A DNA stretch of 62,093 nt from Sedimenticola hydrogenitrophicus (GTDB lineage: Bacteria > Pseudomonadota > Gammaproteobacteria > Chromatiales > Chromatiaceae): NCBI RefSeq assembly GCF_025175675.1, contig NZ_JANIOA010000028.1:1-62093 (forward strand). The letters are read 5' to 3'. The position numbers and the translations under genes were made by a program. The notes beneath the pieces were generated by a model. It saw only the letters and a list, made by a program, of their open reading frames with translations. It was not told where the DNA came from and did not search any database. Of the stretch, positions 1 through 62,093 are shown one piece after another (the first letter of the stretch is position 1; every line of letters begins with the position of its first letter).

Positions 1-1382
1 GTTTGAACAACATATGTCTTTTCCGCTCCATAACCCCCGGATGCTGTATCAATCCAGCTATTTGAAATCGGAAAAAACGGAAAATCGCTTGTAAACCTAC
101 GAAACGATGCGGTCTTTCCATAAGTCTCAATACGATTACTTTTCACAAGTCGCGTGAGCCCTAATCCATTTGTTTTCCACCCTCCTTTACCTGGACGATA
201 GACAGCCCCTTCATGTTCGAATGGGACCAGTGTGCTTTCTGAAGCGGAAGTAGAAGTCAATGGAGAGCGTCGATAGACACGAGAGCCTTCGTCAAGCGAA
301 TGAACTCCTTGCTTTTCTTCCTTCGTGATCTTACGAAGCCTAATGTCTTCAGACATGACAAAGTCATAATTAACCCAATCGAACCCTTCCCTTCGCTGTT
401 GCAATGATCGAAATTTCGCTAGAGATTTATCTTTTGCATACCAAAGCAAATAGTCGTTTGTATCCGCAAGAAAGTCTGAATTTTGTGTGGCCGTTTTCCT
501 GAAATAAATCGTTAGTATATTATTTTGATCACCAAATACCTCGTCCATCAGCGCGCGTACTCGATGCGCATTTTCTCCACCTATCTGCACAAAGATGGAA
601 CCGGAATCGGTTAATAAATCCCGCGCCACCGTCAGCCGATCGCGCAGATAGGTGAGGTAGGAGTGAATACCATCGCGCCAGGTATCGCGAAAGGCTTTTA
701 CCATCTCTGGCTCGCGGGTGATTTGGTCGGTATTGCCATCCTTCACCCGCGTACTGGTGGTGGACCACTGGAAGTTGGAGTTAAATTTGATGCCGTAGGG
801 CGGATCGAAGTAGATGCACTGCACCTTGCCGCGCAGCCCTTCCCGCTCGGCCAGACTGGCCATCACCTGCAGGCTGTCACCGAGGATCATGCGGTTGGCC
901 CAGTGGGCGTCATGCTGGTAGAACTCGGTTTTGGCGTCGTCGCTGGGCAGGCCGTTGAAATCGGCGAACAGGTCGGCCACCGCGCCCGCCTGCTGGTGGT
1001 CGCTGGCGTTCCGGCGGCGCTCCGATTCCCGTTTCAGGTCGTCGATCAGTACCTTGGGGTGGACTTTCTCCTGGATATAGAGCGGCGGCGCATTGACCAC
1101 CAGGTCGGACCAGTCCTGCTGGTCCTTGCCTCGCCACACCAGTTGCGGGTCCAGGTCACGGTTGATCTGTTGCTGAAATTCGGGTGAGAACTTGCCCGTG
1201 TCGTGCAAGGCGGCCAGTTGGCTCAGCCATCGGCTGTTGCCACGCGGGTAGCTGACCCGCAGCGGGTCGCTATGCTCCTTCTGCATCACCGACTGGTATT
1301 CGGCAGTGGGGATATTTTTACGCGTGGCATCGTCGTGGGTGAGCGCTTCGACAGATTTAAGGGCGTTGGTTTTTTTGGCCAT
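1..1382 (-). CDS. mod: Type III restriction-modification DNA methyltransferase (Mod), C-terminus beyond the window edge
   Basis: The reading frame is open from the ATG at 1382 down to base 1, giving 460 visible codons without a stop. It encodes an adenine-type DNA methyltransferase that would protect host DNA in the type III system encoded just upstream. The catalytic DPPYG motif lies at about residues 193-197, and the AdoMet-binding FxGxG motif is not seen before the edge, so it should follow. That order is the beta class typical of Mod proteins. The last visible residues (EKTYVVQ) match the stretch that usually precedes that motif. The start is nine bases after the dinD stop, so the two are probably cotranscribed. 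Bases 1 to about 540, the likely target-recognition region, are clearly AT-richer than the rest. The call rests on motif and context; the recognition sequence cannot be read. Confidence 0.9.
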   Translation of the reverse strand, partial: MAKKTNALKSVEALTHDDATRKNIPTAEYQSVMQKEHSDPLRVSYPRGNSRWLSQLAALHDTGKFSPEFQQQINRDLDPQLVWRGKDQQDWSDLVVNAPPLYIQEKVHPKVLIDDLKRESERRRNASDHQQAGAVADLFADFNGLPSDDAKTEFYQHDAHWANRMILGDSLQVMASLAEREGLRGKVQCIYFDPPYGIKFNSNFQWSTTSTRVKDGNTDQITREPEMVKAFRDTWRDGIHSYLTYLRDRLTVARDLLTDSGSIFVQIGGENAHRVRALMDEVFGDQNNILTIYFRKTATQNSDFLADTNDYLLWYAKDKSLAKFRSLQQRREGFDWVNYDFVMSEDIRLRKITKEEKQGVHSLDEGSRVYRRSPLTSTSASESTLVPFEHEGAVYRPGKGGWKTNGLGLTRLVKSNRIETYGKTASFRRFTSDFPFFPISNSWIDTASGGYGAEKTYVVQ

Positions 1383-1391
1383 GTTGGGTAC

Positions 1392-2231
1392 TTATTCCAG
1401 GGAATCGGGGTTCTTTAAGGATTTTTTGTCGGAAGAGGCAATCCGGCGCTCCACTTTCTTCACATCCTCGTCTGCTGGCAGGCTCTCGGGACGGATTCCC
1501 CGTTCAAGCAGGGTGTTGCGCACTGCTTTATTGTTGGTGACGTGTTCGGTAGAGATGGCGCCTTCGCTGCTCATCTGATTCTGGCGGGCATTGTAGATGG
1601 TAATTTCGGTGGCGAAATCCTTGGCCTTCAAGATGAGGGTGGGAGCAAAGTCTGCCAGCGGACGCTTATCCGGCACTTGCCAATGGGCCTTCATGGCCTG
1701 TGTGGATTTACCGAACAGGGCCTGATCACCCTTGCTGCGTATCAGGCCAAAATTCTGGTTGCCTCCGGTCTGCTCATAGATCACTTCCGAGAGTTCTTTT
1801 TCCGTGGCAGTAAGTTTTTCGCGGGCGTACACCCGTTCGGGTTCCAGCAGACGCTGTTCTATCAATTCGGCCTTGCGGGTCTGAATGGCAAAATAGGTCT
1901 GGGCGAAGGCAATTTGCTGCTTTTTAGGATCACCGTTCTGGGCGATGAGGTAGCAGGCGTAGCGGGTGAGCATCATGTCATCCACCTCACGCTGACTACC
2001 GGAGCCCAGGTCGACCATTTTGTTGACGTCAACAAAATGGTCCGTGATCGAGTGGCCGGACACTTCACAGGCAACTTTTGCTTTAGAAATCACGGTATTA
2101 AAGTTACGCCACTCGGAATAGCCCAGTAGCTGCTGAAGATCGCGGGCCAGCCAGAACTCTATCCCTGTCTCGGTGGTTTGGGCATGACCCTCAAATGTAT
2201 CCGTAAGCGACTGAATCAGCTCTATTTTCAT
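1392..2231 (-). CDS. dinD: DinD-like DNA-damage-inducible protein D
   Basis: This 279-residue protein resembles E. coli DinD, which is about the same length. DinD is LexA-controlled in E. coli and has been reported to antagonise RecA filaments. The N-terminal third ([19 protein letters not shown], about residues 26-44) is the BRO-N-like part shared with phage antirepressor-type proteins, followed by the characteristic [15 protein letters not shown] stretch. The ATG overlaps the res stop by four bases (ATGA), and its stop is nine bases before mod, so it sits inside the restriction-modification operon. That placement suggests a link between restriction and DNA damage, but this is inference. I saw no LexA box immediately upstream, since the upstream sequence is res coding DNA. 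Confidence 0.85.
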
Positions 2232-5200
2232 GCTTGTGCCTCCCTGGCGGTGTTAACGGTAAAGGTTTCAATCATGCGGTCAAACTCGGCTTCGACCTTT
2301 TTGGCAAAATCATCCTGCATCTGGAACACGTCGGTGAATTCGGCGAAGGCCCAGCGGCCATAGCTGTTCAGATGATTTACGCCGGGCACCCAGTAGGTAT
2401 CCATGGTGGACTTTTTCTCTTTGGCGTCTTCGCCACGGTAACCCTTGATCTCAACGATCAGGTTTAAGGGATTGTCATCGCCCTGCCCATCAGCCACCTG
2501 AATGATGAAATCCGGGCGGTATTTGCGGGTTTCCGAGGCATAGCGATAGGGTACTTCCAGGCCCAGATTGTGATTTTTGACGTAGGCGAGCACCTTGGGG
2601 TGGGCCTCGGCGACGCGGCAGAATTCCGCTTCCCAGTCGCTATCGAGGATGACCCAATTGAGGTGGCTACGACGGGCGTCGGTTTCCCAGCGATCCATTT
2701 TGGAGGTATTGAAATTGACGTGGATAGTGCTGCCAGTGGGGTTGTAGGGGTCAAGCACCGCCTTGATCGGCCGTTTGCCCTGCACCGCGCGGGTGATGGC
2801 GGCGGTGATACGGTCGCAGGCCACATCGGCGAGGGCTTGGTACATCAGCAGGCCGGGGTAGGTATCGCCCTTGCACACCAGGCAGTTATCCAGCCACTCC
2901 CTGGTAATGCGCTTGAGCTGGCCGAACAGGTGCAGCTCGGGCTCCTCCCCGGGATCGCGCCATTTGGTGTAGAGCAGGCGCTGGGTGAGGTGAAACAGCA
3001 GGGTGGAACGTCGCATATCGCGGATATGTTCCAGGCTGAGATCGACGGTTTCGCCAATAATGCCCGCGTTTTTGGTGATGGAGGGGCCGACGATGGCCGG
3101 GGTCAGCTCGAAGACCGAGTCGTCGTTGAAATGGGCGGTGAGCCTCTCTTCGGGCAGTTCGACGCGGTAACCGGCCACCCGGGGGAAGCGGATTTCCAGA
3201 GCATCACGCTCGGGGCGCATCGCCTTGACCTGAATGGTTTCCCTTGGGGGTTGCGGCGGGGCAATCACCGGTTTGGCGGTAAAGTCGAAGGGAATGCCGA
3301 GCACATCGGCATATTCCACGTTAAACAGCCCTTCTTCATTCAGGTCATAGGACTGGCGGCGCAGAGCGCGGCCAATGACCTGCTCGCAGAGTAACTGGGT
3401 ACCAAAGGCGCGCACCCCGAGCACATGGGTGACGGTGTTGGCGTCCCAGCCCTCGGTGAGCATGGATACGAACACCACGCAGCGGATGGATTCCCCCAGC
3501 GCACCCGGCTTGCCGACTGTGTTCATCACCTCGCGCAGCAGAGTGGCGTCGTCGATCTGCTTACCGGCGCGCAGGTCGTTGGCGAGGGCGCCGCCACGCT
3601 CCATGGCTTCGCGCTTGAACAGCTCGATTTCGTCATTGGCGAGATTGCGGAAGTTCTTGTCCAGGGCGTCGCCGGATTCCAGTTGTTCGCTGTCGATCAA
3701 CAGAGTGTTGGGGCGCGGCAGGGGATTGTCGTATGCATCGTAATTGCGAAACAACTCCAGGCGGCCGTTGACGATATTGGAAGTGCCGTCTTCGTTGTCG
3801 CGCACAAAGCCGGAGATATAGTCGTAGACCAGCTTGGAAGTGGCGGTGTTGTTGCACACCACAATAAAACAGGGCGGTACCTTGATGCCGGCCTTTTGCC
3901 ACAGGGCATAGGTTTTTTCATAGTGGCCGTAAAGCGCCTGCAGGGCGGTTTGCAGCTCCACCGGGATACTGAGTGGATCAAGTGTCGAGCCTTTACCTCG
4001 ACCTTTCTTGGGCATCTTCTTGCCGATATGTTTCCACAGTTCCCTGTACATCGGCATCTCATCAGCACTTGGCATATTTTGAGCTACTGGCACCCTCGGC
4101 AGCTTGACAATGCCGCATTCGATGGCGTCCATCAGCGAGAAATCACTCATGGTCCAGGGGAACAGGGTGCCCTCGACGTAGCCGGAGCCACTAAGAAAGA
4201 ACGGCGTGGCGGACAGGTCAAGGACGCGGCTGATGCCGAGCTTGCGGTTGACGGCTTCGAGGCCGGAAATCCACAGCCGAGCGGCCTCCTTGTTTTTCTC
4301 GGCTTCTTTCCGGTCATCGCCCTTCAGGTCTTCTTCGAGGTTAGCATCCGGTTTTTCGCGGTAGCAGTGATGGGCTTCATCGTTGATAACCAGGATATTT
4401 TTCAGTCCCATCAGCTCGGGCATCACCCGTTGCAGCATCTGGCCTTCGGTTTCCAGGGTTTCCAGCGGCGAGCCGCCGCGGCCTTGCAGTAACAGCCGCC
4501 CGCCTTTGGACAGCTCCAGGCGCTCGCGCTGCTTGAAGGCGTGGTTATTGGTGATAACGATCTTGGCCTTGTTGAGATCATCCAGCATATCGCCGGGTAC
4601 CAGCTCACGGCTGGCGTAGTAGCTGTTGGGATCATTGGGCATCAGCACCCGCAGGCGATCGCGGATGGTGATGCCGGGGCGACTATCAGAAACCCCCGGG
4701 TGAACCTCTTACTGTTGGGCTTGCGCACTGCATTGATGGTTTGCCAGGCAATCAGCATGGCCATCACGGTGGTCTTGCCCGCGCCGGTGGCGAGTTTGAG
4801 CGCCAGGCGCATCAGCTCGGGGTTGGCGTCGTTGTTGGCATTGCCAAGGTGTTCGATGAAACCCTGCCCTGCTTTGCCGGTATTGGGTGCTACTTCGGTC
4901 AGCCAGATAGCGGTTTCAACGGCCTCAACCTGGCAGAAAAAGGGTCGGATACCGGCGAAATCATGGTGGCGCCAGTGCTGGAGCAGGCGGGCGGTTTCCG
5001 GTGTAACGCGCCAATCGGAGGGATTTGGCAGCCGCCGCCATTTGTCCACTGACTGGCGCACAGCATTGATCACGGCGGTATGATCGTACTGCTGTGCTTC
5101 GGTGGACAGGCCCTTGCCTTCATCAAACAGCAGGTCGGCCTGATTCCCTGAACCCTTGCGTTTTTTGGGTTTCGGGATTGGGGTAATGAACTCGGCCCGG

Positions 5201-5316
5201 CGACGTTTATCGATAATAGCCTGGGTGGGCTGCCCGGTGTCGTCCAACTCCCAGTGCCGAGCTGGATAGGCGTAGGGCGAGTTGAGGATGGGTTTTTCGA
5301 AGAAAGGATTGGTCAT
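2228..5316 (-). pseudogene. res: Type III restriction enzyme Res subunit, interrupted by a single-base frameshift
   Basis: Two frames together make one Res protein of about 1030 residues. The first (5316 to 4642, 224 aa) carries helicase motif I, ATGAGKTT, near residues 176-183. The second (4648 to 2228) carries DEAH in INDEAHHCYREKP, motif VI in QVIGRALRRQ, and a C-terminal PD-ExK nuclease pattern (RPDFII, then VEIKG). Restoring one G near 4673-4678 turns APASPSAIACGC-stop into APGITIRDRLRVLMPND and joins the frames. The whole span is exactly one base short of 1030 codons. As written the ATPase is cut between motifs I and II, so restriction should be off unless this is a sequencing error or is rescued by ribosomal slippage. 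It ends in a four-base overlap with dinD. Confidence 0.88.
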
Positions 5317-5681
5317 TCTGTTGTCTTATATCCCTGCCAGTGCATGTAACTCCACACTCAATCCCGACGACCACGCCCTGCTCCCCCCTTACTTTATCAG
5401 TCTTCAGCAGCATGAGGTGGAGAAGCCAATCTGCACTTGTACAGGTGGAGGACTCTTATTGTGGTCACAGTTTAACCCTCAGCAGACATGGAAAACCAGT
5501 AATTAGCGGATTGTCTGTTAGAACGCCAGCTCAAATGGGTTCAGGGGATATTTGATGTGGATGCACTGTGCTGAGCCATCCTGACCTGGATCGGGATCAT
5601 AACCGGATTGATCCGATCTGCCGCGAAAACCCTCCTCAACAACCTGCCGCCTGTAGGAGAAGCGGCACCCCCACCGCCACA
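5317..5681. other. Intergenic stretch between res and the keto-acid decarboxylase, no gene seen
   Basis: These 365 bases lie upstream of res and downstream of the decarboxylase. They should hold the res promoter and a transcript end. Short frames here have no recognisable product. The right part contains a degenerate CTGTAGGAG-type repeat fragment near 5650-5670. I see no clear hairpin terminator. Confidence 0.5.
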
Positions 5682-7313
5682 TCACACCCCCATCCCGCTG
5701 CGCCGGCCCTGGGCCTCGATGAACCGCTGCAGGGTGGCGCTGCGGGCGTCCGGGGAGAGCATGATCTCGATCAACTGGAAGCGGCCCCGGGTCGCTACCG
5801 CCCGCTCCAATGCCGCTTGCAGTTCGGCGCGGCTGTTGACCCGTACCCCGTCGCCCCCCAGCGACCCGCACAGGTCGGCAAAACGCCAGTCATCCAGGTG
5901 ATTGAAACGGCTCTCCGGCTGGAAGGTGGCGAGCATGCCCCAGCAGCTGTTGTTGAACAGCAGCACGATCGGGTCCCAGCCGTAGCGGCGGCAATTACCC
6001 AGTTCCCAACCGGTCATCTGGAACGCCCCGTCGCCCACCAGGATGATCGGTCGCTCGCCGCTGGCGGCCTGCAGACCCAGTCCCGCCGGCACGCCGAAAC
6101 CCATGGTGGCGTAGTAGCCCGGCGCCACCAGTTGGGTGTTGTCCATGTCCATGGCGGTGAACAGGCAGTCGCCGATATCCGAGGCGATGGGCATGGGACC
6201 GTGACGATCGAACAGGTCATTCACCGCCCGGGCGATATCGGTGGGCACGATGGCCGCATCGTCCACCACCAGGCCACGAGGATAGTCGGGTTTCAGCGGG
6301 GTCGCATGGTGGGTGTTGGACGCGGTCTGGCGCAGCAGTTCATCCACCAGCTCGGCCAGGGAGAGGGCCTGGTAGAGGTGATACCCGACCTTCACCTCGC
6401 GGTCCGCGGCGTTCACGGTATGGCGGATATCCAGGCGCTTGGCGGAGACGCCGAAATTGGTGTCGCAGACGATCACCCCCAGCATCAGCAGCTGATCCGA
6501 TTCCTCCACCGTCTCACTGACTGTGGGATCGCCGGCCATGCCGATATAGGAGCCGATCAGCTGGCAATCGGCGTGGGAGAACAGGCCGCGCCCCATAAAG
6601 GAGGTGGCCACCGGCAGCCGCAGGCGGCGCGACAGTTCCGCCACCTTCTCCTCCAGGCCGTAACGGCGCACCTCCACTCCGGCCAGGATCACCGGCCGTT
6701 GCGCCGCCGCAAGCCGCGCCAGGATCTCCTCGGCACAGGCGGCGAGCGCCCGGGGATCGCCCACGGAGGGCTCCAGCAGCGGGACGGCATCACAGGGACT
6801 GTTCACCAGGTCACGCGGAAACTCGATATAGACCGGACGCGACTGCTCCAGGCAGTTGAGCAACACCCGGGCGATCTTGTCCGGTGCCGTGCGCGGGTCG
6901 TCCAGCACGGCCTGGTCGCAGGTGAACTCCTTGAACACCTGGTGCTGGGAAGCGAGACTCTTCACCTTATGATGCAGCAACAGGTCGCCCTGCAGCTCGG
7001 CAATCCCGGGTGCGCCGGAGATCACCACCAGGGGCGACTTCTCGGCGTAGGCACAGGCCACGCTGTTGACCATGTTGAAGGCACCGGCGCCGTAGGTGAC
7101 CACCGCCACCCCGAGCGAACCGCGGTAGCGGGCCGTGGCGTCGGCGGCGAAACCGACCCCCGGCTCATGGCTCAGGGTATAGAACGGCAGGATGCCGGAC
7201 TGCTCAATCACCTTGAAGAACGGCAGCGCGAAATCCCCGGGTATCCCGAACAACTCCCGCGCGCCGTGTCGCTTCAGACCGTCCAGCAGTGCCTCGGCCA
7301 GTGTCATCATCAT
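5682..7313 (-). CDS. Thiamine-diphosphate-dependent 2-keto-acid decarboxylase (indolepyruvate/phenylpyruvate type)
   Basis: This 543-residue enzyme is predicted to decarboxylate a 2-keto acid to an aldehyde in the cytoplasm. The N-terminal PYR domain has the catalytic glutamate at Glu50 (LSHEPG). The adjacent histidines His114-His115 (LLLHHK) are a hallmark of pyruvate and indolepyruvate decarboxylases and are absent from acetolactate synthases. The thiamine-diphosphate/Mg site is GDGAFQMTGWELGN from residue 427, ending in NN at 454-455. Three ATG codons stand in tandem at the start, with GGAGAG just upstream. Divergent transcription from an Lrp-family gene mirrors the ipdC/Lrp arrangement known in indoleacetate-producing bacteria and suggests control by an amino acid. 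The substrate (indolepyruvate, phenylpyruvate or branched keto acids) cannot be fixed from sequence. Confidence 0.85.
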   Translation of the reverse strand: MMMTLAEALLDGLKRHGARELFGIPGDFALPFFKVIEQSGILPFYTLSHEPGVGFAADATARYRGSLGVAVVTYGAGAFNMVNSVACAYAEKSPLVVISGAPGIAELQGDLLLHHKVKSLASQHQVFKEFTCDQAVLDDPRTAPDKIARVLLNCLEQSRPVYIEFPRDLVNSPCDAVPLLEPSVGDPRALAACAEEILARLAAAQRPVILAGVEVRRYGLEEKVAELSRRLRLPVATSFMGRGLFSHADCQLIGSYIGMAGDPTVSETVEESDQLLMLGVIVCDTNFGVSAKRLDIRHTVNAADREVKVGYHLYQALSLAELVDELLRQTASNTHHATPLKPDYPRGLVVDDAAIVPTDIARAVNDLFDRHGPMPIASDIGDCLFTAMDMDNTQLVAPGYYATMGFGVPAGLGLQAASGERPIILVGDGAFQMTGWELGNCRRYGWDPIVLLFNNSCWGMLATFQPESRFNHLDDWRFADLCGSLGGDGVRVNSRAELQAALERAVATRGRFQLIEIMLSPDARSATLQRFIEAQGRRSGMGV

Positions 7314-7384
7314 CTCTCCAGTCAGGGGTGGAAACCGGGCGCCAGCATAGCGGAATTAGCATGACGTTTTCGCGTGTTTGCACG

Positions 7385-7406
7385 AGCATTATCGACTCAT
7401 AATGCT
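7385..7406. promoter_or_regulatory. Perfect palindrome in the divergent decarboxylase/Lrp promoter region, operator candidate
   Basis: AGCATTAT at 7385-7392 and ATAATGCT at 7399-7406 are perfect inverted 8-mers separated by six bases. They lie in an AT-rich patch between two divergent starts (7313 and 7549), close to where both promoters should be. Lrp-family dimers often bind such AT-rich palindromes, so this is a likely autoregulatory site. That is inference. Confidence 0.6.
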
Positions 7407-7548
7407 GTTTTCATGCATATGTGTTATTTTTTTGATGTTTTCACGCATGTTTGGCAAACAACGCACAGCTTTTTGTCAGGCCATGCATTGCCGGACTTGG
7501 CCCGTCGGGCCAACCGACACCCCGTATCACCCATTTCAGGAGTATCTG

Positions 7549-8028
7549 ATGACCAACCGACTGGACAAGTACGACAAGCTGATCCTGCACCATCTGCAGC
7601 AGGATGCCCGCCTCTCCCACGTCGCCCTGTCGGAGCGCATCAATCTCTCCCCCTCCCAGTGCGCCCGCCGACTGCAGCAGTTGGAGAAGTCCGGCGTCAT
7701 CACCGGTTACTCGGCGGTGATCGATCCCCAGGCCCTGGGGCTGGACGTGGTGGCGCTGATCAATATCACCCTGGAGAAACAGCAGGAGAATATCGCGGCG
7801 GCATTCGAGCAGGCGGTACAGGCGCGGCCGGAGATCCTGGAGTGTCTGCTGATCACCGGCGACGGGGATTACGAGCTGCGGGTGATCGCCCGAAACCTGC
7901 AGGGCTTCTCGCGCTTTATCTCCGAGCACCTGATGAAGATGCCCGGGGTCTCCTCCATCAAGTCGAATATCCAGCTGTCGCAGATCAAGGCGCGCGGTTC
8001 GCTGCCGCTGCTGGATCTGGAGAGCTGA
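7549..8028 (+). CDS. Lrp/AsnC-family transcriptional regulator
   Basis: A 159-residue regulator of normal length for the family. The N-terminal winged helix-turn-helix spans about residues 5-60 (DKLILHHLQQDARLSHVALS, then LSPSQCARRLQQLEKSGVI). The C-terminal RAM ligand-binding domain follows, with the GDGDYELRV stretch. The open frame extends upstream to 7378, but the ATG at 7549 has AGGAG at 7538-7542, six bases away, and begins exactly where the family begins, so I chose it. It is divergent from the keto-acid decarboxylase and is probably its regulator, responding to an amino acid. Confidence 0.92.
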   Translation: MTNRLDKYDKLILHHLQQDARLSHVALSERINLSPSQCARRLQQLEKSGVITGYSAVIDPQALGLDVVALINITLEKQQENIAAAFEQAVQARPEILECLLITGDGDYELRVIARNLQGFSRFISEHLMKMPGVSSIKSNIQLSQIKARGSLPLLDLES

Positions 8029-8059
8029 GCCAATCCACCCTGGCTGACTACCGCAGGGA

Positions 8060-8239
8060 TGTAGGATGGGCGGAGGAGGTACGACGTAGCCCATCGAACA
8101 GACAGGCACGCCTCGCACATATTGCCCGATGCACAACGAAACCCACCTTTGGGTGGCCGGAGAACCGGTGGGTTACGCGGCGCCCGGGCGTTGCTGCAGT
8201 CGGAAAGTATCGTGGCTGTGCGCCGCTAACCCACCCTAC
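8060..8239. repeat. Dispersed GTGGGTTA/TAACCCAC intergenic repeat
   Basis: Between two convergent genes lies a repeat bounded by GTAGGATGGG on the left and CCCACCCTAC on the right, containing GTGGGTTACGCGGCGC and its complement-like GCGCCGCTAACCCACC. Related copies occur near 22861-23060 and inside the element at 54001-54188. It can fold and may end both transcripts. No protein is encoded. Confidence 0.7.
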
Positions 8240-8245
8240 AGTCCG

Positions 8246-9034
8246 TTACTTGCCATACATCTCCTCCAGCGCCTGCTGGAATGCCAGCCAGGAGCGGTGA
8301 TCCGCCTCCAGGTTATAGGCCAGGGGCATATCAAACCGCTGACCCACCGCGGTGGCATCGGGATTGGTGAACGAGTGTTTGGCCCCCGGGTAGCTGACAA
8401 ACCGGTAGTTGACCCCGGCACTCTCCATCTCCGCCTTGAAGGCCTCTATCTGCTCCGGTTTGACGAACGGATCATCCGCCCCGTTGAACACCAGCAGCCG
8501 CGCCTTCACACTACCCGGGGCGGCCGGTGAGCCGGCGCCCAGGCTACCGTGGAAACTGGCCACCAGGTCCAGATCCAGGCCGCGACGCGCCATCTCCAGC
8601 ACGATGCCGCCGCCGAAACAGTAGCCGATGGCCGAGAGCTGCGCGGGGTTCGCCGCCGCGTGCTGTTTCAGCAGCGCCATGGCCGCTTCGAAGCGGGCGG
8701 TGGCCGCCGCCATGTTGTTGCTCACCTCACCGGCGAACTGCCCGGCATCCTTCGGGTGATCGGCCAGTTTTCCATCGCCGTACATGTCCACCGCCAGCGC
8801 GGCATAGCCCATCGCGGCCAGCAACCGCGCCCGCTTGCGGGCGTATTCGTTATGTCCCCACCACTCGTGCACCACCAGAATCCCCGGCCGCTGGCCTTCG
8901 ATAGCGTCGTCATAGGCCAGGTAACCCTTGAGCGTGGTATCGCCCGCCTGGTAGGTCACCTCCCGCCCCTGAACCTCCGCCTGTGCCGACCAGGCGGCAA
9001 ACAGCAGCACACTCAACACAATAATCCGGCACAT
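8246..9034 (-). CDS. Secreted dienelactone-hydrolase-family alpha/beta hydrolase
   Basis: A 262-residue hydrolase with an N-terminal signal peptide (MCRIIVLSVLLFAAWSAQA), so it should act in the periplasm. The alpha/beta hydrolase core follows, with a Cys nucleophile in GYCFGGG (Cys139), an acid in NGADDPF (about Asp187) and a His in GAKHSF (His220), which is the dienelactone hydrolase Cys-Asp-His triad. The ATG at 9034 has a strong GGAGGAG four bases before it, which decides the start over the longer frame. The export signal is unusual for true catechol-pathway enzymes, so the substrate is probably different. Neighbours give no pathway clue. Confidence 0.88.
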   Translation of the reverse strand: MCRIIVLSVLLFAAWSAQAEVQGREVTYQAGDTTLKGYLAYDDAIEGQRPGILVVHEWWGHNEYARKRARLLAAMGYAALAVDMYGDGKLADHPKDAGQFAGEVSNNMAAATARFEAAMALLKQHAAANPAQLSAIGYCFGGGIVLEMARRGLDLDLVASFHGSLGAGSPAAPGSVKARLLVFNGADDPFVKPEQIEAFKAEMESAGVNYRFVSYPGAKHSFTNPDATAVGQRFDMPLAYNLEADHRSWLAFQQALEEMYGK

Positions 9035-9133
9035 AAACTCCTCCTTTGATGTTGTTATGACCACCCCGAGCGAATTGAATCTGGGACATTGCGCGTTATC
9101 CGCTCCTCTCCCCGGATCGGTAAAGAATCATTT

Positions 9134-9212
9134 CTCTCGCCAAGACGCCAAGAGCGCAAAGATTAAAGGAAGAAAGTGTTGTTCCTTGGCGTGCTTGGCG
9201 TCTTTGCGAGAG
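9134..9212. repeat. Short palindromic CCAAGACGCCAAGAG repeat
   Basis: Left arm CTCTCGCCAAGACGCCAAGA and right arm CTTGGCGTCTTTGCGAGAG form an imperfect inverted repeat about 80 bp long. The same simple form recurs at about 47262-47338, and much longer versions occur at 23565-23855 and 33467-33762. Confidence 0.75.
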
Positions 9213-9309
9213 TTCATTTTCCATCTATCATCCGGAGCAGCCCGTTCCATGCAGAGATCAGGCCTGAAGCGTCAGACCACCGGCGGATGCTCCCGCACAC
9301 TAGCCAAGT

Positions 9310-9741
9310 TTAGCCGCCCTTGATCACCATGACAGAGCACTTGGCCTGTCCCACCACCTTGGCGGCACAGGAGCCGAGAAACACCTGGGTCAGCCCCTTG
9401 GTGTGGGACGGGATAACAATCAGGTCCGCATCGATCTTCTTCGCCTGCCTGAGGATCTGTTCCGCGGGATTGCCTTCGGTGATCACCGGATGGGTGACGA
9501 TATCATCGGGCAGGTTGTCGCGGATGTAGCGTTTCATCACCTTGGCCACCTCCTTCATCGCCTCCTTCATCGCCTGGTCGGGAAAGAAGGAGGCCACCAG
9601 GGGCAGGCCGTATCCGGGCAGCACCGTCATCACATAGATCTCCGCCTGGTGTTTGCGCGCTTCATCGGTGGCGATCTGCAACGCCTTGACCGCCAGCTCC
9701 GTCTCCTGGAGATCGATCGGCAGTAATATTTTTTTAAACAT
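9310..9741 (-). CDS. UspA-family universal stress protein
   Basis: A 143-residue single-domain Usp protein. The N-terminus MFKKILLPID and the C-terminal SCAAKVVGQAKCSVMVIK are typical. The ATP-loop region (IPSHTKGLTQVFLGSCA) lacks the full GxxGx9GS pattern, so nucleotide binding is uncertain. The ATG at 9741, after AAGGAAC, is preferred over the longer frame. It lies 71 bases after the TRAP permease gene on the same strand. A Usp gene next to a TRAP transporter is a recurrent pairing (TeaD beside TeaABC in Halomonas), where it tunes transport, so a similar role is plausible. Confidence 0.88.
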   Translation of the reverse strand: MFKKILLPIDLQETELAVKALQIATDEARKHQAEIYVMTVLPGYGLPLVASFFPDQAMKEAMKEVAKVMKRYIRDNLPDDIVTHPVITEGNPAEQILRQAKKIDADLIVIPSHTKGLTQVFLGSCAAKVVGQAKCSVMVIKGG

Positions 9742-9812
9742 AACCGGTTCCTTTTTAGCAGTGACGACTCGGGACCGGCCCGGGTCGCCGACCATGGGAG
9801 ATCAGGCGGAGA

Positions 9813-12428
9813 TCAGGCAGATTGTGGCGCACTCTGCCGTTCCTGGCGCACATGACGTCTAAACTGAATCAGGCCGACCAGGGCCAACAGCAGCAGAGCC
9901 GGTATGAACATCCACTGCTTGGCCGGGCGATCGGACTCCACTTCCAGGCGGACGATCTCCCAGTCAAAATCGATCCCCACACCCTGCGCCGCACTGCCGA
10001 ACATCACGTTGTCGGCAAACACCTTGAGGCCCTCCACACGCGTCTCCAGCCCGGCGCTGGCGAGGCGCTCTGCACCGCTACCGGCCGGACCCAGCGGCAG
10101 CAGGAGAGTCTTCTCCACGAACTTGCCATCCAGGGTCTCACCGGCCACCGTCATCTGCAACTTGCCGTTCTCCGGCACCGCCTCCGCTACGCGGGCTATC
10201 TCGGTGGCGGGGATAACCGTCATCGGCGCGTACAGCTCATCCCACCAGAAGCCGGGGCGGAACAGGGTGAACGCCACCAGCAGCAGGGCCAGGGATTCCC
10301 ACAGGCGACTGCGAGTCAGCCAGTAACCCTGGGTGGCGGCGGCGAACAGCAGCATGGCGATCACGGCGCTGACGATCACCAGGATCAGCTCCAGCCAGCT
10401 GCCAATGCCGATCAGCAGCAACTGGGTGTTGAAGATGAACAGGAACGGCAGGATCGCGGTGCGGATATCGTACATGAAGCCCTGGATACCGGTGCGGATC
10501 GGATCGCTCTTGGCAATGGCGGCCGCGGCAAAGGCGGCCAGCCCCACCGGCGGCGTGTCATCCGCCAGGATGCCGAAATAGAACACGAACATGTGCACCG
10601 CGATCAGCGGCACTACCAGGCCGCTGTTGGCCGCCAGGGTCACCACCACCGGCGCCATCAGGCTGGAGACCACGATGTAGTTGGCCGTGGTGGGCAGCCC
10701 CATGCCAAGCACGATACAGATGGCGGCGGTGAAGATCAGCGCCAGGATCAGGTAACCGCCGGAGATGAACTCGACAAACTCGATCATCACCTGGCCGATA
10801 CCGGTCAGGGTGATGGTACCGACCACGATGCCGGCCGCCGCGGTGGCCACGCCGATGCCGATCATGTTGCGCGCTCCCACCACCAGGCCATCGATACAGT
10901 CGACCAGACCGTGGCGGAACTCGATCCACTCCATCTCGCCGCTCTCGCCACGAAAGAAACCCACCAGCGGTCGCTGGGTGATGACGATGAAGATCATGAA
11001 CAGGGTGGCCCAGAAGGCGGCCAGACCGGGTGAGAAACGCTCCACCACCAGGCACCACATCAACACCACGATCGGCAGCAGAAAATAGAGCCCGACCTTG
11101 ACCGTCGGCCCCACCTCCGGGAGCTCCAGCACCGGATTGTCCGGATCATCCACCTCCAGTTCGGGATAGCGCGAGGCAAACTTGATCAGGGCGACATAGA
11201 CGATCATGATCAGCAACGAGACAATGTAGAAGGCCGCCTCGCCGGCGTAGGTCTTGATCCAGCCGATGCCGTAGTAGACCACCAGGCCAATGAAACAGGT
11301 GCCGGCGACGATAGCGGCAAAGGTCATCAGCTTCTGCGCCAGGGTGCTCCGGGTGCGCCTCGGCAGGCCCTGCATATTCGCCTTCAGCGCCTCCAGGTGA
11401 ACAATGTAGAACAGCGCGATATAGGAGATCACCGCCGGCAGTATGGCGTGTTTGATCACCTCGATGTAGGAGATCCCCACGTACTCGATCATCAGGAAGG
11501 CCGCCGCGCCCATCACCGGCGGGGTCAGCTGGCCATTGGTGGAACTGGCCACCTCCACCGCGCCCGCCTTGACGCCGGAAAACCCCACCCGCTTCATCAA
11601 CGGGATGGTAAAGGTGCCGGTGGTCGCCACGTTGGCGATGGAAGAACCGGAGATCAGCCCGGTGGCCGCCGAGGCGACCACCGCCGCCTTGGCCGGACCG
11701 CCCTTCATATGGCCGAGCAGGGCGAAGGCCATCTTGATGAAATAGTTGCCGGCCCCGGCCTTCTCCAGCATGGCGCCGAACAGCACGAACAGAAACACGA
11801 AACTGGTGGAGACCCCCAGTGCCACACCGAACACGCCCTCCGTGGTGAGCCACTGATGGGACATCACCTTGGACAGGCTCTGCCCTTTATGGGCGATCAC
11901 ATCCGGCATGTAGGGTCCGCCGAAGGTATAGATGAGGAAGACGATCGCCACCACCATCAGCGGCGGCCCCAGGGAGCGCCGGGTCGCCTCCAGCAGCAGC
12001 AGCATGCCGATGGAGGCGATCACCAGGTCCTGGGTGATCGGCGCACCGGAACGCCCCGACAGCGACTCGTAGAACAGGTAAATATAGGCGGCGCTGAATG
12101 CCCCCAGCACGGCAAATATCCAGTCCGCCAGGGGTATGCTCCCCCGCGGCGAGCGCTTGAATGCGGGATAGGCGGTGAACGCCAGGAACAGGGCAAACGC
12201 CAGGTGGATGGAGCGCGCCTCGGTGTTGTTGAAAACACCGAAGTTGAAAAAGAATGGCAGCGGGGACGCATACCAGAGCTGGAAAAGCGACCACGCCAGC
12301 GGCACGCCGAACAGGATCTTGCCGGGGATACCGGCGGGATGCCGCGCGCCGCTATCCACCTGGGCGACCATCGCCTGCAGTTCCAGGTCGCTGACGCTCT
12401 CCTCTCTTGTTGTCTCTTTACTCATCAT
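9813..12428 (-). CDS. TRAP transporter permease, fused small and large membrane subunits
   Basis: An inner-membrane permease of about 870 residues in which the DctQ-like (small) and DctM-like (large) parts are fused, as in TAXI-type TRAP systems. Many hydrophobic segments are visible throughout. The large domain carries family stretches such as ATGLISGSSIANVATTGT, TPPVMGAAAFLM and MGLPTTANYIVV. It should use an ion gradient to move the carboxylate captured by the binding protein encoded upstream. Tandem ATG codons at 12428 and 12425 follow GGGAG; the longer frame to 12485 has no such site. The C-terminal extension of about 130 residues after the last DctM segments contains extra membrane helices. 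Confidence 0.9.
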   Translation of the reverse strand: MMSKETTREESVSDLELQAMVAQVDSGARHPAGIPGKILFGVPLAWSLFQLWYASPLPFFFNFGVFNNTEARSIHLAFALFLAFTAYPAFKRSPRGSIPLADWIFAVLGAFSAAYIYLFYESLSGRSGAPITQDLVIASIGMLLLLEATRRSLGPPLMVVAIVFLIYTFGGPYMPDVIAHKGQSLSKVMSHQWLTTEGVFGVALGVSTSFVFLFVLFGAMLEKAGAGNYFIKMAFALLGHMKGGPAKAAVVASAATGLISGSSIANVATTGTFTIPLMKRVGFSGVKAGAVEVASSTNGQLTPPVMGAAAFLMIEYVGISYIEVIKHAILPAVISYIALFYIVHLEALKANMQGLPRRTRSTLAQKLMTFAAIVAGTCFIGLVVYYGIGWIKTYAGEAAFYIVSLLIMIVYVALIKFASRYPELEVDDPDNPVLELPEVGPTVKVGLYFLLPIVVLMWCLVVERFSPGLAAFWATLFMIFIVITQRPLVGFFRGESGEMEWIEFRHGLVDCIDGLVVGARNMIGIGVATAAAGIVVGTITLTGIGQVMIEFVEFISGGYLILALIFTAAICIVLGMGLPTTANYIVVSSLMAPVVVTLAANSGLVVPLIAVHMFVFYFGILADDTPPVGLAAFAAAAIAKSDPIRTGIQGFMYDIRTAILPFLFIFNTQLLLIGIGSWLELILVIVSAVIAMLLFAAATQGYWLTRSRLWESLALLLVAFTLFRPGFWWDELYAPMTVIPATEIARVAEAVPENGKLQMTVAGETLDGKFVEKTLLLPLGPAGSGAERLASAGLETRVEGLKVFADNVMFGSAAQGVGIDFDWEIVRLEVESDRPAKQWMFIPALLLLALVGLIQFRRHVRQERQSAPQSA

Positions 12429-12507
12429 GCTCTCCCGGTGAGATGTGCATGGATTAACCGGTGATGCCGGCATGCCGTCCACCACGCCGCGATTTCCGTC
12501 AGGTCCG

Positions 12508-12535
12508 GTTTCGCGGCAAAGCCGCTCCTACGGCA
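12508..12535. repeat. REP-like GTAGGAGCGGC hairpin
   Basis: TCGCGGCAAAGCCGCTCCTA is the reverse of the widespread GTAGGAGCGGCTTTGCCGCGA palindrome. It sits in the 233-base gap between the TAXI binding-protein gene and the permease gene, where a hairpin could lower permease expression relative to the binding protein. Confidence 0.6.
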
Positions 12536-12661
12536 GGGAACCCGGTTGGAGCTGCTTTAACTGCGATAAAAACAAATCCGCTCCCGCACTTCCCTGTGCT
12601 TCGCTGGATAAGTCCACCCCTGGACAAAACGGGCAGCCCGGGGACCGCCCCCTGTGTCGCC

Positions 12662-13642
12662 TTACATCAGGCCAGCTTCCTTATAATATTTCATCGCGCC
12701 ATCGTGGAGCGGTGCCGAGAGACCGTCCTTCACCATCTCCTCCTTTTTCAACACCTCGAAGGCGGGGTGCAGCTTGCGGAAATCCTCGAAATTCTCAAAC
12801 ACCGCCTTCACCACCTGGTAGATGGTGTCCGCCGGGGTATTGCTGGATGAGACAAAGGTGGCACCCACACCGAAGGTCTGGACATCCTCGTCATTGCCGC
12901 GATACATGCCGCCCGGGATGGTAGCCATCCGGTAGTACGCATTCTCCGAGACCAGCTTCTCCACTTCCGGACCGGTAACCGATACCAGCACGGTGTCGCA
13001 GGTGGTGGTCGCCTCCTTGATGGAGCCGGAGGGGTGGCCGACGGTAAAGACCATGGCGTCGATCTTGTTGTCACACAGCGCCTTGGACTGCTCGGCCGAC
13101 TTCAGCTCCGAGGCCAGGGAGAAATCGTCCTTGGTCCAGCCCAGCGCCGCCATCAACACCTCCATGGTGCCGCGCTGACCGGATCCGGGATTGCCGATAT
13201 TGACCCGCTTGCCCTTCAGGTCGGTAAAGGTTTTGATGCCGGAGTCGGCACGTGCCACCACGGTGAAGGGCTCCGGGTGCACCGAGAACACGGCACGCAG
13301 CTCCTTGTTGGGACCGGCCTCCTCGAACTGGCTGGTACCGTTAAAGGCGTGATGCTGCCAGTCCGACTGGACCACGCCCATGTCCAGCTCGCCGGCGCGG
13401 ATGGTGTTCAGGTTATAGATTGAACCGCCGGTCGACTCCACGGAACAGCGGATGCCGTGCTCCTTGCGGTTCTTGTTGACCAGGCGGCAGATGGCGCCGC
13501 CGGTAGGATAATAGACACCGGTGACACCGCCGGTGCCGATGGTGATAAATGACTGCGCCTGGGCGGTGGTGGCCGCGCCCAGTGTCAGACTGGCTGCCAG
13601 ACCGGCCAGCAGTCCAAGGGTAGTTAATTTTTTCTTCAACAT
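12662..13642 (-). CDS. TAXI-family TRAP transporter solute-binding protein
   Basis: A 326-residue periplasmic binding protein with a clear signal peptide ending in TTAQAQS. The mature start, [26 protein letters not shown], is the signature of TAXI-type proteins, known for glutamate and other carboxylates. It should deliver a ligand to the fused permease encoded next. AGGAGG precedes the ATG. The 233-base gap to the permease holds a REP-like hairpin. The ligand is not predictable, but the upstream CoA-ligase and crotonase genes imply a carboxylic acid. Confidence 0.92.
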
Positions 13643-13834
13643 AATGAATCCTCCTTAAATGAACAGTCTCGTTTTCCTACTCTCGTTCTCCGCGGGCTGA
13701 CCCGCAGAATGTGCATACAATCCTCTCCCCGGCGACAGGAAAAGGGTCCTACCTCAGGGCCACGTCATCTAAACACGCAACGGCTAGTGAGAGAGGAACT
13801 GCCTGCTCGGCGTTAGATGACATCATCCTGGCTC

Positions 13835-14650
13835 CTACCTTCCCTTGAATTCCGGATCACGTTTTTCGATAAACGCATTGACCGCCTCCAACTGGTCCTC
13901 GGTGTTGTGACAGATCCCCTGAAACAGGGCGCAGCTGTCGAGAAAGTCGGGCAGCTCCTGACGCTGTGCCAGCTTCATCAGGCGCTTGGTGTAGCGCAGC
14001 GCCTGGGGTGGTTTGGCGGCAAACTCGGCCGCCAGCTGCCGCGCCCTGGGCAGCAATGCCTCTGGCGGTTCCACCGCCAGCAGGATGCCCATCTCCAACG
14101 CCTCTTGGGCATCGATCACCCGGCCGCTGAAGGTGAGTTCCGCCGCCCGCTGGTAGCCGATCGACCGTTGCAGGAACCAGGCTCCGCCGTCACCCGGGAT
14201 GATGCCCAGGTTGACGAAGGTCTCGCCCATCCTGGCACTGTCCGAGGCGATACGGATATCGCACATGCAGGCGAGGTCGAAACCGGCCCCGATAGCCGCG
14301 CCGTTGATGGCGGCGATCAACGGCACCTCCGCCTTGTGCAGCGCCAGCGGGATGCGCTGGATACCCTCGCGGTATTTCTGCTGCACGCTGTGCACGTCGC
14401 CGCCGAAATCGCCGCGGCGGTTTTGCATATCCTTGATATTGCCGCCGGCCGAGAAGGCGCGCCCGGCGCCGGTGAGGATCAGCACCGAGACCTGCGGGGT
14501 ACGGTTGATCCAGTGAATGGTGGTTTCGATATCATCGATCAGGGCGGTGCCGGTCAGGGCGTTGCGCACGTCGTCGCGATTCAGGGTCAGGGTGGCAACC
14601 CGCTCCTGCAGCTGCAGCTGCGCATCGACCAGTTTCGGGATGCCGCTCAT
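13835..14650 (-). CDS. Enoyl-CoA hydratase/isomerase family protein (crotonase fold)
   Basis: A 271-residue crotonase. The two oxyanion-hole segments are AGRAFSAGGNIKDM and NGAAIGAGFDLACMCDI. The catalytic region reads GETFVNLGIIPGDGG, so an acidic residue is present but the second site is Asp-like rather than the usual Glu. AGGAGG precedes the ATG at 14650, which overlaps the synthetase stop by four bases, so the two genes are translationally coupled. It should act on the CoA thioester made by the neighbouring synthetase. Hydratase, isomerase and lyase activities cannot be told apart from sequence. Confidence 0.88.
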   Translation of the reverse strand: MSGIPKLVDAQLQLQERVATLTLNRDDVRNALTGTALIDDIETTIHWINRTPQVSVLILTGAGRAFSAGGNIKDMQNRRGDFGGDVHSVQQKYREGIQRIPLALHKAEVPLIAAINGAAIGAGFDLACMCDIRIASDSARMGETFVNLGIIPGDGGAWFLQRSIGYQRAAELTFSGRVIDAQEALEMGILLAVEPPEALLPRARQLAAEFAAKPPQALRYTKRLMKLAQRQELPDFLDSCALFQGICHNTEDQLEAVNAFIEKRDPEFKGR

Positions 14651-16815
14651 GCCGCCTCCTGTAGTGGTTTGAGGATGATGCGCGCATCCAGAACACAGTA
14701 ATCCGTCGCCCGTGCCAGCACCGGATTGAGATCCAGCTCGCTGATCTCGGGATGATTCACACACAGGTCCGATACCGCCAGCATCAGCGAGACCAGCGCC
14801 TGCCGGTCGATGGGCTCACCGCCCCTTATGCCGTCGAGAACCTTGCTGCCGTGGATCTCCTCCAGCATCTCCAGGGCATCGGCCAGGCGTAACGGCAGGG
14901 TGCGGAACACCACATCCTTCAGCACCTCGACAAACACCCCGCCGAGACCGAACATCATTACCGGGCCGTACTGCGGATCCCGGGTGACGCCGATGATCAC
15001 CTCCACGCCGGGCGCCGCCATCGGCGTCAGCAGCACCCCCTCGATGCGGGCCTCCGGCCGGTAGCACAGGGCGTTGGCCAGGATCTGGTGATAGGCCTGG
15101 GGAAAATCCTCCGGAGTCAGGTTGAGGCGGACACCCCCGGCGTCGCTCTTGTGCAGGATGTCCCGGGAGACCAGCTTCATGACATAACGCCGCTCCAGCG
15201 CGACCGCGTCGAGGGAACCGAATCCGTGCTCGTCCCGGATCAGCCAGGGCCGCACCACCTCCGCCCCATAGGCGGCAAGCGCCTCCAGGGCCTCGTGCTC
15301 GTAGAGGCTGCCACGGCCACTGTGCAGCACCTTGTAGATCATTTCCGAGACCGCTACCGAGGGATCGCCCTGCCCCCGCTGGTCCGGGCTGGAGAGGCGC
15401 TTCTTCGCCTCGCTGTAATCGACCACGGCAGCCAGGCAGCGGGTGGCTTCGTCGATGGAGCTGAACAGCGGGATAGCACCGTGCTCCAGGTAGCGTAGCG
15501 GTTCGGGCTTCAAGGGCCGGTAGAGACTCTGCAACAGCAACGGCTTGTCGAACCGGTTCGGCAACCGGACCAGGCGCTCGGCGCACTGCTGCTCATCCTC
15601 GGCCAACGCCTCGGAGAAGCGCAGGGCATAGCCGCCGAACAGGCCGACAATCAACAGGGCGTCGATCCCGTCGTCGCCCAGCAACACCTCGGCACAGTCG
15701 GCAAACAGCTGCGGATGGTTGTCGGTGCCGCCGGCCACGTCCACCGGGTTGTTGTAGGCGGCGGCCGGCGGCAGCAGACTCTTCAGTCGTTCCCGGGTAG
15801 GCTCGGCCAGGCGCGGCACCGAAAGACCGAGCTGATGCAGGGCGTCCGCGGCGATGGTGGCGTGTCCCCCGCCATCGGCCAGGATGGCGACCCGCTTGCC
15901 CTTGAGCGGTAGCCGTTCGGCGATCGCCGCCAGGGTGGTGGCCATCGGCAGGATCTCGTCGGCACGCTCCGCCAGCACCACCCCGGCCTGGCGCATCACC
16001 CCTTTGGCCAGCGCATAGCTGCCGGCCAGGGCGCCGGTATGGGAGCGCGCCGCCTGCTGGCCGACCGCGCAGCGCCCGGATTTGTAGATCACCAGCGGTT
16101 TCTCCAGACAGACCCGGGCGGCGGCCTGCAGAAAGGCCCGGCCCTGCTTCAGCCCCTCCACATAGCCGACGATCACCCGGGTGTCGGGGTCGGCGGCGAA
16201 GTAGTCCAGGTATTCGTGGAACTGCACATCGGCCTCGTTGCCCACCCCGACATAGGTGGAGAAACCCAGCGCGGCGTGCTGCCCACCCTCGGTCACCAGC
16301 GACAGCGCCATGTTGCCGGACTGGGAGAGCAGGCCGACGGAGCCGGCCCGCAGATCGCGATAGCCCACCAAATTGGCGCCACAGTGGGTGTTGAACATGC
16401 CCGAGGTGTTGGGGCCGATGATCCGCAGCCCGCTCTCGCGCGCCGCCCGCACCATCTCCTGCTCCAGCGCCTGGCCCGTCTCCCCGGTCTCGGAGAAGCC
16501 GGTGGCCAGCACCACCGCGCCGCGGATGCCCTTGCTGCCGCAGCGGCGGATCAGTTCGGGCAGGGTGTGGGCACCGGTGCAGATCAGCGCCAGGTCCGGC
16601 GCTTCCGGCAGCACCTCAACCGTGGCATAACAGGTCAGCCCCAGTACCTCGGTCTCGTGCGGATGGATCGGGTAGATGGCCCCCTGAAACTGGCTCTGTT
16701 GCAGGTAGCGGATCGCCAGATTGCCCCGCTTCCCCGGATCACGGGAGGCGCCCACCACGGCAATCGAGCGGGGGGCGAGAATCCGTTGCAACGGGTTGTT
16801 CATGGACCGGTCCAT
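14647..16815 (-). CDS. NDP-forming acyl-CoA synthetase (acetate-CoA ligase family)
   Basis: A 722-residue single-chain enzyme with alpha and beta parts fused. In order it has a CoA-binding Rossmann domain (RSIAVVGASRDPGKRGN, about residues 16-32), succinyl-CoA-ligase-like domains with the SHTGALAGSYAL segment carrying the likely phospho-histidine, and a C-terminal ATP-grasp domain from about residue 490. It forms acyl-CoA from a free acid with release of ADP and phosphate. The ATG at 16815 is two bases below the last base of the upstream crotonase gene, and its stop overlaps the next crotonase by four bases. Related ligases include feruloyl-CoA synthetases, but the substrate here is open. Confidence 0.9.
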   Translation of the reverse strand: MDRSMNNPLQRILAPRSIAVVGASRDPGKRGNLAIRYLQQSQFQGAIYPIHPHETEVLGLTCYATVEVLPEAPDLALICTGAHTLPELIRRCGSKGIRGAVVLATGFSETGETGQALEQEMVRAARESGLRIIGPNTSGMFNTHCGANLVGYRDLRAGSVGLLSQSGNMALSLVTEGGQHAALGFSTYVGVGNEADVQFHEYLDYFAADPDTRVIVGYVEGLKQGRAFLQAAARVCLEKPLVIYKSGRCAVGQQAARSHTGALAGSYALAKGVMRQAGVVLAERADEILPMATTLAAIAERLPLKGKRVAILADGGGHATIAADALHQLGLSVPRLAEPTRERLKSLLPPAAAYNNPVDVAGGTDNHPQLFADCAEVLLGDDGIDALLIVGLFGGYALRFSEALAEDEQQCAERLVRLPNRFDKPLLLQSLYRPLKPEPLRYLEHGAIPLFSSIDEATRCLAAVVDYSEAKKRLSSPDQRGQGDPSVAVSEMIYKVLHSGRGSLYEHEALEALAAYGAEVVRPWLIRDEHGFGSLDAVALERRYVMKLVSRDILHKSDAGGVRLNLTPEDFPQAYHQILANALCYRPEARIEGVLLTPMAAPGVEVIIGVTRDPQYGPVMMFGLGGVFVEVLKDVVFRTLPLRLADALEMLEEIHGSKVLDGIRGGEPIDRQALVSLMLAVSDLCVNHPEISELDLNPVLARATDYCVLDARIILKPLQEAA

Positions 16816-16816
16816 T

Positions 16817-17620
16817 TCAATGTCCCTCGAAACGGGGGTTGCGTTTGTCGCGGAACGCGTCCACCCCCTCCTGCCAGTCCCGGGTGGTAGCGCAGAAGGT
16901 CATGCCCTCCAGCTCCGCCTGCAGCGCGGCCTCGAAGCCCTGCTCCGCCGCGCCATTGAGCTGGCGCTTGGCCAGCTGCATGGAGAGCGGCGCGCCACGC
17001 GCCAGCTGCTGGCAGAAGGCCCGCACCTGCGTCTCGAACGCGTCATCCGCGAAGCAGCGATTGGCCAGGCCGATGCGCAGCGCCTCAGCACCATCGATCT
17101 TCTCCCCCAGGAACACCAGCTCGCGCGCCTTGGCCAGCCCGACCAGGCGCGGCAGGGTGTGGGTCACGCCGCCGCCGAGGAAGGTGCCGATACTGATCTC
17201 CGGCAGGCCGATGCGGGCGGAGGCCTTCATCAGGATGAAGTCAGAGGCGATAGCCATCTCGGCACCGGCCCCCAGGGCGTAGCCGTTGACCGCCGCCACC
17301 ACCGGTTTGGCGGCCTCGCGGATGGCCCGGCACACCTGCTGCTCCGCGTTCAGGTACTGACGGTGCTGATAGGGGCTGCGGGTGGCCGCGCCGTGGGCCT
17401 TCATGTCGGCCCCGACACAGAAGGCGCGCCCCGCGCCGGTGAGCAGGATCACGCGGATCTCCGGCATCTGTTCCAGCCGCTGCAACTGCTGCAGCAGCTC
17501 GGCATAGAGCACGTCGTTGACCGCGTTCAGCCGCTCGGGACGGTTGAGGCGCAGCTCGCCGATGCCGTCGTCACAGGTCACTATCAAATTTTCAGGCGAA
17601 TTTTCAGTTTGTCTGTTCAT
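16817..17620 (-). CDS. Enoyl-CoA hydratase/isomerase family protein
   Basis: A 267-residue crotonase distinct from the one at 13835-14650. Oxyanion-hole segments are AGRAFCVGADMKAH and NGYALGAGAEMAIASD. The glutamate in GLPEISIGTFLGGG is in the usual first catalytic position. The ATG overlaps the regulator stop by four bases (ATGA), and its own stop is directly followed by the synthetase start, so regulator, crotonase, synthetase and second crotonase read as one tightly packed operon. Two different crotonases around a single CoA ligase suggest two successive steps on the same acyl chain. Confidence 0.88.
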   Translation of the reverse strand: MNRQTENSPENLIVTCDDGIGELRLNRPERLNAVNDVLYAELLQQLQRLEQMPEIRVILLTGAGRAFCVGADMKAHGAATRSPYQHRQYLNAEQQVCRAIREAAKPVVAAVNGYALGAGAEMAIASDFILMKASARIGLPEISIGTFLGGGVTHTLPRLVGLAKARELVFLGEKIDGAEALRIGLANRCFADDAFETQVRAFCQQLARGAPLSMQLAKRQLNGAAEQGFEAALQAELEGMTFCATTRDWQEGVDAFRDKRNPRFEGH

Positions 17621-18570
17621 ATCTCGAATTGCATCTTGCCAATCAGTTTTTCATAACGCATGAGTGAATCCAGCGCCTTGTCGCCGAGGCGTCGCGCCAG
17701 CAGCGAGAGCAGCACCTCGACCAGCACCAGGGAGGCACTCATACTGTTGCTGAAGAACGAGCCGGTGGTGGGCGAGATCAGGGTGTAGCGGGCCGTGGCC
17801 GCCAGCGGCGAGGCGTGGTTGTCGGTGATGGTCACCACCTCGATCCCCTGCTCGCGGGCGATCCGCGAGGCGCTGACCGTACTGCGGGTATAGGGGGCAC
17901 AGCCGATGGTGAACAGCAGGTCTCCCGGCTCCAGCTGCGCCAGCCCATGGACAATGCCGTGCTCGGCAATGCTCAGCACCGAGACATTGTTGCGGATCAG
18001 GCCCAGGCCGTAGGAGAGGTAGTTGGCGATTGGATAGGACTGGCGTAACCCGTGGGTGCGGATGCGCGGGGAGCGGATCAGCAGCTCCACCACCCCGTCC
18101 AGGGTTTCGGTCTTCAGGTTATCCAGCATGCTGGCGATATTGTTGGTCTCCTCGTTGGCGATCTGGGTCGCCAGATGTAGCCCCTCGTGCCGGCTCTGCT
18201 CCTGCTGAAACAGCTGCCCCGCCCGGCGGCTGTAGAAATTTTCCGTACCGGCGGTGTAGTCGCGAAACACCTTCTGCAGCTCGGCAAAGCCCTTGTAGCC
18301 GAGGGATTTGGCCAGCCGGGTCAGGGTGGAGGGATTGACATCGAAGGTCTTCGCCAGGTGCGATATGGAGGAGATGGCCGACTGTTTGGGGTAGGTGACC
18401 ATCCCGTCCAGCACATCCAGCGCCCGCTTGCCGACCTTCAGCTCGGCGGTGCCCGACTTCAGGTCGGCCAACAGTCTGGAGAGCTGCTCAAGGGATCGCG
18501 GCCCGTTTACACTCTCCATGTCAGTGGCGTCTTGTCGCTGCCTGTCCATAATCTCAGGGGTGTCCGGCAT
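17617..18570 (-). CDS. MurR/RpiR-family transcriptional regulator with SIS domain
   Basis: About 317 residues from the ATG at 18570. An N-terminal HTH (SSISHLAKTFDVNPSTLTRLAKSLGYKGFAEL) is followed by a SIS sugar-phosphate-type domain (IRTHGLRQSYPIANYLSYGLG to the C-terminus). RpiR proteins commonly control sugar catabolism, but some regulate carboxylate or amino-acid use. It is the first gene of the CoA-activation operon and probably controls it. The start is uncertain: the frame continues to a TTG at 18621, and ATG codons at 18549 and 18519 are also possible. None has a strong ribosome-binding site. Confidence 0.85.
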   Translation of the reverse strand: MPDTPEIMDRQRQDATDMESVNGPRSLEQLSRLLADLKSGTAELKVGKRALDVLDGMVTYPKQSAISSISHLAKTFDVNPSTLTRLAKSLGYKGFAELQKVFRDYTAGTENFYSRRAGQLFQQEQSRHEGLHLATQIANEETNNIASMLDNLKTETLDGVVELLIRSPRIRTHGLRQSYPIANYLSYGLGLIRNNVSVLSIAEHGIVHGLAQLEPGDLLFTIGCAPYTRSTVSASRIAREQGIEVVTITDNHASPLAATARYTLISPTTGSFFSNSMSASLVLVEVLLSLLARRLGDKALDSLMRYEKLIGKMQFEI

Positions 18571-18726
18571 CGGATAGGGTGAAGTGCCAGAAAGAATAGG
18601 CAGCGGCCGGGGTAAATGCAATTATTTTTTGCTTTTATGATCTATTTACGCAAATTTTATGTGCTTTATTGCAGAACCGCAGGCCTGTCCCTCTCGATGG
18701 GCCGGGGTAACCCGACCCGCCAAATC

Positions 18727-18801
18727 GTAGGGGCAGGCCCCCGTGCCTGCCTGGTTCACGGACGCCCGGGAAGGGCGGGCGACCACGGGGGGTTGCCCCT
18801 A
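18727..18801. repeat. GTAGGGGCAGGC palindromic intergenic repeat
   Basis: GTAGGGGCAGGCCCCCGTG on the left and CCACGGGGGGTTGCCCCTAC on the right enclose CGCCCGGGAAGGGCGGGCG, giving a long hairpin. It lies upstream of the RpiR gene in an interval of about 400 bases that contains no supported gene. Confidence 0.7.
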
Positions 18802-18970
18802 CGCCGGGTCCGCACCCTGGCCGGTTCCGTCTTCTATCCCACTCGCGAACCTGCGCGGCAGGCCGGCTTAACGATCGACAGCAACCCCGTTTCAACCCGG
18901 TGGTATATAGTCCCGATATTGGCCCGGATTGGTATCCGTGCTCCATCCAACACAACAGGCGAGAAACGGC

Positions 18971-19174
18971 ATGAATATCGAGCGGGCAAGAGAGCTGATA
19001 CAAGTGCAGCTGCAGTTCGGCAGCGGCTACAACCGCCATGCGGTTCGCATGATCCTGGGCGAGGTACAGCGTAGCCAGGGCCGGCCGGCGGTGGATGGAC
19101 TGATCCGGGAGTTGGCGCTGGAAGAGCACTTCGGACTCAAGCCCGGCAGCGATTTCAGTGGGGTCGGAACCTAA
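18971..19174 (+). CDS. Small conserved-looking hypothetical protein (67 aa)
   Basis: A short soluble protein beginning MNIERARELIQVQLQFGSGY and ending GLKPGSDFSGVGT. It has no signal peptide, membrane segment or metal motif that I can see. The composition, an amphipathic first helix and a compact C-terminal GLKPG turn, look like a genuine small protein, and I have the impression of a conserved family without a known role. The ATG at 18971 has only a weak GGCGAG upstream. It stands alone, with repeats on both sides. Confidence 0.6.
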   Translation: MNIERARELIQVQLQFGSGYNRHAVRMILGEVQRSQGRPAVDGLIRELALEEHFGLKPGSDFSGVGT

Positions 19175-19178
19175 AATA

Positions 19179-19241
19179 ATGAGGCCGTCGCGGCTACGCC
19201 GCCAATCGGACCTAGGGCGGGCCTCCTACAGGACGGGCAGC
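19179..19241. repeat. REP-like GCGGGCCTCCTACAG repeat
   Basis: GAGGCCGTCGCGGCTACGCC and GGGCGGGCCTCCTACAGG form an imperfect palindrome of the GTAGGAGGCCCGCC type that also forms the core of the 180-bp repeats. It sits between two convergent small genes. Confidence 0.55.
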
Positions 19242-19253
19242 TCACCGGGCGGG

Positions 19254-19625
19254 TTATTCACCGGTAGGAGCGGTGCCCTCACCGCGATGTTCGATCCGGC
19301 GAATACGAATGGAGCAGCGGTGTAACAGGAAGGCGGCGCCGAAAGCCAGCAGGCCACCAAATTCGACGGCGAATACCAGTACCAACTGCCAGGGATCGAT
19401 CAGCAACGCACCCAGGGCGGAGCCACCCAACCACAACAACAGCCCAAACAGCGCACTGCGTTTCAGCGAGTGGCGGTAGTTGGATTGAAACCGCTGGCCA
19501 CAGCCGTCACAACGAAATACCGGCTGCCGCGCCACCCAGGATTCGATCGGCCGATCGCAATCCGGACAGCGGAATCGGTTTATATCCACCGCCAACGCGC
19601 CACCCCTGCCCCTCAGATGCTCCAC
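19254..19625 (-). CDS. Small membrane protein with N-terminal zinc ribbon
   Basis: Up to 123 residues. CPDC (about residues 20-23) and CDGC (about 39-42) form a four-cysteine zinc ribbon. Two hydrophobic segments follow (LFGLLLWLGGSALGALLI and LVLVFAVEFGGLLAFGAAF). The first codon is a GTG that overlaps the end of the HAD gene by 13 bases; a GTG at 19589 is an alternative that keeps the ribbon. Coupling to the HAD gene is likely. The function is unknown; zinc-ribbon membrane proteins of this kind are often quality-control or regulatory partners. Confidence 0.65.
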   Translation of the reverse strand: MEHLRGRGGALAVDINRFRCPDCDRPIESWVARQPVFRCDGCGQRFQSNYRHSLKRSALFGLLLWLGGSALGALLIDPWQLVLVFAVEFGGLLAFGAAFLLHRCSIRIRRIEHRGEGTAPTGE

Positions 19626-21343
19626 CCTTTACGCGGCCGGGCCGCGCGACAGGCCAGGGTGAGCGCCCAGAACTCGCCGAAGTCGTTCACCACTACATCC
19701 GGCTTGTGCGGATGCTGCGGGGTACCGGGAAAAATCTTGTCCAGCCACTGCTGATCCCACTGGGCGCCATTGAAAAAGACGCTGGTGACCCCGGCCCGCT
19801 TGGCGGCGATAGTGTCGGTGGTGCTGTCGCCGATATACCAGATCTCCGGCCCCGGCAGCAGGTGGAGATTCTCCAGTGCCTTGAGGATCGGCTCGGCATG
19901 GGGCTTGCGCAGCGCCGTATCATCCCCGCACACGGTGGTGTCAAACAGTTCGGTCCAGCCGGTCCCCTCCACGGCGGCCAGTTCGTGTTCGAAGAACTCG
20001 CGGTCGCGGTTGGTCAGCACCCCCAGTTGCATATCCAGGGCACGCAGCCCCACCAGCATATCCTTGACCCCGGGCTCGAAGGGATAGACCGCACCGAAGT
20101 GATTGCGATAATGGCGGTTGAAGGCGGCATGGGCGATCTGCTTGGCCTCCTCGTCGGTGCCGAACAGCACCTCGAAGATGTCGGTGCGGGAGATCTTGCG
20201 GTCGGCCTTGATCTTGGGATGCAGCTGATGGTAATTGCGCACGTGTTCCACCAGTTTGGCATCCTCCGGGGTCTTGCTGTTGGCAGAGTCCACCAGGCGT
20301 TCCGACAATCCCAGCGCATCCAGTTCCGGCAGCATGTCGTCGACCGCGTGATACATGGCATCCAGGGTGTCCACCAGGGTGGCGTGCCAATCGAACAGCA
20401 ACAGCACCGGGGCGGTGAGATCGACCACCGCCGGGTGCCAGTCCGGTTCGATACGCGGCGGCGGCTGGCGGCGTAGCGACACCCGCTCGGGGCGGCTCTC
20501 CCAGATGGCCGCCCGCTCCGCGGTCATGTTCTCCGGCTCCAGTTTGTAGAGCAGATCCAGCAGCGAATCCAGATCATCCACTACCGCATCCGGCTTGTGC
20601 GGGTGTTGCTCGGTACAGGGGAAGATCCGTTCCAGCCAGTCCCAGTCCCACATGGCGCCGTTGTAGAAGATACTGGTGATGCCCGCCTCCTTGGCGGCGA
20701 TGGTGTCGGTGCGACTGTCCCCCAGGTACCAGACATCGGGACCCGGTTCGGCCTTCAGATTGGCCACCGCCTTGAGTAGCACGTCCGGCGCCGGCTTGTG
20801 CTGGGCCACCTCGTCACCACACACGGTGGTATCGAACAGCTGCACCCAGCTGCCCCCCTCCAGGCTGCGCATCTCCTGGCCGAGGAATTCACGACTGCGA
20901 TTGGTCGGCACCCCCAGGCGGATGCCAAGCTCGCGCAGCAGCAGCAGCCGTTCGCGCATCTTCGGCTCGAACGGCTTCACTTCGCCGAAGTGATCCCGGT
21001 AGCACTCGTTGAACGCCTTGTGGGCGATGGCGATCGCCTCCGGGTTGGGACCGAACAGGGCATCGAAGATATCGGTACGGGAGACCCGGTGCTCGGCACG
21101 GATCTTCGGGTGCAGGCGGCGGAATATACGCACGAAGCGCACCAGCTTGATATCGTCCTGCGTCTTGCTCAGCTCCTCCGGGGCCAGGCGGCCCAGCAGC
21201 CCCAGCTCTTCAAACTGCGGCAGCAGGTCATCGATGGCCCGATACATGGCATCCAGCGAATCCACCAGCGTGGCATGCCAGTCGAGCAGCAGGATCTTGG
21301 GTGGGGTGAGTGTCCGTACAGTGGAATCGATTCGATAACTCAA
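19613..21343 (-). CDS. Tandem-duplicated HAD-superfamily hydrolase-like protein
   Basis: A 576-residue protein made of two homologous HAD domains, roughly residues 15-255 and 320-560. Each repeats the full motif set. Motif I is DWHATLVD in both halves, motif II is PTNRSREF or LTNRDREF, the motif III lysine lies in HKPAPD or RKPHAEP, and motif IV is GDSRTDTIAAK or GDSTTDTIAAK. The nucleophile Asp is kept, but the +2 position is His instead of the Asp of phosphatases. The first domain reads from a TTG at 21343 with GAGGAG nine bases upstream; no ATG fits. The halves are only moderately similar, so the duplication is old. The substrate is unknown. Confidence 0.85.
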   Translation of the reverse strand: MSYRIDSTVRTLTPPKILLLDWHATLVDSLDAMYRAIDDLLPQFEELGLLGRLAPEELSKTQDDIKLVRFVRIFRRLHPKIRAEHRVSRTDIFDALFGPNPEAIAIAHKAFNECYRDHFGEVKPFEPKMRERLLLLRELGIRLGVPTNRSREFLGQEMRSLEGGSWVQLFDTTVCGDEVAQHKPAPDVLLKAVANLKAEPGPDVWYLGDSRTDTIAAKEAGITSIFYNGAMWDWDWLERIFPCTEQHPHKPDAVVDDLDSLLDLLYKLEPENMTAERAAIWESRPERVSLRRQPPPRIEPDWHPAVVDLTAPVLLLFDWHATLVDTLDAMYHAVDDMLPELDALGLSERLVDSANSKTPEDAKLVEHVRNYHQLHPKIKADRKISRTDIFEVLFGTDEEAKQIAHAAFNRHYRNHFGAVYPFEPGVKDMLVGLRALDMQLGVLTNRDREFFEHELAAVEGTGWTELFDTTVCGDDTALRKPHAEPILKALENLHLLPGPEIWYIGDSTTDTIAAKRAGVTSVFFNGAQWDQQWLDKIFPGTPQHPHKPDVVVNDFGEFWALTLACRAARPRKGWSI

Positions 21344-21964
21344 CGGGTCCAGCTCCTCTCGTCAGCTCTATAGCCGGGGATCTACTGCTACTCGGTTGAA
21401 ACGCCTCATCGCATTATGAAGCAGCCGTGAGTATTACACAGGGGAGCGGATGGCGTGAAGGCCGTCCCACGGCGGCCGGCGCATCCCCGAGCCGGCTACC
21501 AGCAATTCTAATTTAGCCGCGAGGAGTGGTGCTAGAGGAGTGGTACAGGGATGTACCGTTTACGGAGCCGAGGATGCCATGCACCGTTTACGGACCTAAG
21601 GATGGAATGAACGCGAATAAATTCACTATAACCCCTCCAGTGGATTGGTGGACGTCAGAGCGGTGAGGCATTACAGACAAATTAATAGACACCGGAGGTA
21701 ACGGCTGGGCGGGACCCAGGAGAACCACGGATTCACACAGATAAACACGGATTCAGAATGCTGATCCCCTATCTGTGTGAATCCGTGTCCATCCGTGGTT
21801 CCTTACTAACCGGGCTGGGATAACAAAACGGCTATTGAAAGCCATACTGAGTATTGCTGGCCGGCCGCGTTGTGGGTTGAAGTCTGCGGGGGGTGCGGCT
21901 ATTCTTCCCGACTTGAGCTATCTGCCAAGGCCGATTCCTACTTCACCTATCCATTGGAAAAATA
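21344..21964. other. 621-base gene-free interval with repeats
   Basis: No supported gene. It contains a motif GTACAGGGATGTACCGTTTA with GGAGCCGAGGATGCCATGC near 21545-21580, repeated at about 41572-41608 and, in reverse, near 55690-55725. It also contains the palindrome listed at 21722-21801. Confidence 0.7.
21722..21801. repeat. 80-bp nested inverted repeat of ATCCGTGT type
   Basis: Outer arms GAACCACGGAT (21722-21732) and ATCCGTGGTTC (21791-21801) are perfect. Inner arms TTCACACAGAT (21732-21742) and ATCTGTGTGAA (21771-21781) are also perfect. The element resembles intergenic palindromes common in environmental proteobacteria. It could fold as a long hairpin upstream of the DsbA-like gene. 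Confidence 0.75.
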
Positions 21965-22651
21965 ATGAAAAAGTTTCTACTCGCCAGTCTGGCACTGACG
22001 CTGACCATGGCCCTGACGGGCTGCGACAGCGGCAGCGAAATCCCCAAGCCCAACCCCGGCAAACAGAGCGCCCAGGCGGAACGCGTGGTGGACATTGCCC
22101 AGGACAAGTACAAACTGCTCAAGGCGCCGCTGCCGAGCGCCGAACTGGGTGGAACGGAGCCCTACGTGGTGGAATTCTTCTGGTTCGGCTGCCCCCATTG
22201 CTACAGCCTGGAGCCGCTGGTCAAGGCGTTCCGGCAGAACAACCAGGACATCCAGTTCATCACCATCCCGGCGGCGCCGAATCAGCGCTGGGAGATCGAG
22301 GCGCGGATCTATTACGCCATGGAGGCCCTGGGGGTCCGGGACTCCCACTACGACCGGGTGTTCCAGCTCTACGCCGACATGCGCAACGAAAAGCGCTATC
22401 CCACGCTGGACGAGGTGGCCGCCCTGTTCGGCGACAAGGGCGTGACCAAAGAGGCGCTGGAACAGGCGATGGGCAGTGCGGCGGTGTCGACCCTGATCGA
22501 GCGCTCCAAACGCCTGTTCGACCAGGCGGAGTTGACCGGCGTCCCCGCGCTGATCGTCAATGGCAAGTATCAGCTCGACTTCGCCAAGCTGGATAGCAAG
22601 GCGTTCGCCGAGGATTTCATGCAGACCATCCGGGCGCTCGGCGAGAAGTAG
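21965..22651 (+). CDS. DsbA-family thiol:disulfide oxidoreductase, lipoprotein
   Basis: A 228-residue protein with a lipoprotein signal ending in LTGC (Cys20), so it is probably anchored to the periplasmic face of a membrane. The thioredoxin-fold active site is FGCPHCY (Cys76-Cys79), the same CPHC as E. coli DsbA, with the cis-proline in GVPALIV. It should oxidise cysteines in exported proteins. The length and the helical insertion match DsbA rather than thioredoxin. No dsbB is next to it. The ATG at 21965 lacks a strong ribosome-binding site. Confidence 0.9.
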   Translation: MKKFLLASLALTLTMALTGCDSGSEIPKPNPGKQSAQAERVVDIAQDKYKLLKAPLPSAELGGTEPYVVEFFWFGCPHCYSLEPLVKAFRQNNQDIQFITIPAAPNQRWEIEARIYYAMEALGVRDSHYDRVFQLYADMRNEKRYPTLDEVAALFGDKGVTKEALEQAMGSAAVSTLIERSKRLFDQAELTGVPALIVNGKYQLDFAKLDSKAFAEDFMQTIRALGEK

Positions 22652-22654
22652 ACC

Positions 22655-22827
22655 CCATAGTTGCATTAATCATGACCCAATGATTTGTTTCACCCCGTTA
22701 TCTGTCGGATGAAATAGACAGGTTGCATGGCATCCTGGAATACACCGCTGGTGGAGTCCTGCATTGCACCCGGTAGGAGGCCCGCCCCCGGGCCGATTTC
22801 GCGGCGAGGCGCCGCTCCTACCGGGTA
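22655..22827 (-). repeat. Dispersed ~180-bp repeat, copy 1 (inverted)
   Basis: Read on the minus strand this copy runs from a GTAGGAGCGGCGCCTCGCCG palindrome through TTCCAGGATGCCATGCAACC and TATTTCATCCGACAGATAAC to TTAATGCAACT. The same order is found at 39129-39314, 41298-41496 and 55417-55790. The copy begins a few bases after the dsbA-like stop codon. A second short repeat of the GTAGGATGGGG/GTGGGTTA type follows up to about 23060. Confidence 0.85.
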
Positions 22828-23048
22828 GACTTTTCGAAAGGTCATGCCCTCCCAGCCTGTAGCGACGTAGGATGGGGAGGAGGAACGACCTAACCCGTCA
22901 AACAGAGCGGCAGGCACGCCGTGTGCGGGGATGGTCGTTGGCTTTGTGCCTTGCGCGCCCCAACCCACCGTTTGGCAGGCTGAGAAAACGGTGGGTTACG
23001 CGGCGCCCGACTATTGGCGTTGGCTGAAAGCGTCGCGCCTGTGCGCCG

Positions 23049-23456
23049 CTAATCCACCCTGCGATGGCTGGTTGGGATGAGGCCCATCACGCCATGGGCG
23101 GCAAAACTGATCAGGACGAGGATCAGCGCCAGCCAGGTGAAGGTCTCCACTTGCGGCTTGAACAGTACGTACCCGGCGTCGAACAGCAGCACGCTGGCCA
23201 GCGCCGCGATCACCGCACCCGGCAAGGTCAGCACCCGGTCGAACCGACCCAATAGCGTCACCGCCAGCGCCGCGCCGACACCGATGATGATGCCGTAGAC
23301 GATGTGATACATGATCGAGGCGAACCAGGCACCACCCGATCCCACCTCGCCGGCCAGTGCGGCCCAGCCCGGCAGCAGCCGCTGGATAACCGGTCCGGCC
23401 AGTACCGCAACCAGCAGTGCCGTGGCAAATATTTTCAGGGTTTGAAAGCTGTTCAT
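23049..23456 (-). CDS. Small polytopic membrane protein of unknown function
   Basis: 135 residues with about four hydrophobic helices (TALLVAVLAGPVIQRLL, ASIMYHIVYGIIIGVGAALA, LPGAVIAALASVLLFDAGYV, WLALILVLISFAAHGVMGLI). The ATG at 23456 has GGAG five bases upstream. A much longer frame extends to 23819, but that extension reads through the large palindromic repeat and is not credible. I do not recognise a named family with certainty. It stands alone between repeats. Confidence 0.7.
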   Translation of the reverse strand: MNSFQTLKIFATALLVAVLAGPVIQRLLPGWAALAGEVGSGGAWFASIMYHIVYGIIIGVGAALAVTLLGRFDRVLTLPGAVIAALASVLLFDAGYVLFKPQVETFTWLALILVLISFAAHGVMGLIPTSHRRVD

Positions 23457-23564
23457 AGGATCTCCGACTTTGTACAAGCGGCCAATTATAGTCGTCGGCG
23501 ACCGGCTGAAAATTGATCCCGGGCAAGGGGCACGGCATCCACACCCGTACCGGCAAAAAGCAAG

Positions 23565-23855
23565 TAACCGCGAAGCACGCCAAGAGCGCTGAGAAAGACG
23601 GATTCCTTTCCTTTGCGCTCTTGGCGTTCTTGGCGGGTAACTACTCACGGGGTGATTTGTCCGCCTTGTTGGCCGATCTTGATGGCGCCTTGAATCCAGC
23701 CCCATTTTCAGATCAAGCCTGCCCTTGTTTGAGCGAAGCGAGTTTGGGCAAGCGCTGAAAATGGGGCTGGATTCGAGGATACAAGCCATCGTGTGAGGCC
23801 GGCAAGGCAGACCAATCACTTACCGGTCGGATGAATAGCTACCTTGGCGGTTAAA
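23565..23855. repeat. Large nested palindrome, copy 1
   Basis: Outer CGCGAAGCACGCCAAGAGCG and CCTTGGCGGTTA arms enclose a mid section (CCGCCTTGTTGGCCGATC, then GCCGGCAAGGCAGACCAATC) and inner 20-bp arms at 23692-23711 and 23755-23774 that are perfectly complementary. The centre holds GCCTGCCC and TTGGGCAAGCG. It can fold as one long hairpin. The copy at 33467-33762 lies in the opposite orientation. Confidence 0.85.
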
Positions 23856-23926
23856 ACGCAATCCATGGAGCCTTCCGCGTGGGCACAAAAAGCGTGCCAC
23901 CCTACCAAGCTTATTCCGGTCACGGC

Positions 23927-24151
23927 TTACTGTTCCAGATCGCGACGCTTCTGCTCGAACTCCTGCTGGTCGATCTCGCCCCGGGCATAGCGCTCCTGGA
24001 GAATCTCCAGGGCCGATTTCCCCTTCCCCGCCGCGCAGCCGTCACCGCCGACGAAGGACTTGACCAGCCACACCACCCCGACAATCACCAGCAGCCAGAA
24101 CAGCCACATGAAGATGCCGCCGAAGCCCATACCATAACCGTTACCCATCAT
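23927..24151 (-). CDS. Small SHOCT-domain membrane protein
   Basis: 74 residues from tandem ATG codons at 24151 and 24148, with AGGAG six bases upstream. One transmembrane helix (FMWLFWLLVIVGVVWLVKSF) is followed by a C-terminal SHOCT helix pair (SALEILQERYARGEIDQQEFEQKRRDL). The gene lies 13 bases after the CopA stop on the same strand. Such proteins commonly accompany copper-resistance genes in proteobacteria and are thought to act as small membrane partners; the exact role is unknown. Confidence 0.85.
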   Translation of the reverse strand: MMGNGYGMGFGGIFMWLFWLLVIVGVVWLVKSFVGGDGCAAGKGKSALEILQERYARGEIDQQEFEQKRRDLEQ

Positions 24152-24164
24152 AAAATACTCCTCG

Positions 24165-26603
24165 TTAATCAACCAGATTTCTCAGCCTGAGCGCATTGCC
24201 GATCACCGAGACCGAACTCAGGCTCATGGCGGCGGCCGCGATCATCGGCGACAGCAGCAGGCCAAACAGGGGATACAGCACCCCGGCGGCCACCGGCACG
24301 CCGAGCGAGTTATAGACGAAGGCGAAAAACAGGTTCTGGCGGATGTTGCGCATGGTGGCCCGACTCAGCCGCCGGGCACGCACGATACCGCGCAGATCGC
24401 CCTTCACCAGGGTCACCCCGGCGCTCTCCATCGCCACATCGGTCCCCGTGCCCATGGCGATGCCGACATGGGCCTGGGCCAGGGCCGGGGCGTCGTTGAT
24501 GCCGTCGCCGGCCATCGCCACGGTGTGGCCCTCGGCCTGCAGCTTCTTGACGATCTCCGCCTTCTGCTCCGGCAACACCTCCGCCTCCACCCGGTCGATA
24601 CCGAGCTGATTGGCCACCGATGCAGCCGTGGTGCGGTTGTCGCCGGTCAGCATCACCACCGTTACCCCCTCGGCATGCAGGTCGCGGATGGCCTGGGGTG
24701 TGGAGGCCTTGATCGGGTCGGCAACGCCGATCAGCCCGGCCGCCTGCCCGTCGATGGCGACCAGCATCACCGTCTGTCCCTGTGCCCGCCCCGTCTCCGC
24801 CTCGGCCGGCAGCGTCCCGGGATCGATCGACAACGCTTCAAACAGTTTGAGATTGCCCAGCGCCACCGCCTGGCCATCGATATAGCCGGTGACCCCGCGC
24901 CCGGTAATGGAGTCGAACCGCTCGGTGGCGGCCAGTTTCACCCCCCGCTCCTCGGCGCCGCGCACGATCGCCTCGGCCAGCGGATGTTCACTGCCCCGCT
25001 CCAGGCTGGCGGCCAGCCGCAGGAGCTGCTGTTCGTCAAAGGGCGCGCGCGCCTGCACCGAGACCAGCTGCGGCCGCCCCTCGGTGAGGGTACCGGTCTT
25101 GTCCACCACCAGGGTGTCCACCCGCTCCATGATCTCCAGCGCCTCGGCGTTCTTGATCAGCACACCCAGGGTCGCCCCCTTGCCGGTGCCCACCATGATC
25201 GACATGGGGGTCGCCAGGCCCAGGGCACAGGGGCAGGCGATGATCAGCACCGCCACGGCATTGATCATGGCGTGGGCCAGGCGCGGCTCCGGTCCGTACA
25301 GGCCCCAGACAATCATGGTCACCACGGCGATCAACACCACCACCGGGACGAAATAGCCGGCCACGATATCGGCCAGTTTCTGGATCGGTGCCCGGGAACG
25401 CTGGGCCTCGCTGACCATGCGCACGATCTGCGCCAGCAGGGTGTCGGCCCCCACCTTCTCGGCCCGCATCAGCAGACTGCCGGTACCGTTCACCGTGGCC
25501 CCGATCAGCGGCTCGCCCGGCTGCTTCTCCACCGGTATCGGCTCGCCGGTGACCATTGCCTCGTCCACCGCGCTGTGTCCCTCGGTCACCACGCCGTCCA
25601 CCGGTACCTTGTCGCCCGGGCGGATGCGCAGGATGTCGCCCGGTACCACCCGCTCCAGCGGGATATCCTCCTCGGCACCGTCCGCGCGCACGATACGGGC
25701 GGTATTGGGGGCAAGGCCGAGCAACAGCCGGATCGCCGCATTGGTCTGGCTGCGTGCGCGCAGTTCCAGTACCTGGCCCAACAGGACCAGGGCGGTGATC
25801 ACGGCGGCGGCCTCGAAGTAGACCGGCACGCTGCCGTCGGCATGCCGCATGTTGAGCGGGAACAGCCCGGGCAACAGCAGGGCCACCACGCTATAGATCC
25901 AGGCCACCGACACGCCCAGACCGATCAGGGTGAACATATTGAGGTTCCAGCTCACCACGGACTGCCAGCCACGGATCAGCAGCGGCTTGCCGCCCCACAG
26001 CACCACCGGGGTGGCGAGGATAAACTCGACCCACTGGACCCCGCGCATCGACACCCCGGCCGGCAGCCAGCTGGGCGCCAGGTCGGCAATCATCGCCAGC
26101 AGGAACAGCGGCAGGGAGAGCAGCGCGCCGACCCGGAAGCGTCGGCTCATGTCGATCAGCTCTTCATTCCGCTCCTCGGGCACCACGGTGCGCGGTTCCA
26201 GCGCCATGCCGCACTTGGGGCAGTTGCCCGGGTGGTCCTGGACGATCTCGGGGTGCATGGGACAGGTGTATTCGGTACGCGGGGCCGCCACCGGGGCGAC
26301 GGGCTCCAGGGCCATGCCGCACTTGGGACAGGCGCCGGGGCCCGGCTGTTGCACTTCGGGATGCATCGGACAGGTGTAGGTGGTGTCGGCGGTCGTTACC
26401 GCCGGCGGAACGCCGGGCGCCTCCGCCTTCGGCGCCAGGTAGGTCGCCGGGTCGGCGGAAAACTTCTGCAGACAATGGGCACTGCAGAAGCGGTATTCGA
26501 CACCCTCGAACCGATGTCGGTGTTCGGCGGGTTCCGCAACCCGCATGCCGCACACCGGATCAATCGATTGCATCGGTAGCCCGCTTTCCACCTGTTTTAT
26601 CAT
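24165..26603 (-). CDS. copA: Copper-translocating P-type ATPase (CopA type) with YHS and metal-binding domains
   Basis: An 812-residue P1B-type ATPase that should export Cu(I) from the cytoplasm. In order it has a YHS domain (DPVCGM, residues 15-20), two short heavy-metal domains of the form YTCPMHPEV with CPKCGM (about 76-98 and 112-134), membrane helices, TGEP (352-355), the CPC metal site (457-459), the phosphorylated Asp501 in DKTGTLTEG, and a C-terminal [13 protein letters not shown] hinge. AGGAG precedes the ATG. Domain swapping of YHS and CxMHPE modules in place of HMA domains is common in this clade. It forms a copper cluster with the SHOCT protein, DUF302 protein and Met-rich Spy-like protein. 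Confidence 0.95.
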
Positions 26604-26733
26604 TATTCGCTCCTGTCGCCATCCGCCGAACCACGGCGGCGATACGGATTAGCCATCGTCGGCACCCACCCGTCACGGATGAATCCCGGACGTCCCGACA
26701 AACAGACCGGCCCAGTCTGCCCGACGCAGCCGA

Positions 26734-27135
26734 TCAGCCGGTCAAGGTCCCGCCCAGCTGTTCGCGCACCCGCAGCAGCCGGGTGCGCACCTCGTCCGCC
26801 AGTTCAACCACCGCCTCACCCTGCACCAGGCCCAGCACCGCCTGCGGATCCATGAAGGCGACGCAAATCGAGCCGTCCGGCTCTTCGCGTATCACCACAT
26901 TGCAGGGCAGCAGCAGCCCGATATCGGGATCGGCCTCCAGGGCACGATGGGCCAGGGGCGGGTTGCAGGCGCCGAGGATGCGGTAGGGTGCCCGCTCGAT
27001 ACCCAGCTTGTTCTTCAGGGTGGCCTGGACGTCGATCTCCGTGAGTATCCCGAACCCCTCGGCCTTCAACGCCTCGGTCAACTGCTGTTCGATCTCCTCC
27101 AGATTGCCGGTCAGGCGGGTTGAGAATCCGTACAT
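26734..27135 (-). CDS. DUF302-domain protein
   Basis: 133 residues covering a full DUF302 domain, including ALKAEGFGILTEIDVQATLK near the start and the conserved ILGACNPPLAHRALEADPDIGLLLPCNVVI block. The two cysteines in that block are the best metal or redox candidates. No signal peptide is seen, so it is probably cytoplasmic. The ATG at 27135 has AGAGGAG upstream. DUF302 genes often sit with copper or sulfur-metabolism genes; here it precedes CopA on the same strand and is probably part of the same response. Confidence 0.88.
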   Translation of the reverse strand: MYGFSTRLTGNLEEIEQQLTEALKAEGFGILTEIDVQATLKNKLGIERAPYRILGACNPPLAHRALEADPDIGLLLPCNVVIREEPDGSICVAFMDPQAVLGLVQGEAVVELADEVRTRLLRVREQLGGTLTG

Positions 27136-27264
27136 GGTGCTGCTCCTCTGTATGCTGTTGTGAGTTGTATCTCGATAAGGGCCTGATTGAACCATCATCC
27201 CGACGCGGGGCCAATCCGGAATCACAAGGACGGGGACTCCGTGGCATCCGCGGCGGCGTGCCGG

Positions 27265-27298
27265 TCTACTTCGAGGCCGCCGCCGTCATCCGCTACCA
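27265..27298 (+). pseudogene. Short echo of the CopA coding sequence
   Basis: The sequence encoding [11 protein letters not shown] here is nearly identical to the part of CopA encoding residues 259-269 (about 25797-25829, opposite strand), with a single mismatch over more than 30 bases. No further homology is obvious on either side. It is a relic of a second metal ATPase gene or a small duplication. Confidence 0.5.
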
Positions 27299-27378
27299 CG
27301 GGATACTCTGCCCGGATAAGCGCCGCGAATGCAAGGCCAAACTACGGGGCCGGCGTCATCGCCCGCCCCGATTCCATC

Positions 27379-28284
27379 TCAACGACAACCGCCCTGGCCC
27401 ATCAGGGTCCGGGCCTGTTGCTGCTGCTGGGGGGTAAGCACGGAGTACAGGTTCTGCAGCGCATTGGAGACCTGCTGCCGCGACTGCCACATGGCCTGAT
27501 GCTGAGTGTTGTGCGCGGCCGGATCATAGCCCTGGCCGGACCACATGGCCTGGTGCATCGCCTGCCCCTGGGCAACATGGGCCTGCAGCGCTTCGGCATA
27601 GCTGTTCCAGGCCGCTTCCTGATCCGCGGTAATACCCAGCTCGGTCTTTACCGCCGCCAGACGCTCCGCCGGATTCACGCCCTGCTGCCCCATCATGCCA
27701 GGGCCCTGCATCATACCGGGACCGCCCATCATGCCGGGACCCTGCATCATACCGGGACCACCCATCATGCCGGGGCCCTGCATCATGCCGGGACCGCCCA
27801 TCGTGCCGGGGCCCTGCATCATACCGGGACCACCCATCGTGCCGGGCCCCTGCATCATACCGGGACCACCCATCGTGCCGGGCCCCTGCATCATACCGGG
27901 ACCACCCATCGTGCCGGGGCCCTGCATCATGCCGGGACCGCCCATCGTGCCGGGGCCCTGCATCATACCGGGACCACCCATCGTGCCGGGGCCCTGCATC
28001 ATACCGGGACCGCCCATCATGCCGGGACCCTGCATCATACCCGGACTGCCTTGCTGGTTCGGCGCGCCATAGCGAGGCTGCATCATATTAGGATTGGCAT
28101 AACCGGGCTGCATCATGCCGTACCCTCCCTGTGGATTTTGACCCTGATACATCATCCCGGGTTGTCCATACATGCCGGGGCCGCCCTGGTAGCCGTAGGG
28201 GTTCTGCGCCAGCAATACACCGGTTACAGCGAGACCCACTCCAAGACCGACAGCCAGCACCAGTGTTTTTGTATTCGTTCTCAT
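27379..28284 (-). CDS. Spy/CpxP-like periplasmic protein with a Met-rich tandem repeat
   Basis: 301 residues. A signal peptide (MRTNTKTLVLAVGLGVGLAV to LLAQ) is followed by a Gly/Met/Tyr-rich stretch, then ten tandem 12-residue units of the form GPGMMQGPGTMG, then a helical C-terminal domain with the LTPQQQ motif of Spy/CpxP chaperones (from AERLAAVKTELGITADQEAA to the end). The repeat contributes about 34 methionines, well suited to binding Cu(I) in the periplasm. AGGAG precedes the ATG at 28284. It is divergent from a two-component regulator that probably controls it. Upstream ATG-like starts as far as 28431 lie in the promoter region. Function is inferred from composition and context. Confidence 0.82.
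   Translation of the reverse strand: MRTNTKTLVLAVGLGVGLAVTGVLLAQNPYGYQGGPGMYGQPGMMYQGQNPQGGYGMMQPGYANPNMMQPRYGAPNQQGSPGMMQGPGMMGGPGMMQGPGTMGGPGMMQGPGTMGGPGMMQGPGTMGGPGMMQGPGTMGGPGMMQGPGTMGGPGMMQGPGTMGGPGMMQGPGMMGGPGMMQGPGMMGGPGMMQGPGMMGQQGVNPAERLAAVKTELGITADQEAAWNSYAEALQAHVAQGQAMHQAMWSGQGYDPAAHNTQHQAMWQSRQQVSNALQNLYSVLTPQQQQQARTLMGQGGCR
27694..28053. repeat. 36-bp coding tandem repeat, ten copies
   Basis: Ten back-to-back 36-base units encode the GPGMMQGPG(T/M)MG repeats. Units differ only at a few third positions and at the T/M codon. The array is open in several frames on both strands, which produces spurious reading frames. Copy number could change by slippage or recombination. Confidence 0.92.
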
Positions 28285-28484
28285 TTCAATCTCCTTATCG
28301 GTTGTTGCTGATCGAGCGACTGCTCTCTCTTGATCATGAGTAAACCATAGTCGTGTAGCGCAGTGTTGCAACATTGGCCCGAACAGGTAGCGAACTGTTT
28401 CAACCCGCCAAACTGTTACACTTTGATACATTAAAACTCCACGGGCCGGTTTATAACTGGCATAACACTACCGAGTCAGACAAG
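28285..28484. promoter_or_regulatory. Divergent promoter region between the Met-rich protein and the response regulator
   Basis: 200 bases between starts at 28284 (minus) and 28485 (plus). Two similar patches, AACTGTTTCAA and AACTGTTACA, lie near 28391-28424 and could be regulator boxes. I cannot assign -35/-10 elements with confidence. Confidence 0.4.
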
Positions 28485-29201
28485 ATGACAACGATTGACC
28501 ACATACTGATAGTTGATGACGATCCGGAGATCCGCGAGCTGTTGGCCACCTATCTCACCAAGAGCGGGTACCGGGTATCGGCGGCCCGGGACGGCCGTCA
28601 GATGTGGCAGCAACTGGAACGTAACCGGATCAATCTGGTGGTACTGGATGTGATGCTGCCGGGCGAGGACGGCCTGATTCTCTGCCGCAATCTCCGCGGC
28701 AAGTCGAATGTGCCCATCATCATGCTGACGGCCCGGGGCGAGGAGATGGACCGGATTCTCGGGCTGGAGATGGGTGCCGACGACTACCTGCCCAAACCGT
28801 TCAATCCCCGCGAGCTCCAGGCGCGCATCAAGGCGCTCTTGTGGCGCGCCCGCAGCCTCCTGGAGAGCCGCCCGGAGAGCGGCGAGAAGATCCGTTTTTC
28901 CGGCTGGACCCTGGATACCTCGGCGCGCCACCTGGTGGCGGAGGACGGGGTGATCGTCTCGCTCAGCGGCTCCGAGTACAAACTGCTGCGTATCTTCCTC
29001 GACCGTCCGCGCCGGGTGTTGTCGCGTGACCAGCTGATGGGACTCCTGGAGGGACGCGACTGGACCCCGGATGAGCGCACCGTCGATATCCAGATCAGCC
29101 GCCTGCGCAAACGCCTGCGCGAGGATGCCCGGGAGCCGCAACTGATCAAGACCGTCCGTGGCGAGGGCTATGTCCTCTCCGCCAAGGTGGAGCCCGCATG
29201 A
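28485..29201 (+). CDS. OmpR-family response regulator
   Basis: 238 residues. A receiver domain (HILIVDDDPEIREL, phosphoacceptor Asp55 in VVLDVMLPG, Lys104 in YLPKPF) is followed by an OmpR/PhoB winged helix (about 135-235, ending TVRGEGYVLSAKV). It should bind promoter DNA when phosphorylated by the kinase encoded downstream. The ATG at 28485 fits the domain start; the longer frame runs into the promoter. Its position beside the Met-rich protein and CopA suggests it senses copper or envelope stress. Unusually, 258 bases of repeat DNA separate it from the kinase gene. Confidence 0.93.
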   Translation: MTTIDHILIVDDDPEIRELLATYLTKSGYRVSAARDGRQMWQQLERNRINLVVLDVMLPGEDGLILCRNLRGKSNVPIIMLTARGEEMDRILGLEMGADDYLPKPFNPRELQARIKALLWRARSLLESRPESGEKIRFSGWTLDTSARHLVAEDGVIVSLSGSEYKLLRIFLDRPRRVLSRDQLMGLLEGRDWTPDERTVDIQISRLRKRLREDAREPQLIKTVRGEGYVLSAKVEPA

Positions 29202-29450
29202 AAAATTGGCAGGAGAGCCAATTTTCACGGCCACACGGCCCCGAACTCCTCGAATCAACCGCGAAGCGCGCAAAGAGATTCAATGGATTACCTGAATCCA
29301 CAGCTGTCGGAGTCAAACCAGCCTCCTGTCGTGCGTCGATTCACCGGACCGAGGCCGGTTTGACTCCGACACCTCAGGCACAATTCGAGGAGTGGGGGAT
29401 CAAAAAAATCAAACCGTTATTTTCTTGGCGTCCTCAGCGGTTGAAATGAG
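29202..29450. repeat. Nested inverted repeats between regulator and kinase genes
   Basis: AAAATTGGC (29202-29210) and GCCAATTTT (29217-29225) form a hairpin right at the regulator stop. Further in, ACTCCTCGAAT pairs with ATTCGAGGAGT and TCGGAGTCAAACC pairs with GGTTTGACTCCGA. TCAACCGCGAAGCGCG on the left faces CGTCCTCAGCGGTTGA on the right. The insert is related to the CCAAGACGCCAAGAG family at its outer arms. Confidence 0.75.
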
Positions 29451-29459
29451 GTTTTTAGG

Positions 29460-30911
29460 ATGAACTGGCCGACCTATCCACGCACCCTGTTCAGCCGGCT
29501 GGTCATCCTGCTGCTGTTCGGGCTGGTGCTGGCCGAGGTGATCACCGCCCTGGTCCTGACCAGTGACCGGGGCTCGGTGATCCAGCGGGCCGTGGGGATA
29601 CACAGCGCCCAGCGCCTCGCCGGCATTGTCAAGATCCTCGATCCGATGTCACCCGCACAGCGCCGGGAGACGGCAGCGGCCCTGGACGCGCCCGGCACCC
29701 GCATCAGCCTGACCCTGCCCCCGGTGGAACGGGGAGACAACCACGCGAGCGGCGACAGCGCCATATTCCTGACCGCCCTGCGCTACTACCTGGAGGAGGA
29801 GCGGGAGACACGTTTCGCCCTGGCCGGTACACAGGCGGATGGCCAATTCAACCCGTCGCGCGAGTTGCCCATGGGCATGGGCATGAATCCCCGCATGCAG
29901 GAGATGATGCATCAGCATCTGGCCGAAGCGGGGCTGATCCTCCCCAGCCAGGGGAGGCACCTGATCCAGGTGCGGCTGCGGGATGGCCAATGGGTCAGTT
30001 TTGGCGAACAGTTGCCGGAGGGAATCACCGCCTGGCCACTGCGCGTCACCCTGGCGCTCGGCCTGGTGCTGCTGATCCTGGGCCTGGTGGCCCTGCTGGC
30101 GGTGCGCTGGATCATCCGGCCACTGGCCTATCTGGCGGAGTCGGCGCGGGCCCTGGGAGAGGATCTGCAGCGCCCGCCGCTGGCGGAGGAGGGCCCCGAA
30201 GAGGTGCGCGGCACACTGCGCGCCTTCAATGCCATGCAACGGCAGATCCGCCAGTTCGTGGATGAGCGGTCGCGCTTCCTGGCCGCCATTTCCCACGACC
30301 TGAAGACGCCGATCACTCGTCTGCGCCTGCGTTCGGGGCTGCTCGATGACGCCAACCTGCAGGCCAAATTCGAACGCGACCTGGAGGAGATGGAGACCCT
30401 GGTTCAGGGCATTCTCGACTTCATGCGCGACCAGACCGGCCACGGGGAGGTCCAGGCGATGGATATCAACGACCTGCTGGAGACCCTGCAGATCGACGGC
30501 GAGGAGTCCGGCGCCCGCATCACCTTAAGCGGCCGGGCCGACCACTCTTTCCTCTGCCATCCGGTCTCCATGCGCCGCCTGCTCACCAACCTGGTGGACA
30601 ATGCCGTCAAGTACGGTGGCCGCGCGGATATCGCGGTGGAGGATTCAGCCAAATCCCTGAAGATCACCATTGCGGATAACGGCATTGGGATCCCCGAAGC
30701 CGATCTCGGACGGGTATTTGAACCCTTTACCCGGGTGGACGACTCCCGCAGCAAGGCGAGCGGCGGCACCGGCCTGGGACTCTCGATCGCCAAAAACATC
30801 GCCCAGGCCCACGGCGGTACCCTGAGCCTGAGAAACCGGGAGGGCGGCGGCCTGATCGCCGAGGTCGTGCTGCCGAGAACCCGGGGACCGGCAAACGGAG
30901 CCGGAGGTTAG
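29460..30911 (+). CDS. Sensor histidine kinase with a Met/His-rich periplasmic loop
   Basis: 483 residues. Transmembrane helix 1 (about 12-33) and helix 2 (about 195-217) bracket a periplasmic sensor of about 160 residues containing PMGMGMNPRMQEMMHQHL at 138-154, a plausible Cu(I)/metal site. HAMP (218-270), HisKA with His279 in AAISHDLKTPITRL, and an HATPase domain (NLVDNAVKYGG, DNGIGIPEAD, GGTGLGLSIAKNI) follow. It should phosphorylate the response regulator encoded upstream. The last residues are Gly/Ala-rich. The ATG has only TTTTTAGG upstream. The Met-rich loop parallels the Met-rich repeat of the likely target gene. Confidence 0.92.
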   Translation: MNWPTYPRTLFSRLVILLLFGLVLAEVITALVLTSDRGSVIQRAVGIHSAQRLAGIVKILDPMSPAQRRETAAALDAPGTRISLTLPPVERGDNHASGDSAIFLTALRYYLEEERETRFALAGTQADGQFNPSRELPMGMGMNPRMQEMMHQHLAEAGLILPSQGRHLIQVRLRDGQWVSFGEQLPEGITAWPLRVTLALGLVLLILGLVALLAVRWIIRPLAYLAESARALGEDLQRPPLAEEGPEEVRGTLRAFNAMQRQIRQFVDERSRFLAAISHDLKTPITRLRLRSGLLDDANLQAKFERDLEEMETLVQGILDFMRDQTGHGEVQAMDINDLLETLQIDGEESGARITLSGRADHSFLCHPVSMRRLLTNLVDNAVKYGGRADIAVEDSAKSLKITIADNGIGIPEADLGRVFEPFTRVDDSRSKASGGTGLGLSIAKNIAQAHGGTLSLRNREGGGLIAEVVLPRTRGPANGAGG

Positions 30912-30952
30912 TCGCGTAGGGCGCGCTCGGTCGCGTGGAAGGGTGCTGTTGT

Positions 30953-31034
30953 AGGATGCGGTGAGTGAAACGAACCGCATCGCATGAGGGATTTCAGCGG
31001 CGGTGCGGTTCGCAAGCTCACCGGCACCCTACGG
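30953..31034. repeat. GTAGGATGCGGTGAG palindromic repeat
   Basis: GTAGGATGCGGTGAGTG with AACGAACCGCATCG faces CGGTGCGGTTCGCAAGCTCA and GGCACCCTAC. This is a hairpin-forming intergenic repeat at the 3' side of the kinase gene and may end that transcript. Confidence 0.65.
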
Positions 31035-31177
31035 TACCCGGGGCACCCCCGGCGTGGATTAACCCCACTTCCAATGGAACTTTTTTCCAAACCAAGTCTC
31101 TGTAACAGAGTAAATATATCGAGTACCATTGGTACCGATATCATCTACCCGATAGCCGAAAGAGATCGCCGCACCCG

Positions 31178-31516
31178 ATGAGACCACGCCCCCATCGCCT
31201 TTCCTTGCTGATGCTGATAGTGTTTTTGGCCCTGCTGCCATTAACCATCAGTTATGCGGCGTCGGCGCTGGAATCCGGGGTGGACGGCAGCCACGTCATG
31301 GATTGCCAGGGCGATGACTGCGACATGCAGCACGCGGGAGAGGACGAAGAGTGCTGCCAGCAGCAGTGCGATTCCTCCTTCGGCTCCCAGATCTGCAGCG
31401 ACCAGACCCTGACCCTGGAGACCCCGCGCGGCGACAGTTACGTCGAGGCGGGCACTCCGGAAACGCCGGTTCCCCTGCCCGATCGCCCCCTAAGGCCCCC
31501 GCTACCCTCCGTCTGA
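31178..31516 (+). CDS. Small secreted cysteine-rich protein
   Basis: 112 residues with an N-terminal signal (LSLLMLIVFLALLPLTISYA). The mature part has DCQGDDCDMQH, ECCQQQCD and a later SQICSD, seven cysteines in about 30 residues, then a Pro-rich tail. It could bind metal or carry disulfides, which would fit the neighbouring copper genes and the CcdA-type protein. There are two acidic-cysteine patches but no standard CxxC. The start ATG at 31178 has only AGAGAT upstream. I do not recognise a family. Confidence 0.7.
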   Translation: MRPRPHRLSLLMLIVFLALLPLTISYAASALESGVDGSHVMDCQGDDCDMQHAGEDEECCQQQCDSSFGSQICSDQTLTLETPRGDSYVEAGTPETPVPLPDRPLRPPLPSV

Positions 31517-31680
31517 CAGACTGTCGGTCGACGACCGATGGCCGTCCCTGTCCGCCCCCTGGCGCGCCACAGGCGACCCCCTGATCAATGTCGACCGATC
31601 CCTTGCGGGTCAGCAACCGCCTTAGGCGCCGGTTGACTGTTGCCCGATCAGCCCGACACTCAGCCAGATCGAGCCGAAAC

Positions 31681-32067
31681 ATGAAAAAATTCGTCACCTT
31701 TGCCGCCCTGCTGCTGCTCGCCGGTTGCGAGGCCCCGGATCCCGAGGAACGACTTGCCGCTCTGCACTTGCCGCCGCCCGGTTTCAAAGGCGAGGCGGCG
31801 CAGGGAGCGCCGCTGTTTTCCACCTATTGCCAGGCTTGCCACGGCGCCGACGGCACAGGCACCGAGCAGGGCCCGCCCCTGGTCAACGACGTGTACCGGC
31901 CGAAGCACCACGCCGATTTCGCTTTCCACATGGCGGTACGCGACGGCGTGCGTCAGCACCACTGGGGTTTCGGCGACATGCCGGCGGTGGCCGACATCAC
32001 GCCGGAGCAGACCGGGCACATCGTCGCCTACATTCGCCGGGAACAGTCAAATGCGAACATCCAGTAG
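31681..32067 (+). CDS. Monoheme c-type cytochrome, lipoprotein
   Basis: 128 residues with a lipobox LLAGC (Cys16). One haem site, CQACH, lies at residues 50-54, and the axial Met100 lies in FGDMP. A conserved block before it reads HHADFAFHMAVRDGVRQHHW, unusually rich in His. The protein should face the periplasm on a membrane anchor. Its closest relative in the window is the cytochrome at 32928-33359, on the other side of the CcdA-type gene, so the three probably form one unit. Haem attachment would depend on the general cytochrome c maturation system, which is not in the window. Confidence 0.9.
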   Translation: MKKFVTFAALLLLAGCEAPDPEERLAALHLPPPGFKGEAAQGAPLFSTYCQACHGADGTGTEQGPPLVNDVYRPKHHADFAFHMAVRDGVRQHHWGFGDMPAVADITPEQTGHIVAYIRREQSNANIQ

Positions 32068-32136
32068 CCGGAGAGAATCGGCGGACATCTTCCATTACGT
32101 CATAACCATCAGTCCTATTGCAGACAGGCCATCATC

Positions 32137-32880
32137 ATGATCGAACTCTCCGGTATCAGCATCCTCTCCGCCTTCGGCGCCGGACTGATCTCCTTTCTCT
32201 CCCCCTGCGTGCTGCCTCTGGTGCCGGGTTATCTCTCCTATATCGGCGGCCAGTCACTGGATGAGATGCGCACCTACGGTCCATCGTCAAAAGAGACCCT
32301 GATCATTATCGGCCTGAGTCTCTGCTTCGTGCTCGGTTTCTCCACCGTCTTCATCGCCTTCGGCGCCAGTGCGACCGCCCTCGGCCGGCTGCTGATCAGC
32401 TACCGCTACGAGATGAACATTGTCGGCGGCATCATCGTGATCGTCTTCGGCCTGTTCATGACCGGCATCGTGAAGCTGAACCTGCTGCAGCGGGAACTGC
32501 GTATCCACGCCGCGCTGCCCGGCGGCAAGGCCCTCTCCTCCTACCTGCTGGGCCTCGCCTTCGCCTTCGGCTGGACACCCTGTATCGGCCCGATCCTGGG
32601 CGCCATCCTGACCGTCAGCGCCACCTCGGGGCTGATCGGCAGCGGCACCACCCTGCTGGCCATCTACTCTATCGGGCTCGGAGTGCCGTTCATTCTCGCC
32701 GCCCTGTTTACCGACCAGTTTCTGCATCACGCCAAGCGCTTCAGGCGGCACGGCCCCCTGGTGCACCGGATCGCCGGCGTCATCCTGATCATCATGGGTA
32801 TTGCCATGGTGACCGGTTATCTGAACCGCATGTCGATCTGGCTGCTGCAGAACCTGACCTGGTTCAACAACCTGGGATAA
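32137..32880 (+). CDS. CcdA/DsbD-type membrane electron carrier
   Basis: 247 residues with six to seven transmembrane helices. The paired redox cysteines sit in LSPCVLPLVPGY (Cys24) and FGWTPCIGPILGA (Cys149), the CcdA signature. It carries electrons from cytoplasmic thioredoxin across the membrane to reduce periplasmic thiols, for instance apocytochrome haem-binding cysteines. Its position between two c-type cytochrome genes fits a dedicated maturation or copper-tolerance role. There are 69 bases after the first cytochrome and 47 before the second, so a single transcript is likely. Confidence 0.92.
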   Translation: MIELSGISILSAFGAGLISFLSPCVLPLVPGYLSYIGGQSLDEMRTYGPSSKETLIIIGLSLCFVLGFSTVFIAFGASATALGRLLISYRYEMNIVGGIIVIVFGLFMTGIVKLNLLQRELRIHAALPGGKALSSYLLGLAFAFGWTPCIGPILGAILTVSATSGLIGSGTTLLAIYSIGLGVPFILAALFTDQFLHHAKRFRRHGPLVHRIAGVILIIMGIAMVTGYLNRMSIWLLQNLTWFNNLG

Positions 32881-32927
32881 CCGTCCGCCGGACCCTATTG
32901 ATTATCCAAACCTGATCGAGGAGTCAC

Positions 32928-33359
32928 ATGAAAACCACAGAAATCATCCAGATCGTCGTCATCTCTTCCGTGCTGCTGGGTGGCATTGCGGTTGCGGTGG
33001 GAAAATTCACCGGCTCATCTTCATCGGCGGCCACGGCCGACATCAAGGTGCCTGAGTTGTCCCGGTTGGCCGGCAAGGGTAAGGTTGCCTACGACACCAG
33101 CTGCAGCAGTTGCCATGGCGAAAACGGAGCGGGCAGCAAAGCCGGACCGCCGCTGGTGCATGACACCTACAACCCCGGCCACCACGCCGACGAGGCGTTT
33201 TTCCGCGCGGCGAAGAATGGGGTGAAACAGCATCACTGGCCCTTCGGCGACATGCCCCCGCGGCCGGAGGTGTCACAAAAAGAGGTGGCCAACATTATCG
33301 ACTATGTGCGCGAACTGCAGGAGGCCAATGGCATCGTCTATCGGGCGCACCGCATGTAG
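32928..33359 (+). CDS. Membrane-anchored monoheme c-type cytochrome
   Basis: 143 residues with an uncleaved-looking N-terminal helix (IIQIVVISSVLLGGIAVAVG). The haem site is CSSCH (59-63) with axial Met109 in FGDMP. The His-rich block HHADEAFFRAAKNGVKQHHW parallels that in the lipoprotein cytochrome upstream, so the two are paralogues with different membrane anchors. GAGGAG precedes the ATG. The conserved QHHW plus HHAD histidines could hold copper near the haem, which is inference. Confidence 0.9.
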   Translation: MKTTEIIQIVVISSVLLGGIAVAVGKFTGSSSSAATADIKVPELSRLAGKGKVAYDTSCSSCHGENGAGSKAGPPLVHDTYNPGHHADEAFFRAAKNGVKQHHWPFGDMPPRPEVSQKEVANIIDYVRELQEANGIVYRAHRM

Positions 33360-33466
33360 CCGATCCCGCAGGGTGTGGTTGCTGGCGGAAAAAGCGGTGA
33401 GCCACAATGCGGGCAAGACGAACACCCCGGCACCTTCCCGGTACCGGAACGGTAAAGGTTCATTAC

Positions 33467-33762
33467 TCTCGCCAAGTCGCCAAGAGCGCAAAGGTTAAAG
33501 CAAAGAGTAACTGCTCCAGGGGATGATTGGCCTGCCTTGTAGGCCTCACACGATGGCTTGCCTCCTCGAATCCGGTCCCTTTTTCAGCGCCTGCCCAAAC
33601 TCGCTGCGCTCAAACAAGGGCAGGCTTGAATCTGAAAAAGGGACCGGATTCAAGGCGCCATCAAGATCGGCCCACAAGGCAGACCAATCACTTACAGGCC
33701 GGGTAAGTAGTTACAGCAAAGAATGGTTTTTTTCTTGGCGTGCTTGGCGTCTTGGCGAGAGT
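33467..33762. repeat. Large nested palindrome, copy 2
   Basis: Outer CTCTCGCCAAGTCGCCAAGA and GCGTCTTGGCGAGAG arms, mid GATTGGCCTGCCTTGT with ACAAGGCAGACCAATC, inner 20-bp arms at 33568-33587 and 33632-33651, and central GCCTGCCC with GGGCAGGC. It is the inverted relative of the copy at 23565-23855. The frame at 33523-33813 inside it is not a gene. Confidence 0.85.
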
Positions 33763-33785
33763 CCATTTGTCATCTGTCATCCAAA

Positions 33786-33951
33786 GGCAGTCAACCGAAC
33801 GGCACTAAGTTAAGCCCAGAACCACCGTCATCCCGGCGAATGCCGGGATCCAGGCGGTTCGATGGAGGCAGTTTCCCTGGATTCCGGCCTGCGCCGGAAT
33901 GACGGAAACAGGTGTATCCCGGCTTAACTTAGTGCCATTCGGCACTCAACC
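33786..33951. mobile_element. TIR element copy A with 11-bp target duplication
   Basis: Element 33797-33940 (144 bp) has ends GAACGGCACTAAGTTAAGC and GCTTAACTTAGTGCCATTC, 18 of 19 matching. Flanks GGCAGTCAACC and GGCACTCAACC are a target duplication with one mismatch. The interior holds two REP-like hairpins (GTCATCCCGGCGAATGCCGG and CCGGCCTGCGCCGGAATGAC). No transposase is encoded. Confidence 0.85.
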
Positions 33952-34007
33952 CGTGCAGAGGTCAAACCTGAGCAGTCCCCCGGTTGAGCCGGGGATTGGC
34001 CCGGCAT

Positions 34008-34247
34008 TCAGCGCTGCTTGTGGCTGCCGTCGCACAGGGGTTTGTGACCAGACCCCTTGCAGCCGCAGAAGTAGACCGTCCCGGACTCCGTGGCTTCGTA
34101 TTTGATCGGGCGGAACTCGGTGACCTTGTGGGAACCGTCGCAGAATGGTTGGGTTGCGCTGCGGCCACAGGCACACCAGAAATAGGTCTTGCCCTGCTCC
34201 ACTTCCACGGCGAAGGGGCTATCGGCGGCGCGTACGGGTTCACTCAT
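34008..34247 (-). CDS. Dual CDGSH iron-sulfur protein
   Basis: 79 residues with two CDGSH zinc-finger-like motifs, CACGRSATQPFCDGSHK and CGCKGSGHKPLCDGSHK. Each should hold a [2Fe-2S] cluster with three Cys and one His. It is a small soluble redox protein of the bacterial two-motif type; the physiological partner is unknown. The ATG at 34247 fits the family start; the frame continues to a TTG at 34280. It is monocistronic, with an insertion element on its 3' side. Confidence 0.92.
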   Translation of the reverse strand: MSEPVRAADSPFAVEVEQGKTYFWCACGRSATQPFCDGSHKVTEFRPIKYEATESGTVYFCGCKGSGHKPLCDGSHKQR

Positions 34248-34347
34248 CTCCTGTTGCTCCTCGATCCGGCCGCGACTCAAGCAGTACGGCTCGCCCTAAG
34301 CTTAGCCCATCGGCAGGCCGTAATATGAACAGGATTTGTGTTGAAAA

Positions 34348-34617
34348 TCAGATGGCAAACATCGCTTCCAGGTCGTGCCGCGAGTAGGCCTTGAATGCCA
34401 GCATGGTGTCGGTCTTCTCGATGCCGTCGATCTTGACCAGTTGCTCGGTCACCAGGCGGGCCAGATCGTCGTTTTGCGCGACGCGCACGATGACCACCAG
34501 ATCATAGTTGCCGGTCACCGAATAGACCTCGGACACCTCCTGCATCTCGGCCAGTTGCTCGGCGATCTCATTGATCCGGGTGCGTGCCACGTTCAGTAGG
34601 ATAATCGAAGTGATCAT
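34348..34617 (-). CDS. Stand-alone Lrp/AsnC ligand-binding (RAM) domain protein
   Basis: 89 residues covering just the RAM domain (MITSIILLNVARTRINEIAE, then VTGNYDLVVIVRV), without any DNA-binding part. AGGAG lies eight bases before the ATG. Such proteins bind amino acids or aromatic ligands and may form heteromers with full Lrp-type regulators, such as the one at 7549-8028, although that link is speculation. A short hairpin (AGGGGGA and TCCCCCT, 34663-34682) lies upstream. Confidence 0.85.
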   Translation of the reverse strand: MITSIILLNVARTRINEIAEQLAEMQEVSEVYSVTGNYDLVVIVRVAQNDDLARLVTEQLVKIDGIEKTDTMLAFKAYSRHDLEAMFAI

Positions 34618-34850
34618 CGGCTTGATCTCCTGGGATGGTATATGTTGGGTTCCACAACAGGCAGGGGGACTTGTCTCCCCCTACCCAATCCGCTGCTTTG
34701 GGTAAATTCTCGCACAGGACGCTTCATCCGATCCACAACCGGGAGCGAACAAAACGGGCATACGCTCCGCACGCGGGATGGGCAGGGTGCAACACCCCGG
34801 CAGTGGTCCATGACCGGCACGGAAACCGGGAGTGGCTGCGACCTGGCCGG

Positions 34851-35348
34851 TTACATGGCCATTTCGAGATCATCCTGGACCCGGTCGATACCGGCCTGGG
34901 CGCAGGCTTCGTCGGTCTCGCCGGATGGCGCGCCACTCACCCCCACCGCCCCCAGCAGCATGCCGCCAGCCTGGATCGGCAGGCCGCCGGCGGACATCAC
35001 CAGCCCCTGCACCCGGCCGATCGGGGTATTGGCCCGGGAAACCAGCTGGGAAGTGGCGGCATTGAAGTTGGCCGCGGTGAAGGCCTTCTGGCGGCTGATC
35101 TCGACGGTGATGGGTGCGGCGATGGTATCCCGCGACACCACCTGGATCACCCCGTCGCGGTCGACCACCGTGACCCCGATCTGGATCCCCTCCTTGCGGC
35201 AGGCGTCGATGGCGCCCAGGGCGATCTCCCGGGCCGTCTCCAGGGTCAGGCGCTGAATATTGACCGTGCGGGATGCCTCGTCGGCGGCGGCGGGAATCGA
35301 CAGCGCCAGTCCCAGACAGAGGGCGCTCAGACTTCTATTTTTATTCAT
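34851..35348 (-). CDS. Secreted GlcG/HbpS-family protein
   Basis: 165 residues with a signal peptide (SLSALCLGLALSIPAAA) and a GlcG/HbpS domain (LTLETAREIALGAIDACRKE, VVDRDGVIQVVSRD, GLPIQAGGMLLGAVGVSGA). Characterised relatives bind haem or small cofactors and may sense redox state. GGAGGAG precedes the ATG at 35348. It stands alone, 234 bases from the RAM-domain gene. The ligand is unknown. Confidence 0.85.
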   Translation of the reverse strand: MNKNRSLSALCLGLALSIPAAADEASRTVNIQRLTLETAREIALGAIDACRKEGIQIGVTVVDRDGVIQVVSRDTIAAPITVEISRQKAFTAANFNAATSQLVSRANTPIGRVQGLVMSAGGLPIQAGGMLLGAVGVSGAPSGETDEACAQAGIDRVQDDLEMAM

Positions 35349-35457
35349 TTTCGTTATCTCCTCCTGTGAACTTGCACCGGCCATTGTAACGGTTTACCGA
35401 AACAACAGAATTGTGGAAAACCTCAGTATTGTCACAGGCACCTTGCCCGTCGGCCTC

Positions 35458-36675
35458 TCAGAGCCGCAGCCAGCCCCGCCGATGGATCCAGGTCACCAGC
35501 ATCCCCAGCAGAAACGCCAGTCCGACATTCCAGATGGCGCTGGCGGCGGTGATCAGGGTGATGAACCGCTCCGCTTTCCGCGGGTCAAGCCGGCCGCTGC
35601 CGAGCGCCAGTTGCGAACCGGTGATGAACAGGATCACCCCGAGGATGGCGGTCGGCAGCAAGCCCAGCAGCAGTTCCACCGAACTGCTGAAAAACAGCGC
35701 GCCCAGCAGCAGGATGCCGCCGAGGATAATCGGTGCCCCGCCGGTGCGGGCGCCGAACGCCACGTGCCCGGCCATGCCGCCGGCCCCGTGGCACATGGGC
35801 ACCCCACCCACCGCCGAGCCGAACAGATTCATCAGGCCGGTGGAGACCGCCACCCCGCGGTCGCTTACCGGCCGGTCGGGAAACAGCCGGTTGTTCTCCT
35901 CGCGGATCGCCAGCAGCGCATTGCCCAGGGTGAGCGGTAGCTGGGGCAGTGCCAGGAACAGGGTACCGGTCAACAGATCGGCCCAGGTGAGTTCGGACAA
36001 GGCAAAAGCCGGCAGGCGAAACTCGATGGAGACCGTCGCCAGGGCATCGAGCGTGCCGGGATTGAGCAGCACACCGCACAGCAGGCCGAACACCAGCAGT
36101 GCCAGCATGGCGGGGATCCTTCGGCTGCTCAATAGCAGAATGGTCCCGGCCAAGCCGGCCACCGCGATGTACCAGTTGGCTGCCATCAACTTCACCCCTT
36201 CCAGCATAAAGCTCATGCCCAGCCCGAGGATGATGCCCATGAGCACGGGGCGGCTGACCAGCCGGCCGATTTTCTCGGCGGTGCCGCTGAGCCCCAGCAG
36301 CAACCAGATCAGGCCGGTGACCAGTCCGGCGGCAAAGATGGCCGGCACGGTCACGGCAAACTGGGCGCCCTGGGTCGCCACCACCGCGCCGATCGCCTTC
36401 ATCGGCTGCACCGGAAACGGTGTCCGGTAATAGGCGCCGCAGATGATCAGCACCACGCCGAACGCAAACAGCACGCCCAGCGGATCCACCTTGGCCACGC
36501 TGATATAGGCGACGACAAAGGGGATCAGGGTACCCAGGTCGCCAAAGGCGCCGGCCCACTCCATGCGGTCGAAGCGGTTGCGCGGCCGCTGCGGGGCGGA
36601 GCCGTGCTCCCCGCCCGGTCGCGCGGCGGCCGGGCGGTCCGGGTTCGCGTCCCTGTTCCCTTGCCTATCAATCAC
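35458..36675 (-). CDS. Molybdate/sulfate transporter-like membrane protein (SulP/MOT1 type)
   Basis: 405 residues with about ten hydrophobic helices. The family blocks EWAGAFGDLGTLIPFV, PFPVQPMKAIGAV and VGGVPMCHGAGGMAGH are present, and the STAS domain of larger SulP proteins is absent, as in MOT1-type molybdate transporters. It should import an oxyanion. A GTG start at 36675 has AGGAG five bases upstream. The N-terminal 35 residues are polar and Pro/Arg-rich. No molybdenum-cofactor genes are adjacent, so the substrate is uncertain. Confidence 0.85.
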   Translation of the reverse strand: MIDRQGNRDANPDRPAAARPGGEHGSAPQRPRNRFDRMEWAGAFGDLGTLIPFVVAYISVAKVDPLGVLFAFGVVLIICGAYYRTPFPVQPMKAIGAVVATQGAQFAVTVPAIFAAGLVTGLIWLLLGLSGTAEKIGRLVSRPVLMGIILGLGMSFMLEGVKLMAANWYIAVAGLAGTILLLSSRRIPAMLALLVFGLLCGVLLNPGTLDALATVSIEFRLPAFALSELTWADLLTGTLFLALPQLPLTLGNALLAIREENNRLFPDRPVSDRGVAVSTGLMNLFGSAVGGVPMCHGAGGMAGHVAFGARTGGAPIILGGILLLGALFFSSSVELLLGLLPTAILGVILFITGSQLALGSGRLDPRKAERFITLITAASAIWNVGLAFLLGMLVTWIHRRGWLRL

Positions 36676-36715
36676 GGCATCTCCTGTGGTTGCGCAATCC
36701 CTTCAACGGTCACCT

Positions 36716-37147
36716 TCAGAGCGACGCCCAGGCGGTCAGATAGACCACCGAAATATAGCGCAGCGCCTTGCCGGTACCCACCAGCAGCAGGAACGGCCAC
36801 AGACGCACCTTCATGGTACCGGCGATCAGGGTCAGGGCGTCACCCACGACCGGCGTCCACGCCAGCAGCAGGCTCCAGATACCGTAACGCTGAAACCAGC
36901 GCTGCGCCTTGTCGATCTGGTTCTGACTGAAATAGAACCAGCGGCGATTCTGAAAATGCAGCAGATACCAACCCAGCAGCCAGTTGACCACCGCGCCGAG
37001 GGTGTTGCCGAGCGTGGCGACCACCACCAGCGTGGCCGCATCCCCCCCATCCCGCAACAGGGCAAACAGGATCGCTTCGGAATAGAACGGAAATATGGTG
37101 GCGGCCAGAAAGGCGGAGCTGAACAACAACAGGTAGGAGAGGATCAT
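36716..37147 (-). CDS. yqaA: YqaA-like SNARE-associated/DedA-family membrane protein
   Basis: 143 residues with several helices. The family core reads FPFYSEAILFALLRDGG, TLGNTLGAVVNWLLGWYL and WTPVVGDALTLIAGTMKVRLW, matching YqaA. Members of the larger DedA superfamily are implicated in lipid transport across the inner membrane. The ATG at 37147 is 50 bases after the LEA14-like gene and 40 bases before the transporter gene, all on the minus strand, so they may share a transcript. Confidence 0.9.
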   Translation of the reverse strand: MILSYLLLFSSAFLAATIFPFYSEAILFALLRDGGDAATLVVVATLGNTLGAVVNWLLGWYLLHFQNRRWFYFSQNQIDKAQRWFQRYGIWSLLLAWTPVVGDALTLIAGTMKVRLWPFLLLVGTGKALRYISVVYLTAWASL

Positions 37148-37197
37148 GCCTTATCCTGCAACAACCTGCGAAACAGCGCAATCCATGGCGGCCGTGA

Positions 37198-37671
37198 TCA
37201 GCGCCCGGCATCGGACAGGCTGAAGCGGCCGGACTCCTCCAGGTTGACGAAGGGCATCAGGCCGCCGACATCGAGTCGCGCCTTGAAGCGGTAACCGAGA
37301 CTGGCATGCTGGCGTGAGAACAGGTCACTGAACAGACGCACGCTGCCGAACAGATTGGGGCTGGCTTGAATCGTGAAGTCCGCCATGCCGTAACCGGGCA
37401 CGCCGGGCAGATCCGCGGTGGCGCCGCTGATTATCCGGTGTCCCTCGACCTCCAGGGAATAGCTTATGCCCTTTAACGCCAACGCGGCCCGGTTGGGGTT
37501 GATCACCTGAATGCCGATATCGAACACCGGCGCCTGACCGGTGGATTCCGGCGCCAGGGCGAAAGAGGTGATGTTGACCTGGGGCTTTTCGTAATCGCGC
37601 CAGAGTCCGGCGCAGCCGCTCAGCAGTAGGGAGAGCAGGAGCGGAACGGCAACAAGTCGAAAGTGACGCAT
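37198..37671 (-). CDS. LEA14-like (water stress/hypersensitive response domain) lipoprotein
   Basis: 157 residues with lipobox LLSGC and a LEA type-2 domain (KPQVNITSFALAPES, FDIGIQVINPNRAALALKGISYSLEVEGHRI). Such proteins have a fibronectin-like fold, are often surface or periplasmic, and are linked to desiccation or stress. GGAG lies eight bases before the ATG at 37671. It lies downstream of ynfA on the same strand. Confidence 0.87.
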   Translation of the reverse strand: MRHFRLVAVPLLLSLLLSGCAGLWRDYEKPQVNITSFALAPESTGQAPVFDIGIQVINPNRAALALKGISYSLEVEGHRIISGATADLPGVPGYGMADFTIQASPNLFGSVRLFSDLFSRQHASLGYRFKARLDVGGLMPFVNLEESGRFSLSDAGR

Positions 37672-37730
37672 TGAAAATCTCCAGTGGCCGGTTGCTATTG
37701 AATCATCCGCTGCCGCTCTGGACCGCCCCA

Positions 37731-38063
37731 TCAACCATAGCGAGGGGCAAACATGATGATCCCCATACCCGTCAATGCCACAGCGGAGCCGATCAGGTCC
37801 CAGGACGTCGGCTGAACGCCATCAACGGCCCAGAGCCAGAGGATGGCGACAAATACATAAACCCCACCATAGGCGGCATAGACCCGCCCGGCGGCGGTCG
37901 GATGCAGGGTGAGCAACCAGGCGAATGCCGCGAGACTGAATGCGGCAGGCACCAGCAACCAGGCGGACCGGCCCTGGTTAAGCCAGAGGTATGGCAGATA
38001 ACAGCCTACGATTTCCGCTACTGCGGTGATCAGAAAAAGGCCAACCGTTTTCAGTTCAGTCAT
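37731..38063 (-). CDS. ynfA: YnfA-family small membrane protein
   Basis: 110 residues with four helices, matching the UPF0060/YnfA family ([19 protein letters not shown], then [12 protein letters not shown] and [17 protein letters not shown]). YnfA is related to small multidrug-resistance exporters and has been linked to drug efflux in enterics. Its start overlaps the end of the HDOD gene by eight bases, suggesting coupling. Confidence 0.93.
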
Positions 38064-39063
38064 GCCGCATTATAGCGCCGTCCGTCTCCTCGGGAATCCC
38101 CAACGCATCCAGTATCGTTCCGGTTTCGCTAACAATCTGCTGCCGCTGCATGATCAGCGTATGGGGTATGATGGCCCGGTACTTTTCCGGCAGTACGGAA
38201 CCGTTGGCGGAGATGATCTCATCGAGTGCCTCTGCCAACGCTTCGGTGAGTCGCTCCTCGCCGTTCCCCGCCGGCTCCATCTCATCCACCCCGGCTTCAA
38301 TCACCTCTTCAACCGCTTGGTTCATCAGCGAGACACTATAAAAATCGGCGATCTGCGTGACCCCGACACGGGTGCAGAGCAGCCGCTCGTCCAGGGTATC
38401 GAGGGGCAGGTGGTAGTTGTGATGATTGGCGACGATATCACTGATCGCCTTGGGGATATCCCAGCGCGCACAGGCCTCGGCACCGACCCGGACATGATCG
38501 ACACCGCAGATATTGACCTCTGCATCCAGTAACTCGGTCGGGGTCATCCAGTGACTTTCATCAATCCGGGCAGGCCCTTGCGGAACCGCCTGAAAGATAA
38601 CGAAGCGTCCGATATCATGCAGCAGCGCACCCAGATAGATGATCTCACTGTCCAGGTGCAGATCGGGCATCACTTCAATCAGTTTTCTGGCGATCACCGC
38701 CACCTGTACCGAATGGACCCAGAGATTACGGTCACTCTGATTATTCGGTTCAAAGGAATCCATCAGCGACAGGCTGGCGACGATACCCGCGATCTGTCGG
38801 GAACCGAGTCGGGCTATGGCGTGTTTGAGACTGAATTTCTCCGCCATCTGACTGGACCGGCAGGTCCTGGCGGCATACTGCACCAGGCGGATGGAGAACG
38901 TGGGGTCCTGCCGGGCCAGGTGGTAGACCTCATCGAGAAACCGGTCATCATCCGGACTCAGGACCAGCAGTTGCGAGACCACCGAGGGTAGCAGGGGCAG
39001 GTCCGTTACCATGTTATTGATGGCAGCCAAATAGTGCTGTTTACCGGGCCCGCTACTATTCAT
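38056..39063 (-). CDS. HDOD-domain signalling protein
   Basis: 335 residues. The HDOD core runs from about residue 15 ([17 protein letters not shown]) to 215, with [20 protein letters not shown] and [14 protein letters not shown] resembling HD phosphohydrolases but degenerate at some metal positions. HDOD proteins act as regulators in chemotaxis, cell-cycle or c-di-GMP networks without known catalysis. I took the ATG at 39063; the frame continues through a copy of the 180-bp repeat, which is not credible coding. The ribosome-binding site is weak. Confidence 0.88.
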
Positions 39064-39128
39064 GGAATTATCCACGTCTCCCCTATTCCAACAACAGCTT
39101 TCTATTGTGCCTTCACTATTTACCCGAT

Positions 39129-39314
39129 CATTGCAAAAATCGACCTGTAGGAAGCCCGCCCCCGGGCCGAAATCGCGGCGGGGCGCCGCTCCTACCGGTG
39201 CAATTCTGGACTGCACCAGCGGTGCATTCCAGGAAACCATGCAACATGTCTATTCCATCCGGCAAATAACGGGGTGAAGCAAATCATCGGGCCATGATTA
39301 ATGCAACTATTGGG
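39129..39314 (+). repeat. Dispersed ~180-bp repeat, copy 2
   Basis: From CATTGCAAAAATCGACCTGT through the GCCCGCCCCCGGGCC and GCGGCGGGGCGCCGC hairpin, GGTGCATTCCAGGAAACCAT and GCAAATAACGGGGTGA, to TTAATGCAACTATTGGG. It lies upstream of the HDOD gene start, in a 430-base interval without a gene. Confidence 0.88.
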
Positions 39315-39493
39315 TTTAATAGTAGCAGATCCCGATTTAAGGGAAGATATTTCGGCCGTTACGAGCGCGGCAACTCGCTTTTGGCTTGGCCGCTCAAGCG
39401 GTTGCAAACAGGCGCACTTGTGCACCCGCACAACACGCAGGCGCAGGATTCCACTATGCTGCCCGTATGGACCATTTCAGGAAATACAGCCCC

Positions 39494-40330
39494 ATGTGGA
39501 GTCTGCTACTGACGGCGGCCGGCGCCTACGCTATTTTGCTGTTGGTCGTCTATCTCGGCCAGTCCAGTCTACTCTATCTGCCCGGCATCCCCTCACGGGA
39601 GCTGGCCGCCAGCCCCCGGGATATCGGCCTGCCCTATGAAGAGGTACGCCTGGTGACCGCCGACGGTATGGCGCTGCATGGCTGGTATATCCCGGCCGAG
39701 AACGCACGGGGCACCCTGCTGTTCTTCCACGGCAACGCGGGAAATATCTCCCACCGGCTGGACTCGTTGCGTATCTTTCATCAACTGGGACTCAACATCC
39801 TGATTTTCGATTACCGTGGCTACGGCCAGAGCGAGGGAACACCCAGCGAAGCGGGAACACACCAGGATGCCCTGGCGGCCTGGGATCATCTGGTCGACAC
39901 CCGGGGCGAATCGCCGGAGCGCATTGTGCTGTTCGGCCGCTCGCTGGGGGGCGCGCTGGCGGCCTGGCTCGCCGCGCGCGAGCAACCGGGGGCGCTAATC
40001 CTGGAGTCCGCCTTTATCTCGGTCCCGGACATGGCCGCCGATTTGTACTGGTGGCTGCCGGCCCGCTGGCTCGCCCGCCTGCAATACGCCACACGGGACT
40101 ATCTGGCCGAGGTGCGGTGTCCCGTGCAGGTGATACACAGCCCTGACGACGAAATCATTTCGTATCGGCACGGCCGGTCGCTCTATGCGGCGGCCCGACC
40201 TCCCCGGACCTTTCCGCAATTGCGGGGAGATCACAATACGGGATTCCTCATGAGCGGAGCGACCTATGTCAACGGTCTCGATGCCTTCCTCACCGCTCAC
40301 CTCTCCGGTGGGCGGATTGTGCCGCGCTGA
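39494..40330 (+). CDS. Membrane-anchored alpha/beta hydrolase
   Basis: 278 residues. An N-terminal hydrophobic helix (SLLLTAAGAYAILLLVVYLG) anchors an alpha/beta hydrolase domain. The oxyanion region is FFHGNAGNISHR, the nucleophile Ser lies in FGRSLGGALAAW, the acid is probably Asp in SPDDEIISY, and the His is in GDHNTGF. It resembles the BEM46/YfhR group of serine hydrolases. Substrate unknown. An ATG at 39467 is also possible; AGGA lies between the two. Confidence 0.88.
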   Translation: MWSLLLTAAGAYAILLLVVYLGQSSLLYLPGIPSRELAASPRDIGLPYEEVRLVTADGMALHGWYIPAENARGTLLFFHGNAGNISHRLDSLRIFHQLGLNILIFDYRGYGQSEGTPSEAGTHQDALAAWDHLVDTRGESPERIVLFGRSLGGALAAWLAAREQPGALILESAFISVPDMAADLYWWLPARWLARLQYATRDYLAEVRCPVQVIHSPDDEIISYRHGRSLYAAARPPRTFPQLRGDHNTGFLMSGATYVNGLDAFLTAHLSGGRIVPR

Positions 40331-40483
40331 CGGCCTGGCGGCGGGTATCGGCTGATCAGCGCGGCAATAAATGAGTCTGCCCCCTGCTTTCGGCCATCGC
40401 TGAACTCTTGACACGCTCCCCGTTGCTGGTTATAGGTGGCGTGCACTGTTCCCGTTCCCATTCTGATAACAAACCAGAACGAA

Positions 40484-40525
40484 GGAGGAGTGGCCGTGAA
40501 AAATGGCCACAGAGCCAATAAATGA
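40484..40525 (+). promoter_or_regulatory. Leader with strong ribosome-binding site, hairpin and 9-codon reading frame
   Basis: GGAGGAG is followed by GTGGCC (40490-40495) and GGCCAC (40505-40510), perfect hairpin arms. A GTG at 40496 starts the frame MKNGHRANK, which stops at TGA 40523-40525, overlapping the ATG of the next gene (ATGA). Translation of the small frame may therefore control the ACT-V4R-like gene. It is also related to the small palindrome at 29201-29230. Confidence 0.5.
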
Positions 40526-41286
40526 GCTATGAAATAGTACTGCAACTGGAAGACACGGCAGGAGCCCTCGCCCGGGTGATGAGTTGTCTGCGTAAACTGG
40601 GACTGGGCATCGACAGGCAAAGTTTTGAAATACGCCCCGAGGGTGGTCGCAATCTGATCCTGGAGGTCAATGGGCCGCTGTTGAATGAAGAGCAACTGCG
40701 CCCGCCTTTGGAATCACTGAATGGCGTGGCAAAACTGCTGAGTGGCGGAACAGCCGATACAACCGGCAGCCCGGCTCCAACACCGGCCGATAGCCCCGCT
40801 ACCCGGTATAAAGATAAAGATTCTGAAGCCGGGGATGCCGACATCCGCGATCGCATGCTGATCTTCTCCCTCCTCAGCCGTTACCCCAACATCTCCGGAA
40901 GGCTGGTCGAAATCAACAGTGCCATTCCCGAAGCTGAACGCGGGCAGCGAATGCGGGAACTGGGAGAGGGATTCGGCTGCCATCTGTACAAGAACCTCAA
41001 GGTGAATGGTGCGGTGAGCGAGCTGCGCTTCGCCATTGATCTGCTGCTCGTTCCCGCCCTGTCGCCCCTGGTGAACATATCAAAGTACAGCGAAGGGGTT
41101 CGGGTCAGCGGGTATACCAGGAACATGAAACACGCGGCGCACAGACCGGAATGCTGCGAATTCCTGGCTGGGACCATGCAAGGCCTGCTCGACAGTGCGG
41201 ACGCGCTGCCCGGCTATCGTGTGGACAAGGTCGGTTGCACCCATCACGGCGCGGCCAGCTGTGAGTACCAGTTGTCCCCGGCCTGA
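40522..41286 (+). CDS. ACT-domain protein with a V4R-like C-terminal domain
   Basis: 254 residues. The N-terminal part (YEIVLQLEDTAGALARVMSCLRK, about 2-75) is an ACT-like ligand-binding domain. A polar linker (about 76-105) follows, then a domain of about 145 residues ending with CCEFLAGTMQGLLDS and CTHHGAASCEYQL. The last block resembles the cysteine-containing end of V4R or haem-NO-like sensor domains. It looks like a sensor without an output domain. No strong ribosome-binding site lies directly before the ATG; one lies about 35 bases upstream, before a short leader frame. Family assignment of the second domain is tentative. Confidence 0.7.
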   Translation: MSYEIVLQLEDTAGALARVMSCLRKLGLGIDRQSFEIRPEGGRNLILEVNGPLLNEEQLRPPLESLNGVAKLLSGGTADTTGSPAPTPADSPATRYKDKDSEAGDADIRDRMLIFSLLSRYPNISGRLVEINSAIPEAERGQRMRELGEGFGCHLYKNLKVNGAVSELRFAIDLLLVPALSPLVNISKYSEGVRVSGYTRNMKHAAHRPECCEFLAGTMQGLLDSADALPGYRVDKVGCTHHGAASCEYQLSPA

Positions 41287-41297
41287 ATACCGTTAAC

Positions 41298-41496
41298 TCA
41301 ACCCTATCATTGTGATAATCGACCTGTAGGCGCGGCGCCTCGCCGCGATATCGGCCCGGAGGCGGGCCTCCTACAGGGTGCAATACCGGACGTCACCAGC
41401 GGTGCATTCCAGGAAGCCATGCAACGTGTCTATTTCATCCGACAGATAACGGGGTGAAACAGATCATTGGGTCACAATTAATGCAACTACTGGGTC
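41298..41496 (+). repeat. Dispersed ~180-bp repeat, copy 3
   Basis: From AACCCTATCATTGTGATAAT through the GGCGCGGCGCCTCGCCGCG and GGCGGGCCTCCTAC hairpin, GGTGCATTCCAGGAAGCCAT and ACAGATAACGGGGTGA, to TTAATGCAACTACTGGG. It starts 11 bases after the ACT-V4R-like stop. The interval to 41736 holds no gene, but has another copy of the GTACAGGGATGTACCGTTTA motif at about 41572-41591. Confidence 0.88.
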
Positions 41497-41736
41497 AAAT
41501 TTCGGAGTTCTAGAGGCGTCGTGCAGGGCGTGCCACCCCCTTGCCGGGACCGTCGGAGGCAGGAGGAGTGATACAGGGATGTACCGTTTACGGAGCCGAG
41601 GATGCCATGCCGACGCCGAGCGTACAGGGACGTATTCACAGCGTGTCCCGGCGAGGGAGTGGCCCGCCCGGTGTCTGGAACTGAGCTTCGGAAATCGCCG
41701 CTTGCCGATCGGTGTTTCCGCGCGGGGATTCAGGCA

Positions 41737-42366
41737 CTACCCGCGTAACTGGTCCAGCGCCTGTTGTACCCGTTCCAGCCAATCCGCCGAAACATCCTGA
41801 TAGCCGTACTCCCCGCCAAAGGCACTGGAAAATGCCACATCGGGTTTTAACTCCCGCAGCAGCCTGAGGCTTTCGCTGAGTGCATCCTTGTCGGAGCCGG
41901 CGAGGAGGCCCGGTTTCCAGGTGCCGTCATCGCCAAGATAGAGTGTGTCGCCAGTGAACAGGTAACGTTGACCGTGGGCTGAGTGCACCAGAAAACAGGT
42001 GCTTCCAGGCGTGTGTCCCGGAGTGGGAATGACCTCGATGTTGCCCAGTAGCACTTCACGCTGATCAAACAGGATATCCGGGGCGCAGATGCGGGCAAAC
42101 TCCCCTTGCTCACGCACATGGCCACCCAGCTTGGTGCCGAAACGTTGGCATATCGCCTTCAGCGATTCGCCCAATTCATCCCTATGACTCAGAAACTGGT
42201 ATGTGACCCCACCCAGCGCCTCCATCCGGTCCAGTTCACGGGTATGGCCGGTGTTGTAAAACAACACGTTTCCGCTACGTCGGATTACCAGGTAGGCATG
42301 CGTGGTGAGACCCGGAAACGGACTCTCCACCTCCGTCTCCCACACATCAGGCAGAATTTGTATCAT
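41737..42366 (-). CDS. Metallo-beta-lactamase-fold hydrolase
   Basis: 209 residues in the MBL fold. The usual HxHxDH is replaced by SHRDELGES near residue 60, while later metal residues remain: His in TPGHTPGS and Asp in FTGDTLYLG. This departs from glyoxalase II-type enzymes and suggests one metal ion or a changed reaction. GGAGG precedes the ATG. It lies 27 bases downstream of the VOC gene, so cotranscription is likely. Confidence 0.85.
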   Translation of the reverse strand: MIQILPDVWETEVESPFPGLTTHAYLVIRRSGNVLFYNTGHTRELDRMEALGGVTYQFLSHRDELGESLKAICQRFGTKLGGHVREQGEFARICAPDILFDQREVLLGNIEVIPTPGHTPGSTCFLVHSAHGQRYLFTGDTLYLGDDGTWKPGLLAGSDKDALSESLRLLRELKPDVAFSSAFGGEYGYQDVSADWLERVQQALDQLRG

Positions 42367-42393
42367 CTTGCCCTCCGGTGTTCTGGAGGCTAC

Positions 42394-42813
42394 TCACGCG
42401 GCTGGTGAGGCCATCCGGGTTCGCAGCTCCACCGTATTCCCTTCCGGATCCTTGATATAGATAGAACGACCCAAACCCTGTGCACCGTATCGTTCCGCAA
42501 ACTCGCCGACCGCTATACCAACACCTTCCAGGTGCTTGACGAGCTCGTCCTCGGGAATGGATTTTATCTGCAGGCAGAAATGATCAAGATTATTACCTTC
42601 CGCAGTCGGCGCCGCGCCCCCGAGTCGGCCCAGACGGCTGTCCACAGCCACAATGTCGATTAACGAAAAGCCCGCCCGCAACTGGGTAAGGCCGGTCTCC
42701 GGAGAGGATTGCCGTTCCACCTTGCAACCCAAGACCCGGGTATAAAAATCCAGCATCTGGTTCAGTTTTGTCGTGCGCAAGACCAGGTGATCAATGCCCG
42801 CCACTTCAATCAT
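42394..42813 (-). CDS. VOC-family (glyoxalase/dioxygenase superfamily) protein
   Basis: 139 residues forming one VOC unit pair. Metal-ligand positions are the His in GIDHLVLRT, the His in NNLDHFCLQI and the Glu in DPEGNTVELRT. It could be a dioxygenase, lyase or resistance protein; the pattern resembles small lactoylglutathione-lyase-like enzymes. It is followed on the same strand by the MBL hydrolase, a pairing reminiscent of glyoxalase I and II, though neither is a clear match. Confidence 0.85.
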   Translation of the reverse strand: MIEVAGIDHLVLRTTKLNQMLDFYTRVLGCKVERQSSPETGLTQLRAGFSLIDIVAVDSRLGRLGGAAPTAEGNNLDHFCLQIKSIPEDELVKHLEGVGIAVGEFAERYGAQGLGRSIYIKDPEGNTVELRTRMASPAA

Positions 42814-43037
42814 CTTCCACCCATCTGTTGAGTGATAAATAGATTAACCGATAAGAGTAAATATAGAGCACCGACAATATTTTGGTGCTGCGGAGCATCA
42901 ATGAGGGATTAATTCGTACACCCGCTGGATGGGTGACGCCGAAACGAGGTGCCTAGCGTTGTTCCTGCAATACGTCACACAGGATCACTTGGCCAACCCC
43001 GTTCCATACTGTGTCCACCATATTTTATCTGGCGGGA

Positions 43038-44090
43038 TCAGAAGGGTACCGGGTACTGCCTGTGGACTGACGCGATATCTTTCAGAACAGCATCATTCAA
43101 AGCGAGTTCGAAAGCGCCCATATTTTCCCGCAGCTGATCCATCGAGGTGGCACCGATAATCGTGGAGGTAACACCGTCTGTCTGGTTACACCAGGCCAGT
43201 GCCATCTGCGCGGGTTTCAGACCGTGCTTTCTTGCCACCTCGACATAGGCTTTGGTCGCCGCGTTACTCGACTCGGTATCGCGAAACAGGCCGTTGCGTT
43301 GCAATTGGCTCCAGCGGGAACCCGCCGGGCGCGCCCCATCAATGTACTTGCCGGTCAACCCGCCGCCCGCCAGTGGTGACCAGGGCAGAAATGCCACATC
43401 GGCATGTACGCAATTCTCAACCAGATAGGGCCAATCCTTGGTATGCAGCAGATTGAATTCGTTCTGGATTGAGGTCACACGCACAAGATCATGCTGTTCA
43501 CTCAGGCGGATATACTCGTTTATTCCCCAGGGGGTATCGTCAGAGAGCCCAAAGTGGCGGATTTTGCCTGCTTTAACACATTCATCAAGCGCCTGGAGAA
43601 TCTCCAGCATCTGTTCGGAATGGGCCTTTGCATCGACCGCCGTGAAGCACAGCTTACCTGGATGATGTTTGGCAAAATGGGGGGAAGTGCGATTCGGCCA
43701 ATGCAACTGGTATAGATCGATAAAGTCTGTCTGCAGGCGCTGCAGCGAGCCATCGACCGAAGAGATAACCGCCTCGGCGGTGATATCACCCCCGTTGCGG
43801 ATGTAGCTCAGACCGTTACCGGCGATCTTGCTGGCCAGAACAAACTCATTGCGCCGGGACGGATTGGCCGCGATCCAATTTCCTATGATGGTTTCCGTGG
43901 AGCCATAGGTCTTCGCGGTGGGGGGGATGCCATACATCTCCGCGGTATCGATAAAATTCACCCCATGTGACAAGGCGTATTCAATCTGCTCATTTGCCTC
44001 CTGCTGATTGTTCCGCGTCCCCCAGGTCATAGTGCCCAGGCACACTCTCGATACCAACAGGCCACTGCTGCCCAGTTTGGAAAATTCCAT
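43038..44090 (-). CDS. Aldo/keto reductase, Tas-like
   Basis: 350 residues beginning MEFSKLGSSGLLVSRVCLGTMTWG. The catalytic tetrad is Asp (NFIDTAEMYG), Tyr in the same block, Lys (ASKIAGN) and His (YQLHWPNR). The NADP-binding C-terminus reads IIGATSMDQLREN. The length and sequence match the Tas subgroup, whose physiological substrate is unclear. The ATG at 44090 was chosen over an upstream TTG at 44117. The region downstream (42814-43037) holds nothing recognisable. Confidence 0.92.
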   Translation of the reverse strand: MEFSKLGSSGLLVSRVCLGTMTWGTRNNQQEANEQIEYALSHGVNFIDTAEMYGIPPTAKTYGSTETIIGNWIAANPSRRNEFVLASKIAGNGLSYIRNGGDITAEAVISSVDGSLQRLQTDFIDLYQLHWPNRTSPHFAKHHPGKLCFTAVDAKAHSEQMLEILQALDECVKAGKIRHFGLSDDTPWGINEYIRLSEQHDLVRVTSIQNEFNLLHTKDWPYLVENCVHADVAFLPWSPLAGGGLTGKYIDGARPAGSRWSQLQRNGLFRDTESSNAATKAYVEVARKHGLKPAQMALAWCNQTDGVTSTIIGATSMDQLRENMGAFELALNDAVLKDIASVHRQYPVPF

Positions 44091-44146
44091 AGCGATCCCA
44101 GCCTTCACTCTTCTCAAAATCGTATAGATATTATCGATAGATTAGC

Positions 44147-44219
44147 CTCTACATACAACAGCGGCAGGCGTAACGGGGGGCATATCTAGCAACATGCCAT
44201 GCAACCTGTTATTGCCGCG
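44147..44219. repeat. Possible IS-end repeat, copy 1
   Basis: ACATACAACAGCGGCAGGCG to TGCAACCTGTTATTGCCG is about 70 percent similar to 45733-45800 in the same orientation. It directly abuts the transposase remnant. Confidence 0.5.
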
Positions 44220-44580
44220 TTCGCTGCGGTAGTACTACATCTGGCCAAAGGCCTCCTTGAGCAGGTAGGCGGTGTTGAGCCGCTCGTTGGCGGCGAGCAG
44301 TTTCTTGAACGCGTCTGCCATCCAGGGAGAGGTTTTCTCGGTGGGAGAGCGACACATAACGGTTGCCCTTGAAGTAACTGCACTCCTTGCCCACCAGGCG
44401 CCGGTATTCGCTTCGGCGCACCGCGTCGAGGCATCGGTCAAGTGGCGCATGATGTGGAACTTGTCAAATATTCGGTTATTGTCGCCCCGGCCCGGGCAAT
44501 TACCGCTCGGATATGCGGTAATTAAATCGTGGACTTCCCGTTCGTATCGCCTCGTTCTGCTCGACATATTACCGCACACA
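44220..44580 (-). pseudogene. ISL3-family transposase remnant
   Basis: Pieces of an ISL3-type transposase are readable in two alternating frames: FDKFHIMRHLTDA, then RRSEYRRLVGKECSYFKGNR with SHRENLSLDGRR, then LLAANERLNTAYLLKEAFGQ. At least two frameshifts and a stop break it, and both ends of the gene are missing. It is therefore inactive. It marks an old insertion next to the HDOD gene. Confidence 0.85.
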
Positions 44581-44668
44581 GAGAGTATGTTATCGTTAGC
44601 TAATCAGGGTAATACCACAGCCAATTCGTTGCAGGCTGTCAGCTACCGGCAATTTGAGTGGAATAAAA

Positions 44669-45529
44669 ATGGACGTGGATGACAAGACGGGAGAAGCGCT
44701 GAAGACGCAGCGCTTTCAAATGCTGCAGGACATTGCCGAGGAACTCTCCGGGGAGATCGTTTTTCCGACCAGCTTCGATGTAGTGGTACGGCTGCGGGAG
44801 GCACTCAGTGATCCCGACTGGTCGCTCGAACAGGTCACCGGCATGCTCAGCACCGAACCCCTGATCGCCTCACGCCTAGTGGCCCTGGCCAATTCAGCCG
44901 CCTACAGCACTGGCGGCGCGACGGTAACTGATGTCAAAATGGCCATCATGCGCCTGGGCATCAATCTGGTGCGCAATTCTGCCCTGGTGATCGCCACCCG
45001 TCAGATACGCTGCGCCAAGTCCATGTCTGTGTTTGCGGATTTTTCACAACGACTCTGGGAACATTCCCTGCGTACCGCCAGTTTCGCCCATGTCATCAGC
45101 AAACACCACACCACCATCAATCCGGATGAAGCCATGCTGGCCGGCATGATCCACGATATCGGCGGCTTCTATATGCTCTATCGGGCCTCGCAGTACGACG
45201 AGCTGCGCAGCCGTCCGGAGACGGTGAAGTACCTGATCACCCAGTGGCATGAACAGATCGGGTATACCCTGCTGAATGCCCTGGGCATGCCGGAGGATAT
45301 CACCGAGGCCATCCGCGAACATGACGAACCGCGCCCTGTACCGCCAACCCTGCGTAGCCTGGCGGATATTATCTATGTCGCCAATCTGTTGGCTGGCGGT
45401 ACTTTCGAGTGGCAATACATGGACAAAACCTGTGACGAGCAGCTGATTGCCGGCATCAACGAGAAATTCGCCGACCTGACGGAAGAAGTTGACCGCTACG
45501 AGGGCGAGATCCGCGCCATTTTTAATTGA
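44669..45529 (+). CDS. HDOD-domain signalling protein (second copy)
   Basis: 286 residues. HDOD core with EIVFPTSFDVVVRLREAL, STEPLIASRLVALANSAAY, LWEHSLRTASFAHVIS and MLAGMIHDIGGFYMLYRASQ. The HD-like dipeptide is intact in IHDIGG. It is distinct from the HDOD gene at 38056-39063 but may act in the same kind of network. The ATG at 44669 was chosen over a TTG at 44654. It has an IS remnant upstream and a gene-free interval of 326 bases downstream that contains the second copy of the IS-end-like repeat. Confidence 0.88.
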   Translation: MDVDDKTGEALKTQRFQMLQDIAEELSGEIVFPTSFDVVVRLREALSDPDWSLEQVTGMLSTEPLIASRLVALANSAAYSTGGATVTDVKMAIMRLGINLVRNSALVIATRQIRCAKSMSVFADFSQRLWEHSLRTASFAHVISKHHTTINPDEAMLAGMIHDIGGFYMLYRASQYDELRSRPETVKYLITQWHEQIGYTLLNALGMPEDITEAIREHDEPRPVPPTLRSLADIIYVANLLAGGTFEWQYMDKTCDEQLIAGINEKFADLTEEVDRYEGEIRAIFN

Positions 45530-45732
45530 TGGATGCTGAATTTTACTCCGTCGGGCACTCGAAGGCCGACGACCGATACGGGCGGTAACTGTGCTGAATA
45601 CAGAACACCCATCATTAATTCGTTGTCAACTGCATCTCGGGTGTCTGTTATTTTAATGGGTACCCCGTTCTTACCTGCTTGGCATATCACTCCCCTGTCA
45701 ACTATCCTCGGCATAGGCTAGCAAGGAGGCCC

Positions 45733-45800
45733 CACATACAACAAGCAGCGTGAAGAACGGGGGTGACATTTCGATTAACACAGCGTGCAACCCGTTATTG
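45733..45800. repeat. Possible IS-end repeat, copy 2
   Basis: ACATACAACAAGCAGCGTG to GTGCAACCCGTTATTGCTG matches 44147-44219. The two copies bracket the HDOD gene and the transposase remnant. The rest of 45530-45855 shows no gene. Confidence 0.5.
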
Positions 45801-45855
45801 CTGATGATATTTCCTCGAATCATCTGGGATTGACTCACGATCCTTTAACGAATAG

Positions 45856-46638
45856 TCAGGCCATAATAATGCCTTTTGATTTAAGATATTCTGCAGGGAT
45901 ATCTGCCTTCTTTCTGCCAGCAATCGCGAAATAATAGAGAGGCTCACCCTCGATTGATAACCTATGTCGGTAGCGTTCAATGTTATATACATCTACATAC
46001 TTGGAAAATATTATTTCCCGAATCATCTTTGAAAACTCTGTTTTATCACTGGTATCAAAAAATGTTTCCTTGATATTGAATGCTATCCACCCTTCGCTCT
46101 CAATGATGTTAAATGCCGATATAAAGGCTTTTGGCGGAATATCGCCAAATCCGAGGGCTGCAACAGTTACCATGCAGTTACATTGCCACGCGGTTATTTT
46201 CTCCCTTGAATCGTCATCAAGCCTGGTAAAATCCGTAACATAATAGTCATCATACAAACCCGGCCTGTCTCGAACAGTAGCATCGTAGGCCTCTGGAATA
46301 ATATCGACCCCTATCAACCTGGAGACGCCAAGCTTCTTAAGTTCCTCTCCCATCATGCCGTTGCCGGCACCAAAATCCAGCACACGAAGTTCAGTGAAAT
46401 TATCATCCGACTGCTTCACTGCTGATTGCAGTATGGATGTCACCTTGCCCGGAGATGTACATTTCAGACGATCATAGAATATTTGTTCATACAAGCCTTG
46501 TACTTGATAAATTTTATCGTAGTCGTGAAATCTTATTTTTCTTTGATTTTCGGCTTCCTGAAGGTAAAAAAAGACTTCGTCTTGACTCAGACTATGAGCC
46601 TTCGTCTGAGGGAACTGAATTCTATGTTGTCTCTGCAT
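45856..46638 (-). CDS. Class I SAM-dependent methyltransferase, AT-rich
   Basis: 260 residues. The AdoMet-binding motif I is VLDFGAGNGMMGEEL and an acidic motif II lies in LIGVDIIPEA. The N-terminal 60 residues are helical. AT content is far above the window average, with parts near 30 percent GC, and codon use is AT-ending, so this gene was probably acquired horizontally. The ATG at 46638 follows GGAGG with a five-base spacer, a strong start. IS remnants lie on both sides. The acceptor (protein, tRNA, natural product) is unknown. Confidence 0.85.
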   Translation of the reverse strand: MQRQHRIQFPQTKAHSLSQDEVFFYLQEAENQRKIRFHDYDKIYQVQGLYEQIFYDRLKCTSPGKVTSILQSAVKQSDDNFTELRVLDFGAGNGMMGEELKKLGVSRLIGVDIIPEAYDATVRDRPGLYDDYYVTDFTRLDDDSREKITAWQCNCMVTVAALGFGDIPPKAFISAFNIIESEGWIAFNIKETFFDTSDKTEFSKMIREIIFSKYVDVYNIERYRHRLSIEGEPLYYFAIAGRKKADIPAEYLKSKGIIMA

Positions 46639-46898
46639 CAAATCCTCCATTTGTTTGATTTTCGGCTGGCGACTAACCTTTTTGCATTTATACCGCGTGC
46701 CCTGCATGAGGCATAATTGCCTGGCGAACCAAGTCGCCCTAAATAGGGTCGCCCAATTCTATTGACTGAAGTTTAGAGCGAAGCAGCCCCTCCCGAGCTG
46801 ACATTATGTAGTTGCCCAATGAAACCGGACAGCAATATAGGTAGCAAAAATACCACCCAAAGCGAGGTGTTCGATGAATAGATAACCTCGGTCCTTAT

Positions 46899-47030
46899 CG
46901 ACCGAAGTTTAAAAATGAACCCGCTTCCCTGGTGCTGAACCGGGGATATACGGTTACAGAGGCCTGCCGGTCACTGGATGTGGATGAGACCACTCTGAGG
47001 CGCTGGGTCATGGAATACAGGACCCATGGT
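46899..47030 (+). pseudogene. IS3-family OrfA (transposase N-terminal HTH) remnant
   Basis: Translation gives RPKFKNEPASLVLNRGYTV, then TEACRSLDVDETTLRRWVME, the helix-turn-helix of an IS3 OrfA. It has no start or stop of its own and is cut after about 43 codons. The following 100 bases contain repeated GGAATAC motifs. No OrfB is seen. Confidence 0.8.
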
Positions 47031-47420
47031 AACGGAATACAGTAATGGAATACAAACGGAATGCCGGAATACCCGGACTAGCAGAGGCGGATTACCGGAA
47101 TACCGGGCACCCATCAGTTAACTACCACCGGCAATGTCGGGGGCTTATTGGGTGAGCGCCTCAAAGGCGCCACAACAGCCTGAGCCGCCCAAGGCGGCCA
47201 AATATCTTTCCGTACTCACGCCGGCGCCTTCCCGATTCCGGACCGGTAAGGGATCATTACTCTCACCAAGACACCAAGCACGGAAAGGAAAACCGATTCC
47301 TACCATTAATCTTTGCGCTCTTGGCGTCTTGGCGAGTGTTTGAATACAGGACATCATTTATTCACCCGTTATCGTAAGCACGGCACAGATCCGTAAGGAC
47401 CCAAGGGGTCAGCACCTTTT
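47031..47420. repeat. GGAATAC-rich tract and CCAAGACACCAAG repeat
   Basis: GGAATAC or near copies occur six times between 47011 and 47110. A palindromic copy of the CTCGCCAAGACGCCAAGAG family lies at 47262-47338, preceded by CGGACCGGTAAGGGATCATT, as in the copies near 9115 and 33450. No gene is supported. Confidence 0.6.
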
Positions 47421-47678
47421 CGATTAAAGGGCTCTGGCCTTTTTAACTTTAAGAGCGTACCGGTTGCTGATGCTGTAACGCGTAGAAAAAGCGCATTTCT
47501 GTCGGGCCGCGTGATCGTTCCGGTAGCCACGATGCGCGTTCCACTGTCGGATTTTTATACACGCCTCTGCCGAGCCCTTTCGCAAGTATCTGGATTTACT
47601 GAAGATGTTATTTGGGCGCGAAAATTGCCTGCCCGTCTGCAGAGATAGCGTGGCGCAAAGCGCCGAGTGAGGCAGGAA

Positions 47679-48263
47679 ATGAACATCCAGCATACGTTTC
47701 GAATCCTTGTCACGGGCTTGCTGTTGAGCCTTCCCATTCCGTCCTTTGCGAGCATCCTGTTCCAGGCGGATCTCACCGCCGACCAGGAGGTACCCACGCC
47801 GGGCGATGCGACGGCCAGCGGTAGTGCCACGCTGGTGCTCAACGACGCCATGGATCGCCTGGAGATCGCGATCCAACTGTTCGGCCTCGATCTCGACGGT
47901 CTGCAGACCGCTGACATCTCCGACAACGTGACCGCGGCACACATCCACAATGCCCCGGCCGGCACTGCCGGCGCGGTCGTGTTCGGCTTCATCAACCCGA
48001 ACAACGATACGAACAGCGATCTCGTGATCGATGCAGTAGCCGGGACGATCTTTTCCGCCTGGGATCTTGCCGAAGGCTTCAATACGACGCTGGCCGCGCA
48101 ACTGCCGAACCTGTTCGCCACCGGCTTGTACATCAACGTACATACCCCCGCCTTTCCCGCCGGGGCCATTCGTGGCCAGGTGGAGCGCGTGGCCGAACCG
48201 GCCGTACTGAGCCTGTTTGGCCTCGCCTTCGCAGTGCTCGCCTGGGTGCGCCGACGGACCTGA
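47679..48263 (+). CDS. Secreted CHRD-domain protein with an exosortase-like C-terminal tail
   Basis: 194 residues. A signal peptide (ILVTGLLLSLPIPSFA) is followed by a CHRD domain (ADLTADQEVPTPGDATASG, VTAAHIHNAPAGTAGAV, GLYINVHTPAFPAGAIRGQV). The C-terminus reads AEPAVLSLFGLAFAVLAWVR then RR, which has the shape of a PEP-CTERM signal (short motif, hydrophobic helix, Arg cluster) with AEP in place of PEP. The protein is probably exported and processed by an exosortase. The ATG at 47679 follows GAGGCAGGA; a GTG at 47667 is an alternative. The function of CHRD is not firmly known. Confidence 0.82.
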   Translation: MNIQHTFRILVTGLLLSLPIPSFASILFQADLTADQEVPTPGDATASGSATLVLNDAMDRLEIAIQLFGLDLDGLQTADISDNVTAAHIHNAPAGTAGAVVFGFINPNNDTNSDLVIDAVAGTIFSAWDLAEGFNTTLAAQLPNLFATGLYINVHTPAFPAGAIRGQVERVAEPAVLSLFGLAFAVLAWVRRRT

Positions 48264-48336
48264 GGTATCGCCACACAAATATGCGAGTGCATCGTTTGCT
48301 CCGGCTTTGGGTAGCTTATAACGATGGAGAAGTGAC

Positions 48337-48822
48337 ATGGTGAAGCCAGCAAAGAACACGATTTGTCTATGGTACGATAACGACGCTGAGGAAGCGGCGC
48401 GCTTTTACGCCAAAACCTTCCCCGATTCATCCGTCGGCGCGGTGTACCGAGCCCCGGGAGACTTTCCGTCCGGCAAGCAAGGGGATGTATTGACGGTCGA
48501 GTTTAGCGTAATGGGCATTCCCTGCCTCGGGCTCAATGGCGGACCCGCGTTCCAGCACAACGAAGCGTTCTCGTTTCAGGTGGCAACCGCTGACCAAGCC
48601 GAAACGGATCGCTACTGGAACGCGATCGTCGGCAACGGCGGCCAGGAGAGCGCGTGCGGCTGGTGCAAGGACAAATGGGGTTTATCCTGGCAGATTACGC
48701 CGATCGCCCTGTCGAAAGCGATCACCGATCCCGATGCTGCTGCGGCCAAGCGCGCGTTCGATGCGATGATGCAGATGACAAGGATCGACATCGCTGCAAT
48801 CGAGGCGGCGCGCCGCGGTTGA
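48337..48822 (+). CDS. VOC-family protein, PhnB-like
   Basis: 161 residues with the PhnB/3-demethylubiquinone-methyltransferase-like VOC pattern: NTICLWYDNDAEEAARFYAK at the start, then FQHNEAFSFQVATADQAETD and ESACGWCKDKWGLSWQITP. Most members are uncharacterised. GGAG lies seven bases before the ATG. It ends next to a perfect hairpin shared with the convergent SDR gene. Confidence 0.88.
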   Translation: MVKPAKNTICLWYDNDAEEAARFYAKTFPDSSVGAVYRAPGDFPSGKQGDVLTVEFSVMGIPCLGLNGGPAFQHNEAFSFQVATADQAETDRYWNAIVGNGGQESACGWCKDKWGLSWQITPIALSKAITDPDAAAAKRAFDAMMQMTRIDIAAIEAARRG

Positions 48823-48837
48823 GGTTGGATCTACTGC

Positions 48838-48871
48838 ACCAATGGGGTCCATATCAATGGACCCCATTGGT
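48838..48871. terminator. Perfect 15-bp hairpin between convergent genes
   Basis: ACCAATGGGGTCCAT (48838-48852) and ATGGACCCCATTGGT (48857-48871) are perfect complements with a four-base loop. It sits between the VOC stop (48822) and the SDR stop (48907, opposite strand). There is no long T tract on either side, so a bidirectional terminator is likely but not certain. Confidence 0.7.
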
Positions 48872-48906
48872 CTCTCGTGCGAGCGGGCTGGCGGGAGGAC
48901 GGGAAT

Positions 48907-49698
48907 TCACCAGGGGAGTTCTTCACCGCGGTAATCCAGGAATTTCCCCGAATCCTTGGGCGTCAACCCGCGCACCACGCCAATGATCTCGGCGATGGTT
49001 TCGCTCGGGATTTGCGGCGCCTGCGGGCCACCCATGTCGGTGCGGACCCAGCCCGGACTTATCACGACGCAGATGAATCCCTCGGGCCGGAGCTCCGCGG
49101 CCAGCGTCCGGGTGAACATGTTGAGGGCGGCCTTGCTCTCCCGATAACCGTACGCCGCCCCCCGCGTGTTGCGCGTGAGGCTGGCGAGATCGCTGGTGAT
49201 GTTGACAATGGTCCTGCCATCGCCGCGGCGAAGCGACGGTAGCAGCGCCTGGGTCACGCGCATCGGCCCCAGCGTATTGACTTGAAAATAGCGGTCGAGC
49301 GCGTCGGCATCGACTTCTTCGAGCCGGTACAGCCAACTGCCAATGCCCGCGTTGTTGATCAGGATGTCCACCGGCAGATCGCCGATCCGCTCCCTGAATT
49401 GTTTCACGGACGCGCTATCGGCTACGTCCAGCTGCTCGATCCTGACCCCCAGCTTGCGCAGATCTTCGGCCGCTTCGGGTTGCCGCACGGTTGCGATGAC
49501 GGTGGCGCCGGCCGCCGCGAATTGGCGCGAGAATTCCAGGCCGAGCCCGCGATTGGCACCGGTAATGACCACGGTCGGTTGGGGATGTTTCGCTTCCGCG
49601 ACGGGTTGGTCTGCCTCCTCCGCGGCAATCGGAGCACCGACCGGGAAGAAACAGGCAATCAAAACCGCGATAATAGACAGTCGCCGGACCTGGCACAT
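48907..49698 (-). CDS. Short-chain dehydrogenase/reductase with an N-terminal signal sequence
   Basis: 263 residues. A leading hydrophobic stretch (LSIIAVLIACFFPVGAPIAA) looks like a signal peptide and is followed by an SDR domain with TGANRGLG (46-53), NNAG, Ser in NITSDLAS and the catalytic Tyr-Lys in YGYRESKAALN. Most SDRs are cytoplasmic, so the signal is odd; it might be exported or membrane-tethered. The ATG at 49698 follows AAGGA at nine bases. It is divergent from a Tat-exported flavoprotein (130 bases between starts), suggesting a shared periplasmic pathway. Confidence 0.85.
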   Translation of the reverse strand: MCQVRRLSIIAVLIACFFPVGAPIAAEEADQPVAEAKHPQPTVVITGANRGLGLEFSRQFAAAGATVIATVRQPEAAEDLRKLGVRIEQLDVADSASVKQFRERIGDLPVDILINNAGIGSWLYRLEEVDADALDRYFQVNTLGPMRVTQALLPSLRRGDGRTIVNITSDLASLTRNTRGAAYGYRESKAALNMFTRTLAAELRPEGFICVVISPGWVRTDMGGPQAPQIPSETIAEIIGVVRGLTPKDSGKFLDYRGEELPW

Positions 49699-49827
49699 AC
49701 AATGTATCCTTTTGGGCTGCGTAAGGCATCGCCTCGAAAGCGATGCCGCAATACGGGTTGCCGAGCATTTTGCCTCCGTTGCTTGCACGGTACAACCGGG
49801 TACGACGGTCATCCGGGTGATTGTTGA

Positions 49828-51207
49828 ATGAAGTCTTTACCCTCATCGCGCAGGGATTTTCTCAAGACAGTCGCGGGACTCGCGGTATCGGGCAAATCGC
49901 TCGCACGAACCCACGGGCCGCTTCAGCGGCCGGTATTGATTGTGGGAGGCGGTCTGGCCGGGCTCGCGGTGCTCGATGCGCTGAAGGCCGCTGGCCGGCA
50001 AGCGGTACTTTTCGAGGCATCGCCGCGCGTCGGGGGACGCATCCTGACCATACGTGACGGATTGGAGCCGGGGCTTCGCGCCGAAGCCGGCGGCGAACAG
50101 GTCATGCGAAGCCACCAACGCGTGCGTCGGCTCGCCGGCGACTTGCGAATCCCGCTGATCGACTACCCGTTCCTCCAAGGGGATCTCGTATTCCGCCACC
50201 GCGGCCGCATGGTCCGTTTCCGTCTTCCGTCCGACCTCCCCGCCGATTTGACCGAGGGCCTGTCACCGCTGGAAAAAACCCGGTGGCCGTTCCGCCTGCA
50301 CCTGGCGTATACCGAAAATGCCGACCCGGTGGCCGATGACGATCCCCGAAGCGCCCTGCAGTGGCTCCGGGATCTCGGGATTTCGCGACGCGGGGAAACG
50401 TTCGTTCGGGCCTTCGCCGCGGTTGACCCGGAGCAAACCAGCGCCGCGCACTTCCAGCGCATCGTGCGCCGTGAGGCCGCCGGAGGAAACTCGCAGGTGC
50501 TGGCGGGCGGCAGCGATCGCCTGACCGAGGCATTGGCCGCACGACATGCGCAATCGATCCGACGCAACACGCCAATCAGGACCGTGATGATCGGCGAGAA
50601 CACAGCGACGCTCCTGGATGCCGGTGGCGTGGCCCACGTTGCCGATCAGGTCGTGCTGGCGCTGCCGCTCGGGCCGTTACTGAGCCTGGACTACCGGCCG
50701 GGGCGACCACGGTGGCTGTCGCGCTGGGGTGACGCGCGGGTCATCGCGCATGAATTGAAGGTGCACGCGCAAGTGGATGCCCAGGAGTTCGCGGCGCTTG
50801 GAATCCGCCAGCACATCATGGGGTTCGGATTTCCGAGAATGACGTGGCTACTTCCGGAGCGAGCCACGAACGGTAAAGCGGTGCTCAACGCCACGGCGGT
50901 CAACCGGCAACTTCCGTTGCTCCAGGAGGCGCGGTTTCGCGGTGTCCAGGCAATGGACCGGCTGCTAAGGCAGCAACTTCCCCTGCTGCGCACCGTAGAG
51001 GTAACGACACGCGGGGAAGACTGGGTGACCAATCCGCTGATCGGCGGGGCTTACACCTATGTTCCCGCAGGATCACGGGGTTCGCCGCCGGTGCTGCGTG
51101 AGGGCCCACTGGTTCTCGCGGGATCGGACTACTCCGATTATTCTGGTTGGATGGAGGGCGCCCTGCAATCCGCTGAAGCGGCTGTCACCGAGATCCTCCG
51201 GTCGTAG
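49828..51207 (+). CDS. Tat-exported FAD-dependent amine-oxidase-like protein
   Basis: 459 residues. The N-terminus SRRDFLKTVAGLAV is a twin-arginine signal, so the folded, FAD-loaded protein should be exported to the periplasm. The dinucleotide-binding motif VLIVGGGLAGLAVLDALKA is followed by the flavin amine oxidase second motif (RVGGRILTIRD). The C-terminal VLAGSDYSDYSGWMEGALQSAE matches the GWMEGA end of monoamine-oxidase-like enzymes. Substrate unknown. It may work with the divergent SDR. Confidence 0.88.
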   Translation: MKSLPSSRRDFLKTVAGLAVSGKSLARTHGPLQRPVLIVGGGLAGLAVLDALKAAGRQAVLFEASPRVGGRILTIRDGLEPGLRAEAGGEQVMRSHQRVRRLAGDLRIPLIDYPFLQGDLVFRHRGRMVRFRLPSDLPADLTEGLSPLEKTRWPFRLHLAYTENADPVADDDPRSALQWLRDLGISRRGETFVRAFAAVDPEQTSAAHFQRIVRREAAGGNSQVLAGGSDRLTEALAARHAQSIRRNTPIRTVMIGENTATLLDAGGVAHVADQVVLALPLGPLLSLDYRPGRPRWLSRWGDARVIAHELKVHAQVDAQEFAALGIRQHIMGFGFPRMTWLLPERATNGKAVLNATAVNRQLPLLQEARFRGVQAMDRLLRQQLPLLRTVEVTTRGEDWVTNPLIGGAYTYVPAGSRGSPPVLREGPLVLAGSDYSDYSGWMEGALQSAEAAVTEILRS

Positions 51208-51261
51208 TTCATCGGGCATATCGAGTGGCCAGGGCACGGGAGAGCTGCCCACGCTCCCTGG

Positions 51262-51927
51262 CTAATGGCCATCGATGTAGTTTTTGGCGCCAAAGGTGCG
51301 GATCAAATTGGGATAGTTGGCCATCAACCCTGTCATTAGCATTCCGTTCACCATCGCTTCCGATAACATGATCAACGGCAGGAACACCAGGTATTCATGC
51401 GTGAGTTTCTGCAGGGAATAGACATCGGCCAACGAGTACAACAAAACCGTCGCAAGCACCATCGCCGCCACCGACAGGCCAGCCCCCAGAAAAACAGTGC
51501 CCAACAGGTACACGAAGAAGTTTTTTGGCAGCAGTCGCCGGATCAGCAAATGGTGCCCATAGCTCACCAACACGGGAATCAGGATCATCAGCAGCCCCCT
51601 GACCGGGAAATCATCCCATCCCAGATGTCCGACCAATACCATCGCCAGCAGCGCCAGACTCATGGCAACCACCGCCAGCGCCCAGCCGAACATCAAGGCC
51701 ACCAGTGTCGCCCCCAAAATATGAATGCTCAATCCCGGGGAGATGCCCGCCCGCATCTGCCAGAGTCCGATCAGTAGCACCGTTGCGCCCAGAAACAGGT
51801 GTTGCAACAGCCGTTGCGAGAGGAGCTTACGCCAGGGTGCGGCCCACATGGCCAACAACAGTCCGATGCCGTAGAGCAGCAGACATAACCACCATCCCCA
51901 ACCGCTGTTCAGTCCCACACCTAGCAT
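51262..51927 (-). CDS. Energy-coupling-factor transporter permease, CbiM-like
   Basis: 221 residues with about six helices. The core SIHILGATLVALMFGWALAV, DFPVRGLLMILIPVLVSYGH and LSEAMVNGMLMTGLMANYPN resembles CbiM/NikM-like substrate-specific components used for cobalt or nickel. No ATPase or CbiQ partner is adjacent, and the metal-binding N-terminal MHIPDG motif typical of CbiM is not present, so the substrate is open. Confidence 0.82.
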   Translation of the reverse strand: MLGVGLNSGWGWWLCLLLYGIGLLLAMWAAPWRKLLSQRLLQHLFLGATVLLIGLWQMRAGISPGLSIHILGATLVALMFGWALAVVAMSLALLAMVLVGHLGWDDFPVRGLLMILIPVLVSYGHHLLIRRLLPKNFFVYLLGTVFLGAGLSVAAMVLATVLLYSLADVYSLQKLTHEYLVFLPLIMLSEAMVNGMLMTGLMANYPNLIRTFGAKNYIDGH

Positions 51928-52067
51928 GCGGATAATCCTTTAGCATGGCCGCTTTTACACAACCCCGGGCACCCATAATTCGCTACTAACGAAATGGCGA
52001 GGGTCTTACATAGTATAAACCAGCCGAAATCTTTCGCTATCTGCGCCTACTACAATTTTTTACAGCT

Positions 52068-52217
52068 CTAGGGCCAAATCATCTTGGTATTGTCGGGATA
52101 GGTCTCTCCCCTATCGAGTACATAGGAGATGGGAATGGCTTTGAATGCTTTCGGGAGTGCGCGCATGGACTGCGGGTCAAATGGCGCCTGTTTGCGATAA
52201 AGGGCATTGGGGTCCAT
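52068..52217 (-). CDS. Possible small protein or gene fragment (49 aa)
   Basis: From the ATG at 52217: MDPNALYRKQAPFDPQSMRA, ending TYPDNTKMIWP. The frame also continues to a TTG at 52286. It is Pro-rich and has no motif I can place. It looks like the C-terminal part of a larger protein, or a small hypothetical. It lies between the CbiM-like gene and the GGDEF gene. Confidence 0.35.
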   Translation of the reverse strand: MDPNALYRKQAPFDPQSMRALPKAFKAIPISYVLDRGETYPDNTKMIWP

Positions 52218-52348
52218 CCAAATTAAATTGTGGGTGTCGCGGTTTTTGCGGTTTTTTTGCGTGAAAGAAAATCGAGGAGGCGCCAATCAAGGTGATGCAG
52301 GTCAGTGGTCAGTACCTTGAGTCGAAGACATCAGTCGATGGCGTGGCT

Positions 52349-53686
52349 CTAATCATATATTCGGTAGCAGTTTCTGCCAGATTCTTTGGCTTGATACATG
52401 GCGGTATCGGCCTTTTTTATACAGCTTTCCATATCCTGATCATCTGGAGACACCAGGGAAATGCCTATACTTACGCCCATCTTATACTGAGAGCCTTTCA
52501 GAACGAAAGGCTGCCAAATGGCAGCAATTATTTTTTCCGCCATCTTGCAGACGACCTCTTCGGAGGCAACATCTACAAGGATGATGCTGAACTCATCGCC
52601 GCCAAGGCGGGCTACTGTATCTGTCGCGCGGATGCATTGCAGAAGACGATTGCCCACCTCAACAAGGGCCTGATCACCCCACTCATGACCCAGTTCATCA
52701 TTGATCAGTTTGAAGTGGTCAAGATCCAGCATCAACACGGCCATAAGACTATTATTGCGATGTACCTGTGCCATCGCCTGTTGCAGGCGGTCATAAAACA
52801 GTGCCCGGTTGGGTAGTCTTGTAAGATGGTCATGGTAGGCCATGTTATTGATTATTTCTTCTGCCTGCTTGCGTTCCGTGATGTCGAGATGTAACCCGAC
52901 ATAGTGGGTGATGACATCATCATCGTCTTTGACGGCGGTGATCGTAAGCCACTTGGGATATATCTCACCATTCTTACGTCGGTCCCATATCTCTCCCTGC
53001 CATTTTCCAGTGCGATTGAGGGTCTCCCACATCTCACGATAAAAATCCGCATCGTGACGACCTGATTTAAGCAGATTCGGTGTTTGGCCAACGACTTCCT
53101 CTGATGTGTAACCAGTAGTGTTCGTGAAAGCGCGGTTGATCTTCAGGATCACACTATTCGCATCGGTGATCACCATGCTTTCCTGAGATTCAAACGCAGC
53201 TGTAGTGATGCGAAGTTCGTTCTCGACCAGCTTACGTTCAGTGATGTCATGAATGATCGAAAAAAACAGGCTCTTGCCCTTGTCGATCACAGTTGAAATA
53301 TGTGCTTCTACCGTACGAACGGATCCATTGGCCAGACGGTGTTCAAAGGTAAATATATTCTGTTCCCCAGTAATTGCTCTCTTTCTTATTGGATGGATTT
53401 CCGACTCTTGTTGTGCATTGATCCGGCTTACGCTCATACCACGCAAGCTCTCCAATGGGTAACCATAAAATTGCGCTGCTGCAGGATTGGCATCAACGAT
53501 GATGCCGGATTGGTAATCAATCAATAACATGACATCATGATGTAGTTCGAACAATTGGCGAAAATAGGCTTCGCTTTCCAGCAAGGCCTGATAACTTAAC
53601 TTATGCTGTTCAGAGTCCGCCACCGCATCATACTCCGTGGTAATTTTATCGGCACAAATATTAAAGGGGTCTATGAAGAATGGCAC
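52349..53686 (-). CDS. PAS-PAS diguanylate cyclase (GGDEF)
   Basis: 445 residues. Two PAS domains (about 35-155 and 160-280, each ending in an ITERK stretch) precede a GGDEF domain with the active site RLGGDEFSIIL, so it should make c-di-GMP in response to a sensed signal. No transmembrane segment is visible, so it is probably cytoplasmic. The annotated first codon is a GTG that lies inside the inverted repeat of an insertion element (53678-53769), so the original start was probably lost or lies downstream; a GTG at 53623 with GGAG nine bases before it is an alternative that keeps both PAS domains. Confidence 0.85.
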   Translation of the reverse strand: MPFFIDPFNICADKITTEYDAVADSEQHKLSYQALLESEAYFRQLFELHHDVMLLIDYQSGIIVDANPAAAQFYGYPLESLRGMSVSRINAQQESEIHPIRKRAITGEQNIFTFEHRLANGSVRTVEAHISTVIDKGKSLFFSIIHDITERKLVENELRITTAAFESQESMVITDANSVILKINRAFTNTTGYTSEEVVGQTPNLLKSGRHDADFYREMWETLNRTGKWQGEIWDRRKNGEIYPKWLTITAVKDDDDVITHYVGLHLDITERKQAEEIINNMAYHDHLTRLPNRALFYDRLQQAMAQVHRNNSLMAVLMLDLDHFKLINDELGHEWGDQALVEVGNRLLQCIRATDTVARLGGDEFSIILVDVASEEVVCKMAEKIIAAIWQPFVLKGSQYKMGVSIGISLVSPDDQDMESCIKKADTAMYQAKESGRNCYRIYD

Positions 53687-53780
53687 TTACTTAAATCGAA
53701 TCGCAGGATTTTCGTCATTCCGGCATGCGCCGGAATGACGGTGGTTCCTAGCTTAAGTAAGTGCCATTCGGGTCTATGAA
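53667..53780. mobile_element. TIR element copy B with perfect 11-bp target duplication
   Basis: Element 53678-53769 (92 bp) has perfect 17-bp ends GAATGGCACTTACTTAA and TTAAGTAAGTGCCATTC. It is bracketed by GGGTCTATGAA at 53667-53677 and 53770-53780. The interior is a single REP-like hairpin, GTCATTCCGGCATGCGCCGG. It interrupts a RAYT gene remnant and provides the 5' end of the GGDEF gene. Confidence 0.92.
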
Positions 53781-53961
53781 TATGATTGGTCATCAAGCAC
53801 CACGCATACAGCTTTACACCCAGTTCTATCTTCCGCTCTCTTAAGTATTCCAAATAGAATTGGTAATCCCGGTTCACTAGTTATACCGCATTTCGATTAT
53901 GCCCTCTCAGTACAATATGATGCGGGCAATTCGGCATCAATACTCTTGCCTTCCTTGGCAT
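53771..53961 (-). pseudogene. REP-associated tyrosine transposase (RAYT/IS200-like) remnant
   Basis: From ATG 53961 (after ACGGAGG) the frame reads MPRKARVLMPNCPHHIVLRG, then stops at GTATAA. In a second frame it resumes with NRDYQFYLEYLRERKIELG and LYAWCLMTNHIHR, the HxH region of RAYT proteins, and then hits the insertion element at 53770. It is thus frameshifted and truncated before the catalytic Tyr. RAYT enzymes mobilise REP hairpins such as those inside the nearby elements. Confidence 0.85.
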
Positions 53962-53990
53962 AGCAACCTCCGTAATGCTTTAGAAAAATA

Positions 53991-54198
53991 AATGCGTCCC
54001 GAATGGCACTGACTTAAGCTCAAATGTAGGGTGGGTTAGCGTTTTTTGCGTAACCCACCAGGCGTTGCGCAGCAACACAACCCGTTTGTTTAAGGTGTGC
54101 CTGACGGCACGGCTGGTGGGTTACGGCGCAAACAACGCGCCTAACCCACCCTACATTGGATACGAATACGCTTAAGTCAGTGCCATTCAATGCGTCCC
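53991..54198. mobile_element. TIR element copy C with perfect 10-bp target duplication
   Basis: Element 54001-54188 (188 bp) has perfect 19-bp ends GAATGGCACTGACTTAAGC and GCTTAAGTCAGTGCCATTC. It is bracketed by AATGCGTCCC at 53991-54000 and 54189-54198. The interior is a different repeat, GTAGGGTGGGTTAGCG to CGCCTAACCCACCCTAC. Confidence 0.93.
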
Positions 54199-54540
54199 CA
54201 TTTTCCCGGGACAACCGTGTCCCACGATGCTCTGGATTCGGTCTTTACGATACGCAAAGTATAGATGGCCACATGGGGATGACAGACTCCTCCGGCTGGG
54301 GGTGCGGCCCTGGTGCTCCAGGCACCGTGCCAATGAGGTAAGACGTCAATTTCTGACGATGGAGATTAAAGGGAGATGTTCGGTAGCATGACGTGTCAGC
54401 GGACAGCGATGCCGAGAGTGCGGTTCAAGACACGCGCCCTTATGTCTGCCTCAACCCGCTTACCCGCCCGGCATTTCGGCTTTCGCCAGAATGCGCCTTT
54501 CCGTGGTTGATGTTCGCTGTGTCGGGAACCGGCTGCCAAA
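54199..54540. other. Gene-free interval
   Basis: About 340 bases between an insertion element and the DUF3050 gene. Reading frames here have no recognisable product, and I see no clear promoter or hairpin. Confidence 0.5.
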
Positions 54541-55341
54541 TTATAGGACCGCCATCACCCCGTCCCAGAACTCGATGCGGGCCTGGATGGCGGTCAGCGC
54601 CGCGGCCTCCGCCTCCTCGATCCTGTCGGGTTCGTCACCGCACAACTGTTCTAGAAGCGCCAGGGACAACGGGCCATGGTGGTCCCCGTCGAGATGAATG
54701 TGGCGTTCCAGGTAATAGTGGAAGGCCGGAGCCTGCCCCGGCCCGATATCCATTCTGGCAATCAGGGCCCGGAACATCGGCGGGATGATGTGCTCCCGCC
54801 CCAGGGCAAAGGCGGCAGCGATGACGTGGGGCCGGCGGCTGTCGATGAATGCGAAGGTCTGGTGCATGAAGGCCCGTGCCGGTTCCGGCAGGTCGGCGAC
54901 CGGCAGTACATCGCGAATTCCTTCCCGGCGCACCCGATCGACGAAGACTTCGGCGCGGGAGGTATCCGCCCCCACCTCTTTCATCCCCTGCAGGTACAAC
55001 TCGTAGTGGCTGGCGTAGGTGATCTCGCCATCCACGCCCGGAAGCCCCTGGTCACACTCCTCCTCGATGACAATGTCGTTGATAAAACGGCAGTAACGGG
55101 CATGGTCCGGCAGCAAGTTCACCGGCGTCCATGGTGAGCGCGACGGGGCGAGGTAGTGTTGCAACTCTTTCAGCAGGGACATGAAATCCCAAACCGAGAA
55201 GACATGCTGGGCCATGAAGGCGCGCAGACTCTCCATGTCCCGGACCCGGGCGTAGACCGGGTGATTTTCCAATTCGACGCGCAGGGCGCGAACACGTTCC
55301 AGGGGGAACCATGTTGGGTTTTGCGGGGACTTGAGGCTCAT
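54541..55341 (-). CDS. DUF3050 (haem-oxygenase-like fold) protein
   Basis: 266 residues. Blocks [47 protein letters not shown] and [17 protein letters not shown] match the DUF3050 family, which has the all-helical haem-oxygenase-like fold. His and Glu residues in EEECDQG and HLDGDHHG could bind a di-iron centre, as in related HDO enzymes; that is inference. The ATG at 55341 follows GGAG at eight bases; the longer frame to 55539 reads a 180-bp repeat. Function unknown. Confidence 0.85.
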
Positions 55342-55416
55342 CAAAGGACTCCAACGCGATCGAAACAACACCGTATCGACGCGTACCAGTTGATAAAGAG
55401 ATTTTGTGGGTTGTGT

Positions 55417-55790
55417 TAACCCTATCGTTGCAAAAATCGACCTGTAGGAGGCCCCCCCGGGCCGAAATCGCGGCGGGGCGCCGCTCCTGCAGGTGCAATG
55501 CCAGACTTCACCGGCGGTGCATTCCAGGAAACCATGCAACAGGTCTATTTCATCCGGCGAAAGACGGATTGAAACAAATCATAAGGCCTTAATTAGTGTC
55601 CATCCAGAAACGCACGTAATTTAAATTGTCGTCACCCCGGCGGAGGCCGGGGTCCAGGGGATTCAACAAGTTACTGGATTCCATCCTCAGGTCCGTAAAC
55701 GGTGCGTCCCTGCACCACTCCTCCGGCATTCGCCGGAATGACGATTTCTGTAGTTTCTGGATAGGCACTAATTAATGCAACCATTGGGCT
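55417..55790 (+). repeat. Dispersed ~180-bp repeat, copy 4, split by an insertion
   Basis: AACCCTATCGTTGCAAAAAT, a GCGGCGGGGCGCCGC hairpin, GGTGCATTCCAGGAAACCAT and a diverged tail (GGCGAAAGACGGATTGA) match the other copies. The 3' part (TTAATGCAACCATTGGG) is found only after 55768, because a 173-bp element has landed inside it. Confidence 0.85.
55590..55774. mobile_element. Second type of TIR element, inserted in the 180-bp repeat
   Basis: Ends GTGTCCATCCAGAAAC (55596-55611) and GTTTCTGGATAGGCAC (55753-55768) are 14 of 16 complementary. TAATTA stands on both sides as a possible 6-bp target duplication. The interior holds CACCCCGGCGGAGGCCGGGG, a fragment with GTCCGTAAACGGTGCGTCCC, and CCGGCATTCGCCGGAATGAC. 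Confidence 0.78.
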
Positions 55791-55894
55791 AAGCCGACGA
55801 TAATAAGACTTTGCTTATATTATGACAAGCTCTGAAGACTCATTCGAATTGAGGAACGCCGGTAACTCCGGCGGGAATTCCAGGACACCCGTCG

Positions 55895-56908
55895 CTAGCA
55901 AGTGCACTCCCCACAAATCGATACGCTCATGGCTTGACGAACCCTGCTTGCGTTCAATCCCTCTCCAAGCAGGGTGTGGAGCTTGGTGAACGCGGCCTCC
56001 AATGTCAGGTCGGCGCCGGGGACGACGCCGATCGTATTGAGGCTGGCGCCGGTGGCGTAGACGCCTTGATCGATTTTTCCCTGGATGCATTGGGAGATGT
56101 TGAGAATGACTTTACCCTGCTCTACCGCGCGGCCCAGTACCCGAAGTAGCGCCGGGTTATTATCGGGTACATTGCCCACGCCATAGGTCTGTAGTATCAA
56201 GCCACGCACGTTGTCCGGCTCCAGGTGGCTTTCGATAACCCGGGCGGATATGCCCGGGTATATCTGCGCCACGCTCACCGCATCGGAAGCGAATGCCGGC
56301 AGGAGAAATTCACGTCTGCCAGGCTTCAGCAGCAAGTGACGTTTCAGATCGATATGAATACCGACTTGCCCCAGCCAGGGGTGATTGGGGGAATCGAAAG
56401 CGTCAAAGCCGGCGCTTTTGAGCTTCGTGCTGCGATTGCCGCGCAGTAGGCGGCCGTCGAAGTAGATGCACACTTCTGAGATCTCCGCACGACCGGCCAG
56501 CATCAGCGCGGTCACCAGATTGTCGAGGGCATCATTACGTGTTTCAGTCAGTGGGATCTGCGAGCCGGTCACGATGACCGGCTTATCGATGCCGCGCAAC
56601 ATAAACGACAGGGCCGAGGCGGTATAGGCCATGGTGTCGGTGCCATGCAGGATGACGAAACCATCGTAGGCGTCCCACTGCTCGACGATCTCGCCACCGA
56701 TGCGGCCCCAGTCCGAGGGAACCAGGTTGGCGCTGTCGATGAGCGCATCAAGTTCGATCAGCTCATACTCGGGTAACTGGTGGCTGGCGCGGGTCTGCAA
56801 ATGCTCCTTCATCAGGCGCCCGAATCCCCGGATCGGTACATAGCCCCGATCCGAGGGTTGCATGCCGATCGTGCCGCCGGTGTAAAGCACCAGAACGCGC
56901 GGTTTCAT
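55895..56908 (-). CDS. ansA: L-asparaginase, type I (AnsA-like)
   Basis: 337 residues. The catalytic threonine lies in YTGGTIGM and the second in LHGTDTMAYTASAL, with Ser in DSANLVPSDW and Lys in STKLKSAGF. There is no signal peptide, so it should be cytoplasmic. It converts asparagine to aspartate and ammonia. Its ATG overlaps the aspartase stop by four bases, so the two are cotranslated and asparagine nitrogen and carbon are funnelled to fumarate. The C-terminus (CGECTC) is Cys-rich, which is unusual but short. Confidence 0.93.
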   Translation of the reverse strand: MKPRVLVLYTGGTIGMQPSDRGYVPIRGFGRLMKEHLQTRASHQLPEYELIELDALIDSANLVPSDWGRIGGEIVEQWDAYDGFVILHGTDTMAYTASALSFMLRGIDKPVIVTGSQIPLTETRNDALDNLVTALMLAGRAEISEVCIYFDGRLLRGNRSTKLKSAGFDAFDSPNHPWLGQVGIHIDLKRHLLLKPGRREFLLPAFASDAVSVAQIYPGISARVIESHLEPDNVRGLILQTYGVGNVPDNNPALLRVLGRAVEQGKVILNISQCIQGKIDQGVYATGASLNTIGVVPGADLTLEAAFTKLHTLLGEGLNASRVRQAMSVSICGECTC

Positions 56909-58323
56909 GCCAGGCCGATGGGCGAATGTTGGGGTTGGGGTGCCAGCATGGATTGCGGGCTCAGCAATAGCTCCAGTTTCGCTTCATCGAGCAAACCTTC
57001 CGCCAGCACCAGCTCGCGCACGGTGGCGCCGGTATGCAACGCCTGGGCGGCGATGCGCGACGAATTGGCGTAGCCGATATGGGGCACCAGTGCGGTAATG
57101 CAGCCGATGCTGTTGTTCAGGTGTTGTGCGCAACGTTCGACGTCCGCCTCAATGCCGCGGATACAGCGATGTTCCAGCATGGTACAGGCGGCCCCCAGCA
57201 TCTTCATGGAGTTGAGCAGGTTGTAGATGATCAAGGGCTCCATCGCATTGAGCTGCAACTGGCCGGCCTCCGCGGCCAGGGTCACCGCCAGGTCATTGGC
57301 GATAACCTGGTAGGCGCTTTGATTGACCGCCTCCGGAATCACAGGGTTGACCTTGCCCGGCATGATGGAAGAACCGGGTTGCATGGGCGGCAGGCGGATC
57401 TCGCCAAAACCGGTACGGGGACCGCTGGAGAGCAGGCGCAGGTCGTTGGCGATCTTTCCCAGCTTGATCGCAAAGCGTCTCAGGATGCCGGAGAACAGCA
57501 CGAACGCCCCCATATCGGAAGTCGCCTCCACCAGGTTGGAGGCCGGTGTCAGGGGTTTGCCGGAAATCTTGGACAGATGACCTATCGCCAGCGCCGAGTA
57601 GTGCGGATGGGTGTTGATGCCGGTGCCGATAGCCGTGCCCCCCAGGTTCACCTCGGAGAGCAGGGTGCACGCTTCCCGCAGGCGGTCCACATCCTCATTC
57701 AGGGTGACGGCAAACGCCTCGAACTCCTGGCCCAGGGTCATCGGCACGGCGTCCTGCAGTTGGGTGCGCCCCATCTTCACCACGTCGGCGAACTCCGTCC
57801 CTTTGGCGGCGAACGCCTGCGTCAGGCTGAAAATGGTATCGATCAGCGGGTCGGCAGCCATGATGATCGCCAGGCTGGCGGCGGTGGGGTAGGCGTCGTT
57901 GGTCGACTGGGAGCGGTTCACGTCATCGTTGGGATGCAGATAGGCATACTCCCCCTTGCGATGACCCAATTTTTCCAGTGCCAGATTGGCGATCACTTCG
58001 TTGGCGTTCATGTTGGTGGAGGTGCCGGCGCCGCCCTGGATCAAGTCCACCACAAACTGATCGTGCAGATGGCCCGCGCAGATCTGTTCGCAGGCGGCCA
58101 CGATGGCATCCGCCTTGGCGGCACGCAGCAGTCCCAGCTCGGTATTGGCCCTGGCGGCGGCGGCCTTCACCATCGCCAGTGCATTCACCAGTTGCGGGAA
58201 GTGGCTGATCGGCACGCCGGTAATGGAAAAATTGTCCAGCGCGCGCTGGGTCTGAATGCCGTACCAGGCATCGGCGGGGATCTCCATGTCGCCCAGAAGA
58301 TCATGTTCCATTCGCATTTTCAT
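56905..58323 (-). CDS. aspA: Aspartate ammonia-lyase
   Basis: 472 residues, full length. The superfamily signature GSSIMPGKVNP, plus TSTNMNANEV and NDDVNRSQSTND, identifies an aspartase/fumarase family enzyme. The tight operon with asparaginase favours aspartase. It splits aspartate to fumarate and ammonia. The ATG at 58323 has no strong ribosome-binding site; ATG codons at the third and fifth codons are alternatives. An insertion element lies 49 bases upstream, in the promoter region. Confidence 0.92.
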   Translation of the reverse strand: MKMRMEHDLLGDMEIPADAWYGIQTQRALDNFSITGVPISHFPQLVNALAMVKAAAARANTELGLLRAAKADAIVAACEQICAGHLHDQFVVDLIQGGAGTSTNMNANEVIANLALEKLGHRKGEYAYLHPNDDVNRSQSTNDAYPTAASLAIIMAADPLIDTIFSLTQAFAAKGTEFADVVKMGRTQLQDAVPMTLGQEFEAFAVTLNEDVDRLREACTLLSEVNLGGTAIGTGINTHPHYSALAIGHLSKISGKPLTPASNLVEATSDMGAFVLFSGILRRFAIKLGKIANDLRLLSSGPRTGFGEIRLPPMQPGSSIMPGKVNPVIPEAVNQSAYQVIANDLAVTLAAEAGQLQLNAMEPLIIYNLLNSMKMLGAACTMLEHRCIRGIEADVERCAQHLNNSIGCITALVPHIGYANSSRIAAQALHTGATVRELVLAEGLLDEAKLELLLSPQSMLAPQPQHSPIGLA

Positions 58324-58360
58324 TGGTGTTGGGTTCCGATATTGAGAGTAGATAAGGTTG

Positions 58361-58584
58361 CTTTCAGATCCGAATGGCGCTTACTTAGTGTCTATCCAGA
58401 AACTACAGAAATCGTCATTCCGGCGAATGCCGGACAACAGCGCGAAGCGCGTTGAACGACTGAAAGTCGGCCCGAAGGGTGAGCGAAGCGAATCATCCAG
58501 TAACTTGTTGAATTTCCTGGACCCCGGCCTTCGCCGGGGTGACGGTGATTCTTGACTTAAGTAAGTGCCATTCGTTTCAGATCC
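58361..58584. mobile_element. TIR element copy D with 10-bp target duplication
   Basis: Element 58372-58573 (202 bp) has ends GAATGGCGCTTACTTA and TAAGTAAGTGCCATTC, 15 of 16 matching. Flanks CTTTCAGATCC and GTTTCAGATCC match at 10 of 11 bases. The interior begins with GTGTCTATCCAGAAACTACA, the end of the second TIR element, and contains two REP-like hairpins. It sits in the short space between aspA and the symporter gene. Confidence 0.88.
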
Positions 58585-58586
58585 CG

Positions 58587-58618
58587 TACTCCCGAAGGGT
58601 GATAGCCCTCCGGGAGTA
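58587..58618. terminator. Hairpin at the 3' end of the symporter gene
   Basis: TACTCCCG (58587-58594) pairs with CGGGAGTA (58611-58618), extended by AGGG with CCCT after one mismatch, around a six-base loop. It lies 10 bases beyond the symporter stop. There is no T tract on the minus strand, so it is a candidate only. Confidence 0.55.
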
Positions 58619-58628
58619 AGGGGATAAC

Positions 58629-60104
58629 TCAGTTTTCCGCCGTGGCCAGGGAGACCTCCGTGGGCTCGTAGGTGGTGTTGATTTGATCCTCCGGCTCCAA
58701 CTGCCAGGCCGCGGGGTCAAGGTCGAGATCACGGAATGCGGCGGCGTCGAACAGCGGCTGTTCAATGCCCGACTGCCGTTGCCGGTCGTAATCCTTCATT
58801 ACCCGCAGGCCGGTCTTGAACAGCAGCGCCAGGGCCGTCAGATTGGCCAGGGCCAACAGCCCCATGGTGACATCGGCAAAGGCGAAGACGGTGCCCAAAT
58901 CCATGATGGCGCCCAAGGAGCAGAGACAGATGATGGCGACCCGGAAAGAGTTGAACAGCGTCTGGTTCTCCTCCTTGAAGAAGTTGAGGCTGTTTTCACC
59001 CAGGTAGTAGTTGTAGAGGATGGTGCTGAAGCCGAATAGCAGCAGCGCAATACTCACGTACATCCGTCCCCATTCACCCACGTGGTCGGCCAGGGCCATC
59101 TGGGTCAGCGCGACGCCGCCCACATCGCCGATAGTGGCGGGGTCGTAGATACCGCTCAGCAAGATGATGAAGGCGGTACAGGAGCAGAGGATCAGGGTAT
59201 CGATAAACACCGAGAAGGATTGCACGATACCCTGATTGGCCGGGTGCGGGACGTAGGCCACGGCCGCCACGTTGGGGGCGCTGCCGAGTCCCGCTTCGTT
59301 GGAAAACAGGCCGCGTTTGACGCCCATCAGAATGGCGGCGCCGATACCGCCACCGATAGCCGGTTCCAGGCCGAATGCGCTTTTGACGATCAACATGAAT
59401 ACGTCCGGCAATTTGTCGATATTGAGCCCGAGCACCACCAGCGCGATGGCCAGGTAGCCCAGCGCCATGACCGGCACCAGCACTTCCGCGACCTTGGCGA
59501 TGCGCTTTACACCGCCGAAGATAATCAGGCCCACGACCAGTGCCAGGGCAGTCCCGGTGTAATAGACGGAGATGCCGAAGGCGTCTTCAAACGAGGTGGC
59601 GATGGAGTAGGACTGCAATGCGGTAAAACCAAAACCGAAGGTGACCAGCAGCAGGATGGAGTAGAGCGTCGCCAACCACTTCCAGTTGCTGCCAAGCCCG
59701 CGGGCGATGTAATAGGCGGGTCCGCCGCGGTAGGTGCCATCCGGTTCGGCCCGCTTGTAAAGCTGGGCGAGCGTGCACTCGAAGTAGCTGGTGGCCATGC
59801 CCATCAGGCCCACTACCCACATCCAGAAGATGGCGCCGGGTCCGCCCAGCGTGATGGCGATGGCCACGCCGGCGATGTTGCCGCCGCCGACGCGACCGGC
59901 TACGGAAAGCAGCAGTGCCTGAAACGAGCTGAGGTGACCGTGCTGGTCCCGCTTGAAGGCGTGTTTGCTCCCCAGTATGCGGAACATGCTGCCGAAATAG
60001 CGGAACTGTACGAATCGAGAGAACAGGGTGAACCAGATACCGATACCAATCAGTACTGCGATGAGTACCTTGCCCCAGAGGAGGTCATTGAGTAGATCGA
60101 GCAT
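58629..60104 (-). CDS. Sodium/alanine symporter (AGCS family)
   Basis: 491 residues with about ten helices. The family signature is GGNIAGVAIAITLGGPGAIFWMW with YRGGPAYYI, and LFSNEAGLGSAPNVAAVA is also typical. It imports a small neutral amino acid with Na+, usually alanine or glycine, and some members take glutamine or asparagine. Its position next to aspA-ansA suggests that asparagine or a related amino acid is the cargo, which is inference. Divergent from an HTH regulator gene. Confidence 0.93.
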   Translation of the reverse strand: MLDLLNDLLWGKVLIAVLIGIGIWFTLFSRFVQFRYFGSMFRILGSKHAFKRDQHGHLSSFQALLLSVAGRVGGGNIAGVAIAITLGGPGAIFWMWVVGLMGMATSYFECTLAQLYKRAEPDGTYRGGPAYYIARGLGSNWKWLATLYSILLLVTFGFGFTALQSYSIATSFEDAFGISVYYTGTALALVVGLIIFGGVKRIAKVAEVLVPVMALGYLAIALVVLGLNIDKLPDVFMLIVKSAFGLEPAIGGGIGAAILMGVKRGLFSNEAGLGSAPNVAAVAYVPHPANQGIVQSFSVFIDTLILCSCTAFIILLSGIYDPATIGDVGGVALTQMALADHVGEWGRMYVSIALLLFGFSTILYNYYLGENSLNFFKEENQTLFNSFRVAIICLCSLGAIMDLGTVFAFADVTMGLLALANLTALALLFKTGLRVMKDYDRQRQSGIEQPLFDAAAFRDLDLDPAAWQLEPEDQINTTYEPTEVSLATAEN

Positions 60105-60320
60105 ATGCAGTCTCCAAGTGCGACCGAAATCGCTTTTTATTGACGAGGAGCGCTATTTAACCAATTGGCCGGGCGTGAAAAAATTTGACGAAGTGGCGTG
60201 TTTTGGTGCAGTTTGGTGCTGTCACAGCATCTAACTGTTAAAGGTGATCGCTGTGCGGGGTTCCCGGGTTGTACTACCATGGGGCTCGGTTGATTGAGCG
60301 CGAGGAGGCGTCAGCGATCC

Positions 60321-61133
60321 ATGAATGAGGATTTTGCCCGTAATCTGCGATTGCTTTGCAGCTATTACAAATCGATCGCGGAGGTGTGTCGCCGACTCAA
60401 CATCAACCGCCCCCAATTCAACCGTTACCTCACCGGTCGCTACAAGCCCTCGGCCCACACCATGCTGCGGTTTTGCGATTTTTTTGGTGTTGAAGAACAT
60501 GAGATTCTATTGCCGCACAATCAATTTCAGCGGCTGATCCAGGTGCGGCCACGCAAATCGAGCTTCGTGGAAGCCGAGCTGCCGGAATTTCCCCATCTGC
60601 GGCGGTTGCAACAGATCGGCACCGCCGGCATGGACAGATATCTGGGGTACTATTTCGAGTATTACCTCTCCATGGCTTGTCCGGGAAGGATCTTGCGAAC
60701 CCTGATCTATTTGGTGCGCCAGGGCGATAGTATCTATTACCAGCGCACCGAGCGCCTTCGGGAGCATCCGAAAGAGAAACCCTGCCATGGTATCTATCTC
60801 GGCATCGCCTATTTCCTGACTGACCGGATCTTTATGATCGATTACGAATCCCTGACCGGTCATGAAATCACCGAAACAATACTCTACCCCTCCTTCAGGA
60901 ATCGGGTTTCGCGCCTCAATGGATTGAAGCTGGGGGTTTCCGGGAGTGGTGAACGTATGCCCAGTTGCATGCGGGTCGTCTACGAATACCTGGGCAGTTC
61001 GGTCGACACCCACCGCGCCCTGTCCCTCTGCGGCCTCTACGAACTGGACTCGGATGAGATCGATTTATCCTTCAAGCATGCGGTCATCAATCGAATCGAC
61101 GAAGGCGAGTGGCACTTCCGGGCGCGACACTGA
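60321..61133 (+). CDS. XRE-like HTH transcriptional regulator with an effector domain
   Basis: 270 residues. The N-terminal HTH (FARNLRLLCSYYKSIAEVCR, then NINRPQFNRYLTGRYKPSAH) is followed by about 190 residues of a presumed ligand-binding domain of unrecognised family (from RLQQIGTAGMDRYLGYYFEY). The ATG at 60321 was chosen over a TTG at 60294; GAGGAGG lies about 12 bases before it. It is divergent from the AGCS symporter gene (216 bases between starts), and probably regulates it and possibly aspA-ansA. Confidence 0.82.
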   Translation: MNEDFARNLRLLCSYYKSIAEVCRRLNINRPQFNRYLTGRYKPSAHTMLRFCDFFGVEEHEILLPHNQFQRLIQVRPRKSSFVEAELPEFPHLRRLQQIGTAGMDRYLGYYFEYYLSMACPGRILRTLIYLVRQGDSIYYQRTERLREHPKEKPCHGIYLGIAYFLTDRIFMIDYESLTGHEITETILYPSFRNRVSRLNGLKLGVSGSGERMPSCMRVVYEYLGSSVDTHRALSLCGLYELDSDEIDLSFKHAVINRIDEGEWHFRARH

Positions 61134-61499
61134 TAGGTAGGGCGTAACCAGCCCGTCACATAAGTATTTTCTTATATTATGGCAGGTCTAACAGGTAAAT
61201 TGAGCCGCCAGTTCAGGTTCATTGACGGCATATTCCGGCCCAACCTGAACAGCCATTCCGGTTCTGCGGGCCGCAACCCGCAGCTGAAGCCGAGAAAGCC
61301 ACTTTCGCCAACCCTTTCCAAGCAGAGGGATTTCACCTCCAATCTTCTACCGATTTATCTCGGCGCACTGGGTGTCCCGTGTTTTTCAGTCCATGTATTT
61401 CAGCCGCGCCGAAGGCTGAGCGAGTTGAACGCCGTGTTAAATGCATTATACTGCGCATAATCATGCGCATAAGCGCTTTGCTGGTTGCTGGAGGCTGAA
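61134..61499. other. Interval upstream of ccdAB
   Basis: 366 bases. No gene is convincing, although a minus-strand frame near 61320-61410 reads GLKNTGHPVRRDKSVEDWR, which has the look of a recurrent intergenic relic. The right end is the likely ccd promoter and operator. Confidence 0.45.
61452..61472. promoter_or_regulatory. Direct repeats before ccdA, operator candidate
   Basis: TGCGCATAA occurs at 61452-61460 and 61464-61472, three bases apart; each contains the palindromic core TGCGCA. It lies 28 bases before the ccdA start. Autoregulation of ccd operons by the CcdA-CcdB complex at such sites is well known. Confidence 0.55.
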
Positions 61500-61745
61500 A
61501 TGCACCGTTTATTCGATAAAAATGCCCCGAAAAAACCCACAAACCTAAGTATAAACAGTGATTTATTAGCGAAAACCCGGGCTCTTAAAATCAACCTTTC
61601 CGCAACCCTTGAGCATGCGCTGGAAAGCCAACTTGCGGAAGCTGAGGCGAAAAATTGGGCCACTGAGAATAAAGCAGCCATTCGAGCGTACAACGACTTC
61701 GTTGAAGAGCATGGTTGTTTTGGTGATGAGTTTCGGGAATTCTGA
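61500..61745 (+). CDS. ccdA: CcdA-type antitoxin
   Basis: 81 residues. The N-terminal half (KKPTNLSINSDLLAKTRALK) is the ribbon-helix-helix DNA-binding part, and the C-terminal half (WATENKAAIRAYNDFVEEHG) is the toxin-binding tail of CcdA. It neutralises CcdB and represses the operon. GGAGG lies a few bases before the ATG at 61500. Its stop overlaps the toxin start (TGATG). Confidence 0.93.
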   Translation: MHRLFDKNAPKKPTNLSINSDLLAKTRALKINLSATLEHALESQLAEAEAKNWATENKAAIRAYNDFVEEHGCFGDEFREF

Positions 61746-62062
61746 TGACGCAGTTCGACGTATTCAGAAACCCTAGCACCACTACACGTAAACATTACCT
61801 GTACCTGGTTGATATTCAGAGTCCATACCTCGAAGAACTAGCGACCCGGATAGTAATTCCCCTAGGCAAGGCCTCATTGTTTAAAAATACCGCCATGAAA
61901 GGGTTAACTCCCGAAGTTACTTTTCATGACGAAAAATTGTTATTGCTAACCCCTCAGATTTCTTCCATTGCCAAGCGGCAACTCAAAGAGCCCATCGGCT
62001 CGTTATCTCATTTACGCGATGAGCTGATGAACGCACTGGACTTCGCCATTTTTGGCATTTGA
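61745..62062 (+). CDS. ccdB: CcdB-type toxin (gyrase poison)
   Basis: 105 residues. It matches CcdB from MTQFDVFRNPS through YLVDIQSPYLEELATRIVIPL to the C-terminus. CcdB traps DNA gyrase on DNA. In F-plasmid CcdB the final Trp-Gly-Ile is needed for poisoning; here the last residues are Phe-Gly-Ile, so activity may be altered. Translation is coupled to ccdA by the TGATG overlap. A chromosomal ccdAB of this type may act in stress or as an element-stabilising module. Confidence 0.93.
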   Translation: MTQFDVFRNPSTTTRKHYLYLVDIQSPYLEELATRIVIPLGKASLFKNTAMKGLTPEVTFHDEKLLLLTPQISSIAKRQLKEPIGSLSHLRDELMNALDFAIFGI

Positions 62063-62093
62063 CGTTGCAATTGAGCCGCAGCATTGATCAACC

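Follow-up and report, generated by a model that had tools for sequence, protein, structure and literature searches.

Four gene-free segments of the window, by which we mean the whole 62,093-nucleotide stretch of Sedimenticola hydrogenitrophicus DNA analysed, were confirmed as mini-transposons with IS4-type ends. We consider it very probable that they are non-autonomous IS4-subgroup mini-transposons of the MITE or mobile-insertion-cassette type, which mostly carry REP hairpins as passengers and whose interiors can be remade in place.

Ends and target duplications of the four elements

The first-pass annotation of this DNA had described common ends and 10-11 bp direct duplications for the four copies, and measurement on the sequence found both in all of them. 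With no mismatch allowed, the end motif GAAYGGCRCTNASTTA matched the window at exactly the eight ends. With up to three mismatches it matched at nine places against 5.26 expected, and 8 of 100 shuffled sequences also reached nine, so that the single motif at this tolerance proves nothing alone. The terminal inverted repeats (TIRs) are free of mismatches in two copies, as had been noted (17 bp in the element at 53678 and 19 bp in that at 54001), and contain mismatches in the other two. All four elements show traits of MITEs, being short, lacking a transposase gene and having TIRs and a target duplication. Searches of the window found nothing in Rfam at gathering thresholds and no tRNA with ARAGORN.

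The shortest element (53678-53769, + strand, 92 bp) lies between two copies of GGGTCTATGAA (53667-53677 and 53770-53780; 11/11), and its sole interior is one CGTC-REP hairpin (53713-53740). It is located at the 5' end of a PAS-GGDEF gene, and a degenerate Y1_Tnp remnant adjoins it. The second element (54001-54188, + strand, 188 bp) is flanked by AATGCGTCCC (53991-54000 and 54189-54198; 10/10); its interior is the palindromic repeat GTAGGGTGGGTTA...TAACCCACCCTAC, and it is one of three 188-bp copies of the GTGGGTTA type among the loci examined. The third (58372-58573, + strand, 202 bp) is a mosaic with another element type. Next to its left end comes a REP dimer of the TATCCAGAAAC type, whose two REPs are located near 58413-58433 and 58524-58544 and which includes a 60-bp module; the right part that follows is common to the relative G006 (see below). 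The module (58435-58494, + strand, boundaries approximate) lies within the first REP arm, and its core (58454-58493) is one of 11 copies in the genome. The duplication of this element, TTTCAGATCC (58362-58371 and 58575-58584), is 10/10 if one extra base is allowed beyond the right end, or 11 bp with one mismatch. The fourth element (33797-33940, + strand, 144 bp) has ends of the CTAAGTTAAG type and carries a head-to-head CGTC-REP dimer of core type f (33826-33846 on the + strand and 33884-33904 on the - strand). Its flanks, GGCAGTCAACC (33786-33796) and GGCACTCAACC (33941-33951), differ by one mismatch (10/11). The third and fourth elements are intergenic.

Copies elsewhere in the genome

Further copies, which the annotation had proposed to seek as inverted pairs of ends, were found rather than lacking: the end motif at up to one mismatch had 84 matches in the whole genome (none for the reversed-pattern control), and 35 elements were recognised by pairing of the ends only. 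Of the 35 pairs, 27 showed a duplication of 10-11 bp that matched at 90% or more, and the other eight had no good duplication; mismatched flank pairs, in which the left flank of one element was compared with the right flank of another, reached this level by chance in 12 of 5000. One of the pair listings kept pairs with a weak second end only when a duplication flanked them, so the share of duplications in that listing is biased upward. The target preference is symmetric around TCNGA. The short elements span 86-329 bp and exist in dozens of copies. In the relative G006, the real end pattern had 146 matches and the reversed one five. The reading of the window copies as products of transposition is supported.

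A full-length IS4-type element and the possible helper

An IS4-like helper outside the window had been postulated, and the genome contains one full-length IS4-type IS (L034:4147-5654, 1508 bp). It has perfect inverted ends GAATGCTACTTAGTTAAG, a target duplication CCCTCTGACCC (11/11) and a transposase ORF of 478 aa in one unshifted frame, which matches the NCBIfam IS4 transposase NF033592 (6.8e-67) and contains the YREK motif Y-(2)-R-(3)-E-(6)-K as YRERWHVELDFRNIK. A PDB sequence search with this transposase gave no match. For subgroup IS4, the accessible part of De Palmenaer et al. (2008, PMC2266710) gives ends of the form -AATR--------WTW, a duplication of 10-13 bp, a size of 1400-1650 bp and YREK, and the ends, duplication, size and motif of our element fit a putative assignment to this subgroup.

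The end of the IS is similar to the main MITE end rather than the same (15 of 18 bases alike), and exact matches to it were found at only two places in the genome besides its own ends. Since the genome yielded a single transposase of this type, whose IS ends are 3/18 off, the helper of the TTAC/TAAG-type elements may be absent, diverged or unassembled. In relatives, full-length IS elements have both ends identical in type to the MITE ends, namely GAATGGCACTTACTTAAG in L141, L189 and L369 and GAATGGCACTAAGTTAAG in L374 and L382; L141 and L369 have no duplication.

CGTC-REPs as the common cargo

The interiors had been described as not homologous throughout and as a varied cargo. The impression of a miscellany did not hold, as CGTC-tagged REP hairpins are inside three of the four window elements (53678, 33797 and 58372) and most interiors in the genome share one plan, a CGTC-REP dimer with four core types. 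The pattern CGTCATYCCGGC-NNNN-GCCGG had 107 genome matches at up to one mismatch (control, 0), and the repeats have the CGTC tag, short stem and 4-5 base loop of CGTC-tagged REPs. A total of 106 of the 107 matches fall into 64 clusters. An IS4 end is present on at least one side of 55 clusters, a count that omits three of the 20 one-end cases as likely chance matches within another element type (C1:164977, C54:55630 and C105:6041), and on both sides of 38, compared with 3.6% of random 160-bp stretches containing such an end. At up to one mismatch, 41 of the 64 clusters read + then - (head-to-head, with the tags outside), 22 are single and one is tandem; at least two of the 41 (C54:53713 and C63:37936) each consist of one perfect hairpin that matches on both strands.

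Core typing took in 57 elements, all of them REP-bearing, and excluded the three GTGGGTTA copies; where an element had no paired end, its bounds were set by eye. Recombinant cores were seen (a1-Sd-d1, a1-Sb-b2 and inverted spacers), and smaller modules of 42 and 60 bp appear to be inserted within REPs. Modules nest within themselves up to three deep.

Empty sites in a close relative

G006 belongs to the same genus, and its syntenic stretches of at least 400 bp are 96.6-98.4% identical to our genome; both assemblies are drafts, with 132 and about 120 contigs. We sought 24 sites of our genome in G006, 19 of them by a joined-flank query and chosen mainly for good duplications, and 16 were resolved: eight without the element, four occupied and unchanged, and four occupied and changed. 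The remaining sites were left out because the flank lies in a repeat (L046:13255), because of contig ends (L075 and L049:3036) or for want of a good match (L032, L034:1083, L037, L047 and L058).

Six of the eight sites without the element are empty in G006, those of the 53678 element, the full-length IS, L038, L036, L072 and the 33797 element, the orthology of the last being less certain. Comparison of empty sites in a relative had been proposed as a check, and the G006 sites, including those of 53678 and the full-length IS, retain one copy of the target; flanks lacking both the element and a single target copy did not appear. This copy carries substitutions at L036, L072 and 33797. Of the other two sites, that of L055 is also empty but has another element about 30 bp away, and that of L065 holds a different insertion. 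Of the window elements, therefore, 53678 has an empty site in G006 and 33797 a probable one, and the sites of 54001 and 58372 are occupied.

These sites bear on whether the elements are mobile DNA at all. Strong hairpins between ORFs (58372 and 33797) or at the 5' end of a PAS-GGDEF gene (53678) could be fixed regulatory or terminator structures kept for function. We regard this as extremely improbable, because the element is missing at 8 of 16 resolved sites despite the high syntenic identity, and duplications and empty sites exist.

They bear equally on what moves. REP dimers or palindromes might be mobile by themselves, with RAYT-like Y1 transposases as one possible agent, and might use existing empty MITEs as safe places to land, in which case the IS4 ends would not be carriers. 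The genome indeed has five Y1_Tnp matches, one being the remnant adjoining 53678, some REP dimers lie within other TIRs or have no TIRs around them, and smaller modules seem to be inserted in REPs. Nevertheless, this explanation is unlikely. The tag is CGTC, as opposed to the GTAG of RAYT-linked REPs, and among the 100 of 107 REP matches listed, none shares a contig with any of the four other Y1 matches. Among the 34 short paired elements listed, only the three GTGGGTTA copies are without a REP, and no bare TIR-TIR element without cargo was seen. Moreover, the ends and the REP are missing jointly at the empty sites, where one target copy remains, and they therefore seem to arrive together. The empty sites in G006 thus suggest joint movement of ends and cargo as a single unit.

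Interiors apparently changed at occupied sites

The four unchanged elements (L034:3993, L043, L068 and L069:6005) are the same in G006 apart from substitutions. The other four of the eight shared elements differ in place: two are inverted, one has its interior replaced and one is rearranged. The 54001 element is inverted at the same site. L060 is also inverted (134 of 142 alignment columns are identical in the reverse orientation, against 104 of 125 in the same orientation) and differs in addition by a 42-bp and a 60-bp module. At the 58372 site, G006 has another REP dimer, with 185 bp in all against 202 bp, and the two elements have the same duplication and the right 30 bases alike with one mismatch. 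L059 is rearranged, with 329 against 218 bp; it has outer parts in common with L319 and different insides. From the compared sequences, part of the variation among interiors appears to stem from exchange or inversion within old insertion sites, as at the shared sites that differ between these two close relatives.

Since such repeats are near-palindromic, misassembly could account for part of the inversions and interior differences. One may extend this argument and suppose that many independent internal deletions or captures produced separate MITE families, the changes in place being assembly errors or independent insertions into the same target. Both assemblies are drafts, and near-palindromic repeats assemble poorly; there are, in addition, four core types, and the second G006 element, some 30 bp away from the site of L055, indicates local hot spots. 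We find this less convincing, and rather improbable on the whole, given that 58372 is a mosaic sharing its right 30 bases and its duplication with the G006 element, that L059 and L319 are alike outside and unlike inside, and that independent insertions in the two species are unlikely to have hit one and the same base, with an identical duplication, at four of eight shared sites.

Proposed mechanism and its generality

In the preferred reading, that of mini-transposons with REP passengers, a full-length IS whose ends match would supply a DDE transposase, and this enzyme would act in trans by binding to the inverted ends of about 18 bp, excising the element and pasting it into GGGTCNGACCC-like targets with duplication of 10-11 bp. 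CGTC-REP dimers would travel between the IS4 ends as a cargo without a gene. After insertion, recombination or template switching might replace, invert or extend the interior, with the ends and the target duplication persisting through the rebuilding; such exchange is conceivable because REP arms and TIRs are common to many copies and to other repeats. Mobilisation in trans, the way in which recombination acts and the ancestral state at a changed site are points that we infer. In-place inversion or replacement, if true, would explain MITEs that have the same ends and unrelated insides, and it cautions against sorting MITE families by interior alone.

Structured repeats of various kinds lie between the same ends in other bacteria, where the folding z of 22 of 31 interiors was below -3. 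We also examined 30 CGTC-REP loci in four other genomes. IS4 ends with a duplication were present in L335/L339 (one element), L336, L340/L344 (one element) and L348, all from Rhodanobacter, and no IS4 ends were found in the Pseudomaricurvus loci sampled. L353 and L361 were the only loci in which other inverted arms clearly exceeded the control; L333, L337, L341 and L345 scored 8-12, inside the range of random flank pairs, which reached 10-14 and once 53 (median, 7). A general location of CGTC REPs within TIRs was not borne out, since many in these four genomes have no detectable TIR, and riding in such elements is therefore not a universal rule.

A wider proposal, which we advance tentatively as somewhat short of an evenly balanced case, is that IS4-subgroup ends act as a general carrier of palindromic dispersed repeats in Gammaproteobacteria and beyond, with interiors exchanged or flipped in place. 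Repeats without a transposase, such as CGTC REPs and GTGGGTTA elements, would spread by lying between such ends, and the symmetry of TIRs and cargo would let copies swap or flip interiors, so that one set of ends could go on testing new palindromic cargo.

Comparison with known systems

Among the matches listed in a search of titles and abstract openings of the open-access literature, none described MITEs derived from IS4 elements that carry REPs or exchange their interiors; of the end sequence, only one 12-letter fragment matched literature text, in four papers on unrelated animals or genes. All four features of subgroup IS4 in the accessible part of its description (PMC2266710) are shared by the full-length IS. 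The window elements differ in having no transposase and are derivatives with the same kind of ends.

A mobile insertion cassette consists of IS ends around unrelated passenger genes, without a transposase, and the cargo of MIC231 is genes. As far as its accessible description goes, MIC231 of IS231 (IS4 family, Bacillus cereus group) resembles our elements in having IS4-family ends around unrelated DNA, presumably moved in trans. The present elements likewise have IS ends and no transposase; however, their cargo is gene-free palindromic repeats in dozens of copies, and MIC231 belongs to another IS4 subgroup.

REPINs of the RAYT system have a GTAG tag and a Y1 transposase. In the present genome, the tag is CGTC, the ends are of DDE type, and a RAYT flanked by REPs was not seen: only the degenerate one of the five Y1_Tnp matches shares a contig with a CGTC REP among the 100 of 107 REP matches listed. 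The likeness, from the accessible part of PMC3116915, lies in short palindromes that are paired in inverted orientation and disperse as non-autonomous units.

The 42- and 60-bp modules recall the cyanobacterial small dispersed repeats of Elhai et al. 2008, very short repeats that are reportedly inserted into other repeats, and differ from them in sequence and host. The Correia repeat enclosed elements and NIME mosaics of Neisseria are MITEs said to invert in place; our elements resemble them in their apparent inversion and in having CGTC-tagged repeats in mosaics, and differ in TIRs and host. The accessible part of the survey by Di Nocera et al. (2013, PMC3733652) places Neisseria dRS3 (CGTC-1) repeats in mosaic arrays and CGTC-1 dimers of H. 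neapolitanus inside 41-bp palindromes, the latter without an account of why. It describes CGTC-REPs, with a CGTC tag, short stem, 4-base loop and head-to-head dimers, in several phyla, apparently without a dedicated transposase, and offers a broad spectrum of transposases as one option. Our repeats are alike in tag, stem, loop and dimers, and here most clusters adjoin IS4-subgroup ends. With 55 of 64 clusters so placed and the empty sites in G006, these hairpins without a known carrier gain a testable one.

IS4-type ends and target duplications

The first-pass annotation had described four insertion-element copies in the window (53678-53769, 54001-54188, 58372-58573 and 33797-33940; hereafter named by their first positions), and their coordinates, ends and duplications were all confirmed; the finding of mini-elements with IS4-type ends is real, and the interpretation given there was correct. 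In the genome of the window (G000; 4.71 Mb, 132 contigs, of which C54 is the window), the end motif GAAYGGCRCTNASTTA has 84 matches at up to one mismatch, and the reversed pattern has none. Pairing by the ends alone gave 35 elements, 34 short and one full-length, and 27 of them are flanked by a 10-11 bp target duplication at 90% or more, compared with 12 of 5000 when the left flank of one element was set against the right flank of another. The symmetrised target preference is approximately GGGTCNGACCC (C/G 0.64 at positions 5/7, T/A 0.57 at 4/8). The GGGGTCGGAGTC or GACTCCGACCCC repeats that adjoin several copies (for example, in the flanks of loci L032, L054, L056, L061 and L069) fit this preference.

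The full-length IS and its relatives

The full-length IS (L034:4147-5654, contig C2) measures 1508 bp. Its inverted ends GAATGCTACTTAGTTAAG are perfect, and it has an 11-bp duplication CCCTCTGACCC. The encoded 478-aa ORF hits both NCBIfam NF033592 (IS4 family transposase; 6.8e-67) and Pfam DDE_Tnp_1, and contains the motif Y-(2)-R-(3)-E-(6)-K. Its ends, repeat length and size all agree with those listed for subgroup IS4 in the IS4-family survey PMC2266710 (ends -AATR--------WTW, repeats of 10-13 bp, 1400-1650 bp). The transposase is the sole match of its type in G000 at E 0.001, and 11 of 96 sampled genomes of the host's family, G000 counted, have a match at 1e-30.

The exact end of this IS occurs at only two further places in G000. 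The end types of the MITEs (short non-autonomous elements without a transposase gene) correspond to existing IS lineages, because full-length relatives share identical ends: GAATGGCACTTACTTAAG is on both ends of L141, L189 and L369 but on a single end of L135, L137 and L180, and GAATGGCACTAAGTTAAG forms the ends of L374 and L382, whose transposases have only 37-39% identity to the query transposase. No duplication was seen at L141 and L369. The 994-bp element L137:4094-5087, with IS4-subgroup ends and an apparently internally deleted transposase gene, may represent a stage between the complete IS and a MITE. A 966-bp element of Calothrix sp. PCC 7103 (L185:5903-6868) has the same ends and a 12-bp duplication but lacks a long ORF, its longest open stretch being 114 codons.

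REP cargo

The main cargo is a CGTC-tagged REP hairpin (CGTCATYCCGGC-N4-GCCGG), with 107 matches in G000 at up to one mismatch and none for the reversed control. From 106 of these we obtained 64 clusters, 41 of which read + then -, and an IS4-type end flanks the cluster on both sides in 38 and on one side in 17 more (five of these at contig ends), giving 55 clusters with at least one such end; by chance, 3.6% of random 160-bp stretches have one, in a pool that includes real elements. The remaining nine clusters were assigned by reading to TATCCAGAAAC ends (four), CTGATTAG ends (two), GGCTGTCCCGTTAAC ends (one) or none (two). Since REPs lie between TATCCAGAAAC ends (L263, L264, L273 and window 55600-55790), GGCTGTCCCGTTAAC ends (L265) and CTGATTAG ends (L262 and L046:7510), the same kind of core is carried by several element families.

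When 57 REP-bearing elements were typed by their TIR-to-REP segments and spacer, their cores fell into types a, b, d and f. Several elements are recombinant: L074:7015 (a-left with d-core), L071 (a-left with b-core), the mosaic 58372 element, and elements with turned spacers, those of type d occurring in both orientations (L037 and L051 versus L050, L055 and L064) and that of L052 being inverted. The 188-bp GTGGGTTA cargo, of which the loci examined contain three copies, forms a core of its own.

Two smaller modules were noted. A 42-bp module GAGGAGTGGTRCANGGATGYACCGTTTACGGANCYNAGGATG, at 21521-21604, 41563-41604 and 55682-55723 of the window and also in L059:2686-3014, L061, L132 and L133, resembles small dispersed repeats. 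Its 3' half has 204 genome matches at up to two mismatches (control, 0), and the module is found within several unrelated repeats, as tandem copies, and inside its own hairpin loop with up to three levels of nesting; 96 of 105 copies examined stand directly before G/C-A/C-A-T. A 60-bp module found in REP arms (window 58435-58494) looks like three small hairpins, and all of its 11 genome copies lie inside REP-bearing elements. Next to the 53678 element and the 5' end of a PAS-GGDEF gene is a degenerate, stop-containing remnant of a Y1_Tnp (RAYT-like) gene (53776-53931, minus strand); its counterpart in G006, a draft genome of the same genus, is weaker and sub-cut-off.

Empty sites and apparent change in place

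Stretches of G006 of at least 400 bp aligned to the window at 96.6-98.4% identity; the one exception, at 83.7%, covers the inverted 54001 element. The element was absent from G006 at eight of 16 resolved sites (24 sought). The 53678 site is empty there, the sequence being continuous with a single copy of GGGTCTATGAA; the full-length IS is missing, with one target copy; and the L038, L072 and L036 sites are empty with one target copy each, those of L072 and L036 with substitutions. The 33797 site is probably empty as well, its flank being part of a dispersed repeat. L320 (G006) and L055 are different IS4-end elements about 30 bp apart, one per species, which hints at a local insertion hot spot.

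At the eight sites occupied in both genomes, four elements are identical but for substitutions (L034:3993, L043, L068 and L069:6005) and four differ. The 54001 element is inverted in G006 between the same duplications. L060 is likewise inverted (134/142 identical columns in reverse versus 104/125 in the same orientation) in G006, where a 42-bp and a 60-bp module are also present, and L059 differs in its set of nested modules (329 bp in G000, 218 bp in G006). The 58372 element has a different REP-dimer interior (202 bp in the window, 185 bp in G006), while the two genomes agree in the duplication, in the outer flanks on both sides and in all but one of the right 30 bases; the window interior resembles those of L263, L273 and window 55600-55790, all with other ends, and its left junction lies at a short shared TTA. 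Interiors may have been exchanged by recombination or template switching between copies, which common REP arms and TIRs would aid. The main caveat is assembly error, as these are near-palindromic repeats in two draft genomes. The system consists of IS4-subgroup MITEs with palindromic-repeat cargo, the interiors of which appear to change in place.

The same ends in other genomes and known systems

An exact GAATGGCACTTACTTAAG scan of named genomes gave at least 116 stretches, 80 of which were taken as loci; by reading, these 80 among the matches listed comprise 31 short pairs, seven long elements and 42 without a pair. Duplications of at least 10 matching bases were found in 18 of these 31 listed short pairs, a share biased upwards because a weak second end was accepted only where a duplication was present. 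When 20 bases were trimmed off each end, the folding z was below -3 for 22 of the 31 interiors but not for the other nine. Among the listed pairs are CGTC-REP-like dimers (for example, L138, L149, L159 and L203), GTGGGTTA palindromes (L193 and L208) and several other palindromes, so that the link of these ends to palindromic cargo recurs. The link is not universal, and no TIR was found at many CGTC REPs in the four genomes sampled for them.

The survey of CGTC-tagged REPs (PMC3733652) places the dimers of H. neapolitanus inside 41-bp palindromes. In open-access literature, mostly titles and abstract openings, we found no description of IS4-derived MITEs with REP cargo, and 'IS4', 'nested' and 'gene conversion' are absent as whole words from a 2024 review of prokaryotic MITEs (PMC10969869). 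The present data support, for one genome, the idea of a broad spectrum of transposases, an option suggested in the CGTC-REP survey, here with an IS4-subgroup carrier. The nearest known kind of IS4 ends enclosing foreign DNA is the mobile insertion cassettes of IS231.
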